Of a stretch of DNA of 64,000 nt, positions 1 to 64,000 are shown one piece after another. Source of the stretch: Synechococcus sp. NOUM97013 (GTDB taxonomy: Bacteria > Cyanobacteriota > Cyanobacteriia > PCC-6307 > Cyanobiaceae); contig NZ_CP047941.1 of NCBI RefSeq assembly GCF_014279815.1, positions 1,240,001 through 1,304,000 of the forward strand. The letters are read 5' to 3'. The notes under the pieces were generated by a model that was not told the origin of the DNA, did not search any database, and saw only the letters and a list, made by a program, of their open reading frames with translations. A program made the translations under genes and the position numbers. Every line of letters starts with the position of its first letter. Position 1 is the stretch's first letter.

Positions 1-91
1 TGCCGGTCATCTGATTGATGTGCTGCTCGCGCAGGCTCCTGAGCACACCGGCCGGTTTCTGGCCTGGGACGGTCAGGTCATCCCCTGGTAA
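1..91 (+). CDS. Short-chain dehydrogenase/reductase, C-terminal fragment
   Basis: Only the last 30 codons are inside the window, in the frame starting at base 2, ending with TAA at 89-91. The tail reads GRFLAWDGQVIPW, which resembles the end of C-factor-like short-chain dehydrogenases of cyanobacteria, where a Gly-Arg-Phe segment is followed by a Trp-Asp-Gly and a terminal Pro-Trp. The Rossmann fold and the YxxxK active site lie outside the window, so the assignment rests on this tail alone. The gene runs tail to tail into the DUF2237 gene and shares 19 bases with it. Confidence 0.5.
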   Translation, partial: AGHLIDVLLAQAPEHTGRFLAWDGQVIPW

Positions 92-480
92 GCGCAGGCT
101 TTCAACAACTCCAGAGGAATCACATCCGTTGCACTGAACGCTGTGGCTTCAAGCCTCACGGGTGGGGCCATCCCATCGTCGTGGGCCTGTTTCCAACGTG
201 GAGCGCAGACGCACCAGTGATCGCCGGGTCGAAGCCCTGGGAATGAAAAGGCCGGCACCGGCGTACTGAGATCGTTGCCCTGGGCTTTGCTGTAGCTGAG
301 AAAGCTTTCGGTCATCACACAGCAGACGCTGTGTTGTCCGAGATCTGCAACATCTGAGCGACAGAAGCCATCGCGGAACCATCCGGTCATCGGTTCACAG
401 CTGCAGAGCTCGAGAGGGGAGCCAAGAACGTTCAGATCGCTGTTCTGGTCAGCATTCTGGGCAGATGACTCGGAGCTCAT
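73..480 (-). CDS. DUF2237 family protein
   Basis: A 135-residue protein matching DUF2237 (YbdF-like): an NVLG start of domain, a CSCEPMTGWFRDGFC block, VCCVMTESFL, GNDLSTP, FPGLRPGDHWCVCAPRW and an APPVRLEAT segment follow one another in the family order. Several cysteines are conserved (in the CSC, GFC, VCC and CVC blocks), which hints at metal or redox chemistry, but no function is established for the family. I start at the ATG at 478-480; an in-frame start 54 bases further out (534) would add 18 residues of atypical sequence. The 3' end overlaps the dehydrogenase fragment. About 110 bases separate it from the divergent small gene at 592. Confidence 0.85.
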   Translation of the reverse strand: MSSESSAQNADQNSDLNVLGSPLELCSCEPMTGWFRDGFCRSDVADLGQHSVCCVMTESFLSYSKAQGNDLSTPVPAFSFPGLRPGDHWCVCAPRWKQAHDDGMAPPVRLEATAFSATDVIPLELLKACAYQGMT

Positions 481-591
481 GATGAAGCAGAAACCCCCAG
501 GAGTCTGCCGAAGGAGTGGCACATTGCGCGACAAGGTGGTTGACGGATCCCGGGGGCTAGGCGTTAAAGGTCAATCAGTCATGCCTCCTCG

Positions 592-822
592 ATGGATTGG
601 GAGTTCACTGAAGACGCGGCGTTCCTCGCCCTCTGCGATGCCTTCCGCGAGAGCGGAGAGTCCTCGGCCATTGAGTTCTTGGCCAACGGGGAAGGCGCAT
701 TCCATTTCCAGGATCTTGCGCAAAATGCGGCAGGGGAAGGAATTGACCTGAGCGAGTCAAGTGCTCTTGAGGAGTTTCAGCAAGAAGTGATCGACACGAT
801 GGAGAAGCTCTGCCAAGACTGA
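592..822 (+). CDS. Small acidic conserved-type hypothetical protein
   Basis: A 76-residue, strongly acidic protein (many Glu and Asp, few Lys or Arg) beginning MDWEFTEDAAFLALCDAF and ending in KLCQD. It has no signal peptide or membrane segment and looks like a small helical soluble protein. I do not recognise a family. The frame is open, has balanced codon use and sits alone between a divergent and a convergent gene, which supports a real gene. No clear ribosome binding site precedes the ATG. Function unknown. Confidence 0.55.
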   Translation: MDWEFTEDAAFLALCDAFRESGESSAIEFLANGEGAFHFQDLAQNAAGEGIDLSESSALEEFQQEVIDTMEKLCQD

Positions 823-854
823 TCGGCAGAGCTCCATCCAATTCGCGGCTCGGG

Positions 855-1127
855 TCAGCCGTAGAAGAAGCTGATTTCCTTGTCTTTCAGACCCTCCCAG
901 CCTGCAGCGATCAGTCGCCCATTCAGGGTGTCCTGATCGAAATGCTTCGCGCCTGTGCGAACCACGCGATTGCGCATCGATTTGCGCACACCGCTGCGTT
1001 TGCGCTGGCCCTCGAGATCCATCACCTCCCGGTAAAGCATCAGCATCTCTGCGGGCAGCGCAGAACCGTCGAGATCGATGCCGGCAGCAATGGCCTTGTC
1101 GATGGCGTCAGGCCCACTCAGATCCAT
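855..1127 (-). CDS. Conserved picocyanobacterial hypothetical protein
   Basis: A 90-residue basic protein from MDLSGPDAIDKAIAAGIDLDG to a FFYG end, with a central Arg/Lys-rich stretch (QRKRSGVRKSMRNRVVR) that could contact nucleic acid. I recall similar short proteins in marine Synechococcus, but no named domain. The frame stays open upstream to 1175; I chose the ATG at 1127 because the extra 16 residues look non-coding. It lies 66 bases downstream of metH on the same strand and may be its last co-transcribed gene. Function unknown. Confidence 0.6.
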   Translation of the reverse strand: MDLSGPDAIDKAIAAGIDLDGSALPAEMLMLYREVMDLEGQRKRSGVRKSMRNRVVRTGAKHFDQDTLNGRLIAAGWEGLKDKEISFFYG

Positions 1128-1193
1128 GGTGGTTGAACAGTTGATGGCCGCAGCAGTCTGCAGCAGCCACCTCACTGGGTCGGGACCGATGTA

Positions 1194-4100
1194 TCAGGCA
1201 CTGAAGTAGCGAGCTGTGCTGTGCAGGGCCACTAGGGCAGTGGTGCTCTGCTCCGGATGGAGCTGGTCGCTTTCATCCATGCTGAGTCCGATCCGCTCGG
1301 CGCCCAGCCAAAGCAGCTGTTGACGCGAATCGGAAACATTGGGGCACGCCGGATAACCAAAGGAATAACGACTGCCCCTGTAACGCTGGGCCAGAACATC
1401 GCGCAGTGGCATTCCCTGAGCGTCCGCAAAGCCGCATTCACGGCGGATGCGGGCATGGGTCCATTCGGCCAGTGCTTCGGCCATCTGAACCGCTAATCCA
1501 TGGAAGTAGAGGTAATCGCTGTAGGAATCGGCTTCGAACAGGCGCTGAGCAAATAGCGAGGCCTGCTCACCCATGGTCACCGCCTGCATGGGGAGCACGT
1601 CAGTGGGGCGTCCGTTGTCGAGATCGCGATAGAAATCCGCGATGCAATATCTGTTTCCGCTTCGTTGGCGGGGAAGTGCGAAGCGTCCGAGCTCACGGGA
1701 ACCTTCCGGATTGAAGACCACCACCTCATTGCCATCGCGACCGCAGGGGAAATAGCCGTAGGCCACTGCCGGGTGCAGCAGTTGTTCTTCGACCGATCGC
1801 TTCAGCCACTGTTGGAGCACCGGCTCTGCCTTGGCCTCCAGGTCAGCCTCATAGGCTTCGCGCGATTGGCCTTTGGCCTTGCGCATCTGCCACTGCCCTG
1901 CAAACAGAGCCTGCCGATCGAGATAAGCGATCACCTCTTCGAGGGGAATCTCAGATTCACCCTGCAAAACTTTTGACCCCAGGAAGACCGGCTGAACAGC
2001 CACCTCCTCTGGAACTGTGGCTGAGCGCTCGCTACTGAACGGTTCTGATGCAGCTGCTTCGTCTTGATCGGTTTCACTGCTGCTGGCAGACGGTGACGCG
2101 GCGCTGTCGTCTTCGCCATTAGTTTCACCGCCGAGGGAGATGCCGTCGGGTGTGCCGTTCTTGAACCCCTGGATGTTGTCCCAACTGTCGGACTGTTGTG
2201 CATCCACGTAGGCATCCATGAACCGGAGGTCAGTGAAGGCATCGCGGCCGTAAATCACTTTTCCGTCATAGACCTCACTGCAGTCTTTATTGACAAATCG
2301 AGGAGTTAAAGCAGCTCCTCCAAGAATCACAGGAACGTTGATGCCGGCGTCATTAAATGCCGATAAATTATCTTTCATGAAAGCTGTTGATTTCACCAAA
2401 AGGCCGCTCATAGCGATGCAGTCAGCCTGATGCTCTTGTTGTGCAGCAATAATGGCGCCAACGTCCTGCTTGATCCCGAGATTGATCACCTCATAGCCGT
2501 TATTGGTGAGGATAATATCAACAAGATTTTTGCCGATGTCGTGAACATCCCCCTTGACAGTGGCAATTAGGAATTTTGCTTTCGCAGATCGTTCCCCTTC
2601 AGATTTCTCCATGTGGGGTTCAAGAAAAGCCACAGCGGCTTTCATTGTTTCTGCCGACTGCAAAACGAAAGGAAGCTGCATTTGGCCTGAGCCAAACAGT
2701 TCTCCAACCACCTTCATGCCATCGAGAAGGTAGGTGTTGACAATTTGAAGAGGTTTGTAGTGACCCAGTCCCTCGGTGAGGGCATCCTCAAGGCCAATCC
2801 GTTCTCCATCAATAATGTGTTGCTTCAGGCGCTCTTCCACCGGCAGGTCGGCCAGCGATGGTCCAGAGGACCGTGCGTCCTTGGTTGAGACACCTTCAAA
2901 CAGCTTTGTGAGCTCTGTCAGTGGATCGTAAGAGCACACATCACCATCAAAGCGCCGGGCATCATTGATGAGATCCCGGCAAACCTGCTGATGAGCTTCA
3001 TCGATCTTGATCAGGGGAAGAATCTTGGCCGGTGAGACAATCGCTGCGTCCATTCCTGCTTCGCAGCAGTCGTGGAGGAACACTGAATTGAGTGTGATGC
3101 GTGCCGCAGGGGAAAGGCCAAAGCTCACATTGGACACACCAAGAACCACATGCACGCCTGGCAGTTCATTGCGGATTCTGCGAATGGATTCAATGGTTTC
3201 GATGCCGTTGCGGCGGTCTTCCTCAATGCCTGTTGAGATTGGTAATGCCAGAGGGTCATAGAAAATTTCCCTGGCGGGGATACCAAACTCCACAGCGTCG
3301 CGGTAGGCACGCTTGGCGATCGCAACTTTCTTCTCGGCCGTTCTCGCCATGCCATCTTCATCGATGGTGCCGATGACGACGCCAGCACCGTATCGACGTG
3401 CGATTTCTAAAACTTTGAAAAATCGTTCATCGCCATCTTCATAGTTGGTGGAGTTGAGAATGCACTTTCCACCAGCAACTTTCAGACCTGCTTCCATTTT
3501 TTGCCACTCCGTGGAGTCAAGCATCAGAGGAAGATTCACGTTGGTGACCACCCGGCTCACCAATGCGTGCATGTCTTTTTCACCATCGCGGCCGACATAG
3601 TCAACGTTGACATCGAGGACGTGGGCATTTTCCTTGACCTGTCCTCGCGCGACAGCCACAAGTCCGTCCCAGTCCTCTTCGTTAAGCAACTCACGAACTT
3701 TTTTCGATCCGCTGGCGTTCAGCCGTTCTCCAATGATCAGGAATGAATTGTCCTGAAGATAAGGAGTGGCACCGTAGATCGAGGATGCGGCTGGCTCGTA
3801 GCTGAATTTTTGGCGTTCAAGATGATGCTTTCTCACATCTCTATGCGCCGGCGTCAATTCGGTGGAGATCTCTGAAAGCGATTGGATGTGGGCAGGGGTG
3901 GTGCCACAGCATCCACCGATTACCTGCACGCCCAGATCTTGCACGAAGTGCATCAACTGCATCTTCAGCTCGATCGGCGTGAGTCGGTAGTGCGCCACCC
4001 CGCCGATGTTTTCCGGCAGTCCTGCATTGGGGATGCAACTCACCACAAAGGGTGAATGTTCCGACAGATATTTGATGTGCTCCTTCATCTGCTCCGGTCC

Positions 4101-4820
4101 CGTGGCGCAGTTCAGACCGAGAACGTCAATCGGGAACGGTTCCAGGATGGAGACAACCGCTGCAATGTCGGAACCCACCAGCATCGTGCCGGTGGTTTCC
4201 ATCGTCACAGAGACCATCAGGGGTCGACGTTCACCACTGGCTTCAAATGCATCCTCGACGCCCTGCAGCGCCGCCTTGATCTGAAGAACGTCCTGACAGG
4301 TCTCAATGATGAACAGATCTACGTCGCCAGCAAGCAGTCCGGCGGCCTGATCGCGGAATGACGCGCGCAGGGTGTCGAAATCGATGTGTCCCAGCGTCGG
4401 CAGCTTGGTCGTCGGCCCCATGGACCCTGCGACGAAACGCGGTTTGTCAGCCGTGCTGTATTCATCGGCCAACTCCCGGGCCAGTTCCGCGGCCCGCTTG
4501 TTCAAGGCGTAGGCGTGCTCTTCGAGGCCGTACTCCGCCAGCACTACCGATGCTGCACCAAAGGTGTCCGTTTCGATCACATCGCAGCCAGCATCGAGGA
4601 ACTGTCGATGCACCGCCTGCACTGCATCAGGCTTGGTGATCACCAGATTTTCGTTGCAACCCTCCAGGGCTTCTCCACCAAAATCATCGGCACTGAGGTC
4701 CAACTGCTGCAGGGAGGTGCCCGTAGCTCCGTCGAACACCAGCACCGGTCGACTTGGGTCGTGAAGTCGCGTCAGGAAGCGGGAGGACTCGGTGATGGTG
4801 TTGTTCTGGACTGCCTGCAT
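1194..4820 (-). CDS. metH: Cobalamin-dependent methionine synthase
   Basis: MetH moves a methyl group from methyltetrahydrofolate to homocysteine through bound cobalamin to make methionine in the cytoplasm. The 1208-residue chain has the full modular order: homocysteine-binding domain ([10 protein letters not shown] near the start, zinc-ligand GGCCGTTP near residue 310), pterin-binding domain ([12 protein letters not shown] onward), cobalamin cap and binding domain with the cobalt-ligand motif DVHDIGKN near residue 758, and the AdoMet activation domain at the C terminus. A Ser/Glu/Asp-rich linker at roughly residues 890-945 separates the cobalamin and activation domains. I start at the ATG at 4820; two GTG codons precede it in frame. 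It is 85 bases downstream of ilvE on the same strand. A patch near 2280-2560 is visibly richer in A+T than the rest. Confidence 0.97.
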
Positions 4821-4905
4821 CACCACGCTTTAGATCCCACCATCCTAGGAACCGTCGGTGCTCAAGCTCGTGGACTAAGGCCTTCCTGGATGGTGTGAGG
4901 CCCCC

Positions 4906-5823
4906 TCAGCCGTCCAACTCAATTCGGGTCACCCAATGGGCGAATTGCTCGTCCCGGCCCTCGGTAATGGCCACCAGCTTGGTTCTCAGCGCCTCCATTA
5001 ATGGACGACGGTCCGAGAGCACGGTGGATTCCAGTTGGCGGATCGGACTGATCTTGGCCGCTGTGCCGGTGAGAAAGACCTCATCCGCGATGAACAACTC
5101 GGTTTTGTCGACAGGACGTTCGATCACTTCGATGCCCATGGTCTTGGCTAGCTCGATCACGCTGGCTCGCGTGATGCCCTCAAGGATGTCCTGATCCACA
5201 CCGGGAGTGATCAGCTTTCCATCGCGCACGATGAACAGGTTCATGCCGCTGGCTTCACTCACCTTGCCCCGGGTGTTCATCAGCAAGGCCTCATCGAAGC
5301 CGCTGGCAACCGCTTCAGTTTTGGCCAGTGAGCTGGTGATGTAGGCACCACTGATCTTTCCGCGCAATGGCAAGGAACGATCCTCCTGTCGTGTCCAACT
5401 GCTGATGCGGCAGCTCACCCCCTCGGGTGAGAGGTAATCCCCGAGCTCCAATCCATAAATCAGAAAATCGGTCTCGATGTTGTGGAGCCTCGGGGCGATG
5501 CCGAGATCACTGGTGTAAACGAACGGACGTAGATAAATCGGTGTGGTCGGCTTGTTGGCTCGCAGCATGGCCGTGAGGGCCTCCATCACGGTCTCTTCCG
5601 TGAGCTCCGCCATCAGCAGACGGGCGCTCTGTGACAGGCGCCGGGCATGCCGATCGGCTCGGAATAGCAGCATCCCTCCGGGCTTTCTTGGATCAGGAAT
5701 GGCGCGCATTCCACCAAAGGCTCCAGTTCCGTAATGGAGGGCATGGGTCGCCACTGAGACCTTGGCGTCCTCGAACGGAACGCAGCGTCCCTGGAACCAG
5801 GCGTATGGGAGGAACTGATGCAT
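4906..5823 (-). CDS. ilvE: Branched-chain amino acid aminotransferase
   Basis: A 305-residue class IV PLP aminotransferase that performs the last step of leucine, isoleucine and valine synthesis. Family features are the HALHYGTGAFGGMRA segment near residue 30, the likely PLP lysine in LRGKISGAYITSS, and the EASGMNLFIVRDG and EGITRASVIELA blocks. Its length matches the family. The start is the ATG at 5821-5823. It reads away from cobN across about 70 bases and is followed on the same strand by metH, so the two amino-acid genes are likely co-transcribed. Confidence 0.95.
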   Translation of the reverse strand: MHQFLPYAWFQGRCVPFEDAKVSVATHALHYGTGAFGGMRAIPDPRKPGGMLLFRADRHARRLSQSARLLMAELTEETVMEALTAMLRANKPTTPIYLRPFVYTSDLGIAPRLHNIETDFLIYGLELGDYLSPEGVSCRISSWTRQEDRSLPLRGKISGAYITSSLAKTEAVASGFDEALLMNTRGKVSEASGMNLFIVRDGKLITPGVDQDILEGITRASVIELAKTMGIEVIERPVDKTELFIADEVFLTGTAAKISPIRQLESTVLSDRRPLMEALRTKLVAITEGRDEQFAHWVTRIELDG

Positions 5824-5895
5824 CGCAGTGGATCCGTTGACCAGATCTTCTCACCCGTCAGTTCCCCATCGCTGTCTGCTCTGGAGAATGGAGGG

Positions 5896-8800
5896 ATGCA
5901 TCGCCTCAGCAGCCTCCCAGGAGCCGACACCGACGGGCCCATCGCCTTTGTGGAACAACCGAGTGCGTCGGTGATGTTTCTCACCAGCGCCAGTTCCGAC
6001 ATCTCTGCTCTGGCAAGGGTTCTGGATGATGCCAGCGACGGTCGCTGGGTCGATGCGATCAGAGCCTTACCCCTGGATGCGCTCACCCATCAAGCACAAA
6101 TTGATCACTACTTGTCGGAATGCACTCAGGCCACCCAATTGATCGTGGTGCGACTGCTGGGTGGTCGAGGTCACTGGTCCTATGGACTGGAGCAGTGTCG
6201 TCTTTGGCAGCAAGCCTCCCCCAATCGTCATTTGCTCGTTCTGGCCGGCACCACTGACCAGGAGCGGGATCTGCATGCACTTGGCAGTGTCCCCTTGCCC
6301 CTGGCTCGTTCCATGGCATGCCTGTTGCGCGAGGGTGGTGCGGAGAATCTGCGCAGCTGGCTGAAGGGAGTCGACTGGGTCCTCAGTTCGCGGTCACCCG
6401 ATTCCGCGGCTGCTGATGGCAATACATCTGATGGTCCCGATCTGCGAGTGATTGCATCACCGGATCCTGATCCGTTTGATTGGCGCGATGAACCCGGCCC
6501 CCGTGTGGGCGTTCTGCTCTATCGCGCTCATCGTCAGTCTGCGGATGTTCAGTGGTGTGAAGCCCTGCTCTCATCGCTGCGCCATCGCGGCCTGGCACCA
6601 CGGGCCCTCTGGGTGAGCAGCCTTCGTGATGCGGCGGTTCAGGAGGCCGTTCAGCGGCTCTATCGACAGCAGTCGGTGGAGGTGGTGATCACGGCCACAT
6701 CATTCGCCTCGGTTCAGTTTTCCGAAGCTGGTTTCGGCGCGCCGCTCTGGGATCAACTGGATCGTCCTGTGTTGCAGATGCTCAGTTCCGGACGACCACG
6801 CGATCGCTGGCTGAATTCATTTCAGGGCCTCGATCCGGTTGACCTGTCCCTTCAGGTGGTGCTCCCTGAGCTCGATGGGCGAGTCACCACACGCATTGGC
6901 GCTTTTCGTGAGGTGGACCATGCCGACCCACAGCTGTGCACAGCTGTGAAACGGCTGGAGCCAGATCCAGATGGCCTGGCCTGGATTGCCGATCACGTCA
7001 GGGCCTGGAGTGAGCTCAGATCCACCCCGGTTCAGGAGCGTCGACTCGGGCTTGTGCTGGCCAATTACCCACTTCGTAACGGACGCCTGGCCAACGGCGT
7101 CGGTTTGGACACCCCGGCGAGTTGTTTAAACATCCTGCGCTGGCTCAAGCACGCCGGCTTCAACCTCGGGCCGCGATCGCTGCCCGAGAACTCCGACGCG
7201 CTGATGGCGCTTCTTCTCGCCGGCCGGACCAATGACCCTGAAAGTGATCACAGACCTCCGCTGACCCATCTACCACTGGAGGACTATCTGGTGTGGTGGA
7301 ACGGCTTGCCTGAAGCGGCGAGGGTGCCGATCCAAGCCCGTTGGGGTGCTCCGGAGTCAGCCGAGGATCTGGAACCGAAGGGATTTGCCATTCATGGCGT
7401 CGCTTTCGGGCACGTGGTGGTTTTAGTGCAGCCCAGTCGGGGTTACGACCCGGATCAACTCAGTGATCTGCATTCCCCGGATCTCCCACCACCGCATCGC
7501 TATCTCGCGCAGTACCTCTGGCTTCGCCAGAAGCACCATTGCCAGCTGATGGTGCATGTGGGCAAACACGGTAGTGCTGAGTGGCTTCCTGGCAAATCCA
7601 TCGGCTTGAGTTCGGCCTGTGCGCCTGCCCTGGCTTTGGGATCCATTCCCAATGTCTATCCCTTCATCGTCAATGATCCAGGCGAGGGGTCTCAGGCCAA
7701 GCGACGCGGTCAGGCGGTGATCGTCGATCACCTCACACCACCGTTGGGACGTGCGGGACTGCACGGAGATTTGCTGGCGCTGGAAACACTGCTCGATGAG
7801 TACATCGAAGCGCGTCAGCTGGGTGCATCCCGTTGTGAACTGCTGGAATGCCAGCTCGTGGAGTTGTTAAGGCGGCTGGAGTGGCCATCGTTGGCAGAAC
7901 AACGACCTGACGCTGATCAGCAAGCGGATTTCGCGTCACTGCTTGAGCAGGTGGAGACCTACCTCTGCGAACTCAAGGAAGCCCAGATCCGCACGGGTCT
8001 GCACCGTCTTGGAGAAGCAGTCGAGTCATCAAAACTGGCTGAACTGTTGTTGGCCATTGCACGCTCGCCGGCAACGGATCGCCCTGGGCTTACCCAGTGG
8101 ATGGCGTCGCATCTTGGTCTTCGCTGCGATCCATGGTGTGACGAGGACGGCAAGCGTCTCGAACCGGAGGACGTTCGCCTCCTGGAGCGCTACGGCTGTG
8201 CATCCCCGCGTCGTTTGAGCGATGCCGTCGCGTGGATCGAGGTGCAGGCCACGGAACTTCTTTTGCTGATCACGCAGGGCATGGATGGCGCAGACGGTGT
8301 GGATTCCTCATCACTGCTCCCCTGTTTCCGTGAACAACTCCAATCCAGTCCTTTGCCGGAGCCTCTGCAGTTCATCAAGGCTGATCTCTGGCCCCGTCTT
8401 ACGGCCTGCGCACAACGGGAACGGGATGCAGTGCTTGCGGCTGCCAACGGTCAGCGGATACCGGCTGGTCCATCGGGTGCGCCCACCCGTGGACGAGACG
8501 ATGTGCTCCCGACAGGCCGCAATTTTTACTCTGTGGATCTGCGTGGCCTGCCCACGGAAGCCGCCTGGGATCTTGGTCGGCGCAGCGCGGAGCAATTGAT
8601 CGAGCTGTACGAGCTGGAGGAAGGCGAACCGCTTCGTCACCTTGCCCTGTCCGTCTGGGGAACAGCCACCATGCGCAACGGTGGCGAAGACATTGCCCAG
8701 ATGTTCGCTCTGCTTGGCGTCCGACCGGTCTGGGATGGTCCGACCCGACGCATGGTGGATCTGGAGGTGATTCCGGTTTCGCTGCTTGATCGTCCGCGCG

Positions 8801-9684
8801 TGGATGTGACCCTGCGCATGTCAGGCCTGTTCCGTGACGCCTTTCCCCAGTTGCTGGGGTGGGTGGACCGCGCACTGGAGATGGTGGCAGCATTGGATGA
8901 ATCTGACCAGGACAATCCCCTGGCCGGCCTGACCCGTGTTGAGGGTCCTCAGTCCCGGTTGTTTGGCTCAGCCCCAGGTGCCTACGGGGCAGGCCTCCAG
9001 GCTTTGATCGATTCCGGCCAGTGGGAGCAGCGCGATGACCTGGGAGAGGCTTACGTGGCGTGGAGTGCCTGGCGCTACGACGGCACTGCTAATGCCCATC
9101 GTGATCGCGATGGCTTGGAATCGGCCCTGAAATCCGTACAGGTGGTTCTGCACAACCAGGACAACCGTGAGCACGACCTGCTCGACTCCGACGATTACTA
9201 CCAGTTTCAGGGAGGTCTATCGGCTGCTGTGTCCAAGGTCAGCGGTCAAACGCCCAGCCTGATGTTTGCAGATCATTCCCGTCGGGAACGGTTACGCATC
9301 CATGCATTGGACCGAGAGATCGACAAGGTGGTGCGCAGCCGCTTGCTCAACCCCCGTTGGATTGAGGGCATGAAACAACACGGTTACAAGGGTGCGTTTG
9401 AGATGGGGGCCAGCCTGGATTATCTGTTCGCCTACGACGCCACCACAGGAGCAGTGCCCGACTGGTGCTACGAACAGATTGCTGAGCGCTGGCTCTTGAA
9501 TCCAGACGTTCGGGCCTTTCTGCTCAACTGCAACCCCTGGGTGCTGAGGGATATGGCAGAGCGCTGTCTCGAAGCCTCAACACGCCAGCTTTGGAGTGAC
9601 GCCGATCCAACCCAGCTCGATGCGATCCGCACAGTGCTGTTGGAATCAGAACGCGCCGTTGAAGCCGGGGGCTTGAACGGATAA
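5896..9684 (+). CDS. cobN: Cobaltochelatase subunit CobN
   Basis: Large subunit of the ATP-dependent cobalt chelatase that inserts cobalt into the corrin ring during cobalamin-type cofactor synthesis. The 1262-residue chain belongs to the CobN/BchH family: GKHGSAEWLPGKS near residue 555 and VWGTATMRNGGEDIAQM near residue 920 are its signatures, and ANAHRDRDGLE and FEMGASLDYLFAYDATTG lie near the C terminus. The N terminus (MHRLSSLPGADTDG) fits cyanobacterial CobN. I use the ATG at 5896, preceded by GGAG-type bases, although the frame opens at 5818, where it would overlap the ilvE start. CobS/CobT partners are not here; in cyanobacteria the ChlI/ChlD subunits are often assumed to take that role. 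Confidence 0.93.
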   Translation: MHRLSSLPGADTDGPIAFVEQPSASVMFLTSASSDISALARVLDDASDGRWVDAIRALPLDALTHQAQIDHYLSECTQATQLIVVRLLGGRGHWSYGLEQCRLWQQASPNRHLLVLAGTTDQERDLHALGSVPLPLARSMACLLREGGAENLRSWLKGVDWVLSSRSPDSAAADGNTSDGPDLRVIASPDPDPFDWRDEPGPRVGVLLYRAHRQSADVQWCEALLSSLRHRGLAPRALWVSSLRDAAVQEAVQRLYRQQSVEVVITATSFASVQFSEAGFGAPLWDQLDRPVLQMLSSGRPRDRWLNSFQGLDPVDLSLQVVLPELDGRVTTRIGAFREVDHADPQLCTAVKRLEPDPDGLAWIADHVRAWSELRSTPVQERRLGLVLANYPLRNGRLANGVGLDTPASCLNILRWLKHAGFNLGPRSLPENSDALMALLLAGRTNDPESDHRPPLTHLPLEDYLVWWNGLPEAARVPIQARWGAPESAEDLEPKGFAIHGVAFGHVVVLVQPSRGYDPDQLSDLHSPDLPPPHRYLAQYLWLRQKHHCQLMVHVGKHGSAEWLPGKSIGLSSACAPALALGSIPNVYPFIVNDPGEGSQAKRRGQAVIVDHLTPPLGRAGLHGDLLALETLLDEYIEARQLGASRCELLECQLVELLRRLEWPSLAEQRPDADQQADFASLLEQVETYLCELKEAQIRTGLHRLGEAVESSKLAELLLAIARSPATDRPGLTQWMASHLGLRCDPWCDEDGKRLEPEDVRLLERYGCASPRRLSDAVAWIEVQATELLLLITQGMDGADGVDSSSLLPCFREQLQSSPLPEPLQFIKADLWPRLTACAQRERDAVLAAANGQRIPAGPSGAPTRGRDDVLPTGRNFYSVDLRGLPTEAAWDLGRRSAEQLIELYELEEGEPLRHLALSVWGTATMRNGGEDIAQMFALLGVRPVWDGPTRRMVDLEVIPVSLLDRPRVDVTLRMSGLFRDAFPQLLGWVDRALEMVAALDESDQDNPLAGLTRVEGPQSRLFGSAPGAYGAGLQALIDSGQWEQRDDLGEAYVAWSAWRYDGTANAHRDRDGLESALKSVQVVLHNQDNREHDLLDSDDYYQFQGGLSAAVSKVSGQTPSLMFADHSRRERLRIHALDREIDKVVRSRLLNPRWIEGMKQHGYKGAFEMGASLDYLFAYDATTGAVPDWCYEQIAERWLLNPDVRAFLLNCNPWVLRDMAERCLEASTRQLWSDADPTQLDAIRTVLLESERAVEAGGLNG

Positions 9685-9692
9685 CGGCAGCT

Positions 9693-10256
9693 TCAGTTGT
9701 TCAGATCCCGCACCATCGCCCGGAATGGATCAATGGATCCAGCAGCCGTGCTCTTGCTGCTGGAGGTGGGAGTAGACGCTGTGGCTTCTTCCGTGGGCTT
9801 CAACTCCTCTTTGCGCGCCACAGGGGCGGCATCCTTCGCTGAGGGTGTGTTCACACCGGCCTGGGTCAGCGCGCTTCCCTTGAGCTTCTGATCCAGCTCA
9901 GTCTGGGTCATCGTCTCGGCAAAGGTCTTCTTCACGGGTTTGGGAATCCCGTCCTTGATGAGGCTGTTGTCCTCCTGGATCACTTTGACGTCGCCAAGGC
10001 CTTCACTGCGCTTGTCGACTTTGAGGTCCATGGCATCCACCTCGGTGACCAGCTCCTTGCCACCAGGACTGTCGAGGGTGCCGGGAAAGGTGCGACGAAT
10101 GGTCTTGGCTTCGCGCATGTAATCGCGGTTGCCAAGGGAGGACGAGCTGTCGCTGTCGAGGAAAAAGGCTTCAGGCTTGGGTTTCTCTGCCTTCGGGCCA
10201 CTGGATGGCTCGTTTTGATCCGAATTGGAGTTGAGCAGACGATCGAGGAAACCCAT
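9693..10256 (-). CDS. Hypothetical protein, hydrophilic and low-complexity
   Basis: A 187-residue hydrophilic protein starting MGFLDRLLNSNSDQ. It has a Ser-rich segment (FLDSDSSSSLGNRDYMREAK), a central part with TFPGTLDSPGGKELV, and a Thr/Ser/Ala-rich tail ending FRAMVRDLNN. There is no signal peptide and no recognised catalytic motif, and much of the chain is probably disordered. The short N-terminal GFLDRLL helix could be amphipathic. It is the last gene of the minus-strand run that begins with uvrC, and it meets cobN tail to tail with 8 bases between stops. Function unknown. Confidence 0.65.
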   Translation of the reverse strand: MGFLDRLLNSNSDQNEPSSGPKAEKPKPEAFFLDSDSSSSLGNRDYMREAKTIRRTFPGTLDSPGGKELVTEVDAMDLKVDKRSEGLGDVKVIQEDNSLIKDGIPKPVKKTFAETMTQTELDQKLKGSALTQAGVNTPSAKDAAPVARKEELKPTEEATASTPTSSSKSTAAGSIDPFRAMVRDLNN

Positions 10257-10283
10257 ACCCACGGTCAGGGACGTTCGTCGAAC

Positions 10284-10940
10284 TTAGCGACCTTCCAGGT
10301 CAACACCGTGGGTGTCGGTGCCACACGTACGCAAAAGGCCAAGGTTCTTCAAGCGTTGGTCAATGGCTTCGCAGACCACCGGAGACCAGTTCCAACGGGG
10401 CTGCATGTCGTAGTCATACCAAGCTTCTCCGCCATCAAAACCAAGGTCTGCCGCAGCATCAATCAGCTCTGGAAAGCCCAGTCGATAGCGGGCTGGATGG
10501 GCAAGGATCGCCAATCCACCGGCGTCATGGATGGCGCGACAGACACTGTCAGCCCGCAGTGCTTCTCCAACAGCAGCATCTCCGCGGTTGTAAACCGCCA
10601 ACGCCGGATGGCCGTGTTCAAAGCCAAGCGCCAGCACGTGCACGAGACAACCACGGAGAATTGCGCTGATCTCCATGCCCGTCCACAGGGTTGGGACAGG
10701 GTTGCCCTGGTTTTGCTGTTCGGCAAGCCAGCGCTGCATGGGGCTGTAGGCCGCACTCGAATGGTGATCCGTCACCGCCAGGTGCCTCAGGCCGTTGGCA
10801 CTGGCCTGGCGAATGAGATCGAGAGGCTCGAGGCTGCCGTCGCTGCAGAGCGTGTGGCAGTGGAAATTCAAGCGGCTCGGACAGCTCTCCGGCCCGATCG
10901 TTTCCAGAACTGAGGTCAGTGGGTGGGGATTCGTGACCAT
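10284..10940 (-). CDS. PHP-domain metal-dependent phosphoesterase
   Basis: A 218-residue single-domain PHP protein (polymerase and histidinol phosphatase superfamily). The metal-binding motifs are clear: NFHCHTLCSDGS near residue 25, the AVTDHHS block near residue 55, ILAHPARY in the second half and CGTDTHG near the end. Stand-alone members hydrolyse phosphoesters such as 3',5'-nucleoside bisphosphates; the actual substrate cannot be told from sequence. It starts 8 bases after the hemJ stop codon and is probably translated from the same message. Confidence 0.85.
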   Translation of the reverse strand: MVTNPHPLTSVLETIGPESCPSRLNFHCHTLCSDGSLEPLDLIRQASANGLRHLAVTDHHSSAAYSPMQRWLAEQQNQGNPVPTLWTGMEISAILRGCLVHVLALGFEHGHPALAVYNRGDAAVGEALRADSVCRAIHDAGGLAILAHPARYRLGFPELIDAAADLGFDGGEAWYDYDMQPRWNWSPVVCEAIDQRLKNLGLLRTCGTDTHGVDLEGR

Positions 10941-10948
10941 GGGCTGGT

Positions 10949-11530
10949 TCAGCTGGATGGTTCTGCAGCAGCGGCTTCAGCGCGCAGACGACGCCAGCGG
11001 GCATAGAACTGAATCGAGGCTGCCATGAACACCACCAGAGCCACGATGAACCAGGTGGCGGCACTGGTGGGGAATTGCGTCTTGAACACCACCAGCATCA
11101 CCACGATCACCAGCAGCAGCGTGGGAAGTTCATTGAGTGCACGCAGTTGCTTGCCGTTCCATTGACAGCTCCCCGCTTGGAGTTGCCCCATCAACCGGTA
11201 ACAGAAGACGTGATAGGCCAGAAGCGCGGCCACAAAGGCGAGCTTGGCGTGCATCCAACCCTGTTGCAGCCAGGATGGCTGAGCAATGAGCAGTCCGATC
11301 GCCATGGACACCGCGACCACCATTCCTGGAGTGGTGATGATGTTCGCGAGTCGCTTCTCCATCAGCCCGTATTGCTGCTGAAAGGCGATGCGCAGTTCAG
11401 GAGTCAGCTCTTCAGCTTCGACGTGATAGATGAACAACCTCACCAGATAGAACAGACCGGCGAACCAAACCACCACACCGACGATGTGGAGCGTTTTGAA
11501 CCAGAGATAGGCCTCAGGGGGGAGCGTCAT
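10949..11530 (-). CDS. hemJ: HemJ-type protoporphyrinogen IX oxidase
   Basis: A 193-residue membrane protein of the UPF0093/HemJ family, which oxidises protoporphyrinogen IX to protoporphyrin IX on the shared path to heme and chlorophyll. Visible features are about four or five hydrophobic helices, the conserved His in TLHIVGVVVWFAGLFYLVRL near residue 14, the GLMEKRLANIITTPGM segment and the WMHAKLAFV segment carrying the second key His/Lys pair. The C-terminal tail is Arg/Ala/Glu-rich. It lies between a photolyase-related gene and the PHP gene with short gaps. Confidence 0.92.
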   Translation of the reverse strand: MTLPPEAYLWFKTLHIVGVVVWFAGLFYLVRLFIYHVEAEELTPELRIAFQQQYGLMEKRLANIITTPGMVVAVSMAIGLLIAQPSWLQQGWMHAKLAFVAALLAYHVFCYRLMGQLQAGSCQWNGKQLRALNELPTLLLVIVVMLVVFKTQFPTSAATWFIVALVVFMAASIQFYARWRRLRAEAAAAEPSS

Positions 11531-11564
11531 CAGATCGATCGAGGTGGGTGACCTTGGACAGGCT

Positions 11565-13052
11565 TCAGGTCAGGGATTCAAGGAACATCCCTGCACGGTG
11601 CTGATGGGTGTTGAGCACCTCGGGAGCCATCCGATCCAGGTTGCGAGCCATCATCGCCAGCCGGTACTGGCCACGGAAAAAGCTCTCGTGCCTCTTGATG
11701 AAACTCCAAAACAACCCATCCCAGACCTCACACCATTCGCCCTTGCGGTAATCCGACATCTTGCGGACGTAGTTGGATCCTGAGAGATAGGGCTTGGTAG
11801 TGAACAAACCTCCGTCAGCGAACTGGCTCATGCCATACACATTGGGAACCATCACCCAGTCGTAGGCATCCACGAATAACTCCATGAACCAGGTGTAGAC
11901 CCGGTTCGGATGAAAGCCACACAACAACATCACATTGCCAACCAGCATCAGCCGTTCGATGTGATGGCAATAGCCGGTGTCGAGCGCGTGTCGGATGGCG
12001 TCGTCGATTGGCGGTAGTCCCGTGGTTCCCAGGTAGAACGCTTGGGGAATGGGCCGATCTTCAAATTCCCAGAAATTGCCGTTGCGCATCACAACGCCAT
12101 GGCGCTTGTACATCGCCGCCATGAATTCCCTCCAACCAATGATCTGACGGATGAATCCCTCCAGTGAGTTGAGGGGCACGTCACCGTCTGAAGCCCGTTC
12201 GAGGGTTCGGTCCAGCACCTGTTGCGGTGTTACCAGGCCGATGTTGAGCATGGGAGTGAGCACGCTGTGCCACATCACACGGTGCTCGGTGCTGATGGCG
12301 TCCTCATAGGCCCCGAATTGCTTGAACCTGACGTCCAGAAAAGTCTGCAACCAACGATCGGCCTGGTGGTGATCGAGGGGGTATGCGAATCGTGTCCACG
12401 ATCCAATCAATGGCAGCTGCTCAGCTTCGAGTTGTTCACGGGCCAGATCAACGCGTGAATCAGAACCAGCGTCCGGCTCCACCGGCACCACGATGCCCTT
12501 GGGCAGTTTCTTGCGATTGTCCGCATCAAAGCTCCATCGGCCTCCAACGGGATTGCCGTCGGCATCCATCAACACACCGAGGCGTCGACGCTGCATCTCA
12601 TAGAACTTGGCCATGAAAGGCCTGCGACCGTTGTTGAAGTGCTCCTCAACAACGGCATCGGGCGTCAGCAACATCGGCGTGGCGCTCACCTCCAGAGCAC
12701 AGGAATGGGAGGCGACAAAGCTCTGCAGTCGCTTCGACAGCAGATCGTCGATGGGATCAGCGAGGTGAAAGCTGCGAAATCCCTGCTTGAGCAAAGCCTG
12801 GAGATGCTCTGCAGTGTCTCTGGCCTGGTGATGAAGGCGCTGCTGGACGTTGAAGCCTCGCTCTCGCAACGTGTCGGCGTAGGCCGACATCGAGGCGCGG
12901 TGCAGCAGAGCACGTTGACGATGCACCTGCATCGGCCATCGAGGATCTGTACCGAAAAACAGCGGATCTTCGACCAGAGCCACCGGTCGACCTGATTTCA
13001 GGCACGGATGATCAGCGAAGAGCTGATGCGGAAAGATCAGCGTCAGTTCCAT
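11565..13052 (-). CDS. Cryptochrome/photolyase-related protein (FeS-BCP/PhrB-like)
   Basis: A 495-residue protein of the prokaryotic photolyase-related group (PhrB/CryB-like), flavoproteins that repair UV-induced (6-4) photoproducts or sense light. Recognisable parts are the N-terminal antenna domain opening with TLIFPHQLF, and the FAD domain with GWREFMAAMYKRHG, CHHIERLMLVGNVMLLCGFHP, NVYGMSQFADGGLFTTKPY and the final KRHESFF. In the group's best-known members a CxxC plus further cysteines bind a 4Fe-4S cluster just after the SDY motif. Here that region reads SDYRKGEWCEVWDG: it is shorter and keeps one cysteine (about residue 440), so a normal cluster looks unlikely. It starts 2 bases after the small secreted gene downstream of uvrC. 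Confidence 0.9.
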   Translation of the reverse strand: MELTLIFPHQLFADHPCLKSGRPVALVEDPLFFGTDPRWPMQVHRQRALLHRASMSAYADTLRERGFNVQQRLHHQARDTAEHLQALLKQGFRSFHLADPIDDLLSKRLQSFVASHSCALEVSATPMLLTPDAVVEEHFNNGRRPFMAKFYEMQRRRLGVLMDADGNPVGGRWSFDADNRKKLPKGIVVPVEPDAGSDSRVDLAREQLEAEQLPLIGSWTRFAYPLDHHQADRWLQTFLDVRFKQFGAYEDAISTEHRVMWHSVLTPMLNIGLVTPQQVLDRTLERASDGDVPLNSLEGFIRQIIGWREFMAAMYKRHGVVMRNGNFWEFEDRPIPQAFYLGTTGLPPIDDAIRHALDTGYCHHIERLMLVGNVMLLCGFHPNRVYTWFMELFVDAYDWVMVPNVYGMSQFADGGLFTTKPYLSGSNYVRKMSDYRKGEWCEVWDGLFWSFIKRHESFFRGQYRLAMMARNLDRMAPEVLNTHQHRAGMFLESLT

Positions 13053-13054
13053 CG

Positions 13055-13354
13055 TCAGCCTTCACCGGCAAGTCGACAGGCGCGACGTCCAATGGCTGTG
13101 GCGTAGGCACGATCCACAGGACCCGACATCGGACTGAGCTGACCAGCTCGGCAGTTCATCACCACCTTTTCGCGATGGCCGAGCTGATCATTCAGTTTGA
13201 GCACCAGCTGCCAGTGGTTCTTGGCACTTCGAGTGATGTCATCGGCGCAGACAGGACCGGTGCAAAGACCTGGAGAGGCTTCAACACGCAGGGGCGAGAC
13301 CAGTCCCGTGAGCAGACCAAACAACAGTGCGGCCAAGGTGAGGACTCGCATCAT
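13055..13354 (-). CDS. Small secreted cysteine-containing protein
   Basis: A 98-99 residue protein with a classic signal peptide: [20 protein letters not shown], then a likely cleavage site after VEA. The mature part has four cysteines (LCTG, VCAD, NCRAG, ACRLAG), enough for two disulfides, and looks like a small periplasmic or lumenal protein. I recognise no family. Two adjacent ATG codons (13354 and 13351) overlap the TGA stop of uvrC, and the gene ends 2 bases before the photolyase-like gene, so it is embedded in a DNA-repair transcript. No function can be assigned. Confidence 0.6.
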
Positions 13355-15312
13355 GGCTGTGACGATCCTGGGTCGTGAGTGGGCCCATCCTGCTCTGCAT
13401 CCTCATCGGGGTGAAAAAAACGGCGAATATCCCGTGCCAAGGCCAAGCCGACTCCTGGAGCCTGAGCGAGGGTTTCAACTGTGGCCAGTTGGATGGCATC
13501 AATCGAATGAAAGTGGGCAAGCAGGTCTTTGACCCGCTTGGGACCAACGCCGGGGATGTCTGATAACCGCGAACGCTTCATGCGCTCACCCCGCTGCTGA
13601 CGGTGAAAACTCACAGCGAACCGGTGCGCTTCATCTCGCAGGCGCCGGAGCAGAGCCACCCCAAGTTGATCGGGCTCACTGTCGAGCGGCTGACTTTCCC
13701 CTGGCATGAAGATCTCTTCACGCTGCTTGGCCAGGGAACACACATTGAGATCTTGATGCAGGTCGAGCTCCCGCAACGCCTCCATCACGGCAGACAACTG
13801 ACCCTTGCCACCGTCGATCATCACCACATCAGGCCAGTCGTTGAGGCCATCGGTCTGCAGGGCACTACCGCCCTTGTGACGCAGTGCACCGAGATCAACG
13901 CCATCAGCCTTCGCCCTGGCCCAACGCCGGAAACGACGGCGCATGATCTCCGCCATCGCCATGAAGTCATCGCTGTGTCCGGCTCGGATGCTGCTGCTGC
14001 GGATCTTGTATTTGCGGTAGTGCTGCTTGGCAGGAAGCCCATCGATAAACACCACTTGGGATGCCACTGCGTCGCTGCCTTGGATGTGACTGATGTCGTA
14101 GCCCTCGATTCGACGCGGTGGAATGGGGAGTTCCAACAATTGCGCTAGATCCTCCGTGGCCAGGGCCTGCTGTTCCTGACTCTGCTTGGCACGCTGAAGC
14201 TCGTAGTCGGCATTGCGCTGCACCAGATCGATCAGATCCGCTTTCTGACGTTGCTTGGGGCAATGGATCTGCACCCTGCGCTCTCGCTGCTCAGTGAGCC
14301 ACTCCTCCAGCAGGAGTTGCTGATGGAGTGGATGTTGCACCAGCAATTCCGGTGGAATTTCCACCGCATCCACCTGGCTGTAGTGCTCTTCAATCACCCT
14401 CTGAAGAATCAGGCCAGGTTCCTGACCCGAGGCATCGGCCATGTATCCCAGTCGGCCGACAAGCTTGCCGGCTCGCATCTGAAACAACTGAACAGCCGCG
14501 AGCCGCTCATCCGCAGCCATGGCAATCACATCCCGACTGACCGATGAGTCGGCGATACTCATCTTCTGATCTGCGGTGAGTTGATCCAGTCCCTGCAGTT
14601 GATCACGCACCTTTGCGGCGGCTTCGAAATCCAGCCGCTCGGCATAGCGATCCATTTGTTCATGCAAAAGGGTCTGCAGTTCATCACTGCGGCCCTGAAA
14701 CACCATGGCCACCTTGCGCAGGGTGCGGTGATAGTCCTCGGAGCTGATTTTCTCCTGGCAAACCCCTGGACACCGGCCGATGTTGTAGTTCAGACAGGTG
14801 CGGTCCTGGTGCAGTGGTCGAGGTCGCTGCCTCAGCGGAAACACTCGCTTCACAAGGAACAAGGTGCGCCGCAAAAGCCCTACATCGACATAGGGCCCGT
14901 AAAAGCGATCGAGTGGACTGCGAAACCGTCGGCGCCGGGTGATGAAGATCCTTGGATAAGCCTCGCTCCAGGTGATGCAGAGATAGGGATATTTTTTGTC
15001 GTCTTTCAACAGCACATTGAAGTGGGGCTGCTGGTTTTTGATCAGATTGGCCTCCAACGCGAGGGCTTCGGCCTCGCTATCAGTGACGATGAATTCAATC
15101 TCACAGATCTGACGCACCATCAAACGAATGCGCGGGCTCAGGTCATGCCGGCTTCGGAAGTAGCTGCGCACACGGCTGCGCAGGCTTTTGGATTTGCCCA
15201 CGTACAGCAGACGATCCTCGGCATCCCGCATCAGGTAACACCCCGGTTCCGTCGGGATTTCCTTCAGGCGTCGTTCGAGGCGATCCGGTTGCTCGAGCAA
15301 AGGGGACTGCAT
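13351..15312 (-). CDS. uvrC: Excinuclease ABC subunit C
   Basis: UvrC makes the two incisions of nucleotide excision repair together with UvrA and UvrB. The 653-residue chain has the GIY-YIG-type nuclease at the N terminus ([20 protein letters not shown]), the UVR helix for UvrB binding ([20 protein letters not shown] near residue 215), the RNase H-like C-terminal nuclease ([26 protein letters not shown]) and paired helix-hairpin-helix DNA-binding motifs near the end ([23 protein letters not shown]). Length is typical. It begins the six-gene minus-strand run and diverges from coaD across about 60 bases. Confidence 0.97.
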
Positions 15313-15374
15313 GCCGAGAATCTAGAGATGCCGGGGTGCATAGGATCCGGCCAGCTCGACCTGCTGATCTCGGG

Positions 15375-15872
15375 ATGAAAGCGCTTTATCCAGGCAGCTT
15401 CGATCCGCTGACGCTGGGGCATCTTGATCTGATTGAACGGGGTGCCTCTCTCGTGGATGAGCTGGTAGTGGCTGTCTTGCAGAACCCTGGGAAATCACCC
15501 ACTTTCCCCTTGGAACAGCGTCTCCACCAGATCCGTGTATCAACGGCCCATCTCAGCAATGTCACGGTGACAAGCTTTGACGGACTGACCGTTGAGTGCG
15601 CACGTCGTCATCGTGCTCGGCTGATTCTGCGCGGACTTCGCGCCATGAGCGATTTCGAGTACGAACTTCAAATTGCCCACACCAACCGATCTCTCGACCC
15701 GGATTTCGAAACAATTTTCCTCAGCACCGCTGCCCACTACAGCTTTTTGAGCAGTTCAGTGGTCAAGGAAGTGGCACGATTTGGTGGATCTGTGGATCAC
15801 ATGGTGCCTCCGGTGGTGGCGGAGGACCTCGGAAGGTTCTTTAATTCGGCTTTCCATCCCCCGTCGCGATGA
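15375..15872 (+). CDS. coaD: Phosphopantetheine adenylyltransferase
   Basis: CoaD joins ATP and 4'-phosphopantetheine to form dephospho-CoA, the penultimate step of coenzyme A synthesis. The 165-residue chain starts [20 protein letters not shown] with the TxGH nucleotidyltransferase motif, has [14 protein letters not shown] in the middle and [14 protein letters not shown] towards the end, all as in the family. I start at the ATG at 15375; the frame remains open 13 codons upstream but that part is not family-like. The stop overlaps the next gene's start by four bases (ATGA). Confidence 0.96.
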
Positions 15873-16798
15873 GCGAGATCCGGTTCTCCGTAATCGACCA
15901 GCTCGATCAGCTCGAGGAAATCGTGCTGGAGGGTAGTCGCATTCCCTTCAGTGGCGGGAGGCTCGTCAACGAGCAGGACGCCGTTGAGCTTCTTGATGCC
16001 GTCCGTGAAGCGATGCCGGGTCAGGTGGCTGAAGCCGATCAACTGCTGCAGAAGCGCGATGACTTCATCGCCACAGCCCGCAGTCAGGCGGATGAGATCG
16101 TCAACACAGCGCAGCAGCAGCGTGACCAACTGCTTGCCCAGGCCTCCATCCGTCAGGAAGCGGAACGTCAGGCCGCCGAAATGCGCGAACAGATCCGGCA
16201 GCAGTGTGAGCAACTGCTCCAGACCACCCGTCAGCAGGCTGCGCAGATGGAACAAGAGATGCAGACCAAGCAGGCTCAGCTTGAACAGCAGTTCTCCACA
16301 CGCCGTCAGCAACTAGAGCAGGAAGCTCTGCAGCGCAGGCAGCAGCTCGATCAGGAGGCGATCGAACTCAAACGCCAGTTAAGCGAGCAGCATGAACGCA
16401 ACCGTCAGCAATCACTCCAGGAGCTCGAGCTCATTCGTCAGGAAGGTCTGAGGATTCAGAAGGAAGCCCAGGCTGAAGCTGAGCGGCTCCAGCAGGATGC
16501 TTTGCAATTCCGTCAACAGACTCAGCAGCAGTGTGAATCGCTGATCCAACGCAGCCGAAAAGAAGCCTCCACGGTTCAGGAAGGGGCCAATCGCTACGCC
16601 GAACAAACGTTGGGAGAACTGGAGCAGCGACTCAAGGAGATGGCTCAGGTTGTGTTGGCCGGACGGCAGGAACTGATCAAGATCCAGACCGGTCAGACAG
16701 TGTCCAGCACTGCTGAAACCAATGACAGCAAAACCGTGCCGATCAGCCGGGCACGTCGGGCTGCATCTCGGCTGCGTCAGATGAAGGGCACGGGCTGA
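15869..16798 (+). CDS. SepIVA/DivIVA-like coiled-coil protein
   Basis: A 309-residue Gln/Glu/Arg-rich protein. Residues about 8-60 form a conserved head ([19 protein letters not shown], then [20 protein letters not shown]). A long coiled coil follows from about 60 to 275, and the tail is basic ([14 protein letters not shown]). From memory of the mycobacterial cell-division factor SepIVA, the head shows the same spacing: a leading LDEL, a small Gly-rich turn, LIDDI, an AIPGEL-like motif and then RD. The ATG overlaps the coaD stop (ATGA), and a similar coiled-coil gene sits beside coaD in Actinobacteria. A septation or envelope-growth role is inference; a generic coiled-coil protein is the alternative. 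Its 3' end overlaps dacB by 56 bases. Confidence 0.65.
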
Positions 16799-18041
16799 AC
16801 CGTTGTACGGATCGGAGGATCTGCCCCATCACCGTGTTGGGGTAACTCGATCCGTTGGAAATCATCGCCACGTAGCGCGGCCCATCCTGCGTTTGCAGAA
16901 ATCCGGAGATGCTGCGCACACCACTGATGGTTCCAGTCTTTCCGCGGAATTTTCCATCCAAAATGGTTCCGCGATAGAGATTGCGGAGGGTTCCCCGTTG
17001 TCCTGCAATGGCCATGGACGCCTGGTAGTAGGGCGCGAAAGGATGTTGGTCCATGCGCATCAGCAGGGCTGCGATGGTGCGACTGGTGACCCTGTTGTTG
17101 CGAGACAGGCCACTTCCGTCAGCCACCCGCAGTCCTTGGATTGGCAGCCCCTGCTCGAACATCCAGCGTTCGGTGGCTCTGGACGCTGCATTCACATCCC
17201 AGAGGCCGGAAGCCTGTCGCATCAACACTTCTGCGGTGAAGTTGTGGCTTTCCGTGTTGGCCAGGCTGAGCAGCGCGTGCATGGGTGCGGAGGCTTCCTC
17301 ATGCAAAACCACGCTGTTGTCGTCATCCATTGACAGGGGCTCAGCCATGGGTTGCCCCCTTTCGATGCTCACTGAGCCACCACGGCGTGAAACCTCTTTG
17401 CGAAACAGAACCTGGAGACGGTTGTAGGGGTCGCTGACGGCTCCACCCACGGCATTGCTGGTTAAGGCGAGACGTGTGATCGGAGCGCCGTAGGCATAAC
17501 CACGATCGGCCGGATGCCAGTCCGCTGGCCACCAGTTGGCACGTGGTTCCTCACGGACCATCAACTTGACGTCTAGTGGAGATCCACCCATGGATCCGCC
17601 CTGACGCAGAGCTGCCATCGCAAAACGCTGCAAGCCGGCGATTCCGAGGTCTGGATCACCCTCTCCGTTCAGTTCAAGGGATCCATCAGGACGCTGGATT
17701 AAGCGGGTCTTGAGACGGAAGTCGGGGCCCAGACGATCGAGCGCAAAGGCGGTACTGATCAACTTCTGATTGGAGGCCGGAATCCTGGGAACGCCACCAT
17801 TCACATCACCCAGGATGTCGCCGTCACTGTTGAGCACCGTGACGGACCACACACGGGCTTCAGCACCTAGATCAGCACGAAGGGCTTCGGCAAGGGCCGG
17901 ACAGGGTCTCCCCGGTTGAAGAGTTGGAAGCGGTTGCTCGGTTTCCGGCGGCGGCGGCGCAATCAACGGCAAACCCTCGGCGCGCACCGTTTGGGCTGCC
18001 AGCGGCAGCAGCAGGGCCAGTGAAAAGCCGAGCGACTTCAT
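16743..18041 (-). CDS. dacB: D-alanyl-D-alanine carboxypeptidase/endopeptidase (PBP4 type)
   Basis: A 432-residue low-molecular-weight penicillin-binding protein of the S13 family, which trims or cleaves peptide crosslinks in the periplasm. It has a signal peptide (SLGFSLALLLPLAAQTVRAEG), the serine motif SNQKL within RIPASNQKLISTAF near residue 90, the SxN-type motif in DGSGLSRNNRVTS, and KTG in RGKTGTISGVRS. Length fits the family. The start overlaps the DUF4330 gene by four bases. The stop lies inside the end of the convergent coiled-coil gene, so the last 18 or so codons of both are read on opposite strands. Confidence 0.93.
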   Translation of the reverse strand: MKSLGFSLALLLPLAAQTVRAEGLPLIAPPPPETEQPLPTLQPGRPCPALAEALRADLGAEARVWSVTVLNSDGDILGDVNGGVPRIPASNQKLISTAFALDRLGPDFRLKTRLIQRPDGSLELNGEGDPDLGIAGLQRFAMAALRQGGSMGGSPLDVKLMVREEPRANWWPADWHPADRGYAYGAPITRLALTSNAVGGAVSDPYNRLQVLFRKEVSRRGGSVSIERGQPMAEPLSMDDDNSVVLHEEASAPMHALLSLANTESHNFTAEVLMRQASGLWDVNAASRATERWMFEQGLPIQGLRVADGSGLSRNNRVTSRTIAALLMRMDQHPFAPYYQASMAIAGQRGTLRNLYRGTILDGKFRGKTGTISGVRSISGFLQTQDGPRYVAMISNGSSYPNTVMGQILRSVQRFSPCPSSDAAEMQPDVPG

Positions 18042-18553
18042 TGAATCGTCACCCCACTCACGGTTCCATTCACGCGGTAGGTGCGCCCTTCCAACTCCAC
18101 AGGAATTCCCACCTTGAGCTTGGTCCCAGCCATCACCACCCCCGATGGAGTCACCGTGGCATCGCCCTTGAGCACAAAACGGGCATTGAGCATGCCGTAG
18201 ATGTCTTTGTTGGGATCGTCAGCCACCACCACACGGCCATCGGGTTGAACCGCAGTCAGACGCCGTCGGATGTCATCGACACGCACCAGTTCAGCGGTTC
18301 CTGCAGGCTGATTTCTGATCACCAGGGTGGTCCGCCCAGCATCTAGCGCTTCTCGCACTAGGCCATCCGGATCTGCGGCACTGGTATTGCGAACGTCCAC
18401 CATCACTTCAACGGGCTTGAGTGCACCGGTGGCCTTGGCCACCGCAGTGCTCAGTTTCGGGCTCCACAACACGCCTCCGGCCGCTGCAACGACCACGAGA
18501 ACCGCCGCCGCGTCGACAACTGACAGCGATCGCAAGCGGTCCTTGAAGGTCAT
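18038..18553 (-). CDS. DUF4330 family protein
   Basis: A 171-residue protein with an N-terminal membrane anchor (VVDAAAVLVVVAAAGGVLW) followed by a periplasmic or lumenal domain with the DUF4330 pattern: VEVMVDVRNTSAADPDGL, TTLVIRNQPAGTAELV, MLNARFVLKGDATVTPSGVV and a C-terminal beta-rich YRVNGTVSGV. The family is mainly cyanobacterial and has no assigned function. It is translationally coupled to dacB (four-base overlap), which suggests an envelope role, though that is inference. Confidence 0.85.
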   Translation of the reverse strand: MTFKDRLRSLSVVDAAAVLVVVAAAGGVLWSPKLSTAVAKATGALKPVEVMVDVRNTSAADPDGLVREALDAGRTTLVIRNQPAGTAELVRVDDIRRRLTAVQPDGRVVVADDPNKDIYGMLNARFVLKGDATVTPSGVVMAGTKLKVGIPVELEGRTYRVNGTVSGVTIQ

Positions 18554-18597
18554 AAACAGTCACTTTCTGGCAACACTAAAAGTGAAGTGGCTGAGGA

Positions 18598-19293
18598 TCA
18601 ACCACGGAGATCGTCAATGAAGCGATCCACCGCACCCAACTTTTGACGTAAGCCATCAGTCGATGAGGCCAGTGCGTCATCGATTTGTTCCTGATCTGGC
18701 CGCGCTTCAAACTGCTGGACCCAGCGATAGCCAGCGGGGTCTAGCCGAAACAGCTCCCATTCTTTCAAGTGCTCCTGCATGAGTGCTCCCTGTACAAAAG
18801 GCTCAAGATGAAAGGCCGATTGCCAGGTGGAGACAAATCCCCGTCGCCGGGTGCGGGCCACGCTGCCGATCCCGACCGCGGCATCTTCCAGCCGTCCGTT
18901 GAGCAACACAACAGGTTCCATCCACTGGTTGCAGACCGCTTCAACAGTGTCGTAATCGCTGGGTTGTGCACCAACGATCAGCAGGAGATCCCCCCGCTGG
19001 GCCCAGGCTGGATCGCGTTGGAGCTGCATGAGATCCACACAGCAATCGGCCAGCTCCGGTCCGTCCCGTTTGGCCAGTGCAGCAGCACCAGCATCGGGCC
19101 AGGCCAACAGAAGACTGCGGCCGCTTTCCTTCAGCGCCGTTGCCAATCGCAAGGAAGGACCGAGCAGACGCAGGCCCTCAAATTTCCAGGTGATCTGCCA
19201 ACGACCGCGTCGCTTTGAGCCCAGAGCCTCCTGGAGCGCGACGAGCGTGCGCTCTTCAGCTTCGAATAGATCTGCAGGAAGAACTGCGCTCAC
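18598..19293 (-). CDS. DUF1995 family protein
   Basis: A 231-residue soluble protein of the DUF1995 family, found in cyanobacteria and plastids. Plant relatives of the LPA3 type have been linked to photosystem II accumulation. Family-like segments are WQITWKFEGLRLLGPSLRLA, a mid-chain GDLLLIVGAQPSDYDTVEAV, VVLLNGRLEDAAVGIGSVAR and FVSTWQSAFHLEPF. There are no transmembrane segments. It lies 44 bases upstream of the DUF4330 gene on the same strand and 47 bases downstream of the cysteine desulfurase. A function in this organism is not shown. Confidence 0.85.
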   Translation of the reverse strand: MSAVLPADLFEAEERTLVALQEALGSKRRGRWQITWKFEGLRLLGPSLRLATALKESGRSLLLAWPDAGAAALAKRDGPELADCCVDLMQLQRDPAWAQRGDLLLIVGAQPSDYDTVEAVCNQWMEPVVLLNGRLEDAAVGIGSVARTRRRGFVSTWQSAFHLEPFVQGALMQEHLKEWELFRLDPAGYRWVQQFEARPDQEQIDDALASSTDGLRQKLGAVDRFIDDLRG

Positions 19294-19340
19294 GGGGGAC
19301 TGGAAGTCGGCTTGGGGCGGAGCGTAGAACCCTCACCCTG

Positions 19341-20522
19341 TCAGCTGTGCAGTGCCATCTCCAGACCGGCCTGGAAGCGTTCAACAATGGGCTCCAGATC
19401 ATCTGCACTCAGCCAGTGTCCAAGGCTGATGCGAATGCCCGAGCGCCTGAAGGCTTGGGGTAGCCCCATGGCGGTCAAGACCGCACTGTCGCTGTCCTTT
19501 CCCGACGAGCAGGCACTGCCACTGCTCACGGCCAGCCCCACACGATCCAGGCAACGCACAAAATGCCGTGCCGAAATGGGCTGGTGCTGATCATCACGCA
19601 CCAGGAGCGATAGATGGTGCGGAAGACGATCGTGCGGGTCTCCACAGATCTCCAGGCGGGGATCGGTGGCAAGTCGTTCACGGATGGCATCGCGCAGATG
19701 GGCAATTCCGTTGCCGGAATGGGCCATAGCGGATGGATCGACTCGCTCTACCTGGTCAATGGCGCTGGCCATCCCGGCGGCAAGCACGGCTGACGGTGTA
19801 CCGCTGCGCAGGCCTCCCTCCTGACCACCGCCCAACAACTGAGGCGTCATCGCAGCGCGCCACTCCGGTCGAACCAACAACAGACCGATGCCACGCGGAC
19901 CACCGCATTTGTGGGCTGAAGCGGTCAGTAGATCAACGGGCAGGTCACACCAGCTAGGGATTCCTTGACTGACGACCTGGGTCGCATCGGTGTGCAGCGG
20001 AATCGCGCGCGCACGACAGGCTTCAGCAACCTCCAGTAAGGGTTGCAACGTTCCCACTTCGCTTTGTCCCCAGATCAGTGACACCAAACGGGTCGGAGGA
20101 GCGAGAAGTTCATCTATCAGGTCAAGCCGGATCCTTCCGAGATGATCCACCGGCCATTCCTGCACGTCCCATCCCTGGTGGCTTAGCTGCTGTGCAGCAC
20201 CGGCGACGGCTGGATGCTCAACGGCGGAAATCAGCAGCCTCCCTGTGGCCTGGCGTCCTGCGAGCCCATGAAGCGCAAGATGCACCGATTCCGTTGCGCT
20301 GGAGGTGAACACCAGCTCATCCGGCAATGCAGTGAATCGACTGGCGATCTGAAAACGGGCACGTTCGAGTGCTTCGGCTGCTGCAATGCCGTCCTGGTGA
20401 AGGCTGGAAGGGTTGGCCCAGGCTTGAGCTTGCACCTCGGCCATACGTTCGAACACCCCGGGGCGAAGCGGTGCCGTGGCACAGGCATCGAGGTAGAAGC
20501 GATTGGTCTCAGGCCTGGCCAT
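19341..20522 (-). CDS. Cysteine desulfurase (NifS/IscS family)
   Basis: A 393-residue class V PLP enzyme that takes sulfur from cysteine for Fe-S cluster and thio-cofactor synthesis. It opens FYLDACATAPLRPGVFERM, has the PLP lysine in SAHKCGGPRGIGLL near residue 205, the GGGQEGGLRSGTP loop, and the catalytic cysteine loop in SSGSACSSGKDSD near residue 330. The active-site loop is of the long IscS/NifS type rather than the SufS type. Its first 14 bases overlap the end of dapF, so the two are probably translated from one transcript. Confidence 0.93.
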   Translation of the reverse strand: MARPETNRFYLDACATAPLRPGVFERMAEVQAQAWANPSSLHQDGIAAAEALERARFQIASRFTALPDELVFTSSATESVHLALHGLAGRQATGRLLISAVEHPAVAGAAQQLSHQGWDVQEWPVDHLGRIRLDLIDELLAPPTRLVSLIWGQSEVGTLQPLLEVAEACRARAIPLHTDATQVVSQGIPSWCDLPVDLLTASAHKCGGPRGIGLLLVRPEWRAAMTPQLLGGGQEGGLRSGTPSAVLAAGMASAIDQVERVDPSAMAHSGNGIAHLRDAIRERLATDPRLEICGDPHDRLPHHLSLLVRDDQHQPISARHFVRCLDRVGLAVSSGSACSSGKDSDSAVLTAMGLPQAFRRSGIRISLGHWLSADDLEPIVERFQAGLEMALHS

Positions 20523-21633
20523 CGCGCTGGAACCGCGAAAGGGTGCGTTGCTCCAGAGACTCCGTGGCGATGTTGATCATCGAATCAAGTGATGTTGACT
20601 CCAGGAAAGCCTGAACTCTGGCCTGGGCCTCCGCTTCAGAGCAGTCATCATCAACAGGCTGGGTGGCCGGCTCGGCAGATGCCGCTCCAACAGGAACTTG
20701 CTCCTGCTGCCGTTCCAGTGAATCGAGGGTGTCATTCAGTCCTGCAGGCATCAGCTCCGGATTGATCACCCCGTCGAAGACAGCCTCAGCGGGACCGGTC
20801 ATGAACACCGACTCCGTCGGACCAGCCCAGCTGATTTCCAGGGGGCCACCTGGCAGCACCACAGTGGCCGCACGGTCGCTGAGACCTAGAAGCACGGCTG
20901 CCACGAGGGTGGCGCAGGCTCCCGTACCACAGGCGAGTGTGGGGCCTGCACCGCGTTCCCAGACGCGGATCTCCAGCTGCGAACGACTGTGAACCTGCAG
21001 GAAATGCACATTGGTTTTGGCTGGAAATGCTGGATCGATTTCCAGGGACGATCCCCATTCTTCAAAGGGGATGGTCGCGAGGTCTGAGACCGGAACCACC
21101 ACGTGTGGATTGCCCATGCCCACGGCAGCCACCGGCAAGCTGGCTCCGCCCACTTGTAGTTCTCCTGCCGGCAACCCTGCCTCGTTCGCATGGAGAGTTG
21201 TAGGCACTGAGCTTGGCTCGAGGAACGGTGCCCCCATGTCAACGCGGATCTGACCATCCGCCTGTAGTTCCGGAACGATCATCCCGGCGGGCGTTTCGAT
21301 CGGCCAGCACCGACCTGCCGCATCTCCATCACTGTCCGCAAGGAACCGTGCCAGACAACGGATGCCATTTCCGCACATTTCAGCCTCTGATCCATCGGCA
21401 TTGAAGATGCGCATGCGCAACTCACCGGAGGCCTGCGGCGGTAGCGCCAGGATCAGCCCATCCCCTCCGATCCCGAAACGGCGATCACAAATTCGCTGCA
21501 CCCAGGCTGGATCTGGACTGTGGATCGCCGCTGGAAGCTGGCCACCACGACCTTCCATGAGGATGAAGTCATTACCGAGCCCCTGATATTTACTAAAGGC
21601 CAACATCCCTTCTGGTGCCTGAGTTTGAGTCAT
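20509..21633 (-). CDS. dapF: Diaminopimelate epimerase with C-terminal extension
   Basis: DapF converts LL- to meso-diaminopimelate for lysine and peptidoglycan synthesis. The family core occupies roughly residues 10-290: FSKYQGLGNDFILMEGR, the first catalytic cysteine in EAEMCGNGIRCLARFL, and the second in LACGTGACATLVAAVLL. About 80 residues follow (after NPELMPAG) that ordinary ~280-residue DapF lacks: a Glu/Gln/Asp-rich linker and a helical end with AEAQARVQAFLESTSLDSM. The ORF is continuous, so this is either a lineage extension or an old fusion. The start is the ATG at 21633; the hfq-like gene diverges from it about 100 bases away. Confidence 0.93.
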   Translation of the reverse strand: MTQTQAPEGMLAFSKYQGLGNDFILMEGRGGQLPAAIHSPDPAWVQRICDRRFGIGGDGLILALPPQASGELRMRIFNADGSEAEMCGNGIRCLARFLADSDGDAAGRCWPIETPAGMIVPELQADGQIRVDMGAPFLEPSSVPTTLHANEAGLPAGELQVGGASLPVAAVGMGNPHVVVPVSDLATIPFEEWGSSLEIDPAFPAKTNVHFLQVHSRSQLEIRVWERGAGPTLACGTGACATLVAAVLLGLSDRAATVVLPGGPLEISWAGPTESVFMTGPAEAVFDGVINPELMPAGLNDTLDSLERQQEQVPVGAASAEPATQPVDDDCSEAEAQARVQAFLESTSLDSMINIATESLEQRTLSRFQRDGQA

Positions 21634-21733
21634 TTTAAGCGTTGCTCTGGCAACAGAACGCATGCTGGTTTTTGATTGACGCTGACCTTTCCACTTGCTG
21701 GACTGCAGCTGTCACCCGAGTCGACCAGCGGTC

Positions 21734-21955
21734 ATGGATGCAGCTGGCTTTGATCCAACCCTCCCGGGTTTTCGCCTGATTCAGAGCTGGATGCGAGAGA
21801 AGCGCGTGCTCAGCATCGAACTTGTTGATGGTCGCCGGCTTGATGGGCGACTCGACTGGCAAGACCCCGAGTACCTCGCTCTGCGTCGCGACGAGAGCAT
21901 CGATCCGATCTTGATTGCGCGTCGTGCCGTGATCACGGTTCGGCCCCTGATCTGA
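21734..21955 (+). CDS. hfq: Cyanobacterial Hfq-like Sm-fold protein
   Basis: A 73-residue protein starting [20 protein letters not shown] and continuing [31 protein letters not shown] and [15 protein letters not shown]. This is the divergent Sm fold of cyanobacterial Hfq: a short N-terminal helix, then five strands with the WQDP turn typical of the group. Canonical Sm2 residues (YKHA) are absent; cyanobacterial Hfq is known to bind RNA poorly and to act in motility through pilus proteins in Synechocystis. It sits next to dapF, as I recall for other cyanobacterial hfq genes. The ATG at 21734 gives the family length; leuS follows on the same strand. Confidence 0.85.
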
Positions 21956-22025
21956 GCGTTTCAGCTGGGTGCCTTCCATACGTGGCCACCAGCTGTGTCA
22001 CGATCGCCGCAGGTGTTTTCCAGAC

Positions 22026-24659
22026 GTGACGGCCCCTCAGACCTCCTCCAATTCCGAGATCGCTTCGGGGCTGTCCGAGCGCTATGAGCCATCAGCGCTC
22101 GAAGAACGCTGGCAACAGAACTGGGTTGATCAGAACCTCTATGCGACGGAGGAACCCAAGCCAGGCCAGAAGGCGTTTTACGCCCTCTCGATGTTTCCCT
22201 ATCCCTCGGGAAGCTTGCACATGGGGCATGTGCGCAACTACGTGATCACTGATGTGATCGCACGCACCCAACGCATGCGCGGTGACGCCGTGTTGCATCC
22301 AATGGGATGGGATGCGTTTGGACTCCCGGCTGAAAATGCAGCGATTGAGCGCAAGATCGATCCAGGGATCTGGACGGATCGCAACATCGACCAGATGCGC
22401 GATCAACTGGGTCGACTGGGGCTGTCCATCGACTGGACGCGTGAGCAGGCCACCTGCCATGAGGACTACTACCGCTGGACGCAGTGGCTGTTCCTGCAGT
22501 TGCACGCAGCTGACCTGGCCTATCAGAAGGAAGCCACGGTCAACTGGGATCCGGTTGATCAGACCGTGCTAGCCAACGAGCAGGTGGATTCAGAAGGACG
22601 GTCCTGGAGATCAGGCGCTGTGGTGGAGCAGAAAAATCTGCGCCAGTGGTTTCTCAAGATCACCGACTACGCCGATGCTCTGCTCGATGATCTGACCTTG
22701 CTGGAAGGCTGGCCGGAACGGGTTCGGACCATGCAGGCGAACTGGATAGGCCGTTCGAAGGGCGCGGAAATCGATTTTCAGGTGGTGGGCCATGAAAAGG
22801 CCACCGTCACCGTGTTCACCACCCGGGCTGACACCCTTTTTGGTGTCAGTTATGTGGTTCTGGCCCCAGAACATCCCCTGGTGGATGTGATCACCACCTC
22901 CGAGCATCGCAACGCCGTGGAAGCGTTCCGGGATCTGGTGAATGACCTCTCCGCCGATGAACGGACCGCTGAGGATCGTCCCAAGCGGGGCGTGTCCACT
23001 GGAGCCGTTGCGATCAACCCGGCCAACGGGCAACAGGTGCCGATTTGGATCGCTGATTACGTGCTTGGTGGATATGGCACCGGTGCCGTGATGGGGGTGC
23101 CGGCGCATGACGAGCGTGACTTCCGCTTTGCCCGCACCTATGAGCTGCCGGTGCAACGGGTCATTCAGGTTGAGGGTGCTGATGAGCACCTCAACGACGG
23201 AGAGGCCTGGACAGGACCCGGCACCTTGGTGAACAGCGGCAGCTTCGATGGTCAGGCCAGCGATCAGGCCAAGCAATCGATCACCGATCACGGAAACTCC
23301 GAAGGCTGGGCCCGTGCGAAACGCCAGTATCGACTGCGCGATTGGTTGATTTCCCGTCAACGCTATTGGGGATGTCCCATCCCGATCATTCACTGTGATC
23401 ACTGCGGCGCAGTCCCGGTCCCTTCCGATCAGTTGCCGGTGGCCTTGCCGAAGAACATCGATCTGCAAGGAAAGGGTGGATCGCCCCTGGCGTCCCTCGA
23501 GGACTGGGTGCAGGTGCCATGCCCCAGCTGCGGCAAACCGGCGCGGCGTGAGACGGACACCATGGACACCTTCATGTGTTCGTCCTGGTATTTCCTGCGC
23601 TTCGCGGATCCCCACAATCAGGATCTGCCCTTCGCTTCAGAGGCCGTGAAGCGTTGGATGCCGGTTCAGCAGTACGTGGGCGGCATTGAACACGCCATCC
23701 TTCACCTGCTCTACTCCCGTTTCTTCACCAAGGCCTTGAAGGACCGCGGTCTGTTGGAGGCCCGTGAACCATTTGAACGCCTGCTCACCCAAGGCATGGT
23801 GCAAGGGGTGACCTATCGCAACCCGCGCACCAGTCGCTACGTGGCTCCAGCCAAAGTGGCCGACCCCAATCAACCGACGGACCCTGACGATGGCGGGGAG
23901 CTCGAAGTGCTCTTCGAAAAAATGTCGAAGTCGAAGCACAACGGTGTGGATCCTGCCGCCGTGATTGATCGCTACGGCGCCGACACAGCGCGCATGTTCA
24001 TCCTTTTCAAGGCACCTCCTGAAAAAGATCTGGAATGGGACGACGCTGATGTGGAAGGCCAATTCCGCTTTCTCCAGCGGTTGTGGCGACTGGTTGAGAA
24101 CGTGTCAGGCGCCTCCGAGGAACCGCTGCTTGCTGGAGATCCCCCAACACTGCCTGAGACGATTTCCGAGTCGGACGCAGACATCAGACGTGCTGTGCAC
24201 TTGGCGATCGAAGCGGTGAGTGATGATCTCAGCGGCGATTTCCAGTTCAACACCGCAATTTCCGAATTGATGAAGCTTTCGAACAGTCTTTCGGGGGCTG
24301 TGCTGAACGCATCTCGACCTGTGCAGGTTGAAGCGATCTCAGCGCTGGTGCGCTTGCTTGCACCGTTTGCTCCTCATCTGGCGGAGGAGTTTTGGTCGCG
24401 CCTCGGCGGTGCGGGAAGTGTTCATCGTCAGCCCTGGCCGACCCATGACCCAGCTGCACTGGTGCAGGACAGCGTTGAACTGGTCATTCAAGTGAAAGGA
24501 AAAGTGCGCGGAAGCATTCGTGTTCCAGCTGAATGCGACAAAGCCGAACTGGAGCGTTTAGCCCTAGCGAGTGACGTTGCTGAACGTTGGTTGGAAGGGA
24601 AACCTCCCAGGCGGGTGATCGTCGTGCCTGGGAAGTTGGTGAACCTGGTGCCCTCCTGA
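22026..24659 (+). CDS. leuS: Leucyl-tRNA synthetase
   Basis: LeuRS charges tRNA-Leu with leucine. The 877-residue chain has the HIGH-type motif in [18 protein letters not shown] near residue 55, a large CP1 editing insertion with the [15 protein letters not shown] block, the catalytic tail [11 protein letters not shown], the KMSKS loop ([14 protein letters not shown] near residue 640), the anticodon-binding domain and the short C-terminal domain. I prefer the GTG at 22026 as start because the 19 codons before it, back to an ATG at 21969, look unlike the family. If the ATG is used, it lies 13 bases after the hfq-like stop. Confidence 0.95.
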
Positions 24660-24674
24660 TTCGCAGGCTGGAGA

Positions 24675-26273
24675 TCAGCCCTTGCTGAACCGCATGGACG
24701 CAGGGCTGTCCCATTGGCCTTGTGCCTGGTATCCGCGCTTGTTGCCCGTGAGATGGCGCAGGATCCAGAACACCGATTCATCCGACCCCTCACCGATGGC
24801 CTGCTGAATTTCCACCACGGACCTCGGAAGCCCATCACTCAAAACAGCCTCAACTTTGCCCTGCAGGGTGAGGATCGCGGCGGCTGCCTTCTTACCAGCC
24901 TCCACACCAGGCTGGTGGTAAGCATTGATGTTTACCAACTCGCCATAGAGGCCAACAGCACGTTCAAACAGTGCAATCAAGGCACCCAGGCGGCGGGCGT
25001 CAAACTCGCGCATGCTGATGCTGAGGCTCTGTCGCCCACCTTCTGTCAATGCTGAACGCGTTCCCTGCAAGAAGCCATCGAGGAAATCGCCGGGCCGCTC
25101 ATCGTTGATCACCGGAATGTCCTCGCTGTCGCGAAGCACCTCAATGAAGGTGACGAAGAAGTTATCGATTCCGTCGCGCAATTGCTGCACGTAGGCGTGT
25201 TGATCGGTTGAACCTTTGTTGCCGTAGACAGCGATGCCTTGATGGACGACCGTGCCATCGCGATCCAGACGCTTGCCGAGCGACTCCATCACCAGCTGTT
25301 GCAGATAGCGGCTGAACACCTCAAGGCGGTCGCGATAGGGCAGCACCACCATGTCGCGCTTGCCCTGACCATCCCCTGCGGCATACCAGGCCGCAGCCAT
25401 CAAGGCCGCAGGATTGCGCCTGACATCGACCTCGCGGGTGGCCTCATCCATCTGTGCAGCCCCGGCCAGGAAGCTGCGAATGTCGGAGCCAATCAAGGCA
25501 CCGGGCACCAAGCCCACAGCGCTGGTGATGCTGGTGCGACCGCCGACCCAGTCGAACATGTCAAAGCGCTTGAGCCACTGTTCCTGACTGGCTTGTTGGT
25601 CGAGCTTGCTGTCGGCCATTGTGATGGCGACGGCCTGTGCGGCCCAGCTGCCCCCGACGGCTTCGAGCCGATGTCGAGCCTGTTCCATCCCCAGATGCGG
25701 TTCCGGTGTTCCACCGGACTTACTCACGGTCACCACCAACGTGGTGCGCAGAGTCTCCCCCAACTGAGCAAGCACACGGCTCATGCCGTTGGGATCAACG
25801 TTGTCAAAAAAGTGGAAGGGCAGTCCCTTGCCGTTCTCCTGCAAGGCTCGGATCATCAGCAGGGGACCGAGGCCGCTGCCACCGATTCCGATCCACAGCA
25901 CATCCGTGAAGGGTTGACCCGTGGGTGACTTGATCTCCCCAGACACGATCGCCTGGCCGAAGGCTTCGATGTCGTCGATTTCGGCGGCGATGTGCCGGCT
26001 CACCTCAGGATCTGGCGCCAGCTGTGGCTGTCTCAACCAATAATGGCCGACCTGTCTGGACTCATCGGCATTGGCAATCGATCCTGCTTCAAGTGCCTGC
26101 ATGGCTTGAAACGCCTTCTCCAAACTGGGAGATAGGGCTTCGAGATCACTGCTGTTGAGGTGCATGCGGCTGATGTCGAGCCACAGGCCAAGGTCATCGT
26201 GATACCAGAGGAGATCACAGAAGCGCTGCCACTGAACCTGGCTGTCCGTCGCGCTGAAATCCGGGAAACTCAT
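24675..26273 (-). CDS. pgi: Glucose-6-phosphate isomerase
   Basis: Pgi interconverts glucose-6-phosphate and fructose-6-phosphate in glycolysis and the oxidative pentose phosphate cycle. The 532-residue protein shows IGIGGSGLGPLLMIRAL near residue 135, the VTVSKSGGTPEP sugar-phosphate loop, and YGNKGSTDQHAYVQQLRDG, the second family signature with the catalytic His. I start at the ATG at 26271-26273; a GTG six codons upstream is possible. It runs tail to tail with leuS with 15 bases between. Confidence 0.95.
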   Translation of the reverse strand: MSFPDFSATDSQVQWQRFCDLLWYHDDLGLWLDISRMHLNSSDLEALSPSLEKAFQAMQALEAGSIANADESRQVGHYWLRQPQLAPDPEVSRHIAAEIDDIEAFGQAIVSGEIKSPTGQPFTDVLWIGIGGSGLGPLLMIRALQENGKGLPFHFFDNVDPNGMSRVLAQLGETLRTTLVVTVSKSGGTPEPHLGMEQARHRLEAVGGSWAAQAVAITMADSKLDQQASQEQWLKRFDMFDWVGGRTSITSAVGLVPGALIGSDIRSFLAGAAQMDEATREVDVRRNPAALMAAAWYAAGDGQGKRDMVVLPYRDRLEVFSRYLQQLVMESLGKRLDRDGTVVHQGIAVYGNKGSTDQHAYVQQLRDGIDNFFVTFIEVLRDSEDIPVINDERPGDFLDGFLQGTRSALTEGGRQSLSISMREFDARRLGALIALFERAVGLYGELVNINAYHQPGVEAGKKAAAAILTLQGKVEAVLSDGLPRSVVEIQQAIGEGSDESVFWILRHLTGNKRGYQAQGQWDSPASMRFSKG

Positions 26274-26358
26274 CTCGATGAGCGCACTCACTCCCGTGAA
26301 GTTATCCAGGATCTGACGGAATGCCCATGAACAGGGACACCACAGCTAGTCTCCGCCC

Positions 26359-27180
26359 ATGGCACCACATCGGCTTGGTTTCTGCTCATCGATGGTTCCA
26401 GATGCGCTGAAGAGCGTCTCGGCGGTGGCAATCGCCTCAGTGGTGTTGGCAATCGGTGTCCGTCTTGGACTCCAGCAGACCGATGCGGCAGGAGACCTGG
26501 CTGACTCTGGAAGTCAGACCACCCAGGAGATCGCGCCGAATCCCGCGGATTTCAGCGCCGAAGAATTGGAGCATCTGCAACGTCGTTTCGGTGTCCACGG
26601 CCCACAGACACCTTTGGCCCAGCTGTTTACCCGTGGCGTCGATCAGCTCGAGCCTCTCCGAGCCAACACGCTCTCGCGATTGCGCTCGCTCAAACCGATG
26701 ATCTGGCGAGAAGCCAAACATCATCAGATCAACCCCATGTTGATCACGGCAATTCTTTTCGACGAAATTCAACACTCCAAGCCCGGTGAGGATCTTCCTT
26801 TCGTTGTTCACTCAGGTTTAGTTGACACCCACGGACCAGCCCAATTGGGCATCAGCGAATTGGTGCATCAGGGCCGCCTACCCAACAACCCTTCATCGCG
26901 GGAGATTGCTGAAGCACGTGATCTGTTGATGGATCCCGCCGCCAATGTGGAGCTATTAGCGGCGAAACTCTCTCGCTTGAAAGGTGCACTGGGTCTGGAT
27001 CGCAGCTCGATTTTGATCGCTAGCCGTTCATACGTGGATGCCAAAGCGATTGCCACCCTGGCCTATCTCCACAACGGCAAGCTCGACTATCCAGCTCGAG
27101 TCCTCCGCTACATGCAGGATCCTGCGTTGCATGGACTGATCTATTCCTCCGTTCGTCCAGCGCTTGCGCCTCTGATCTAA
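26359..27180 (+). CDS. Membrane-anchored lysozyme-like (transglycosylase-fold) protein, putative
   Basis: A 273-residue protein with an N-terminal membrane segment (VSAVAIASVVLAIGVRLGL) and an exported domain. Within it, INPMLITAILFDEIQHSK followed by VDTHGPAQLGISELVHQG resembles the Glu-containing helix and the Gly-x-x-Gln-Leu turn of lytic-transglycosylase or DUF1402-type lysozyme folds. Then come NVELLAAKLSRLKG and a YVDAKAIATLAYLHNG helix, also usual in that fold. I infer peptidoglycan binding or cleavage with modest confidence; the catalytic Glu would be in FDEIQH. It converges on an N-acetylmuramoyl-alanine amidase, which fits a cell-wall theme. Confidence 0.6.
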   Translation: MAPHRLGFCSSMVPDALKSVSAVAIASVVLAIGVRLGLQQTDAAGDLADSGSQTTQEIAPNPADFSAEELEHLQRRFGVHGPQTPLAQLFTRGVDQLEPLRANTLSRLRSLKPMIWREAKHHQINPMLITAILFDEIQHSKPGEDLPFVVHSGLVDTHGPAQLGISELVHQGRLPNNPSSREIAEARDLLMDPAANVELLAAKLSRLKGALGLDRSSILIASRSYVDAKAIATLAYLHNGKLDYPARVLRYMQDPALHGLIYSSVRPALAPLI

Positions 27181-27200
27181 ATCAGAGAACCAAGTTCGGT

Positions 27201-28118
27201 CTAGGCATCGCAGAGGCGTCCAAGTGCAGCAAGCCGCACCTGGAGCTCCTCCCAGGAAAAGCTGCGCGGATCGCCCCGTTCACCGCCGAGGTCGACATGC
27301 CGGTGGGTGGTAATTGCAGAAGCTGGAAACTGAAAGCGCTCGAGCCAGTCATCAAGCACCAGAGCCAGGGCGTCGTACTGACGAGGTGTATAGCCACTGT
27401 GGCGTCCCGCGCTGTTCTGGCCATCTCCAGGTGTCTCGAGGCTGAGGTGCAGCGCGAAATTATTCACGGATCCCTGAAACTCCGCATTGGTTACAGCCCA
27501 TTCACCGTGAAAAGCCGAATAACCAGCGCCATAGGCCCGCTTGAGTGGATCAACCACATCCACGATTGAGCCATCAAGGCCAACAAGTGTGTGATAACTC
27601 ACCTGATCTTCATCACGCGGATGAGGGGTCAGGAAGGTGTTCAACGCTGAATTCAGGGAGTAAACAGTTTCGTGCAAAACAACAACCCTGGGAACTGGAT
27701 TCAACTTCTCTCCCCAGGGATTGCTGCGCCATCGGTCTCCGAAGTTGCTGTCATCCGCAGGAACAGACCGCCGCAATTGAGCCAGCTGGCTGCGTTGGGT
27801 TTGCAATCTCTGCTGCAACGACACATCAATGTTGGAACACTGCCGCTTTAAAGGTGAAACCCAAGCTGTCGCTTCAGGTGGTTGGGGAGCATCACCCTGC
27901 AAAGTTGTGGATCGTGGTCGATCTCGGCCCACTTCTTCCAACAAATCCAACAGCGATGGCTGACGCGCGATCGGTTCGTTGGTTTTTTCCAGAGTGAAGC
28001 CGACGAGAGCCAGCACCACAGCGAGTGTGGACGTGCCTACCAACAGCGGCCCCGTACGAGAGCGACGGGTCAAGCTGGAAGCCTTCGATAACAGACGGTT
28101 CAGACGACCTGAAACCAT
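27201..28118 (-). CDS. N-acetylmuramoyl-L-alanine amidase (Amidase_2 type)
   Basis: A 305-residue exported amidase that cuts the bond between muramic acid and L-alanine. It has a membrane or signal segment near residues 23-42 (GPLLVGTSTLAVVLALVGF) and an Amidase_2 catalytic domain in the C-terminal half: VVVLHETVYSLNSALN with the first zinc His, VSYHTLVGLDGSIVDVV, NFALHLSLETPGDGQN and ITTHRHVDLGGERGDP with the last His. Its first 19 bases overlap the end of the M61 peptidase gene, so it is probably translated from the same transcript. Confidence 0.88.
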   Translation of the reverse strand: MVSGRLNRLLSKASSLTRRSRTGPLLVGTSTLAVVLALVGFTLEKTNEPIARQPSLLDLLEEVGRDRPRSTTLQGDAPQPPEATAWVSPLKRQCSNIDVSLQQRLQTQRSQLAQLRRSVPADDSNFGDRWRSNPWGEKLNPVPRVVVLHETVYSLNSALNTFLTPHPRDEDQVSYHTLVGLDGSIVDVVDPLKRAYGAGYSAFHGEWAVTNAEFQGSVNNFALHLSLETPGDGQNSAGRHSGYTPRQYDALALVLDDWLERFQFPASAITTHRHVDLGGERGDPRSFSWEELQVRLAALGRLCDA

Positions 28119-29797
28119 TGATCGCGGAGCAAGCGAGCCTTCCTGACAGCGCCAGGGTCCCAGGTCAGTCGGTGACGATCAACGCCGGGCTTCTCAAGGG
28201 ATAGCTGCGTGTGGCCGATCAGGCCACGACGGCTGTAAGTCACCTGACATTGCTCAGGACCATCCAGCAGGTGTTGTGTTCGCTTGAGTGTGCGGCAACG
28301 CCAGTCGCGCAGAGCCACGATTTCATCGCCAGGCACCAAACCAGCGCGTTCAGCAGCTCCGCCCGCCACGGTGCGATCAATCCAGACGCTGCCGTCCACT
28401 TCACGCAGGGTCCAACCGGCGCTGGCCTGGGTCTCCATCACTGGATCAAGCATCAGCCCCAGTGATGCAAGCGACGCTTCGATGGGCAGCACACCACGGC
28501 CATCAAGCCATCCCGGCAATTGCTCCGCTAAGGCTGAACTGGTGTCGGCAATGGCAGCCATCAGGTCCTGACGGCCATAACCGCGTCCGTGGCGACCCAA
28601 CCGTTCCCAAAGCAGCCGCAGGGTGGCTGCCAATGATCCTCCCGCCTGACGCAGGCCCACATCCAGGCAGAACGCGAGTGCAGTGCCCAGTCTGTAGTAG
28701 CTGACCTGACTGCGCGCGTTGGCGGGGGTCTGTTTGTAGAGGCGAACCCATGCTTCTCGGGAACTGTCGGCCAATGACTGAAGCTGCGTTCCCGGGTTCA
28801 GCAGCACATGAGAGAGATCGGCCGCCAGGTCCTCCAGCAAGTCGAGACGACTGGAGTAACCCGAGAGCAAGGGCAGAAACAGGTCGAAGTAACTGGTAAC
28901 CCCTTCGGCGAACCACAGGCCCTCACTGACAACCGGCTTGTCGTAGCGATAGGGGACGTAATCCCTCGGCCTGAGCCGGCGCACATTCCACTGATGCAAA
29001 TACTCGTGGCCGATTAACTGCAGAAGGCTTCGCATCCCACCCGGCTCCTGCAAACGGGTCCAGGGAAATTGCATCACGGATGCGTTGTCGTGCTCGAGTC
29101 CCCCGTACCCCTGATCCAGAAGTTGCAGCACCAACTGATAGGGCGCTCGTGAGGGTGGGTCCGACTGCATGAGATCGCAGACGGCTTCACAGATCAATTC
29201 AATCTGACCCGGCAGATCGTTCGACCAGCCGCAGGGTGGTGCACCGATCAGCACCAGCTCATGGGCTTGCCTTCGCACCGTCAGGGAACGGGTGTCCATG
29301 ACGCCGGCATGCACTGGGGCATCGACCAAATGATCAAAATCTTCGGCGATGTATTCATCGTCATGATTCGGCAGTGGACACGCCACAGACCAGTGGGACG
29401 GTGCCGACACCTTCAGCAGATGTTGCGACCAACGTTGGCCCTCCACCAGCATCACGACGGCGGAGAGGCAGAGGGAGGCAAAAGACGGGTCGAGCAGGTT
29501 GGTGCGGACGGTGAGTTGTCGCGCCTCCAGGGCATAACGCAGGGTGAGTTCTTGATTGCACTCACAATCCACTTGCCAACTGGAGGGCGAGCGCCGGGAG
29601 GGTGTAAGGGCTTGGCCTGCTTGTTCAAGACTGAGGCTGTGCAGGTGCTGCGATGGATCCCGAACCGTGTAGGAGCCTGGAGTCCAGACCGGCAAAGTCC
29701 AACTCTGAACAGGCTGTTCAGGCAGCCAGCGCATCTCGACCCAGAGCGTCTGCGAAGCGGGCGATCCGAGATCGAGGACGACATGCACCTCGTGCAT
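28100..29797 (-). CDS. M61 family metallopeptidase with PDZ domain
   Basis: A 565-residue M61 glycyl-aminopeptidase-type protein. The N-terminal beta domain starts VVLDLGSPASQTLWVEM. The zinc motif HEYLHQWNVRRLRP (HExxH) lies near residue 255, followed by the WFAEGVTSYFDLFL glutamate helix. A PDZ domain occupies about residues 470-530 (GAAERAGLVPGDEIVALRDW). There is no obvious signal peptide, so it may act in the cytoplasm; substrates are unknown in cyanobacteria. The start codon overlaps the stop of the upstream ycf35 gene (ATGA-type). Confidence 0.92.
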   Translation of the reverse strand: MHEVHVVLDLGSPASQTLWVEMRWLPEQPVQSWTLPVWTPGSYTVRDPSQHLHSLSLEQAGQALTPSRRSPSSWQVDCECNQELTLRYALEARQLTVRTNLLDPSFASLCLSAVVMLVEGQRWSQHLLKVSAPSHWSVACPLPNHDDEYIAEDFDHLVDAPVHAGVMDTRSLTVRRQAHELVLIGAPPCGWSNDLPGQIELICEAVCDLMQSDPPSRAPYQLVLQLLDQGYGGLEHDNASVMQFPWTRLQEPGGMRSLLQLIGHEYLHQWNVRRLRPRDYVPYRYDKPVVSEGLWFAEGVTSYFDLFLPLLSGYSSRLDLLEDLAADLSHVLLNPGTQLQSLADSSREAWVRLYKQTPANARSQVSYYRLGTALAFCLDVGLRQAGGSLAATLRLLWERLGRHGRGYGRQDLMAAIADTSSALAEQLPGWLDGRGVLPIEASLASLGLMLDPVMETQASAGWTLREVDGSVWIDRTVAGGAAERAGLVPGDEIVALRDWRCRTLKRTQHLLDGPEQCQVTYSRRGLIGHTQLSLEKPGVDRHRLTWDPGAVRKARLLRDQWFQVV

Positions 29798-30138
29798 CAG
29801 ACAGCGCCGGTGACCGTTTCGGCGTCGAACTGACCAGCTTCGCGGAGGGCCGTGTTGAGGGCGTAGCGCCTGAGAACACGACGAAGCGCTGATTCGGTGC
29901 GACCGGACCCTGCCGGTGCTGAGAGATCAGCAATGAGATCCAACTGATCCTGGTCGCCAGTGCGTCTCCAACCCAGTTGCAAGCCGGATGGGTGATAAGC
30001 GGCCAAGTCGACAGCCTGATGACGGTCGAATGACGAAACAATGCCTCCGCACTGCACACGGAAGCCCTCTGCATGCAGGGCGATCTCGAGCAAATCGAGA
30101 TCCGTCACCAGTGTGGGCAGGATGGAGAGATGGGACAT
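29797..30138 (-). CDS. ycf35: Ycf35 / DUF1257 family protein
   Basis: A 113-residue protein matching Ycf35 of plastids and cyanobacteria: MSHLSILPTLVTDLDLLEIAL at the start, GFRVQCGGIV, DLAAYHPSGLQLGWRR, and a C-terminal helix VLRRYALNTALREA. Function is unresolved. The usual MSHLSILPT start fixes the ATG at 30136-30138. That ATG lies on the same CATG as the divergent purN ATG at 30137, so the two start codons overlap. The end overlaps the M61 gene by one base. Confidence 0.9.
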   Translation of the reverse strand: MSHLSILPTLVTDLDLLEIALHAEGFRVQCGGIVSSFDRHQAVDLAAYHPSGLQLGWRRTGDQDQLDLIADLSAPAGSGRTESALRRVLRRYALNTALREAGQFDAETVTGAV

Positions 30139-30835
30139 GAAACTCGGAATGCCCGCGCCCACCGACACTAGCCAGATCAATGGCGAGCGCTATCCCACGC
30201 TCACGTTTCCCACCATCGGGCCATGGCCGAAATTTCAGCGCCCCTTGTGCCTCGGTGTGATGGCGTCTGGATCAGGCACAAACTTTGAGGCTCTGCAGGA
30301 ATCGATCCATGCAGGCGATCTGGATGCCGAGCTGCGTCTTTTGGTGGTCAATCGTCCGGGATGTGGTGCCAAAGCGAGAGCAGAACGCCTCGGCATTGCC
30401 TGCGAGCTCCGTGATCATCGACAGTTCGACAGCCGTGAAGCTCTGGATCACGAACTGGTTCGCACTTTCCAAGATGCGGGTGTGGAAGCTGTGGTGATGG
30501 CGGGCTGGATGCGGATTGTCACCCCTGTGCTCATCGAGGCCTTTCCGGGAAAACTGATCAACATTCACCCATCCCTACTGCCAGCGTTCAAAGGCATGGA
30601 TGCGGTCGGTCAATCCCTGCAGGCAGGTGTGCGCATTGCCGGGTGCAGCGTCCATGAAGTGCTCAAGGATGTGGATGCCGGACCGATCCTGGCTCAGGCA
30701 GCGGTCCCGGTCCTGCCTGGAGATGATCGCGATTCCCTGGCTGCTCGCATCCAACGGGAGGAGCACCGACTGCTTCCCTGGGCAACGGCTCTGGCCGGAC
30801 AACGCTGGCGGGCCGCCGCCGACGATCAGGGATAA
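30137..30835 (+). CDS. purN: Phosphoribosylglycinamide formyltransferase
   Basis: PurN uses 10-formyltetrahydrofolate to formylate GAR in purine synthesis. Core motifs are LGVMASGSGTNFEALQES, VVMAGWMRIVTPVLIEAFPGKLINIHPSLLPAFKG with the catalytic Asn-His block, GCSVHEVLKDVDAGPIL and EEHRLLPWA. The protein is up to 232 residues from the ATG at 30137, which has GGAG about 10 bases upstream; a second ATG at 30149 would remove four residues. The ~30-residue N-terminal lead before the core is typical of cyanobacterial PurN. The end overlaps argC by 10 bases. Confidence 0.92.
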   Translation: MKLGMPAPTDTSQINGERYPTLTFPTIGPWPKFQRPLCLGVMASGSGTNFEALQESIHAGDLDAELRLLVVNRPGCGAKARAERLGIACELRDHRQFDSREALDHELVRTFQDAGVEAVVMAGWMRIVTPVLIEAFPGKLINIHPSLLPAFKGMDAVGQSLQAGVRIAGCSVHEVLKDVDAGPILAQAAVPVLPGDDRDSLAARIQREEHRLLPWATALAGQRWRAAADDQG

Positions 30836-31890
30836 AACGGTTCGAGGGGCAACCCTTCAGCAATCGGCAGACCTGCCATCAAGTTGAGGCACTGCACTCC
30901 TTGACCGGCTTGACCCTTCATGAGGTTGTCCACCGCACTCATCAGCACCAGCTGTCCTGTGCGTCCATCCACTTGAACCGACATCAGTGCTTGGTTGGTG
31001 TGCTTGGCCCATTTCGTGGCCGGATAGGTCCCCACCGGCAGCACACGCACACATGGATGGTTGCGGTACACCGTCTCCAGCACCGTGGTGCAGTCTTCAG
31101 CGGTCAGGCCTGGATCGCGCAGGCGTGCATACACCGTGGACAACAGCCCCCGCACCATGGGAACGAGGTGCGGCGTGAACTGCAGCTGAATCGGACAACC
31201 CGCGACCGCGCTGGCCAGCTGCTCGATTTCTGAGGTGTGGCGATGCCCCACCACGCCGTAAGGAGCGATGGATTCCGAGGCTTCAGCCAGCAGGAGGTTT
31301 TCCTTTGCAGCACGTCCTCCACCGGAAGTGCCCGTTTTGGCGTCAATGATCAAACCCTCGGTTTCGATCAAGCCCTGCTTGAGAAACGGGAGCAGCGGCA
31401 GGAGGCTTGTGGTGGGGAAACAGCCTGGTGCCGCAACCAGCCTGGCCTTAGCGATGGCATCACCGTGCCATTCAGCGAGTCCATACACCGCCTCCTGGCA
31501 GAGATCAGCATCGACGCGTTTGTGCGTTCTGGCTTCGTGCACATACACCGACGCCCATTGCTCAAGGCTGCGGTAGCGATAGTCCGCCGACAGATCCACC
31601 ACCCGCACACCACGCTCCAGCAAAGGGGGAACGAGGCCACTTGCCAGCCCATTGGGGAGGCTCAACACTGCGAAATCGGCCTGATCAGCGATGCGATCCG
31701 GATCAGGGCTCTCAACGACAAGATCCTGTTGTAGGGGTAGGAACGGACAGAGTTCACTCCAGGCCCGTCCCGCTGAACGCTCACCCCCGAGAAAGGTGAC
31801 CTCGAAGCTCGAGTGCACGTTCAACAGGCGAAGCGTCTGCAGTCCTCCGTACCCGGAGGCACCCACCACTGCGACCCGTTGATTCCCCAT
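30826..31890 (-). CDS. argC: N-acetyl-gamma-glutamyl-phosphate reductase
   Basis: ArgC performs the third step of arginine synthesis, reducing N-acetylglutamyl phosphate with NADPH. The 354-residue chain begins [19 protein letters not shown] (Rossmann nucleotide site), has the [18 protein letters not shown] catalytic-cysteine segment near residue 150, [18 protein letters not shown], and [14 protein letters not shown]. Length fits the family. It reads away from ribBA across about 100 bases if the later ribBA start is right, and meets purN tail to tail. Confidence 0.96.
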
Positions 31891-31990
31891 TCCCGCGACG
31901 GCACATCACCTAATCGTACCGACGTCGATAATGGTGAAAGCTTGCAAGACGTCGAGACCGCTGTCTGAATCCGTTGCTCAATCCGAGGGG

Positions 31991-33613
31991 ATGTCGCCGC
32001 TCTTCAATTCCATTCCAGACGCCTTGGCAGCCATCCGCAACGGCGAGTGTGTGGTGGTTGTCGACGATGAACGCCGAGAGAATGAAGGGGATCTGATCTG
32101 TGCGGCTCAATTCGCCACACCAGAACAGATCAATTTCATGGCCACCGAAGCCAGGGGGCTGATCTGCCTGGCCATGGAGGGATCACGGCTGGACGCGCTG
32201 GATCTTCCCTTGATGGTGGATCGCAACACCGATGCCAATCAGACCGCGTTCACGGTGAGCATTGATGCCGGTCCAGAGCATGGCGTCTCAACGGGGATCT
32301 CGGCCGATGACCGATCGCGCACAATCCAGGTTGCGATTCAACCCGGCGCCAAACCTGCCGATCTGCGCCGTCCAGGGCATATTTTTCCGCTGCGGGCCCG
32401 TCCTGGTGGTGTGCTCAAGCGCGCAGGTCACACCGAAGCCGCCGTTGATCTTGCCCAGATGTCGGGTCTTTACCCCTCGGGTGTGATCTGCGAGATCCAG
32501 AACCCTGACGGTTCCATGGCCAGGCTTCCAGAACTGCAGGTTTACGCCAGAGAGAAAGGGCTGAAGCTGATCAGCATTGAAGACCTGATTCGCTACCGGC
32601 TGGAGAACGAACGCTTTGTGGTGCGTTCCGCCCAATGCTCCCTCCCCACTGAATTCGGCTCCTTTCAAGCCATCGGTTACTCCAACCAGCTCGATGGCAG
32701 CGAGCATGTGGCGCTGGTCAAAGGCGACCCCAGCAATCTGCGCGAACCGGTGTTGGTGCGCATGCACTCGGAATGCCTGACCGGCGATGCTTTCGGCTCG
32801 CTGCGATGCGATTGCCGTGCGCAATTGCACAGCGCCCTCAAGTGCATCGAAACGGAAGGGGAAGGAGTCGTGGTGTATCTGCGTCAGGAAGGCCGCGGAA
32901 TCGGCCTGATTAACAAGTTCAAGGCCTACAGCCTGCAGGAGGGAGGCCTAGACACTGTTGAAGCCAATGAAAAGCTCGGCTTTGCCCCGGATCTACGCAA
33001 CTACGGCGTTGGTGCACAGATCCTCAGCGATCTCGGCATTCACCGCTTGAATCTGCTGACCAACAACCCAAGGAAAATCGCTGGTCTAGGGGGCTATGGC
33101 CTTGAAGTGGTGAATCGGGTGCCAATGAAGCCGGCCCTCGGTGACTTCAACGCTGATTATCTCGCGACCAAACGGGACAAGCTGGGGCATCTGATGGATG
33201 CGTCCCACCAGCATTCCCATTGGGTGCTCTGTCTTGATAGCGCTTCCACAGACGATGGAGATCTATCGGAGCTGTTGCATCGGGTTGAAAAGCTGAGTCA
33301 GAAGCACGGACTACAGCTGCAGGCGGAACAAGCGCCACGCTTGCTGGCGCTCTGGGAACGCCCCCGATTCGTCTGGTCCCTGCAGGGGGCTGAACCGGAA
33401 GCAGCGGCAATCAAAACTTTGCTGGCGACTATCGCCGGTTGGACCGACACCTCACGCCTAGGGCTGCTCCATGCGGTGAACCCTGATCAGATCGCTCATC
33501 CACCACAAACGCTGGAACGCGAAGAACGCCAACTTTCATCGCTTGCAAGCAGTGAACAAGACTGGGGCTGGTTCCCCTCAGGAAACCAGCCCGCCTTGAT
33601 TCACTGGTCCTGA
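31991..33613 (+). CDS. ribBA: Bifunctional riboflavin synthesis protein RibBA
   Basis: The N-terminal domain makes 3,4-dihydroxy-2-butanone-4-phosphate ([16 protein letters not shown] near residue 25; [24 protein letters not shown]). The second domain is GTP cyclohydrolase II ([21 protein letters not shown] with the zinc cysteines, then [16 protein letters not shown]). After the usual end near [15 protein letters not shown], about 150 more residues follow, ending [17 protein letters not shown] know this only as a cyanobacterial tail of unknown role. I use the ATG at 31991 (540 residues); an ATG at 31931 is in frame but overlaps a GATAAT box (31927-31932) that may be the promoter -10. Confidence 0.94.
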
Positions 33614-34029
33614 ACGGTGACCTTGTTGATGCGGGAACCGTTCTTGAGGGCCAGCACCACATCCATGTTTCCGGTCAGGCCGAACACGGTGTGCACGCCA
33701 TCGAGATGGGGTTGGGCTTCATGCACGATGAAGAACTGGCTGCCTCCGGTGTTCTTGCCAGCGTGTGCCATCGACAGCGCACCGGGGACGTGCTTCTTGC
33801 TGTTGATTTCACAGTCGATCGTGTAACCGGGGCCACCGGTTCCAGGCATGCCACGGGATCCTTCGCGACTGTTGGGGCAACCGCCCTGAGCCATGAAACC
33901 GTCGATCACGCGATGAAAGGCCAGCCCGTCATAGAACCCGTCTTTTGCCAGCTTGACGAAGTTGGCCACGGTGTTGGGAGCGTCCTGATCGAACATCTCC
34001 AAGGTGATGTCGCCGGCGTCCGTGGACAT
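33601..34029 (-). CDS. Cyclophilin-type peptidyl-prolyl isomerase
   Basis: A 142-residue single-domain cyclophilin that catalyses cis-trans isomerisation of prolyl bonds. Signature segments are [45 protein letters not shown] (split over the N-terminal half), [15 protein letters not shown] and [12 protein letters not shown]. There is no signal peptide, so it is cytoplasmic. The ATG at 34027-34029 is chosen because [12 protein letters not shown] is the standard start; the longer open frame is spurious. The last 13 bases overlap ribBA. Confidence 0.93.
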
Positions 34030-34105
34030 GAGAACGGTCGTCAAGACGTCAATTCCAAAACACCATGCTAGGCAAGTGCCATCAGCGGCGGTCTTCGCAG
34101 CATCC

Positions 34106-35020
34106 ATGAGCAAGACACCACCCATGCCTGATCTGGACACGGCCCGTATCGGCGTGATCGGAGGGAGCGGGCTCTACGCCATCGACAACCTGGACTCGAT
34201 CGAGGAAGTCAGCCTGGAGACTCCCTTCGGGACACCCTCGGATGCATTCCGCATCGGCCGACTCAATGGAGTGGAGGTGGTTTTCCTGGCGCGACATGGT
34301 CGCCAGCACCACCTGCTTCCCACAGAGGTGCCTTACCGCGCCAACATCTGGGCCATGCGTTCACTGGGGGTGCGCTGGTTGATTTCCATATCAGCTGTTG
34401 GCTCCCTGCAGGAACATCTGCGTCCCCGCGACATGGTGGTGCCCGATCAATTCATCGATCGCACCACGCAGCGTCCCATCACGTTCTTCGGTGAGGGCTG
34501 TGTGGCCCACGTGAGCCTGGCAGATCCGTTCTGCGGCACCTTGAGTGAATGGCTGGCAGCGTCGGCTTCAGCGGCGATGCCTACTGGTCACCATCTGCAC
34601 CGAGGCGGCACTTATCTATGCATGGAAGGTCCTGCCTTCTCGACGCGTGCCGAAAGCGAGCTCTACCGGCAGTGGGGGTGCGACGTAATTGGCATGACCA
34701 ATCACAGCGAAGCTCGCCTGGCCAGGGAAGCGGAAATCGCCTATGCCTCTCTGAGCATGGTCACCGATTTCGATTGCTGGCACAACGATCACGACGCGGT
34801 CACGGTGGAGATGGTGATCGGCAATCTGAAGGCCAACGCCGCTGCGACGGGCCCCATCCTGGAGGGGTTGATGGAGAAGTTCAGATCTGGACGGCCCGTT
34901 TCAAGCGCCCATCGTGCGCTCGCTGATGCCCTGATGACTCCGAAGGAAGCCGTTCCGCCAAAGACACGTCAGAAACTGGATCTGTTCACCAGTCCCTACT
35001 GGGGTGCCTACGAAGCCTGA
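34106..35020 (+). CDS. mtnP: S-methyl-5'-thioadenosine phosphorylase
   Basis: A 304-residue MTAP/PNP-family enzyme that splits methylthioadenosine, a by-product of polyamine synthesis, to adenine and methylthioribose-1-phosphate. It shows [15 protein letters not shown] at the start, [24 protein letters not shown], the signature [19 protein letters not shown] near residue 180, [16 protein letters not shown] and [10 protein letters not shown]. The ATG at 34106 is used; another lies six codons in. It overlaps murQ by 13 bases at the 3' ends. Confidence 0.92.
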
Positions 35021-35955
35021 ACAGGCAGAGAAAGCCCCTGACTCATGAGCGCCGCCCGCAGATCGGCCCCGTGGGTTTCCAGAACGGCATCGGCTTCAAC
35101 AGCCTGAAGTGAACAGCTGCCCATCAGCAGGGCACGCTTGACCGACCCTCCAGCCTGGTCGAGGAGTGCGAGGGCTGACTCACGTTCCAAGCCCAGCAGA
35201 TCCTGCAGGATGCGCATCGAACGATCCACAAGCTTGCTGTTACTGGCAGCCACATCCACCATGCGGTTTCCATAGACCTTGCCCAGTCGCACCATCACCC
35301 CGGTGGACAAGATGTTGAGGGCCATTTTGGTGGCGGTACCCGCCTTGAGACGGGTTGAACCGGTGAGCAGTTCCGGACCGGTCAGCAATCGGATGTCGAT
35401 GCTGCATGGCAGTGGTGCTTGATCAGTCGGAACGCAGGCCATGGCGATGGCCAGAGCTCCCAACTGCTGAGCCCAGGCCAGGCCACCACGCACGTAGGGC
35501 GTTGTTCCACCGGCCGCAATCCCGACGAGGCAATCACGTTGATTGAATTGACGAGCCTTGAGGTCAGTGACGGCAGCCTCCTCCAGATCTTCCAATCCCT
35601 CGGAACTTCGCAACAGAGCCGGTGCGCCGCCGGCAAGCACGCCTTGCACCAGCTCCGGGGGACTACAGAAGGTGGGTGGACATTCGGCGGCATCCAGCAC
35701 ACCAAGACGACCTGACGTCCCGGCTCCGAGATAAAACAGGCGCCCGCCATCTCGAAGGCGCTTGGCGATGCCATCCACAGCCTGTGAAAGGGCCACGCGG
35801 GCTCCATAGACCGCCTGCTGAGGACGCCGGTCCTCCTCGATGAACAGATCCACCAGATCCGATGTCGGCAGCTGATCAAGCGTTTGGCTCGCGGGATTGA
35901 CCTGTTCCGTCAGGAGATGACCGCGGTCATCGGAGGGTGCCACCAGATCTGCCAT
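35008..35955 (-). CDS. murQ: N-acetylmuramic acid 6-phosphate etherase
   Basis: MurQ removes the lactyl ether from MurNAc-6-phosphate to give GlcNAc-6-phosphate during cell-wall recycling. The 315-residue protein has an SIS fold: FYLGAGTSGRLGVLDAAECPPTF near residue 75 with the key Glu, LVGIAAGGTTPYVRGGL, GSTRLKAGTATKMALNILST and NSKLVDRSMRILQDL. No partner kinase or PTS permease is nearby, so its substrate supply must come from elsewhere. The start is the ATG at 35953-35955; the upstream DUF3110 gene ends three bases before. Confidence 0.94.
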   Translation of the reverse strand: MADLVAPSDDRGHLLTEQVNPASQTLDQLPTSDLVDLFIEEDRRPQQAVYGARVALSQAVDGIAKRLRDGGRLFYLGAGTSGRLGVLDAAECPPTFCSPPELVQGVLAGGAPALLRSSEGLEDLEEAAVTDLKARQFNQRDCLVGIAAGGTTPYVRGGLAWAQQLGALAIAMACVPTDQAPLPCSIDIRLLTGPELLTGSTRLKAGTATKMALNILSTGVMVRLGKVYGNRMVDVAASNSKLVDRSMRILQDLLGLERESALALLDQAGGSVKRALLMGSCSLQAVEADAVLETHGADLRAALMSQGLSLPVQAS

Positions 35956-35957
35956 GG

Positions 35958-36389
35958 TCAGAGCAGTCCTTCGAGACGACGACGCACGGCATCGAGATCC
36001 GCGATGGACTCGTCGGCGTTGTGATCCATGTCAGTGTCGCTAGCGCTTTCGCTGGACGGCTGCGTCATCTCCTGGTCTTGCCAGTTGGAAACATCCTGAT
36101 TGGCGCGAGGGGGCGCCAGCAACAGACGATCGTCGGCACTTTTGGGTCGGAAGTCTCGGGCTACAAATCGCGCTTCATACCCCGCCTCACGGCAGAACAG
36201 TTCAATTTCTTCGCGATCAAGCTCCTCCACAGAAGGAGTGGGGAAATCCTGGGCTTCGAGGAGGCCCGCATAACGCTCAGCGTCATCGCGGTTTTCAAAC
36301 ATCAGCACCACGGTCTGCCCGGCAAGTTCCAGGGAGTGGATGCCCTCGCTGTCCTGTCCTGCGTCATACAGGAGCACGTGAACCAACAT
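35958..36389 (-). CDS. DUF3110 family protein
   Basis: A 143-residue protein. The N-terminal ~80 residues match DUF3110, common in cyanobacteria: MLVHVLLYDAGQDSEGIHSL, VVLMFENRDDAERYAGLLEA and IELFCREAGYEARFV. The C-terminal third is acidic, low-complexity and probably disordered before a final helix (AVRRRLEGLL). Function is unknown. The ATG at 36387-36389 matches the usual family start. It sits between a dnaJ gene (42 bases upstream) and murQ (2 bases downstream) on the same strand. Confidence 0.85.
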   Translation of the reverse strand: MLVHVLLYDAGQDSEGIHSLELAGQTVVLMFENRDDAERYAGLLEAQDFPTPSVEELDREEIELFCREAGYEARFVARDFRPKSADDRLLLAPPRANQDVSNWQDQEMTQPSSESASDTDMDHNADESIADLDAVRRRLEGLL

Positions 36390-36431
36390 GCTGATCAATC
36401 GCCAGGGTCAGTCTGTCACCGCCCGAAGCGT

Positions 36432-37346
36432 TCAGTAACCGCCGGCCCGTTCAAGACTGAGCTCCTGAAGGCGTTGATAGAGGGCGCGCTCATCGTCGGC
36501 CAACTCTGCTGGAATCACAATCACAATTTCCACCAGCTGATCACCACGGTCATTGTCGAGCTGGAGGCCACGCCCGCGCAGGCGCAGCAACCGTCCACTC
36601 GATGATCCCGGTGGCACCTGCAGTGTGACCGGGCCGCTCAGGGTCGGCACATCCACAGCACAACCGAGGGCAGCATCGGGAGGAAGCAGTTCAAGGCGGT
36701 AGTGCACGCGCAGACCATCGATGCGCAGACCGTCGTCTGTGATCACCCGCAGGTGGAGGAAATGATCCTTGCCACCAGGGGCGACCCCTTCGAGCCTCAA
36801 CCGCCAGCCATCACCGGCCCGAGCAGGTGTGCCCACTTCAACAAGGGTGCCATCGCCAAGTTCAAGCTCAACTGTGGTGCCATGAAGCGCTTGATCGGGG
36901 GAGAGTGCAACCACCGTTTCCAGATCATCCTCTGTGCGCACCGGTGGTGGTGGGGGTGGTGCGGCCTCAGGCCAGTGAGATTCGGACGCAGCTTCGGGTG
37001 CTGGTTCATCCCCGACGAACGGAGACCTTCGGATCGGATCCTGTTCCAGGCCCAGCACCACCGCTAGATACTCCTCAAAAGCGGGAAAACCGGAACTGAA
37101 GGGATCAGCGGAGACTGCAGAACCCTGACGTCCTGACTGCCACTCCTTGCGTCGATCAGGATTGCTGAGAACGGCGTAAGCCTCGTTGACGAGCTTGAAT
37201 CGTTCCTCCGCGTGGCTGTCGTTGCCATTCAGATCTGGATGCCAGCGGCGTGCTTCGCGCCGGAAGGCGCGCTTGAGGGCTTCTGGATCAGCATCGGGAT
37301 CCAACCCCAGCAGAGACCAGTAATCCGGTTCAGCGGAAGTTGTCAT
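36432..37346 (-). CDS. dnaJ: J-domain co-chaperone (DnaJ type without zinc finger)
   Basis: A 304-residue DnaJ-like protein. The J domain is at residues about 8-70 with the HPD tripeptide (RRWHPDLNGNDSHAEERF). A Pro/Glu-rich linker follows, and the C-terminal half has the peptide-binding fold (DLETVVALSPDQALHGTTVEL, GDGWRLRLEGVAPGG, ITDDGLRIDGLRVHYRLELL). It has no CxxCxGxG zinc repeats, so it is a CbpA-like or reduced type II co-chaperone. Its first 17 bases overlap the end of dnaK on the same strand, implying a dedicated pair. Confidence 0.92.
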   Translation of the reverse strand: MTTSAEPDYWSLLGLDPDADPEALKRAFRREARRWHPDLNGNDSHAEERFKLVNEAYAVLSNPDRRKEWQSGRQGSAVSADPFSSGFPAFEEYLAVVLGLEQDPIRRSPFVGDEPAPEAASESHWPEAAPPPPPPVRTEDDLETVVALSPDQALHGTTVELELGDGTLVEVGTPARAGDGWRLRLEGVAPGGKDHFLHLRVITDDGLRIDGLRVHYRLELLPPDAALGCAVDVPTLSGPVTLQVPPGSSSGRLLRLRGRGLQLDNDRGDQLVEIVIVIPAELADDERALYQRLQELSLERAGGY

Positions 37347-39324
37347 CGTCCCAGGGGTCCATGCCGCGGCGACTGCTTCTCACGGGCTGGTCGTAACGCG
37401 ATTGCGGTGATGCCCAGGGGTCATCCTCCCAATCGTCTTCTGCGAAAAGCTCATCTTTCAAGGTGCCGAGTGTGCTCTTCAGTCCTTGCAACGGTCCAGC
37501 TTCAACCTGGCGTTCAGCGGTGAGACGCCGGTTGAGACCGAACAGGGCTTCCTGGAGGCCACTGACGGCCAGCTCCAGTTCCTGCAGATCATCCTGAGCC
37601 AGAAGATCCTGGACATCACGCACGCACATCTCAACGGCACGTTGCTGGCGTTCAGCGCCATATGGGCCAAGCTCAAGCGCGGCATCACGCAGCCTGCGCT
37701 CAGCCTGTGCCACCAGCGTCATTGCCGAATTGCGCCGTTCGATGGAGGCCCGCTTGCGCCGATCCTCATCAGCCCGCGCCTCGGCTTCCGCCAGCAGCCC
37801 CTGAATTTCATCTTCACTCAGGGTTGATCCACCCTGAATGGTCACCGACTGTTTGCGACCGGTGGTGCGATCCGTGGCGCTGACCTGAAGGATTCCGTTG
37901 GCATCGATGTCGAAGGCCACCTGAATCTGGGGAACACCGCGCGGTGCAGGAGGGATGCCTGAAAGGCGGAAACGTCCTAGGGATTTGTTGTCCGCAGCCA
38001 TCTGGCGCTCCCCTTGCCAGACGTGGATTTCAACCGACGATTGATTGGGCTCCGAGGTGCTGAACACGTCGGACTGACGCACCGGAATCTGGGTATTGCG
38101 TGGAATCAACACCTTCATCAGCCCACCGATCGTTTCAAGTCCAAGGGACAGCGGAGTGACGTCATTCAGCAACAGGTCCCTCAATTCACCGGTGATGATT
38201 CCGGCCTGAACGGCAGCACCGACAGCCACCACCTCATCGGGATTGACCGATTGGCAAGGATCATTCGGAATCAGGGTGCGCACCAGTTGCTGCACCATCG
38301 GCATCCGGGTGCTGCCACCCACCAGCACCACATCATCAATGTCTTCCGCCGTCCAGCCGGAATCACGCAGGGCTGACTGAACAGGAACGAGCAACCGATC
38401 GAGAAGATCCGGGCAAAGCCCTTCGAAAGTCTCGCGATCGAGGGTTGTTTCAATGTGAAGGGGACCATCAGCACCGGTGGCGATGAAAGGAAGCGACACC
38501 GGCGTGGTGGTGACACCAGAAAGTTCTTGCTTAGCTTTCTCCGCTGCTTCGGTCAGGCGCTGGAGTGCCTGTCGATCCCGCCGCAGATCAATGGCGTGTT
38601 CTTTCAGGAACGCTTCCGCCAGCCAATCAACAATGCGTTGGTCGAAATCATTGCCGCCGAGTTGTGTATCTCCATTGGTGGCTTTGACGTCGAACACTCC
38701 GTTTGCAATGCGAAGCAACGACACATCGAAGGTGCCACCACCGAGATCAAAAACCAGCGCACGGCGTACCGCACTGCGGTCAAAGCCATAGGCCAGTGCC
38801 GCAGCAGTGGGTTCATTGAGAATCCGCTCGACGTTGATGCCAGCGAGGCGACCGGCATCCCGGGTGGCTTGACGCTGTGCGTCATTGAAGTAAGCCGGCA
38901 CGGTGATCACCGCGGATTCCACCTCTTCTCCCAGGTATGTGGAGGCGTCATCCACCAGTTTGCGCAGGATGCTGGCGATCAATTCTTCCGGGGCATACTC
39001 CCGTTCGGTCTGCGGGCAAGCGACTCGAACGTTCCCCTGACTGTTGGCACGCACCGTGTACGGCACCGTGAGCGAACCGTCATCGAGCTCATCCCAAGCG
39101 CGACCCACAAAACGCTTGAGGTTGGAAAAAGTATTTCTGGGGTTGAGAACAAGCTGGCGTCGCGCTGGCTGTCCCACCAGAAGATCGTTGTCTTTGGTGT
39201 AGCCCAGCACAGAAGGCGTGGTCCGCGTGCCCTCGGCATTGGCAATCACCACTGGCCGCCCGGCCTCCAACACAGCCACGACGGAATTGGTGGTACCCAG
39301 GTCGATTCCGACGATCCGGCCCAT
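37330..39324 (-). CDS. dnaK: Chaperone DnaK (Hsp70), one of the cyanobacterial paralogs
   Basis: A 664-residue Hsp70 with the ATPase start [71 protein letters not shown] and the substrate domain [17 protein letters not shown]. The C-terminal end is acidic with repeated D-P-W/D-D-W units ([25 protein letters not shown]), unlike the EEVD-like tail of standard DnaK. Cyanobacteria carry several DnaK forms; the divergent tail and the linked dnaJ argue for a specialised paralog, but I cannot say which. pstC diverges upstream. Confidence 0.93.
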
Positions 39325-39472
39325 AAACGCCTGTGGGGAATCCCACGGTAACGGCCCAAACCCGTCTCTCCCAGTCCCAGCGGCGATGACGGACCAAGAA
39401 AAGGGCTTTTAAAGCTCTCTTAGTGATGGATTGACTGACCTGCCGGTACGTTCAAAGGAACGGCCGTTTGGC

Positions 39473-40420
39473 ATGGCAAGCCCAGAAGACCTGTATCTGT
39501 TGCGGCGCCGTCCAACAGTTGAGAAAGCGATCGACGGTGGTTTCAAGCTCACATCGGCACTGCTGGCGACCGTTGTGGCCGTTGTGTTGTTGTTCATCCT
39601 CTACGTGGTGTTCTCGGGTGCCCTCGATTCGATGGGCCGTTACGGCTGGAAATTTCTGGTGACCTCCAACTGGAACCCGGTGAAGGACGAGTACGGCGCC
39701 TTCACCGCCATCTACGGAACACTGATCACCTCATTGCTGTCGCTGTTGATCGCTGTTCCCCTTGGTGTAGGAACGGCGATTTTCATCACAGAGAACATCA
39801 TTCCGCGCCGGATCCGCTCGGTGATCGGGCTGATGGTGGAACTTCTGGCAGCGATCCCTTCCGTGGTGTTGGGGCTCTGGGCGATTTTCGTGATGGAGCC
39901 GTTCATTCGCCCAGGCCTGGAATTTCTGCATGCCGTTCTGGGGTGGCTGCCCTTTTTCTCGACGACGCCACAGGGCCCCGGTATCGCTCCTGCGGTGCTG
40001 ATTCTTGTTGTGATGATCCTGCCGATCATCACAGCCATCTCGCGGGATGCTCTCAATCAGGTTCCAATGAAACTGAGACAGGCGGCTTATGGAGTGGGAA
40101 CGACCCGGTGGGGAGCCATCATGAATGTGATGTTGCCAGCTGCGATCTCAGGCATCGTGGGAGGCGTGATGCTGGCTTTGGGGCGTGCCATGGGGGAAAC
40201 GCTCGCCGTCACCATGATCATTGGCAACTCCAACACATTCAGTTGGTCACTACTCGCACCGGGAAATACGATTTCGGCCATGCTCGCCAACCAGTTCGGT
40301 GAGGCGGATGGAAGTCAAGTGTCATCGCTGATGTATGCCGCTTTTGTGCTGATGCTGCTCACGTTGGCGGTGAATGTTCTGGCCCAGTGGCTGGTGAAAC
40401 GACTGAGCCTGAAGTACTGA
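39473..40420 (+). CDS. pstC: Phosphate ABC transporter permease PstC
   Basis: First inner-membrane subunit of the high-affinity phosphate importer. The 315-residue protein has about six transmembrane helices (first at ALLATVVAVVLLFILYVVF), a TAIYGTLITSLLSLLIAVPLG segment at the start of the permease domain, and the ATPase-coupling loop APAVLILVVMILPIITAISRD into RQAAYGVGTTRWGAIM. I start at the ATG at 39473; the frame also has a TTG at 39431. pstA follows after two bases. No phosphate-binding pstS is nearby. Confidence 0.92.
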   Translation: MASPEDLYLLRRRPTVEKAIDGGFKLTSALLATVVAVVLLFILYVVFSGALDSMGRYGWKFLVTSNWNPVKDEYGAFTAIYGTLITSLLSLLIAVPLGVGTAIFITENIIPRRIRSVIGLMVELLAAIPSVVLGLWAIFVMEPFIRPGLEFLHAVLGWLPFFSTTPQGPGIAPAVLILVVMILPIITAISRDALNQVPMKLRQAAYGVGTTRWGAIMNVMLPAAISGIVGGVMLALGRAMGETLAVTMIIGNSNTFSWSLLAPGNTISAMLANQFGEADGSQVSSLMYAAFVLMLLTLAVNVLAQWLVKRLSLKY

Positions 40421-40422
40421 CC

Positions 40423-41334
40423 ATGGCCTATCCCACATCATCAGCGTCGATCAATGGCATGCCGGATTTGTCCTACCGGCATGGATTAAGACGCAATCTG
40501 ATCAGTCGCTTGTTGAGCGTCCTCGCAGCGTTGTTTTCTGCCATCGCCGTGCTGCCTTTGGTGGCCGTTTTGGCCTATGTGCTGATCAAAGGCGGCAGCA
40601 TGCTCAGCCCGAGCTTGTTCACAGAGTTGCCGCCTGCTCCGGGGCTCTCAGGTGGTGGAATCGGCAACGCCATTCTCGGCAGCATCCTCGTGACGGTGAT
40701 CGCTGCGTTGATCGCCATCCCAGTGGGCGTCGGAGGAGGGATCTACGTCGCTGAATATTCCAGGGGTGGAACATTCGCTCAGTTCATCCGCTTCGGCACC
40801 AATGTGATGTCGGGTGTTCCTTCGATCATCGCGGGCGTTTTTGTTTACTCCACAATCGTTGCAACGCGAATCTTTTTCGGGAATTCATATAGCGCGCTCG
40901 CGGGTGGGATCGCACTTTCTGTGCTGATGCTCCCCACCGTGATCAAGACCACTGACGAGGGGTTGAAGCTGGTTCCAAACGATCTTCGGCGGGCAGCACT
41001 GGGGGTTGGAGCCTCCAAATTCGTCACGATCATCCGGATCACACTGCCATCAGCCTTCACGCCGATAGCCACAGGGGTGGTGTTGTCCATCGCCAGGGCG
41101 GCTGGAGAGACGGCTCCGCTCATCTTCACAGCGTTGTTCTCTCCCTTCTGGCCGGGGGGTGTGGATGCGGTGTTCAATCCGATTGCAACCCTGTCGGTGC
41201 TCATTTACAACTTCGCGACGCTTCCCTATGAACCGCAGATCGAGCTCGCCTGGGCTGCGTCTTTCGTGCTTCTGATGTTCATTTTGGTCATCAACCTGTT
41301 CGCGCGCTGGCTGGGACGGCTCGCCACGCGTTAA
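40423..41334 (+). CDS. pstA: Phosphate ABC transporter permease PstA
   Basis: Second permease of the phosphate importer, 303 residues with six membrane segments, starting with an N-terminal cytoplasmic tail and the helix LLSVLAALFSAIAVLPLVAV. Typical PstA blocks are GGIGNAILGSILVTVIAALIAIPVG, GVPSIIAGVFVYS, and the coupling loop LSVLMLPTVIKTTDEGLKLVPNDLRRAALGVGASK (in two parts). The ATG at 40423 comes two bases after the pstC stop, indicating coupled translation. pstB follows 55 bases downstream. Confidence 0.94.
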   Translation: MAYPTSSASINGMPDLSYRHGLRRNLISRLLSVLAALFSAIAVLPLVAVLAYVLIKGGSMLSPSLFTELPPAPGLSGGGIGNAILGSILVTVIAALIAIPVGVGGGIYVAEYSRGGTFAQFIRFGTNVMSGVPSIIAGVFVYSTIVATRIFFGNSYSALAGGIALSVLMLPTVIKTTDEGLKLVPNDLRRAALGVGASKFVTIIRITLPSAFTPIATGVVLSIARAAGETAPLIFTALFSPFWPGGVDAVFNPIATLSVLIYNFATLPYEPQIELAWAASFVLLMFILVINLFARWLGRLATR

Positions 41335-41389
41335 CCCCCCCGAAGAGTCCTGATCATTTCCGTCGACTTCACCCGTTTCCTTTGCCGCC

Positions 41390-42205
41390 ATGACGTTCAC
41401 CAGCGCGCCTCCTTCTGAAGTTTCTGCAGACACCTGCATCTCGATTCAGAACGCCACCATCAGCTATGGCAACTATGAAGCGGTGAAAAATGTTTACTGC
41501 GACATCCCTCGAGGACAGGTCACAGCCTTTATCGGTCCTTCTGGTTGCGGCAAATCAACCGTGTTGAGAGCCTTGAATCGCATGAATGACTTGATCGAGA
41601 ACTGCTCGCTCAAAGGTCGTGTGCTGTTCGATGGTGTTGATCTGTATGCACCAAATGTTGATCCTGTTGAGGTGAGACGTCGTATCGGCATGGTGTTTCA
41701 ACAGCCTAATCCCTTCCCGAAAAGCATTTACGAAAACATTGCATTCGGCGCTCGGATCAATGGATACAGCGGAGACATGGATGAACTCGTTGAGCGCTCG
41801 CTTCGACAGGCAGCTGTCTGGGACGAATGCAAGGACAAGCTCAACGAAAGCGGCTATTCCCTGTCGGGCGGTCAACAACAGCGTCTCTGCATTGCTCGGA
41901 CCATCGCCATTCAACCGGAGGTCATCCTGATGGATGAACCCTGTTCAGCACTGGATCCGATCTCCACCTTGAAAATCGAGGAAACAATGCACGAGTTGAA
42001 AAAAAGTTTCACCATTGTGATCGTCACCCATAACATGCAGCAGGCCGTTCGTGTCAGCGACATGACGGCATTTTTCAATGCTGAGGCGGTTGAAGGGGGT
42101 TCAGGAAAAGTCGGATATCTGGTTGAGTTCAACAAAACAGATACGATTTTCAACGCGCCAACACAACAGACCACACAGGATTACGTTTCAGGCCGCTTCG
42201 GTTAA
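41390..42205 (+). CDS. pstB: Phosphate ABC transporter ATPase PstB
   Basis: ATP-binding subunit that drives PstAC. The 271-residue chain has Walker [21 protein letters not shown] near residue 50, the Q-loop [21 protein letters not shown], the [16 protein letters not shown] signature, Walker [18 protein letters not shown] and the H-loop [13 protein letters not shown]; the [10 protein letters not shown] and MNDLI elements are PstB-specific. Parts of the gene (for example 41640-41700) have visibly lower GC than the surrounding region. A minus-strand tRNA gene follows. Confidence 0.96.
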
Positions 42206-42257
42206 TTGTTAGTTGTTCCTCTGGAATCAACCAGAAAACCAATCGCGATTGGGCAAT

Positions 42258-42280
42258 AAAAAACCGGCCTGAAGGCCGGT
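42258..42280 (-). terminator. Rho-independent terminator after tRNA-Ser
   Basis: Read on the minus strand, bases 42280-42258 form a perfect 7-bp stem (ACCGGCC with GGCCGGT) around a four-base loop, followed by six U residues. It lies 6 bases past the 3' end of the tRNA gene and is correctly oriented to end its transcript. It has no U tract on the plus side, so it would not efficiently terminate pstB. Confidence 0.85.
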
Positions 42281-42286
42281 ATGGAA

Positions 42287-42373
42287 CGGAGAGGGAGGGA
42301 TTCGAACCCTCGATAGAGTTGCCCCTATACAGCATTTCCAGTGCTGCGCCTTCGACCACTCGGCCACCTCTCC
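42287..42373 (-). tRNA. tRNA-Ser (anticodon GGA)
   Basis: The 87-base gene folds as a class II tRNA. The 7-bp acceptor stem is GGAGAGG with CCTCTCC and the discriminator base is G at 42287. The D-arm has GGCCGAGTGG and the anticodon loop CTGGAAA carries GGA at 42339-42337. The long variable arm and a T-arm with GGTTCGAATCC are present. Long variable arm plus GGA identify serine (UCC/UCU codons). CCA is not encoded. A terminator follows immediately. Confidence 0.95.
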
Positions 42374-42398
42374 AGGGGCATCGTGGGGCACGGGTGAG

Positions 42399-42404
42399 AA
42401 TGTA
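42399..42404 (-). promoter_or_regulatory. Possible -10 box for tRNA-Ser
   Basis: On the minus strand the hexamer TACATT lies 26 bases before the mature tRNA 5' end, at a reasonable distance for a sigma-70 -10 element. No good -35 is visible at 16-18 bases, where the ferredoxin start codon region lies. Weak support from position and match only. Confidence 0.3.
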
Positions 42405-42427
42405 GCAGGGCGTTTCACAAGCACTGC

Positions 42428-42796
42428 ATGAGGCCGAGTCATCGGGTCACCATTCACTGGCGCCAGGAGGGTCGGGTGATCTCCCATGAGGTGCCTGAAG
42501 GGGATTACATCCTGCAGAGCTTTGAACAGCAGGGCGATCCCCTGCCCTTTTCCTGCCGGAACGGCTGTTGCACCAGCTGTGCTGTGCGCGTCCAGGAGGG
42601 GGAACTGGATCAACGCGAGGCGATGGGGCTCTCGAGAGAATTGCGTGCCCAGGGTTACGGACTGTTGTGCGTTGCCCGAGCCATCGGTCCTCTGGTGGCG
42701 GAAACACAGGATGAAGATGAGGTCTATGAACTTCAGTTCGGACGTCACTTCGGTCGTGGTCAGGTGACTTCAGGTCTCCCGCTAGACGAGGAATGA
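42428..42796 (+). CDS. Plant-type [2Fe-2S] ferredoxin
   Basis: A 122-residue ferredoxin of the PetF fold. The cluster ligands are the C-x4-C-x2-C set in [15 protein letters not shown] (near residues 43-51) and the later Cys in [13 protein letters not shown]. An extra cysteine sits directly before the second ligand, where most PetF have Ala. The C-terminal extension ([16 protein letters not shown]) is longer than in photosynthetic PetF, which suggests a paralog with a non-photosynthetic partner. Its stop overlaps the IMPase start by four bases. Confidence 0.9.
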
Positions 42797-43662
42797 TGCA
42801 CGCTCCACTCGATTGTTCAGCTGTGGCCAGCGAGGCGGGACTCAGCCCCTCACGGCTGGAAGAGCTCAGCCAGGTGGCGCGCACGGCAGCGGACCTGGGG
42901 GGCACGGTGTTGATGCAGCACTACGGACGTCTGGACAGCATCCAACAGAAGGCCCGAGCGGGAGACCTGGTCACCAGCGCGGATCTAGCCGCAGAAGAAG
43001 CCGTGCTCGAATCACTGAAGGCAGCCACCTCCAACATTCCCGTTCTGGCCGAGGAATCAGGCTCCAGCGGTGACACTTCCTGTCTCTGCTGGTGTGTGGA
43101 CCCCTTGGATGGCACCACCAACTTCGCTCACGGCTATCCCTTCTTTGCCACCTCTGTTGGGCTGCTTTGGCAGGGTCAGCCCATCCTCGGTGCCATCGCG
43201 GTCCCCTTCCTCAAGGAGCTGTTTTGGTGCTGCCCAGGCGTCGGCGCTTATCTGCATGACCAGCGCATTGCTGTCACCGACTGCAATGCGCTAGAGGACA
43301 GCCTTCTGGTGACCGGGTTCGCCTATGACCGTCGAGAACTTGAAGACAACAATTACGCAGAGTTCTGTCGGCTGACCCACCGCACCCACGGCGTACGCAG
43401 AGGTGGAGCTGCGGCAGTGGACCTGGCCTACGTGGCTGCCGGGCGTCTCGACGGTTACTGGGAGCGGGGACTATCGCCATGGGACCTGACCGCGGGTGCT
43501 GCTCTGGTCGTCATGGCAGGGGGCCGCGTCAGTGACTACAAGGCGGCGTCGTACTCCGTGAGCACAGGCCGCATCCTGGCCACCGGACCGGCGCTGCATG
43601 ACCACCTTCAGGCGGAGCTCGACACCACCCACCCCTTACCGGAGCATCTCTACGCCAGCTGA
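42793..43662 (+). CDS. Inositol monophosphatase family protein
   Basis: A 289-residue Mg-dependent sugar or inositol phosphatase. The family metal site is clear: LAEESG near residue 93, WCVDPLDGTTNFAHGYPFF near residue 100, and ERGLSPWDLTAGAALVVMAGG near residue 230. Members hydrolyse inositol-1-phosphate, histidinol phosphate or related compounds; the substrate is not certain here. It starts in an ATGATG that overlaps the ferredoxin stop, and hisZ follows 42 bases downstream. Confidence 0.92.
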   Translation: MMHAPLDCSAVASEAGLSPSRLEELSQVARTAADLGGTVLMQHYGRLDSIQQKARAGDLVTSADLAAEEAVLESLKAATSNIPVLAEESGSSGDTSCLCWCVDPLDGTTNFAHGYPFFATSVGLLWQGQPILGAIAVPFLKELFWCCPGVGAYLHDQRIAVTDCNALEDSLLVTGFAYDRRELEDNNYAEFCRLTHRTHGVRRGGAAAVDLAYVAAGRLDGYWERGLSPWDLTAGAALVVMAGGRVSDYKAASYSVSTGRILATGPALHDHLQAELDTTHPLPEHLYAS

Positions 43663-43704
43663 ACCCCTGGCCGTGGGATCCTGATCGGATCAGCGACGTG
43701 CGTG

Positions 43705-44883
43705 ATGGCCCTGCAACCCGCCTCTGGCGTGAGAGATCTCAATCCTCAGCAGGTGCAGCGCAACCAGGAGCTCAGAGAAACCCTGGCAGGCGTCTTCCGA
43801 CTCTGGGGTTTTGAAGAGGTCACCCCACCACGGATCGAGCGCATGGACACGCTCAAGGCTGGAGGTGCCATTGACAGCAGAGACATTGTTCGACTGGTGG
43901 CTGATGAACCGCTGGGGCTGCGACCGGAATTGACGGCATCCATCGCCAGAGCAGCCTGCACCCGACTGCAGGAACGTCACCGGCCCTTGAGGCTTTGGAG
44001 TTGCGGAACAGTCTTTGAGTCAAGAGTGGCCGATGAAGGCGGCCAGTGCATCGAGGAAATTCTCCATTGCGGCGTTGAGCTGTTCGGTGGTGTAGGCGTT
44101 GAAGCGGAGCTGGAACTGTTCAGCCTGTTGATGGCTTCGATGGGCGCCTTGCAACTCGAACCCCGACATCAGCCCAAGCTGCTGATCGGTCACACCGATC
44201 TATTGAATCTGCTGTTGAAACCCTTTGAGGGCACGCTTCGCGATCGAATCAGAAGTTGCCTCAGCCAGTACGACCGTCTGGGTCTCCGGGAGCTGGTGAC
44301 AGACACCGAAGAACTGAACCTGTTGTGTTCCTGGCTTGACCAGCGCGGAACAGCACAAGACATCCTGGCGAGGCTGCAGCGTGACTACCCCGATCAACCA
44401 GTTCTGAACCGACTGAAGCGACTGATCGATCACTTGATTCCACTGGCTCAGGCCTCAGGTGTGCAGCTCCAACTGGATCCCACCTTCCAACCCCACTACG
44501 AGCTCTATGACGGCATCGTGCTTCAACTGGTCTGTCAGGGATCTTCTGCACCGGTGGTGATTGCCCGCGGAGGTCGTTACGACGCTCTGGTGCAACGTCT
44601 GGGCGGTGAAGGAACCGACGCGACAGGCATGGGCTTCAGCTACTGCGTCGATCACATCCGCAATCTCCCTGGCGACACAGCAAAGGCAGCCGATGAAGTG
44701 TCATCCGCACTGGTCTGCTTCAGCAACCAGCAAAGCCTGGAACAAGCGTTAAACCATCAGGCGACCTTGCATGCGGCTGACAGGGTGTCGCTGCTGGATC
44801 ACAGGCCATGCCAGAACCGCGATGAAGCCGAACGTCGACTGGCGCATTCGGGATGCCAGACCCTCGAATGGATCGGTGACTAG
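43705..44883 (+). CDS. hisZ: ATP phosphoribosyltransferase regulatory subunit HisZ
   Basis: HisZ is a HisRS-like, catalytically inactive partner of short-form HisG in the first step of histidine synthesis. The 392-residue protein starts ALQPASGVRDLNPQQVQRNQ, has a histidyl-synthetase-like motif 2 (SCGTVFESRVADEGGQCIEEI) and motif 3 region (VIARGGRYDALVQRLGG, ATGMGFSYCVD), and lacks the C-terminal anticodon-binding domain. The ATG at 43705 is preceded by a GTG at 43702. Short-form hisG should lie elsewhere. Confidence 0.9.
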   Translation: MALQPASGVRDLNPQQVQRNQELRETLAGVFRLWGFEEVTPPRIERMDTLKAGGAIDSRDIVRLVADEPLGLRPELTASIARAACTRLQERHRPLRLWSCGTVFESRVADEGGQCIEEILHCGVELFGGVGVEAELELFSLLMASMGALQLEPRHQPKLLIGHTDLLNLLLKPFEGTLRDRIRSCLSQYDRLGLRELVTDTEELNLLCSWLDQRGTAQDILARLQRDYPDQPVLNRLKRLIDHLIPLAQASGVQLQLDPTFQPHYELYDGIVLQLVCQGSSAPVVIARGGRYDALVQRLGGEGTDATGMGFSYCVDHIRNLPGDTAKAADEVSSALVCFSNQQSLEQALNHQATLHAADRVSLLDHRPCQNRDEAERRLAHSGCQTLEWIGD

Positions 44884-44907
44884 GATCGCTCGACCCAGAT
44901 CGGAGTT

Positions 44908-45129
44908 ATGGCTCACACCATCGTTACGGATGTCTGCGAAGGGGTCTCCGACTGTGTTGATGCCTGCCCGGTGGCATGCATCAACCCTGGTAAAGGCAAA
45001 AACAAGAAGGGCACTGATTTTTTCTGGATCGACTTCGACACCTGCATCGACTGCGGCATCTGTCTTCAGGTCTGCCCTGTTGATGGCGCGATCCTGCCTG
45101 AAGAACGCGCCGATCTTCAGCGAAGCTGA
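44908..45129 (+). CDS. Ferredoxin with two iron-sulfur cluster motifs (7Fe/8Fe type)
   Basis: A 73-residue bacterial-type ferredoxin. The first cysteine group is in VCEGVSDCVDACPVACINP and the second, a standard CxxCxxCxxxCP, is CIDCGICLQVCPVDG. The first has an expanded spacing (CEGVSDCVDAC), as in 3Fe-4S/4Fe-4S ferredoxins. It is cytoplasmic and carries electrons at low potential; partners are unknown. Its short spacing from hisZ (24 bases) may mean co-transcription, and htpG begins 86 bases after it. Confidence 0.93.
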   Translation: MAHTIVTDVCEGVSDCVDACPVACINPGKGKNKKGTDFFWIDFDTCIDCGICLQVCPVDGAILPEERADLQRS

Positions 45130-45195
45130 CACGAGAACGTTCGGGAAACTCACCAGACAAGCTCTTGATGCGGGGATGAGGCCCTGACTAATTTT

Positions 45196-45215
45196 CAGCA
45201 AGCTCATGCTTGCTG
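45196..45215 (+). promoter_or_regulatory. Perfect hairpin abutting the htpG start codon
   Basis: An 8-bp inverted repeat, CAGCAAGC (45196-45203) and GCTTGCTG (45208-45215), flanks a TCAT loop, and one more U-A pair would use the A of the htpG ATG at 45216. In the mRNA this would fold exactly over the ribosome footprint. It could act as a temperature-sensitive translational switch or as a dyad operator in DNA. No U tract follows, so it is not a terminator. Confidence 0.45.
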
Positions 45216-47117
45216 ATGTCGGTGCTCGAACAGGGTCAGATTCAGATCCACACGGAAAATATCTTCCCGATCATCAAGAAGGCCGTTTATTCCGGCCATG
45301 AAGTGTTCCTCAGGGAACTCGTCAGCAACGGCACCGATGCCATCAGCAAGCGCCGCATGGCAGCCATGGCTGGTGACTGTGCCGAAGGAGATGAAGGTCG
45401 CATCAATATCACTGTGGATAGGGAAGCCAAAACCCTGACCATTAGTGACAACGGGATCGGCATGTCGGCCGACGAGGTGAAACGCTATATCAACCAGGTT
45501 GCCTTCTCCAGTGCAGAGGATTTTCTAGAGAAATACAAGCAAGAGTCAGACGCGATCATTGGTCATTTCGGACTGGGGTTTTACTCCAGTTTCATGGTGG
45601 CCAAGGAGGTTGAGCTGATCACCCAGTCAGCCCGACCGGATGAATCCGCAGTTCGCTGGGTCTGCGATGGATCTCCGGCCTTCAAACTTGAAAGCCATGA
45701 ACGCCCGGAACCCGGTACAGATGTAATCCTGCATCTGATGGATGAAGAGCTGGAATATCTAGAACCGGCACGGATTCGCACGCTGATCACTCAGTACTGC
45801 GACTTCATGCCCGTTGACGTCCAACTCGAGGGAGAAAGCGTCAACAAACGTGATCCTGCATGGCGCAAAAGTCCTCGCGACATGACGGATCAGGACTATA
45901 TCGATCTGTACCGATACTTGTATCCCTTCCAGGGTGATCCTTTGCTCTGGGTGCACCTCAATACGGACTACCCCTACACCCTTCAGGGGATCCTTTATTT
46001 CCCGCAAGCTCTTGGTCGTGCTGACTGGGAAAAGGGAGACATCCGCTTGTATTGCAACCAGGTGTATGTCAGTGACTCAATTAAAGAGATCGTTCCCCGC
46101 TATCTACTGCCTTTACGAGGGGTGATCGACTCCCCTGACATTCCTTTGAACGTGAGCAGAAGTGCGCTTCAGACTGATCGCAAAGTGCGTTCCATCGGCA
46201 ACTTTGTTGCCAAAAAAGTTGCTGATCGTCTGAAGAGCCTCAAACGTGATGAGCCGGAGAACTACGCAAAGGCTTGGGAAGCCCTGGCACCGTTCGTGAA
46301 GATCGGCGCCATGGAAGACGAGAAATTCGCAGAACAGGTCTCAGAACTGATTCTTTTCGCCACAACCGCCGATCCAGTGGATGGTGAGGATGGTCCCATC
46401 AGGGCTAGCGAGCGGTCTTACACAACGATTGCCTCCTATCAGTCGCGACAGGCTGACCCGCAATCGAAGCTGATTCTGTACTGCACCGATGAGGTGGCAC
46501 AGGCAGGTGCCTTATCCCTCTGGAAAAGCCAGGGTGCAGAAATCCTGTTTGCAGAAACCGTGATCGACAGCCAATTCATTCCTTGGCTGGAGTCGAACAA
46601 TGATCAATACCAGTTCCAGCGCGTGGATGCTGAGCTGGACGAAAGCCTGAGGGATGAACAACCTGAAATCAGTGACCAAGACGGGGAAACCCAGAGCGAA
46701 GCGATCCGATCTCTGATCAAAGAGGCTCTGGATAACGACAAGGTCACCGTTCAGGTTCAGGCTCTGAAGGGTGGTGAGGAGGCGCCGGCGGCCATGATTC
46801 TTCTTCCTGAACAGATGCGCCGAATGAACGACATCGGCGCGTTGATGGATCAGCGGTTACCGGGACTACCCGACCATCACGTTCTGCTGATCAATCGCAG
46901 CCACCCAATGGTCGAAGGTCTGCAAAAGCTCTCAGCAGGCAGTGTTCTGGTCGGGACCGCACAAGCCTCACCCAGCAAAGCCCTGGCCAGTGAACTGGCG
47001 CGTCATCTCTACGACATGGCCCGACTGGGTGTGGGCGGATTGGAACCCAATGAACTGGCCGGCTTTCAAACACGCAGTTCCAAGCTGATGTCCGAGCTAA
47101 TGGCGAGAGGCCAATGA
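45216..47117 (+). CDS. htpG: Chaperone HtpG (Hsp90)
   Basis: A 633-residue Hsp90 homologue. The N-terminal ATPase domain has [18 protein letters not shown] near residue 30, [39 protein letters not shown] and GTDVILHLM; the middle domain has [21 protein letters not shown], and the C-terminal dimerisation domain is present. The linker between N and middle domains is short, as in bacterial HtpG. I start at the ATG at 45216 ([18 protein letters not shown]); a TTG six bases upstream lies inside the hairpin. In cyanobacteria HtpG is induced by heat and helps phycobilisome and tetrapyrrole proteins. Confidence 0.96.
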
Positions 47118-47178
47118 GTCACTCAATTTGCTAGGTTGGATGCTTGGCCATTGGCCAGTGATTCAGAGGATCAACATC

Positions 47179-47415
47179 ATGTCTCGGGTGTGTCAACTCA
47201 CCGGTACGCGTGCCAACAACGGAATGGCGGTGAGCCACTCCCATATCCGCACCAAAAAACTGCAGCAGGCCAATCTGCAGCAGCGTCGTCTTTGGTGGGC
47301 TGAGGGGAACCGTTGGGTGAACCTGCGGATCACCACTCGCGCGCTCAAGACCATCCAAAAGAAGGGTCTGGGTGCCTACGCCAAGTCCCTTGGCATCAAT
47401 CTCGCCAAGATCTGA
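47179..47415 (+). CDS. rpmB: 50S ribosomal protein L28
   Basis: A 78-residue L28: [21 protein letters not shown], then [16 protein letters not shown], the [15 protein letters not shown] block and a Lys-rich end ([10 protein letters not shown]). It lies in the large ribosomal subunit near the exit region. The ATG at 47179 gives the family length; the frame is open upstream without family resemblance. It lies 61 bases after htpG, with the peroxiredoxin gene starting 7 bases downstream. Confidence 0.96.
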
Positions 47416-47422
47416 ACCTTCC

Positions 47423-47986
47423 ATGCCCCGGATCACAGTGAATCGTCGAGAGTTTCTTGGGATCTCACTAGCCGGGGCTTTGACTTGGTTCTGGAAGCCT
47501 CAAACTGCCAGAGCATTGGGCGGCAAACTCCCTGAGCTTGGGGTTGCCGCACCAGATTTCAATCTCCCTGGAACCATCGGCGGAACCACCACACCGAATC
47601 TTTCATTGGATTCGTGGAGGGGTCAATGGTTGGTGCTTTATTTCTACCCAAGAGATTTCACCTCAGGATGCACCATTGAAGCCCACGGTTTTCAGGATGC
47701 ATTGGCTGACTTCAAAGGTCGCAACTGCGAAATTGCTGCCATCAGCGCAGACAGTGTTGATGACCATGAATCCTTCTGCACCAGTGAGGGGCTTGGTTTC
47801 ACGCTTCTATCAGACCCTGACGGTGTTGTGAGTCGCGACTATGGATCGTGGATGGCTCCCTATTCGCTGCGCCATACCTTCCTGATTGATCCTGAAGGTC
47901 TTCTGCGAGCCCGTTGGACCGGTGTCAGACCCGTCGGGCATGCCCAGGAAGTGCTCAGCACATTGATCGCCGAGCAGAACAGCTGA
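47423..47986 (+). CDS. Tat-exported peroxiredoxin (BCP/PrxQ family)
   Basis: A 187-residue thiol peroxidase. The N terminus has a twin-arginine signal (NRREFLGISLAGALTWFW, cleavage likely after ARA), so a folded enzyme is sent to the lumen or periplasm. The PrxQ core follows: GVAAPDFNLPG, the peroxidatic cysteine in YFYPRDFTSGCTIEAHGF, AAISADSVDDHESF and LRHTFLIDPEGLLRARW. The resolving cysteine found five residues later in E. coli BCP is replaced by His, so resolution must use another cysteine (NCEI or FCTS) or an external thiol. Confidence 0.9.
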   Translation: MPRITVNRREFLGISLAGALTWFWKPQTARALGGKLPELGVAAPDFNLPGTIGGTTTPNLSLDSWRGQWLVLYFYPRDFTSGCTIEAHGFQDALADFKGRNCEIAAISADSVDDHESFCTSEGLGFTLLSDPDGVVSRDYGSWMAPYSLRHTFLIDPEGLLRARWTGVRPVGHAQEVLSTLIAEQNS

Positions 47987-47991
47987 GCTGT

Positions 47992-48020
47992 TTGACAGAT
48001 GGAATGATCTGTTGAATGGT
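47992..48020 (+). promoter_or_regulatory. Possible ggpS promoter
   Basis: A perfect -35 TTGACA at 47992-47997 is followed after 17 bases by AATGGT at 48015-48020, a poor -10. It lies about 30 bases upstream of the ggpS ATG in a 63-base gap after the peroxiredoxin gene. Salt-regulated ggpS promoters are known in Synechocystis; no repressor site can be identified here. Confidence 0.3.
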
Positions 48021-48049
48021 GGTGTGGAGACAACCGGGACAGGACTGGA

Positions 48050-49540
48050 ATGGATGAGAGAGAAGGCGGAAGTCACTTCATTATTCTCTACCATCGCACT
48101 CCATTTGACGAAGCACGCGATGATTCCGGCGCCAGAGTCTGGAGAGACCAGAAAAGTCCTAATGGCATTATTCCGACACTAAGAAATCTCTTCAGAGATC
48201 AAAAATACGGGACCTGGATTGCCTGGCGGCAGGTTGAAGATTTAAACGGTGCGGAAGATGAGCGCATTGCCATGCGCGATCCAGCAGACTTCACGCTGAG
48301 ACGAATTCCTCTCGAACAAGAGCAGATTTCAAGCTTTTACCATGTCACTTCCAAGGAATCTTTTTGGCCCATTCTTCATACGTTTCCAAATTATTTCGAT
48401 ATCAACAATGCTAATTGGAGCATCTTTGAGGAAGTGAATCAGCGCTTTGCTGATGCAGCCTGTGCTGAAGCAGCTCCTGGAGCAACGGTCTGGATCCATG
48501 ATTACAACCTATGGCTAGCACCGGGGTACATCCGAGATAAGCGCAAAGATCTGAAGATTGCTTTTTTCCATCACACCCCATTCCCAGCCAGTGATGTTTT
48601 TTCAATCTTGCCTTGGCGAAAACAAATCGTCGAAAGTCTTCTGAGTTGTGATGTCGTCGGATTTCATATCCCTCGATATACAGAGAATTTTGCGCGAGCG
48701 GCGAACTGCCTTCTCGGTGTTGAGAAAGGTCCAAAAACACCTGTCAACTTGCGATTCCTGGGATGCGGCTCCGCATTGACGGAACCTTCGGAAACACCAT
48801 GGTTGAACTACCGGGGTCGCAAGGTGAAATTGCTTTCATCGCCCGTTGGTACATCACCCGATGTGATTCAGTCTCTTGCCAAAGACTCCCACGTCTGCGA
48901 TCTTGCCGAACGCATTGATGAAGACACCAAGAAAGGGCGCAAACTCATTCTTTCGGCAAGCCGTGTCGACTACACCAAAGGAAACGAAGAGCTGTTGTTG
49001 GCCTACGAACGCTTATTAGAACGCAGGCCAGAACTGCACGGCAAAGTGGTGTTGATGCTTGCCTGCGTCGCTGCAGCATCAGGGATGAAAATCTACGAGG
49101 ACACCCAACGGTTGATTGAAGAAACAATCGGACGAATCAATGGGCGATTTAGCCAGATTGATTGGGTGCCAATTCGTTTTTCAACACGCAGGATTCCCTA
49201 TGAAGAGATGGTGGCGTGGTTCTCCCAGGCTGACATCTGTTGGATCACCCCCCTGAGAGATGGACTCAATCTGGTCGCCAAAGAATATGCGGCCACGAGG
49301 AAAGGTCGAGATGGTGTGCTTGTTCTGTCTGAATTTACCGGTGCCTCTGTGGTTCTGGATGGTGCCGTTCTTACCAATCCCAACTCCCACAAGCAGATGG
49401 ACAATGCCATCGATGCCGCGATCGACATGCCCAATTCAGAACAACTGGAGAGAATGGCGCGCATGAGTTCCGCAGTGGAAACATTCACGGTGTCGGACTG
49501 GGCTGCAGAACAGATGCATTCACTGGAAACTCCGGATTGA
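48050..49540 (+). CDS. ggpS: Glucosylglycerol-phosphate synthase
   Basis: GgpS joins ADP-glucose to glycerol-3-phosphate, the first step of the compatible solute glucosylglycerol in moderately halophilic cyanobacteria. The 496-residue GT20 protein (trehalose-6-phosphate synthase fold) has YHRTPFDEARDDSGARVWRD, WIHDYNLWLAPGYIRDK, IAFFHHTPFPASDVFSILPW near residue 180, LSASRVDYTKGNEELLLAYE and the donor-site block PLRDGLNLVAKEYAATR. It heads a five-gene unit with ggtBCDA. The first half is clearly lower in GC than nearby genes (about 33-48% in hand-counted 60-base lines). The phosphatase partner is not in this window. Confidence 0.92.
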   Translation: MDEREGGSHFIILYHRTPFDEARDDSGARVWRDQKSPNGIIPTLRNLFRDQKYGTWIAWRQVEDLNGAEDERIAMRDPADFTLRRIPLEQEQISSFYHVTSKESFWPILHTFPNYFDINNANWSIFEEVNQRFADAACAEAAPGATVWIHDYNLWLAPGYIRDKRKDLKIAFFHHTPFPASDVFSILPWRKQIVESLLSCDVVGFHIPRYTENFARAANCLLGVEKGPKTPVNLRFLGCGSALTEPSETPWLNYRGRKVKLLSSPVGTSPDVIQSLAKDSHVCDLAERIDEDTKKGRKLILSASRVDYTKGNEELLLAYERLLERRPELHGKVVLMLACVAAASGMKIYEDTQRLIEETIGRINGRFSQIDWVPIRFSTRRIPYEEMVAWFSQADICWITPLRDGLNLVAKEYAATRKGRDGVLVLSEFTGASVVLDGAVLTNPNSHKQMDNAIDAAIDMPNSEQLERMARMSSAVETFTVSDWAAEQMHSLETPD

Positions 49541-49544
49541 TCTG

Positions 49545-50822
49545 ATGAATTGGATGAGACGCACGAGCAGCCGGTTAATCCTGGTGATTGTCAGCCTCGT
49601 TGCTTCAACGCTGCTCGGTGTTTCAACCCTCGCGCGTCAATCCGAAACTGTTTCGATCCTGATGCCGGCTCCCTTTGCCGACGCCACCGCTGAACTTGTT
49701 CGTTCTTTCAATCAAGAACACAAGGGGCGCATTCATCTGAATGTCATCCGTGGCCCACTCGAAACGGAATCCATCTCCGATCTCGCAATCAGCAGTTTGT
49801 TGCTGGGCGACACGCCTTTTGATGGGCTCTTGATGGACGTCACTTGGGTCGCGAAATACGCCAAGGCGGGTTGGTTGGCTCCACTGGATGCCTACTTCAC
49901 TGAACAAGACTTCGCCTCTCTGGCCCCTGGAGCCAGTGAAGGCAATCATGCAGAAGGAGCGCTCCAACGCTGGCCGCTCACCTCAGATCTGGGCTTGCTG
50001 TATTGGCGCACAGATCTGATGGAAGAACCACCACGCACCCCACAAGAACTCGAAACCATCAGCAGAAGGCTGCAAACCAGTGGTCAAGTGCCTTTTGGCT
50101 ATGTGTGGCAAGGGCGTCAATACGAAGGGCTGAGCTGTGTGTTTCTGGAAGTGATTGATGGATTCGGTGGAGAGTGGTACGAACCCCAAACTGGTGCCAT
50201 CGGTCTCGATGAACCAGCAGGCACTGCTGCTGCAACATGGTTGCAGGATCTGATCGCGAAAGGCATCAGCCCGAGAGCCGTCACCAATTACGCCGAATCG
50301 GAATCCCTGCAGAGCTTCAAATCTGGTGAGTCAGCCTTCATGCGCAACTGGCCTTACGCCTGGGCTGAACTACAAAAGGATGACAGCCCTGTTAAAGGGA
50401 AGGTTGGCATCACCACCATGGTGGCCGAATCCAATCAACGTCCAGCGGCAACGATCGGAAGCTGGGGTTTAAGCCTTCTCCAAGGTTCAGACCATCCTCA
50501 ATCCACCATCGAGGCCATTAAATATCTGACCAACGAACAATCACAGCGATATCTGTTCACCAATTTTGGATACACACCCACGCAGGCTGCCTTATTCAAG
50601 GACCCACAACTCACCAACGCCTATCCATCCTTGGTCGCCATCGGTGAAGCGTTGCCCTACGCCCGCCCCAGACCGCAAACACCGCTGTATGCCCAGATGA
50701 GTGACGTGCTGCAACGGAATCTCAGCAGCACCCTCACCGGAGTGACGCCGCCGCCTGCCGCGATGAAACAAGCCCAGGACACCACAGAGCAAGTGCTGAT
50801 CGCTGCGGGAGCCACGCCGTGA
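49545..50822 (+). CDS. ggtB: Glucosylglycerol ABC transporter substrate-binding protein
   Basis: A 425-residue extracytoplasmic sugar-binding protein with a signal peptide (LILVIVSLVASTLLGVSTLA). Family-type segments are SILMPAPFADATAELVRSFN, PFDGLLMDVTWVAKYAKAGWL, and GKVGITTMVAESN. There is no clear lipobox cysteine after the signal, so it may be free or anchored by the uncut helix. Function follows from position between ggpS and two permeases; in Synechocystis GgtB binds glucosylglycerol, sucrose and trehalose. It starts four bases after ggpS. Confidence 0.85.
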   Translation: MNWMRRTSSRLILVIVSLVASTLLGVSTLARQSETVSILMPAPFADATAELVRSFNQEHKGRIHLNVIRGPLETESISDLAISSLLLGDTPFDGLLMDVTWVAKYAKAGWLAPLDAYFTEQDFASLAPGASEGNHAEGALQRWPLTSDLGLLYWRTDLMEEPPRTPQELETISRRLQTSGQVPFGYVWQGRQYEGLSCVFLEVIDGFGGEWYEPQTGAIGLDEPAGTAAATWLQDLIAKGISPRAVTNYAESESLQSFKSGESAFMRNWPYAWAELQKDDSPVKGKVGITTMVAESNQRPAATIGSWGLSLLQGSDHPQSTIEAIKYLTNEQSQRYLFTNFGYTPTQAALFKDPQLTNAYPSLVAIGEALPYARPRPQTPLYAQMSDVLQRNLSSTLTGVTPPPAAMKQAQDTTEQVLIAAGATP

Positions 50823-51700
50823 TGACCACGCTTCTGCTGCTGCTTTTGCCTTCGTTGCTCTTCCTGGCAGGTGTCTTTGCACTCCCTCTAGTTCGATACC
50901 TGTGGTTGAGTTTTCACGCTGATTCGGTCATGACCGGTTTGGTGGCGATCCCCAACAATGGTGCCAACTGGCAACGGTTTTTTAATGACCTTCGCTATTG
51001 GCAGGACCTTGGTCAAACCCTTCGTTTCGCTGTGGCATCGGTCACGCTCGAACTACTGCTCGGATTGGCCATCGCGTTGATGCTCAACCAGCCACAGCGT
51101 GGCCGAGCCTTGATCCGAACCACATCACTGATTCCCTGGGCGCTCCCCACAACTGTGATGGCGTTGGGCTGGCGTTGGATCTTCAACACACCCTATGGCC
51201 CGGTCAATCGAATGTTTGAGAGAGCTTTTGGACATTCACTCAATGCCCTGGGTGAACCATCACTGGCCTGGATCACCACGGTGTACGCCGACGTCTGGAA
51301 AACAACCCCTTTCGTTGCACTGATTCTGTTGGCAGGGCTCCAGACCATTCCATCCGATCTTTATGAAGCCGCCCGACTAGAGGGTGCGGGAGCTTGGACC
51401 TGCCTGAAACGGATCACGCTTCCCTTGCTGCTTCCCTATCTCGGACTCGCGTTGATGTTTCGTTTGGCACAGGCCTTCGGAGTGTTTGATTTGATTCAGG
51501 TGATGACCGGAGGTGGACCGGCCAGCAGCACCGAAAGCATCGCCCTCTATGCCTATTGGAATGCTCTGCGGTTCCTCGATTTCGGATATAGCGCAACGAT
51601 CATGATCGGCAGCTTCATCATTCTCACGCTATTAGTGGCCATTGCCTGGATGGTGATCGCAACAGCAAGACGCCGAACAGCTATGGGGGCACCATCATGA
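50822..51700 (+). CDS. ggtC: Glucosylglycerol ABC transporter permease GgtC
   Basis: A 292-residue sugar-type permease (MalF-like group) with six or so helices, the first being LLLLLLPSLLFLAGVFALP. The EAA coupling loop is PSDLYEAARLEGAGAWTCLK. The FDLIQVMTGGGPASSTESIAL segment is typical of sugar ABC permeases. The ATG at 50822 overlaps the ggtB stop by one base (TGATG), so translation is coupled. It works with GgtD and the ATPase GgtA to recover solute that leaks out. Confidence 0.87.
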   Translation: MTTLLLLLLPSLLFLAGVFALPLVRYLWLSFHADSVMTGLVAIPNNGANWQRFFNDLRYWQDLGQTLRFAVASVTLELLLGLAIALMLNQPQRGRALIRTTSLIPWALPTTVMALGWRWIFNTPYGPVNRMFERAFGHSLNALGEPSLAWITTVYADVWKTTPFVALILLAGLQTIPSDLYEAARLEGAGAWTCLKRITLPLLLPYLGLALMFRLAQAFGVFDLIQVMTGGGPASSTESIALYAYWNALRFLDFGYSATIMIGSFIILTLLVAIAWMVIATARRRTAMGAPS

Positions 51701-52512
51701 AAATGAATCGATCCATAATCCTGCTGCTCATCATCTGGTCTCTGGCACCACTGGTTTGGCAGGTGTACACATCCTTCTGCACCGATCAAGCCCTAGTGAT
51801 GCCATTCGCCGAAAACGCACAACGATGGACGCTGGCTCACTACCAAAGTGTGCTGAACAGTGACCCACCCTTCCTGAAATATCTATTCAACAGTCTGTTC
51901 GCAGGAGTGCTCTCCACATTGCTGACATTGATCCTGGCATTACCAGCCAGTTATAGCCTGAGTAAACTCAATCAAAAAACAGCCACATTGATTAAAGGGA
52001 TGCTAATTGGCTGTGCTTTGTTCCCTTATGTATTGCTTTTCCTGGCCTTATTGGAAGTTGCTCGGTTCTTTCAACTGGGTAATAGCCTGATTGCACTGGC
52101 CATTCCCTATGCCGCTTTGTCGCAACCCTTGGCTGTTTTGCTTCTGACCAATGCCTTCGCTGACTTACCCACAGAGCTTGAAGATGCAGCCAGAGTGGAA
52201 GGATTGTCGTTACTGCAAAGATTCCGCTGGATTCTTCTGCCATTGATTGCTCCGGCGATTGCCAGCACATCCATTCTTGTATTTCTGTTTTCATGGAATG
52301 AATACCCCATTGCCCTCACCTGGATCAGTGACTCCAGCAAATTGACCCTGCCGGTAGCGATGGCGAGGATTGCGGGGTCTTCCATTCATTCGGTGCCATA
52401 CGGTCCCTATGCAGCCGCTACAGTGCTTGGTTCAATCCCCTTAATTCTGCTGGTGATGGCATTTCAAAAGCCCATCGTTTCAGGTTTGACCAGTGGAGCC
52501 GTCAAGGGATGA
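51697..52512 (+). CDS. ggtD: Glucosylglycerol ABC transporter permease GgtD
   Basis: A 271-residue permease of the MalG type with six membrane helices (first SIILLLIIWSLAPLVWQVY). The EAA loop is PTELEDAARVEGLSLLQRF, followed by ILLPLIAPAIASTSILVFLFSWNEYPIALTW (two parts), diagnostic of the family. The start overlaps the ggtC stop in ATGA, and the end overlaps ggtA likewise, giving coupled translation across the operon. Confidence 0.87.
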   Translation: MKMNRSIILLLIIWSLAPLVWQVYTSFCTDQALVMPFAENAQRWTLAHYQSVLNSDPPFLKYLFNSLFAGVLSTLLTLILALPASYSLSKLNQKTATLIKGMLIGCALFPYVLLFLALLEVARFFQLGNSLIALAIPYAALSQPLAVLLLTNAFADLPTELEDAARVEGLSLLQRFRWILLPLIAPAIASTSILVFLFSWNEYPIALTWISDSSKLTLPVAMARIAGSSIHSVPYGPYAAATVLGSIPLILLVMAFQKPIVSGLTSGAVKG

Positions 52513-53504
52513 CGCTTAACCTCCAAAACGTTGGACGATGCATCGCCAATCAATGGATTGTCAGACATCTTTCCTTTCAGATCGGCAACGATGAATGCTT
52601 GGCCCTTGTCGGGCCTAGCGGATGCGGAAAAAGCACAACGTTGCGCTTGATTGCCGGCCTTGATCCTGTCAGTGAAGGCTCGATTGGGATCGGAGGACGT
52701 GATGTGACACAGCTCACACCTGCTGAACGAAGCATTGGCATGGTGTTCCAGAGCTATGCGTTGCTCCCGCATTTATCCGTTTTTGAAAACCTTGAACTGG
52801 GGCTGAAGATCCGCAACGTCCAACCCAGAGATCGATCGATCAAGATCCAAAGAGTTCTCGATCTCGTGCAACTCTCTGATCGAGCGTCCCATCGGCCTGC
52901 TCAACTGTCCGGGGGCCAGCGCCAGCGAGTCGCTCTAGCGCGTGCCTTGATTCGCGATCCCGAGATTTATCTCCTCGATGAACCGATGAGCAATCTCGAT
53001 GCTCAGCTTCGAGAAGACATTCGGCCTGAACTGAGACGTCTGGTCCTCGAGCAGCAGAAACCAACCATCTACGTCACCCATGATCAACATGAGGCTATGG
53101 CGATGGCACAGAAAATCGCAGTGCTGAATCAAGGCAAGATTGAACAAATTGACACGCCATACACCCTTTACACCAACCCCTCCACGTTGTTTGTGGCACG
53201 GTTTATCGGCAGGCCCCAGATCAACTGTTTGCGTCCCCAACATGGTCGTATTCGTGCAATCAGGCCTGAGAACGTTCGTTTCAGCTCTTCAGGTCTTCGT
53301 TGCAAGGTGCAGTCAAGAGAATGGTTGGGAAATTCGCAATTGTTGTTTCTCGAAAGTGAAGAAGGCATCTTGCGCATGTTGACCCAACCCGATGCATCCG
53401 TTCCCGACAGTGGTCAGATCACCTGGGATCAGAGCGATGTGTTGCACTTCGATGCAACCTCTGGTGCCAGATTTGCTTCTAGCAACCCTTCAAAAGGCTC
53501 TTAA
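52509..53504 (+). CDS. ggtA: Glucosylglycerol ABC transporter ATPase GgtA
   Basis: A 331-residue MalK-like ATPase: Walker [19 protein letters not shown] near residue 36, Q-loop MVFQSYALLPHLSV, signature QLSGGQRQRVALARAL, Walker B YLLDEPMSNLDAQLR and H-loop YVTHDQHEAMAMA. The C-terminal regulatory region (IRPENVRFSSSGLR) is shorter than in 370-residue MalK proteins, as is common in cyanobacterial relatives. The ATG overlaps the ggtD stop (ATGA). In Synechocystis ggtA lies apart from ggtBCD; here all components are together. Confidence 0.88.
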   Translation: MTLNLQNVGRCIANQWIVRHLSFQIGNDECLALVGPSGCGKSTTLRLIAGLDPVSEGSIGIGGRDVTQLTPAERSIGMVFQSYALLPHLSVFENLELGLKIRNVQPRDRSIKIQRVLDLVQLSDRASHRPAQLSGGQRQRVALARALIRDPEIYLLDEPMSNLDAQLREDIRPELRRLVLEQQKPTIYVTHDQHEAMAMAQKIAVLNQGKIEQIDTPYTLYTNPSTLFVARFIGRPQINCLRPQHGRIRAIRPENVRFSSSGLRCKVQSREWLGNSQLLFLESEEGILRMLTQPDASVPDSGQITWDQSDVLHFDATSGARFASSNPSKGS

Positions 53505-53522
53505 CTGACGACTGGGATGCAT

Positions 53523-54611
53523 TCACTGCAAGTGTTGATGGATCTCCTGCAGATGTTCCAAAAGCAGTGTGCGATGCACATCTGCTGTTTCACGCAGCTG
53601 TTGGATGGTTGACCTTGACGCTGGATGTTGTCTTGCGGCAGTCCATTGGCGCGTCATTGCTTGGACGTCGAGTGGATCTGCCAGGTTCAACCAAGGCAAA
53701 TCGGCCAATTGAGCAGCGGCCTTCACTTTTGGGTCATAGCTGAGTGCTGCTGTTGGGCATCCCGTTGTGGCAGCAAGAATCAATGCATGCAATCGCATGG
53801 CGATCACAAGCGCTGACTGACTGAACAGATGCTGAACCTGGTCGAGTGAATCAGCGCGCATTTGCAGCGAACGTTCGCGCAGATCGACTGGAATGAGACC
53901 TTGCTGATCGAGCTCATTCCATAACGCTGCATCCTGATCCCCATGGAAAGCAAGCCAGATCACCTTTGCGTCTGATTGGGCGCTGAAGTGATCCAAGGCT
54001 TGCAACAACACCTGCCAACCCTGCGTGTTCAGCAGCGGAGTGGGTCTGAGGCAAAGAACCAGGTCCTGGCCACCCGACCAGACGGGTGCCGGATGGCACC
54101 AGACCGGATCCGGCCCCATCACCATCGGCATGCCCAATCGCCATTGTTGGGCTTGATGCAACGAGGCGGGGTCTCTCCAGGAGACCGCGCGGATTCTGCT
54201 CAACGTTGCCCGAACACACCATCGGCTCCACTGGCGGCGCAAAGGACCCAGTCCTTGTCCCCAAAGAATGATCGGGATGCGCTTCCAGCGGGCTGACCAC
54301 AGAACGATCAGGTAATACAGAAGGCTTTTGAAACTGGTGCCGTCCTGCAACAAGCTTCCGCCTCCCAGCACGAGCGCATCAACGTGCTTGAGAGCGCGAA
54401 TGGTTTCTGACAGGGAGCGGCGATTGACGATGGACGCTCCCGGAACCAGGGCAGCAGCAGCTTGGTGATCTCTTGCCGTGATCACCGGATGCCATGCGTC
54501 CGGAAGTTGGGAGACGAGCACCTGAAGGAGGGCATCATCGCCAAGGTTGTGCTCACCGTAATAACCACAAAGGAGCACCTTCGCCTTGTCCGCAACGCGA
54601 AGCGCTACCAC
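53523..54611 (-). CDS. csaB: Polysaccharide pyruvyl transferase CsaB
   Basis: A 362-residue pyruvyl transferase of the CsaB group, which adds ketal pyruvate to cell-wall polysaccharide; in bacteria with S-layers this anchors SLH-domain proteins. The start has VLLCGYYGEHNLGDDALLQVL, the middle ALVLGGGSLLQDGTSFKSLLYYL and IILWGQGLGPL, and the C-terminal half VIAMRLHALILAATTGCPTAALSYDPKV. The start codon is GTG at 54611. A GATAAT box lies 25 bases upstream. It converges on ggtA with 18 bases between. Confidence 0.9.
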   Translation of the reverse strand: MVALRVADKAKVLLCGYYGEHNLGDDALLQVLVSQLPDAWHPVITARDHQAAAALVPGASIVNRRSLSETIRALKHVDALVLGGGSLLQDGTSFKSLLYYLIVLWSARWKRIPIILWGQGLGPLRRQWSRWCVRATLSRIRAVSWRDPASLHQAQQWRLGMPMVMGPDPVWCHPAPVWSGGQDLVLCLRPTPLLNTQGWQVLLQALDHFSAQSDAKVIWLAFHGDQDAALWNELDQQGLIPVDLRERSLQMRADSLDQVQHLFSQSALVIAMRLHALILAATTGCPTAALSYDPKVKAAAQLADLPWLNLADPLDVQAMTRQWTAARQHPASRSTIQQLRETADVHRTLLLEHLQEIHQHLQ

Positions 54612-54635
54612 CAGTCATCAACAACGATTCGACCC

Positions 54636-54641
54636 ATTATC
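54636..54641 (-). promoter_or_regulatory. Possible -10 box for csaB
   Basis: Minus-strand GATAAT, 25 bases before the GTG start of csaB, with TTCACC (54665-54660) 18 bases further upstream as a weak -35. The region is the divergent gap to the DUF2499 gene. Supported by match and position only. Confidence 0.3.
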
Positions 54642-54682
54642 CAAGTGTTCACCCGTTACGGTGAAGTCCCCACTGGATTGAC

Positions 54683-54991
54683 ATGCACGCGCTCTCGCTG
54701 GGCACCTGGTGGATTCATTGGGCCTCAGTGGCTGAATGGTTAGTCGCCATCGTGTTGATCCAACGCTTCCGATCCGAGACAACCGGAACCTCAACGCAGC
54801 GCATCGCCTGGGCCATGTTGCCTGCGTTGATCAGCGCAATGGCAGCCTGCACCTGGCATCTCTACGACAACAGCGAAAGTCTGCGCTGGCTGGTGACAGT
54901 GCAAGCCTCGCTCACGCTTTTGGGGAATGTGCTGCTGGCGTGGGCTGCCTGGACTCTTCCGGCTCCTTCCGTGCATGAGGAGCAGTCTTGA
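54683..54991 (+). CDS. DUF2499 (Ycf49-like) membrane protein
   Basis: A 102-residue membrane protein of the DUF2499/Ycf49-like family of cyanobacteria and plastids. It starts MHALSLGTWWIHWASVAEW, as is characteristic, and has three hydrophobic segments (ASVAEWLVAIVLI, AMLPALISAMAACTWHLYDN, LVTVQASLTLLGNVLLAWAAW). No function is established. The stop shares a base with the next ATG (TGATG), so the two are co-translated. psaK follows as the third gene. Confidence 0.85.
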   Translation: MHALSLGTWWIHWASVAEWLVAIVLIQRFRSETTGTSTQRIAWAMLPALISAMAACTWHLYDNSESLRWLVTVQASLTLLGNVLLAWAAWTLPAPSVHEEQS

Positions 54992-55278
54992 TGCCGGATT
55001 TCGATCCCTCTCCCTTATTCGCCCTCTCGCTCTTTCCCTATCTGGTGTTTCTCTATCACCTCGGGAAAAAGCGTTTGCTTCCAGCACTCAGCCGTCGTGG
55101 TTTTCAATTGACCCTGCTGTTTGTTGCCGTCACCATCGTGGCTGCTGTGATTGCTGAGCTTCGCTTTGGCGCCGAACTTGTGGCCATTGATCCGCTCCAT
55201 GGCGGTGCCGAGGCTTTTCTCACCCTCAGCAACGCTGTGATTGTCGCCGGACTGGTCAAACCCCAAAAGGTGCAGTGA
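54991..55278 (+). CDS. DUF3593 membrane protein
   Basis: A 95-residue protein of the DUF3593 family with two or three hydrophobic segments: LFALSLFPYLVFLYHLG, LTLLFVAVTIVAAVIAE and FLTLSNAVIVAGLV. The LFPYLVFLYHL and LHGGAEAFLTLSN blocks are family-like. Cyanobacterial and plastid distribution and the tight coupling to DUF2499 point to a shared thylakoid role, but nothing more is known. The ATG at 54991 overlaps the preceding stop. psaK starts 70 bases downstream. Confidence 0.82.
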   Translation: MPDFDPSPLFALSLFPYLVFLYHLGKKRLLPALSRRGFQLTLLFVAVTIVAAVIAELRFGAELVAIDPLHGGAEAFLTLSNAVIVAGLVKPQKVQ

Positions 55279-55348
55279 TGAACATCTTTTACGAGAGGTG
55301 GGCCCGGGTTCACGAGCGGCGGAAAATGGATCGTTGCCTCTGATATTC

Positions 55349-55606
55349 ATGCTCACTCCTCTTCTGGCCATTGCGCCCGCCACGGTTTCCTGGTCTCCGA
55401 AAGTGGGCCTTGTCATGATTGCCTGCAACGTGATTGCCATCGGTATTGGCAAGGCCACGATCAAGCACCCGAATGTTGGCGCGAAGCTGCCTAACGATGC
55501 CTTTTTCGGGGGCATGAGCCACGCTTCATTGCTGGCCACCACAAGCCTTGGTCACATGATCGGCATTGGAGCGATTCTCGGACTCGCAACCCGCGGCGTC
55601 CTCTGA
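55349..55606 (+). CDS. psaK: Photosystem I reaction centre subunit X (PsaK)
   Basis: An 85-residue two-helix peripheral subunit of photosystem I at the trimer rim. Family blocks are PATVSWSPKVGLVMIACNVIAI, GKATIKHPNVGAKLP and FFGGMSHASLLATTSLGHMIGIGAILGL. The short N-terminal part (MLTPLLAIAPAT) is the usual processed or lumenal end. The ATG at 55349 is preceded by a 70-base gap that may hold its own promoter; I see no clear HLR1 repeat there. A strong terminator follows. Confidence 0.93.
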   Translation: MLTPLLAIAPATVSWSPKVGLVMIACNVIAIGIGKATIKHPNVGAKLPNDAFFGGMSHASLLATTSLGHMIGIGAILGLATRGVL

Positions 55607-55627
55607 ATCTTTGGATCGTTGATCTTC

Positions 55628-55655
55628 AAGGAGTGGTGATGCCACTCCTTTTTTT
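55628..55655 (+). terminator. Rho-independent terminator after psaK
   Basis: A perfect 9-bp stem, AAGGAGTGG (55628-55636) with CCACTCCTT (55642-55650), surrounds a five-base loop and runs into a seven-T tract (55649-55655). It lies 22 bases past the psaK stop and 8 bases before the convergent dxs stop. It should end the psaK transcript; the minus-strand reading has only two T residues after the stem. Confidence 0.9.
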
Positions 55656-55662
55656 ATGTCCT

Positions 55663-57606
55663 TCAGGTCGCGACGGACGACACTTGCGCATTGGACTCTG
55701 CGGTGTCTTGGGAGCTGGATGCTGAAAGCTTGAAGCGAAGTTTGATGCGTTCAGCCATCTGATCCGGCAACAGCCCGAGGGCCTCAAAACTCTGTTGTGG
55801 CGTCGCGTGATCAACCATCACATCGGGAATGCCAATGCGCATCACAGGCAGCTGAAGATCCGCATCTTGCAGAGATTCAAGAACAGCAGACCCAAAGCCG
55901 CCTTGAATCGCTCCCTCTTCCATGGTCACAACACGACCGATGCGTTGGGCCAGTGGATGAATCAATGCCGTGTCGAGAGGCCTCAGGAAACGAGCATTAA
56001 CCACCGTGCACTTAATGCCCTGTTGCTGCAGAAGCTCAGCGGTTGCCAACGCTTTGGCATTCATGGCGCCATAGGCCACGATCAGGAGGTCATCGCCACT
56101 GCGGAGGACTTCACCGCAACCGATTGGTAGGGGTTCCCAGCCCTCCTCCATCAACGGCATCCCTTCACCAGGACCGCGAGGAATGCGGATCGCGCAGGGA
56201 CCATCGTGCTGAAGTGAACTCACCAGCATGCGCTGTAGTTCCGCTTCATCCTTGGGAGCCATCACCGTGAAATTGGGGATGGCTCGCATGTAGCTGATGT
56301 CGTACTGACCCTGATGCGTGGGGCCGTCAGCACCGACGATGCCGGCTCGATCGAGCACAAAGGTGACAGGCAGCTTCTGGATGCCGACGTCGTGAATGAG
56401 CTGATCAAAAGCACGCTGCAGGAACGTGCTGTAGATGGCCACCACAGGGCGCAGACCATCGCAGGCCATTCCTGCAGCCAAGGTGACGGCATGCTGCTCG
56501 GCGATTCCCACATCCACGTATTGATCTGGGAGAGCCTTCTGAAGGAGATCCAGACCGGTGCCTGTGGCCATCGCCGCCGTGATGCCGATCACTTTCGGAT
56601 CCTGCTCACAGATCTTGACCAACGTCTGTCCGAACACCTTGCTGTAACTGGGTGGCTTGGGTGTTTTGCTGGGGCGGGCTTTGCCGGTACTCAAATCAAA
56701 TGCCGATTGCGCGTGATAGCCGACCTGGTCAGCCTCGGCATAGGGGTAACCCTTGCCCTTGGTGGTGAGGACATGCACCAAAACTGGACCGCCCACGCGA
56801 TGGGCCTCCTGGAAGGTGCGAGTCATCTCGGAGATGTCGTGTCCGTCGATGGGACCCATGTAGGTGAAGCCCAGTTCTTCAAACACCGCCCCGACCTTGG
56901 GCACAGCCAAACGGCGCATGCTGCCCTTGAGACGGTTCAATTCGGCAGGAAGATCACCACCCATGAAAGGGAGATGCCGCATGCTCTCCTCAACGCTGCC
57001 TGAAATAAATTGCATGGGCGGACTCAGCCGCATGCGATTCAAATGACTGGACAGAGCACCCACTGGAGGTGAGATCGACATGTCGTTGTCGTTGAGCACC
57101 ACCAGCAAGGGTGTATCCGGCATGTGGCCGGCATGGTTGATGGCCTCCAAGGCCATGCCACCGGTGAGGGCACCATCACCAATGACAGCAACGCACTTGT
57201 AGTTGTCACCTTGACGGTCTCGGGCCATGGCCATACCCAGGGCCGCCGAAATGGATGTGCTGGCGTGGCCTGCACCGAAATGATCAAAGCTGCTTTCGCA
57301 ACGTTTTAGGTAACCGGCGACCCCTCCTTTTTGTCTCAGGGAATCGAAATTGCCGTAGCGGCCAGTGATCAATTTGTGGGGATAGGCCTGGTGGCCGACG
57401 TCCCAGACCACACGATCACGATCCAGATCAAGCGTCTGATACAGAGCAAGGGTGAGTTCAACCACCCCGAGGCCCGGCCCGAGATGGCCTCCGCTGTTCG
57501 ACACAACTTCGAGATGACGCTGTCGGATCTGCGCCGCGACCTCTTCCAGCTCGCTTGCGCTGAGGCCATGCAGCTGGTTGGGATGCGACAGATCGCGCAG
57601 GTGCAT
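55663..57606 (-). CDS. dxs: 1-Deoxy-D-xylulose-5-phosphate synthase
   Basis: Dxs condenses pyruvate and glyceraldehyde-3-phosphate with thiamine diphosphate, entering the MEP route to carotenoids, phytol and quinones. The 647-residue chain has [16 protein letters not shown], the ThDP motif [18 protein letters not shown] near residue 150, [13 protein letters not shown], the transketolase-like [17 protein letters not shown] and [20 protein letters not shown], and a C-terminal domain. Length is typical. It diverges from ilvA across 76 bases. Confidence 0.97.
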
Positions 57607-57682
57607 GGTCCCTCGACGGATTTAGTCAATCTACGGGCCTTACCTGCCGTCCGCGGCAGCGTTCGGTTGTCAAACTGAACTG

Positions 57683-59215
57683 ATGGACGATTACCTGCCC
57701 AGGATCCTGCGCGCGAGGGTTTACGACGTAGCCCGGGAAAGCCCGCTTGAGTTAGCCGGCAATCTCAGCCGTCGGCTGAACAATCACGTCTGGCTGAAAC
57801 GTGAAGACCTCCAGCCGGTTTTCTCGTTCAAGTTGCGTGGTGCTTACAACCGCATGGTGCAGCTCTCTGAGCAGGAGCGCGAGCGGGGTGTGATTGCAGC
57901 GAGCGCTGGCAACCATGCCCAGGGCGTGGCCCTCAGTGCCTCCCATTTGCAGTGCCGCGCTGTAATCGTGATGCCGATGACCACCCCCAGCGTGAAGGTC
58001 GATGCGGTGCGCCAGCTCGGAGGCGAGGTGGTTCTGCATGGAGAGACCTACGACGAGGCCTGCGCCGAAGCAACCCGTCGCAGTGAAGACGAGGGGCTGT
58101 GTTTCATCCATCCCTTCGATGACCCGGAAGTGATTGCCGGCCAGGGAACGGTGGGTATGGAGATCCTGCGCCAGTGCCAGGACCCCCCTGACGCGATTTA
58201 CGTGGCCATTGGCGGTGGGGGGCTGATCGGTGGGATTGCTGCCTACGTCAAGAGCTTGTGGCCCGACGTGGAGGTGATCGGGGTTGAACCCCATGACGCC
58301 GCTGCCATGACCCTGTCGCTCGAGGCTGGCGAACGGATCCGACTGCCCCAGGTGGGATTGTTTGCCGACGGAGTCGCCGTCCGGGAAGTGGGGGAAAACA
58401 CCTTCCGCCTGGCCCAGCGTTATGTGGATTCAATCGTCACCGTGAGCACGGACGAGATCTGTGCTGCGATCAAAGACGTGTTTGAAGACACGCGCTCCAT
58501 CCTTGAGCCGGCAGGAGCCCTCGCCATTGCAGGTCTCAAAGCCGACGTGTCCAGACGCCAATTGCAGGGACGACAGCTGGTGGCGGTGGCCTGTGGCGCC
58601 AACATGAATTTTGATCGCCTGCGGTTTGTCGCCGAACGTGCTGAGCTCGGCGAAGAGCGTGAAGCGATGCTGGCCGTCGAGATTCCAGAACAGCCCGGCA
58701 GTCTGCGCCAGCTCTGTGAGCTGCTGCAGAAACGCAGCCTTACGGAATTTAGTTACCGCATGAGGGCAGGCGATCGAGCCCACATCTTTATGGGGGTGCA
58801 GGTCAAGGGTCAGCAGGATCGTGCTGACCTTCTGGCATCACTGCGCAGCAACGGTTACGACTGCCTTGACCTCAGTGACGACGAACTCTCCAAGGTGCAT
58901 CTCAGGCACATGGTGGGAGGGCGACTTCCGCAGCAGACCGACGACTCTGACTCGCCCAGGCAGGAACTGCTGTACCGATTTGAGTTCCCCGAAAGGCCTG
59001 GTGCGCTGATGCGCTTCGTGAGTGCATTGCACTCCAACTGGAGCATCAGCATTTTTCATTACCGGAATCACGGCGCTGACGTTGGTCGGATCGTGGTTGG
59101 CGTGCTGGTCAGCCCGGATGATCTGGAGTCATGGCAGGCCGTCCTGCGGGATCTTGGATACCCCAGCTGGGAAGAAACCTCCAACCCCGCCTATCGGATC
59201 TTCCTGGGCTCCTGA
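57683..59215 (+). CDS. ilvA: Threonine ammonia-lyase (threonine dehydratase)
   Basis: IlvA deaminates threonine to 2-oxobutanoate, the first committed step to isoleucine. The 510-residue biosynthetic form has the PLP lysine in LQPVFSFKLRGAYNRMV near residue 53, SAGNHAQGVALSAS, the Gly-rich phosphate loop AIGGGGLIGGIAAYVK, and two C-terminal ACT-like regulatory domains (VEIPEQPGSLRQLCELL; FEFPERPGALMRFVSAL), which give feedback inhibition by isoleucine. It diverges from dxs. scpB follows 45 bases later. Confidence 0.96.
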   Translation: MDDYLPRILRARVYDVARESPLELAGNLSRRLNNHVWLKREDLQPVFSFKLRGAYNRMVQLSEQERERGVIAASAGNHAQGVALSASHLQCRAVIVMPMTTPSVKVDAVRQLGGEVVLHGETYDEACAEATRRSEDEGLCFIHPFDDPEVIAGQGTVGMEILRQCQDPPDAIYVAIGGGGLIGGIAAYVKSLWPDVEVIGVEPHDAAAMTLSLEAGERIRLPQVGLFADGVAVREVGENTFRLAQRYVDSIVTVSTDEICAAIKDVFEDTRSILEPAGALAIAGLKADVSRRQLQGRQLVAVACGANMNFDRLRFVAERAELGEEREAMLAVEIPEQPGSLRQLCELLQKRSLTEFSYRMRAGDRAHIFMGVQVKGQQDRADLLASLRSNGYDCLDLSDDELSKVHLRHMVGGRLPQQTDDSDSPRQELLYRFEFPERPGALMRFVSALHSNWSISIFHYRNHGADVGRIVVGVLVSPDDLESWQAVLRDLGYPSWEETSNPAYRIFLGS

Positions 59216-59260
59216 TGGCTCCAACGCAGATGAGCGTTACGTTGGCGTGTCGGATCCTGG

Positions 59261-59818
59261 GTGCTGGCGGTGAGTAAACAACGTGAGGGCCAGCAGGAGC
59301 AACACCTGAGCGTTGTGGAATCGACTGTGTCGTTACCGGCTCGTCTTGAGGCGATTCTCTACCTGAAGGGACGTCCGATGTCGCTCAGGGAACTGTCAGA
59401 GCTCGTCAATGAATCAGAGGCAAACACCGAGCAGGGGATGCTCATCCTGATCGCCGGGTACGCCCAGAGGGACACAGCGCTTGAGATCCATGAGAGCAAC
59501 GGGCGTTACAGCCTGCAGCTGCGGGCTGGACTGGGGGAATTGGTTCGCGATCTGCTGCCCGTCAATCTCTCCACTGCAACGTTGCGGACGTTGGCGACGA
59601 TCGCGCTGAAAAAGCGGATCCTGCAATCCGATCTGGTCGACCTACGCGGCTCCGGTGCCTATGACCACATCAAGGAGCTTGTGAATCAGAACTTCATTGA
59701 ACGCAAGCGTCAAAGCGAGGGGCGTTCGTACTGGATCACCCTCTCCGAAAAGTTTCACCGAACCTTTTCTGTGCTTCCCGAGCTCAGCGGGAGCTCCGAA
59801 CCGACACAAGCTGCATAG
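59261..59818 (+). CDS. scpB: Segregation and condensation protein B
   Basis: ScpB is a winged-helix subunit that joins ScpA and SMC to compact and separate chromosomes. The 185-residue chain has LEAILYLKGRPMSLRELSEL, LEIHESNGRYSLQLR, LSTATLRTLATIALKKRILQSDLVDLRGSGAYDHI (two parts) and LVNQNFIERKRQSEGRSYWI, matching both winged-helix units. The start is GTG at 59261; a second GTG at 59270 is equally possible. scpA is not in the window. Confidence 0.9.
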   Translation: MLAVSKQREGQQEQHLSVVESTVSLPARLEAILYLKGRPMSLRELSELVNESEANTEQGMLILIAGYAQRDTALEIHESNGRYSLQLRAGLGELVRDLLPVNLSTATLRTLATIALKKRILQSDLVDLRGSGAYDHIKELVNQNFIERKRQSEGRSYWITLSEKFHRTFSVLPELSGSSEPTQAA

Positions 59819-59842
59819 AGTTCAGAGAATTCCACGGTTTCC

Positions 59843-60145
59843 ATGGCCATCGAGCTTGTGTCCACCGTTCTTCAAGTGCTGGCTCAGACCCTGCAGATTT
59901 ACTCGTTGGTTCTGATCGTTCGTGTGCTGCTGAGCTGGTTCCCCAACCTTGACTGGAGCAATCCGGTTCTGAGCACGGTCAGTTCAATCACCGATCCATA
60001 TTTGAATGCCTTTCGCGGTCTGATCCCGCCTTTGGGTGGTTTGGATCTCTCCGCGATTCTGGCCTTCGTTGCGTTGAACCTGATGCAGCAGCTTCTGGTG
60101 TCTGCCTCCATCTCTTTTGCCGGTGGTTTCGGCGTTTACGGCTGA
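59843..60145 (+). CDS. YggT family membrane protein
   Basis: A 100-residue two-helix membrane protein (Ycf19-like). Family blocks are LQIYSLVLIVRVLLSWFPNLDW, ITDPYLNAFRGLIPPLGGLDLS and AILAFVALNLMQQLLV. In cyanobacteria relatives are linked to cell division and nucleoid distribution, but a role here is not shown. It starts 25 bases after scpB, and converges on the MazG-like gene with 12 bases between. Confidence 0.9.
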   Translation: MAIELVSTVLQVLAQTLQIYSLVLIVRVLLSWFPNLDWSNPVLSTVSSITDPYLNAFRGLIPPLGGLDLSAILAFVALNLMQQLLVSASISFAGGFGVYG

Positions 60146-60157
60146 AGCAGGGTTCGA

Positions 60158-60487
60158 TCAGCGGTGATCTCCCTCCCCCTGGAGGGTTCCCCGCTCAGCC
60201 CGACTTCCCAGTTTGCGCAGATTGCCTTCGGCCACCGCGTCGAGATCGAGCCCGAGCTCAGTGGCCAGCTGGGCGATGTACCAGAGCACATCGCCTAATT
60301 CCAGTGCGATGTCAGCAGTGAACTGGTCATCGATCACACCGCCGCGATCCCGGATCAGTTTCTTGACCTTGTCGGCCACTTCACCGGCCTCTCCCGTCAG
60401 CCCCAGGGTTGGGTAGATCAGATTCCGCCCTGCATCCGGATAGCGAGCCGTGCTGCGGGATTCCCGTTGGTAGTCGTTCAGCTGCAC
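60158..60487 (-). CDS. MazG-like nucleotide pyrophosphohydrolase
   Basis: A 109-residue all-helical MazG-type enzyme that hydrolyses nucleoside triphosphates to monophosphates. The metal-binding pattern is TGEAGEVADKVKKLIRDRGG (E..E on helix 2) and ALELGDVLWYIAQLATELGL (E..D on helix 3), with DYQRESRSTARYPD before it. Start codon is GTG at 60487. It diverges from pyk across 60 bases. The substrate, possibly a damaged or toxic nucleotide, is unknown. Confidence 0.88.
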   Translation of the reverse strand: MQLNDYQRESRSTARYPDAGRNLIYPTLGLTGEAGEVADKVKKLIRDRGGVIDDQFTADIALELGDVLWYIAQLATELGLDLDAVAEGNLRKLGSRAERGTLQGEGDHR

Positions 60488-60547
60488 GGAGAGTCAGAAG
60501 CGGGTTGAGGTCATGACGGTAGATTCCGCAGGTTATTGGCGCCAAGG

Positions 60548-62332
60548 ATGGCCGAGCTCGATCTGACCCGTAGAACCAAGATCGTCGCCACGATCGGCCC
60601 AGCCACAGAAAGTCCCGAACGAATTCGGGAACTGATCCAGGCAGGAGCGACAACATTCCGCCTGAACTTTTCCCACGGTGATCACAGCGAACATGCCACG
60701 CGAATCGCCACCATCCGACAGGTAGCGCATGAGCTGGGGGTTCACATCGGCATCCTTCAGGATCTTCAGGGGCCGAAGATCCGCCTAGGACGCTTTGAAG
60801 AAGGGCCGATCACGCTCAGCAAGGGTGACCATTTCGCGCTGACCTCCAAGCAAGTGCGTTGCAACCAGACCGTTGCAACGGTCACCTACGACAAACTGGC
60901 TGAAGAGGTCACAGATGGAAGCCGAATTCTTCTGGACGACGGCCGCGTTGAAATGAAGGTCGACCGCGTCGACGAGGTCGATCAGACCCTTCATTGCGTG
61001 GTCACCGTGGGTGGTGTGCTCTCCAACAACAAAGGAGTGAACTTCCCCGATGTTCAGCTGTCGGTGCGTGCACTCACCACAAAAGACCGTCAGGATCTGG
61101 CTTTCGGTCTGCAGCAGGGTGTGGATTGGGTCGCCCTGAGCTTCGTGCGCAATCCCTCCGACATGCAGGAGATTCGCGAGCTGATCCGCAAGCATGGCTT
61201 CTCGACTCCGGTGGTGGCCAAGATCGAAAAATTCGAAGCCATCGACCAGATCGACGCGATCCTGCCTCTCTGTGACGGCGTAATGGTGGCCCGCGGCGAT
61301 CTCGGCGTTGAGATGCCCGCGGAAGAGGTTCCTCTGTTGCAGAAGGATCTGATCCACAAGGCCAACAGCCTGGGTATTCCGATCATCACGGCCACCCAAA
61401 TGCTGGATTCCATGGCCTCCAGTCCACGCCCCACTCGCGCGGAAGTGAGTGACGTCGCCAACGCGATTCTGGATGGAACTGATGCAGTGATGCTCTCCAA
61501 TGAGACCGCTGTGGGTGACTACCCGGTGGAAGCTGTCGAAACGATGGCAACCATCGCTCGTCGCATCGAGCGCGACTATCCCCAACGTCCCACCGACACA
61601 CACCTGCCCAGCACGATTCCAAACGCGATTAGTGGTGCCGTGAGCAGCATTGCGCGCCAGCTCAATGCCGCAGCAATTCTTCCGCTCACCAAAAGCGGAG
61701 CAACGGCTCACAACGTCAGCAAGTTCCGTCCCTCCACGCCGATCCTCGCGATCACCTCGGAAGTGGGTGTGGCAAGGAAACTCCAGCTGGTCTGGGGCGT
61801 AACACCGCTGCTGATCGAAACACAGAAGAGCACCACCGCCACCTTCACACTGGCCATGGGCGTTGCCCAGGAAATGGGGGTGCTCAAGGACGGCGACCTC
61901 TGTGTTCAGACCGCCGGAACATTGGCAGGCGTCAGCGGCTCAACAGATTTGATCAAGGTAGGCATCGTCAGTGCAGTGCTGGGCCGAGGCACTGGATTTG
62001 GCACCGGATCCATCAGCGGCAAGGTGCGGATCGCCACATCAGCGAGCGACTGTGCACGGCTGGAACCCGGTGAAGTGTTAGTGGCCACCGACACGAATGC
62101 TGACTATCTCGACGCCATTCGTGATGCTGCGGCAGTCATCACGGAAACACCTGCAGAAACGTCCCATGCAGCCGTGATCGCCCAGAGGCTCGGAATCCCC
62201 GTCATTGCCGGCGTGGCGAATGCCACCCGCGATCTACTGGAAGGGGAAGTGATCACCCTCAATGTGAAAGACGGAGCCGTTCACCGCGGCACCGGCAGCA
62301 ACACGGCCATGAAACTCGACACGATGCTCTGA
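60548..62332 (+). CDS. pyk: Pyruvate kinase with extra C-terminal PEP-utilising domain
   Basis: Pyruvate kinase converts PEP and ADP to pyruvate and ATP. The 594-residue chain has TRRTKIVATIGPATESPERI, FRLNFSHGDHSEH, VAKIEKFEAIDQIDAI with the catalytic Lys, MVARGDLGVEMPAEEV and ATQMLDSMASSPRPTRAEVS. The core ends near residue 475, after which a PEP-utiliser-like swivel domain follows (GEVLVATDTNADYLDAIRDAAAVITETPAETSHAAVIAQR in parts), with the TSHAAV histidine loop. This extension is typical of Bacillus-type and several cyanobacterial enzymes. Start is the ATG at 60548, next to AAGG. Confidence 0.95.
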   Translation: MAELDLTRRTKIVATIGPATESPERIRELIQAGATTFRLNFSHGDHSEHATRIATIRQVAHELGVHIGILQDLQGPKIRLGRFEEGPITLSKGDHFALTSKQVRCNQTVATVTYDKLAEEVTDGSRILLDDGRVEMKVDRVDEVDQTLHCVVTVGGVLSNNKGVNFPDVQLSVRALTTKDRQDLAFGLQQGVDWVALSFVRNPSDMQEIRELIRKHGFSTPVVAKIEKFEAIDQIDAILPLCDGVMVARGDLGVEMPAEEVPLLQKDLIHKANSLGIPIITATQMLDSMASSPRPTRAEVSDVANAILDGTDAVMLSNETAVGDYPVEAVETMATIARRIERDYPQRPTDTHLPSTIPNAISGAVSSIARQLNAAAILPLTKSGATAHNVSKFRPSTPILAITSEVGVARKLQLVWGVTPLLIETQKSTTATFTLAMGVAQEMGVLKDGDLCVQTAGTLAGVSGSTDLIKVGIVSAVLGRGTGFGTGSISGKVRIATSASDCARLEPGEVLVATDTNADYLDAIRDAAAVITETPAETSHAAVIAQRLGIPVIAGVANATRDLLEGEVITLNVKDGAVHRGTGSNTAMKLDTML

Positions 62333-62348
62333 TTCAGAGCTTCAGCCC

Positions 62349-63578
62349 ATGGCTAGCAACCTGCCACTCGCCGAAACAGTCGGCATGGCTCTCAACACCC
62401 TGAAAGCCAATCGACTGCGAAGCCTGCTCACGATGCTGGGGATCGTGATCGGAAATGCCTCCGTGATCACTCTGGTTGGCGTTGGAAGAGGTGCTCAGAA
62501 CCTGGCAGAAAATCAGCTCAGCAATCTGGGTGCCAACGTTCTATTCGTTGTTCCTGGCAGCAACGACACTCGCCGTCAGGGCGTCGCCTTTCCGCGCACC
62601 CTGGTGTTGGAAGACGCAGAAGCGATCGCCGAACAGGTGCCCAGCGTGAAGCGCGTGGCACCACAGATCAACGCCAACGAAGTGGTGCAGGCGGGAGCGC
62701 GCAGCAGCACCTCACCTATCTTCGGCGTGACACCGGAATTTCTTCCAGTGAGAAGTTTTGAAGTGGCTCGTGGTCGCTTCATCACCGAACAGGACGTTCA
62801 GGCGGCACGAACAGTTGTGGTGATCGGGCCTGACCTACGCGACAAACTGTTTCCCAATGGCGGTGCAATCGGCAGTTCGCTGCGCATTCGTGACCAGAGC
62901 TTCAGTGTGGTCGGCGTTCTTGCACCCAAAGGTGCAGTGTTCGGCTCCAATCAAGACGAAAACGCTTATATCCCACTCAGCACGATGGTGAGTCGGCTGA
63001 CAGGCAGGGACCCCACCTACGGCATCAGTCTCAGTTTCATCAGTGCTGAAGCCAATGATGAAAACAGCACAAGTGCGGCCAAGTTTCAGATTTCCAATCT
63101 GCTTCGACAACGGCACCGAATTCTCCGCAACGATGATTTCGCTGTGCGCTCGCAGCAGGACGCACTGACCATCGTTGGCACGATCACCGGCGGACTCACG
63201 CTGATGCTGGGCGCGATTGGCGGCGTCTCGTTGTTGGTGGGCGGAATCGGGATCATGAACATCATGCTGGTGTCTGTGAGTGAACGAACGGAAGAAATCG
63301 GTCTAAGAAAAGCGCTTGGTGCCCGCAGCTCCGATGTGTTGCGACAATTCCTTGTGGAATCACTTGTGTTGGCAAGCCTGGGCGGGGTCATTGGTACCGC
63401 AACGGGGTACGGCGCGATCGCAGCTGTGGCCGTGTTCACTCCACTTCCGGCTGCGATTGGGGTCACCACGGTGCTGGTGACGGTTGGACTTTCAGGCTCA
63501 ATTGGTTTGTTTTTTGGGGTCGTGCCGGCACGCCGTGCTGCGCGACTGGATCCGATCACGGCGCTACGCAGCCTGTAG
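62349..63578 (+). CDS. MacB/FtsX-like ABC transporter permease
   Basis: A 409-residue permease of the MacB/FtsX type: an N-terminal helix in ALNTLKANRLRSLLTMLGIVIGNAS, a large periplasmic domain (about residues 45-275), then three C-terminal helices (GGLTLMLGAIGGVSLLVGG, LASLGGVIGTATGYGAI, GLSGSIGLFFGVVPARRAARLDP), with the VSERTEEIGLRKALGARSSDVL cytoplasmic loop typical of the family. These permeases export peptides or lipoproteins or move mechanical force. Its ATPase and membrane-fusion partners are not adjacent. It starts 16 bases after pyk. Confidence 0.9.
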   Translation: MASNLPLAETVGMALNTLKANRLRSLLTMLGIVIGNASVITLVGVGRGAQNLAENQLSNLGANVLFVVPGSNDTRRQGVAFPRTLVLEDAEAIAEQVPSVKRVAPQINANEVVQAGARSSTSPIFGVTPEFLPVRSFEVARGRFITEQDVQAARTVVVIGPDLRDKLFPNGGAIGSSLRIRDQSFSVVGVLAPKGAVFGSNQDENAYIPLSTMVSRLTGRDPTYGISLSFISAEANDENSTSAAKFQISNLLRQRHRILRNDDFAVRSQQDALTIVGTITGGLTLMLGAIGGVSLLVGGIGIMNIMLVSVSERTEEIGLRKALGARSSDVLRQFLVESLVLASLGGVIGTATGYGAIAAVAVFTPLPAAIGVTTVLVTVGLSGSIGLFFGVVPARRAARLDPITALRSL

Positions 63579-63639
63579 GCCTGAAATAGGCACAGTTTTT
63601 CACCTCAGCTCTTAGATTCGTCGGATCTTCTTTGAAGTC

Positions 63640-64000
63640 ATGAATCAACGCTGGCGGCAGATTCTTCTCTGGGGACTCCCCATCACAGTTGCACTGCTGC
63701 TGGCGTGGCAATTCCTTGGCAATGGTGGTGTCAACAACCTCAAGCCTGGTGGTCCCACCGTTGCTCCCCGCAACACTGCCGTCGCCCGCATGAGTTACGG
63801 ACGCTTCCTCGACTACGTGGAAGCTGGTCGTGTCACCGCAGTCGATATCTATGACGGTGGAAGGGATGCTGTTGTAGAAGCAGTCGATCCCGATCTCGAT
63901 AACCGCGTGCAGCGCCTGCGGGTCGATCTCCCGGGACTGGCGCCCGAGCTGATCAACACGTTGAAGTCGGAAGGGATCAGCTTTGACATTCACCCACCGA
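63640..64000 (+). CDS. ftsH: FtsH family ATP-dependent protease, N-terminal part
   Basis: The first 120 codons of an FtsH are present before the window ends. A transmembrane helix (ILLWGLPITVALLLAWQFL) is followed by the lumenal/periplasmic region with ARMSYGRFLDYVEAGRVTAVDIYDGGRDAVVEA and LRVDLPGLAPELINTLKSEG, which match thylakoid FtsH (FtsH2/FtsH3 type) involved in photosystem II repair. The AAA and zinc-protease domains lie outside. The start is the ATG at 63640. A short weak hairpin with a five-T run lies just upstream, after the permease gene. Confidence 0.9.
   Translation, partial: MNQRWRQILLWGLPITVALLLAWQFLGNGGVNNLKPGGPTVAPRNTAVARMSYGRFLDYVEAGRVTAVDIYDGGRDAVVEAVDPDLDNRVQRLRVDLPGLAPELINTLKSEGISFDIHPP

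Follow-up and report, generated by a model that had tools for sequence, protein, structure and literature searches.

Cdv3, a division protein of cyanobacteria, and SepIVA of mycobacteria are one family of proteins, held together by a shared anatomy and gene order and standing apart from DivIVA. It is highly probable that the gene directly behind coaD in the DNA studied here (the window, which is the whole stretch of 64,000 nucleotides) is cdv3, as judged by position, copy number and published locus tags, and that Cdv3 is in the same family as mycobacterial SepIVA. A sequence-only reading of the window had proposed a possible SepIVA homologue in cyanobacteria, which are not normally credited with one; the kinship has stood, but the gene itself is not new, since it is very probably cdv3, a published cyanobacterial division gene. 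What appears to be new, within the open-licence literature searched, is that Cdv3 and SepIVA are placed together in a single scaffold family, linked to coaD and separate from DivIVA; among the open-licence papers none was found that joins the two.

The features of the locus are collected in Table 1. An open reading frame for a 309-residue coiled-coil protein is present where the sequence-only reading had placed it, and its start does lie inside the coaD stop codon (ATGA). With uvrC divergent upstream and a dacB-like gene convergent downstream, coaD and cdv3 appear to form a unit of two genes. Among 24 congener loci (the window locus included), 14 retain the four-base overlap, whereas the gap between the two genes is 10 nt in seven of them and 5 nt in one; the remaining two were missed by the parsing pattern and have the printed bases TGATG. 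Translational coupling of coaD and cdv3 via ATGA would be possible. The promoter/terminator scan gave no promoter-like sites (0.5 in the shuffles) and four terminator-like sites (1.4 in the shuffles, sd 1.2). In a protein search of the window genome the 309-residue protein itself was the only family match.

Table 1. Features of the coaD-cdv3 locus and parts of the encoded 309-residue protein (positions within the window)
Feature	Position	Strand	Basis
uvrC, divergent from coaD	13351..15312	-	Pfam UvrC domains
coaD, phosphopantetheine adenylyltransferase; ATG at 15375, TGA ends at 15872	15375..15872	+	Pfam CTP_transf_like, TIGR01510
cdv3/sepIVA-family gene, coiled-coil protein of 309 aa, plus stop	15869..16798	+	Family by profiles and alignment
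Stop/start overlap (ATGA) of coaD and the 309-aa gene, 4 bases	15869..15872	+	Read from the sequence
Conserved head, residues ~1-87: helix, short loop with RIPFSGG, start of long helix	15869..16129	+	Alignments; AF2 model
Long coiled coil, exceeding that of most other aligned cyanobacterial rows by ~87 residues	16130..16573	+	Alignment; AF2 helix
Conserved C-terminal module, residues ~236-272, YAxxxLxxxE...GR	16574..16684	+	Invariant alignment columns; hhalign to actinobacterial C-terminal module
dacB-like S13 D-Ala-D-Ala carboxypeptidase, convergent, overlaps the 3' end of the 309-aa gene by 56 bases	16743..18041	-	Pfam Peptidase_S13

For residues 1–100 AF2 predicts a helix (2–21), a loop with two short strands and then a long helix, with a mean pLDDT of 87.1 in the best of five models and of 68–76 in the other four; the full-length model is mostly one long helix (50–273), the loop and the tail being of low confidence. 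The motif order that had been noticed in the letters alone was confirmed: the head contains a stretch of 27 residues (letters not shown) and KRD, and near the C-terminus a stretch of 11 residues (letters not shown) precedes AGRQEL. A search pattern for the C-terminal module, which is too strict, finds 46 of 63 cyanobacterial and 43 of 48 actinobacterial rows; in 20 of the 22 misses the Y and the helix are kept as judged by eye, and the Y is lost in L158 and L165. From its cyanobacterial relatives in other families the window protein differs by its longer coil (about 87 residues) and by being without an MLR extension; such an extension (MLR..., often MLRQD) stands ahead of the head in 10 of 13 genomes of these families (L025–L043).

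The coil is rich in Q, E and R and has weak matches to many coil families. When the 309-residue protein was scanned against Pfam and NCBIfam, only weak matches were returned, none over the cut-off; with seven relatives the Pfam scan gave one match over the cut-off (V-ATPase_G_2 on the coil of the M. gordonae protein, 30 bits with a cut-off of 28) and the NCBIfam scan gave none. Searches of PDB sequences with both head profiles also found only weak matches (best E 0.0014 and 0.00087), which include designed proteins and ATP-synthase coils, and a fold search of the PDB with the AF2 head model yielded nothing at E ≤ 0.001. The best looser row of the fold search, a prefoldin chain (Z 6.2, rmsd 3.6, 82 residues aligned), is no closer than helical arrangements commonly are; this search was uninformative, and the absence of DivIVA from its rows is no evidence either way.

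A sequence taken to be that of mycobacterial SepIVA served as bait. The bait led to 80 Mycobacterium/Mycobacteriaceae loci, collected independently of the cyanobacterial head profile (18 rows, cyanobacteria only). That these loci are sepIVA is backed by the length of the products (245–247 residues; 246 are given for SepIVA in PMC7654743) and by gene order, which at locus L087 is sepIVA, yceD, RNase III (Pfam) and an Fpg-like gene (by eye), the mycobacterial order given in PMC2734929 being Rv2927c, Rv2926c, rnc, fpg. When the cyanobacterial head profile was run over five whole mycobacterial genomes, sepIVA was the single strong match in each of the five (E 1.4e-15 to 1.3e-14), and the next-best match anywhere in them had an E of 0.12. 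This search is the cleanest test because the sepIVA loci had been collected without the profile. In blastp the head of the window protein aligns without gaps to the M. gordonae protein over 75 residues, of which 34.7% are identical (E 4e-15 with low-complexity regions masked), and by blastp the M. gordonae protein is 28–35% identical to the window protein.

The likeness extends far beyond these genomes. At E ≤ 0.1 the cyanobacterial head profile matches 145 of 149 Actinomycetota genomes. In the reverse direction a profile made from the heads of 20 actinobacterial genes, which had been gathered through the cyanobacterial profile or through coaD, matches 142 of 146 Cyanobacteriota genomes, every best E being ≤3e-11, and four are without a match. 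Comparison of the two head profiles by hhalign gives a probability of 99.6 and an E of 1.4e-23 over 86 columns; at full length the E is 2.8e-25 and the alignment spans the C-terminal YAD..L..E...GR module. The head and the C-terminal modules of SepIVA and of the window family thus align colinearly, with Y[AV]D..L..E...GR common to both. It should be noted that, because the actinobacterial rows were gathered via the cyanobacterial profile or coaD, neither the reverse search nor the hhalign value counts as fully independent, whereas the search of the five mycobacterial genomes and the blastp comparison with the M. gordonae protein are independent of that gathering. The window protein finds a relative in 39 of 40 genomes (its own included), with 15 of 15 from other cyanobacterial families, and the sole miss is a genome that is 70% complete. 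Against the cyanobacterial profile the 20 actinobacterial heads score 49–85 bits, far above their heptad-register shuffles (n = 4000, maximum 19.2 bits), full shuffles (n = 4000, maximum 13.1 bits) and the 20 heads reversed (maximum 19.0 bits), so that the motif likeness is beyond chance. On these grounds the homology to SepIVA, which had been inferred from the order of motifs, holds.

Linkage to coaD had been set beforehand as a test, and it reaches well beyond the clade of the window. In Actinomycetota, coaD was found in 148 of 149 genomes, and in 136 of the 149 the best match among those listed lies at most 1 kb downstream of coaD on the same strand, the median gap between the matches being 56.5 nt; for this count, matches were listed for 139 of the 149 genomes. 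The presence of a similar coiled-coil gene by coaD in Actinobacteria, as the sequence-only reading had stated, is confirmed. Three of the 139 are unlinked: in M. gordonae (G040) the two genes fall on separate contigs, and in G140 and G071 they are 17 kb and 2.6 kb apart. The other ten genomes comprise four with no match at 0.1, four with an E of 0.03–0.1 and two with an E of 2.8e-9 and 3.8e-8 that ranked below the matches listed. In Cyanobacteriota the gene is coaD-linked in 133 of 146 genomes (55 of 64 in the window's class, 60 of 61 in family f36 and 18 of 21 in other families of the phylum); nine of the 142 matches are unlinked, at least four having the two genes on different contigs. Fourteen of 15 other-family cyanobacterial relatives adjoin coaD, the exception being that of G027.

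The window gene therefore has in common with most of the actinobacterial genomes searched the linkage to coaD, and in lying directly downstream of coaD it matches the non-mycobacterial sepIVA orthologues. In mycobacteria, coaD precedes sepIVA by 1.4–4.7 kb on the same strand in 38 of the 80 loci and is adjacent in none of these 38; the flank of the other 42 showed no coaD, and 10 of the 80 loci are shorter than 10 kb. At L087, one of these 42, the region upstream of sepIVA contains a gene for an AMP-binding ligase (Pfam) and an ORF that resembles a thioesterase (by eye). Two actinobacterial loci, L185 and L193, have on one strand the order RecG-like gene, RsmD-like gene, coaD, sepIVA, yceD (yceD and the RsmD-type methyltransferase of L185, Cons_hypoth95, by Pfam; the others by eye). 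The two sides differ in what comes next: yceD follows sepIVA in the two actinobacterial loci in which this was checked by Pfam, whereas the window gene is followed by dacB; this is a difference of neighbourhood and not of the protein.

Some genomes contain a second match to the head. Among the matches listed, a SepIVA-type head away from coaD is found in 11 of 149 Actinomycetota genomes; in L320–L323 (G085, G055, G109, G120) it has beside it a DnaJ-like and a MerR/HspR-like gene in all four, and a B-box-like zinc-binding gene was seen in three of the four (all by eye). In six genomes of group g73 of family f36 (G301, G313, G327, G228, G311, G253) a second weak, partial head match (E 4.5e-8 to 4.6e-5, ORFs of 124–142 residues) lies 0.12–0.40 kb from the main one, between the main gene and coaD, and is possibly a tandem duplicate.

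How the pair came to be in both phyla was considered with the help of a tree of 111 rows (134 found, identical heads dropped) and 157 columns kept, which has warnings for long branches and for odd composition in some rows. One branch parts the 63 cyanobacterial from the 48 actinobacterial rows (99/96; 98% of 200 bootstrap trees). A lateral movement of the coaD-sepIVA/cdv3 pair between the phyla instead of common descent is favored by the ease with which a two-gene unit is transferred, and it is to be judged from an unrooted tree and from head-profile searches that covered two phyla, Cyanobacteriota and Actinomycetota. It is unlikely, however, since each phylum forms one side of that single branch and since the pair is also present in same-phylum families outside the window's class (78 of 82 genomes). 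An ancient single transfer of the pair may have occurred.

Within the window's own family, cdv3 is matched in 110 of 151 genomes (78 of 95 good ones) and 41 are without it. Among the 20 of these that were listed by name, 12 are without a coaD match too and eight have one; because absence is uninformative where coaD is also missing, the raw figure of 41 of 151 overstates loss. In all of the eight with coaD (L303, L307, L308, L311, L313, L314, L316, L318; L270–L272 are from the same genomes as L313, L314 and L318) the distance from the end of coaD to the stop of the convergent dacB is −17 to +13 nt, compared with 651–934 nt in nine cdv3-bearing loci; one further cdv3-bearing locus is without a dacB match. 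The eight loci have 26–35% GC and come from assemblies of 1.1–1.9 Mb, some of them incomplete. There is thus a clean loss of cdv3 in small, low-GC, streamlined relatives, and their low GC and small size suggest that these are perhaps Prochlorococcus. MinC is kept in all six cdv3-less genomes tested, for five of which the loss was seen at the locus.

DivIVA/Wag31 (PF05103) is a coiled-coil scaffold acting at septa or poles, and its N-domain broadly resembles the helix, loop and long helix described above. This resemblance would fit Cdv3 being a divergent DivIVA whose likeness to SepIVA would come from nothing more than the DivIVA-like character of both, as would the description of Cdv3 as DivIVA-like, with low but significant similarity, in PMC7766704, PMC7381316 and PMC12203958, and the matches of M. 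gordonae SepIVA to PF05103 (27.3 bits, cut-off 28) and to NCBIfam Wag31 (E 7.5e-15, residues 60–123). Both matches are, however, in the coil, and so are the PF05103 matches of two further scanned members and those of the cdv3 genes of G039, G195 and G208 (E 0.2–0.7); in the scanned proteins, coils of ATP-synthase b and V-ATPase match about equally well. The coaD-linked gene of G156 marginally exceeds the PF05103 cut-off when the scores of its pieces are added (28.4 bits). G067 has a match to the head itself that is insignificant (E 0.27, positions 22–103), and G045 has a similar one (E 0.27); all other matches that could be placed on family genes are coil matches. The window gene is not reported by PF05103, whose three matches in the window genome are to other genes. 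A separate DivIVA over the PF05103 cut-off is present in 15 of 16 actinobacteria searched and in none of six cyanobacterial-phylum genomes; among 14 named controls S. elongatus is listed for PF05103 at E ≤ 1, the gene not being told.

Compared by hhalign with a control profile of 14 DivIVA heads from actinobacteria, the two values obtained were E 0.017 and 0.024 (probability 2.6 and 2.0%), which is not significant. Hence, of the profile comparison that had been suggested for the head, the part concerning SepIVA came out positive and the part concerning DivIVA did not. A relationship of the head to DivIVA is not supported by these profiles; the similarity of the family to DivIVA/Wag31 is a weak one in the coil, and by profile comparison the heads are unrelated. 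That Cdv3 is a divergent DivIVA is distinctly unlikely, and one Cdv3/SepIVA family apart from DivIVA is the reading followed here.

As a single cyanobacterial coiled-coil gene directly behind coaD, the window gene matches the slr0847-slr0848 arrangement of Synechocystis; there slr0848 probably shares an operon with slr0847, the coaD gene, and cells from which slr0848 is deleted are enlarged (as described in PMC5319066). Cdv3 is listed in a review as Slr0848, Synpcc7942_2006 and Alr4701 and is there called DivIVA-like but likely not a direct DivIVA homologue (PMC7766704); like the window gene it is cyanobacterial, encodes a coiled coil, lies behind coaD and occurs once per genome, the likening being by position, copy number and locus tags. 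Loss of Cdv3 leads in other cyanobacteria to elongated or giant cells (PMC7381316, PMC5319066); in S. elongatus, for example, cell length increases 5.4-fold upon deletion of cdv3 and 5.8-fold upon its overexpression (PMC7381316). The protein is described as septal, as contacting ZipN in other cyanobacteria and as bringing part of MinC to midcell (PMC12203958, PMC7766704). On the actinobacterial side, mutation of sepIVA (MSMEG_2416 in M. smegmatis) lengthens the cells of that species and makes their septa irregular (as reported in PMC7654743), whereas SepIVA of S. venezuelae (vnz26025) is given as dispensable and as polar, not septal (PMC11571769), so that function is not constant in the family. 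MinC_C is found in all 27 cyanobacterial-phylum genomes tested (the window genome included; weakly in G196) and in none of nine actinobacteria tested. The window genome and the nine actinobacteria thus differ in MinC, the recruitment of which is therefore unlikely to be a shared ancestral task. A partnership with the Min system was considered as the common function of the family and was dropped because MinC_C is absent from nine of nine actinobacteria tested.

From the literature on other cyanobacteria, the window protein probably has a role in septation. In the host organism its coil would let it assemble at the division site, docking to the membrane or to partners would be the task of the RIPFSGG loop of the head and of the C-terminal module, and the protein would help to place or mature the Z-ring. 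What the family most plausibly has in common is a scaffold that assembles itself where new wall is made and is docked through its head and tail modules. The actinobacteria tested have no MinC, so the recruitment of MinC would have been added to this older scaffold role in cyanobacteria. The ATGA overlap would keep the supply of the protein in step with CoaD.

The persistent linkage to coaD could also mean that the protein serves CoA metabolism, as a scaffold or regulator of CoaD, with only an indirect effect on division; in Synechocystis, overexpression of an sRNA silencing the coaD promoter is described as lowering CoA by ~14–16% and enlarging the cells (PMC5319066). Yet this is very unlikely in view of the septal localisation, ZipN contact and MinC recruitment published for Cdv3 (PMC7766704, PMC12203958), of the eight streamlined genomes that keep coaD without cdv3, and of the mycobacterial loci, in which the two genes are not neighbours wherever both are seen. 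That the likeness is a convergence of low-complexity coiled coils, whose Q/E/R-rich composition matches many coil families weakly, and the coaD neighbourhood a coincidence is next to impossible and in our judgement refuted by the low scores of the heptad-preserving shuffles, by the single strong match in each mycobacterial genome and by an adjacency to coaD in both phyla that was outside the search criteria.

Returning to the scaffold family, the meaning of the coaD link and the biochemical mechanism can be put only conditionally. Cdv3 and SepIVA may derive from one septal scaffold that was locked behind coaD before the phyla parted; translation of coaD would set the amount of scaffold and in this way tie the CoA supply, and with it lipid and envelope synthesis, to Z-ring maturation, and MinC recruitment would have come later in the cyanobacterial line. 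We offer this combined proposal tentatively and consider it, taken as a whole, rather doubtful.

Cdv3 matters for cyanobacterial division, and its origin has so far been ascribed to DivIVA, with doubts published in the review (PMC7766704). SepIVA matters for mycobacterial septation and is reported in PMC7654743 without a significant blastp match outside its group. If both belong to one coaD-linked family, phenotypes, partners and structures would be transferable between the two fields, the failed DivIVA comparisons would be explained, and the ancestral function of the family and its link to coaD would become testable.
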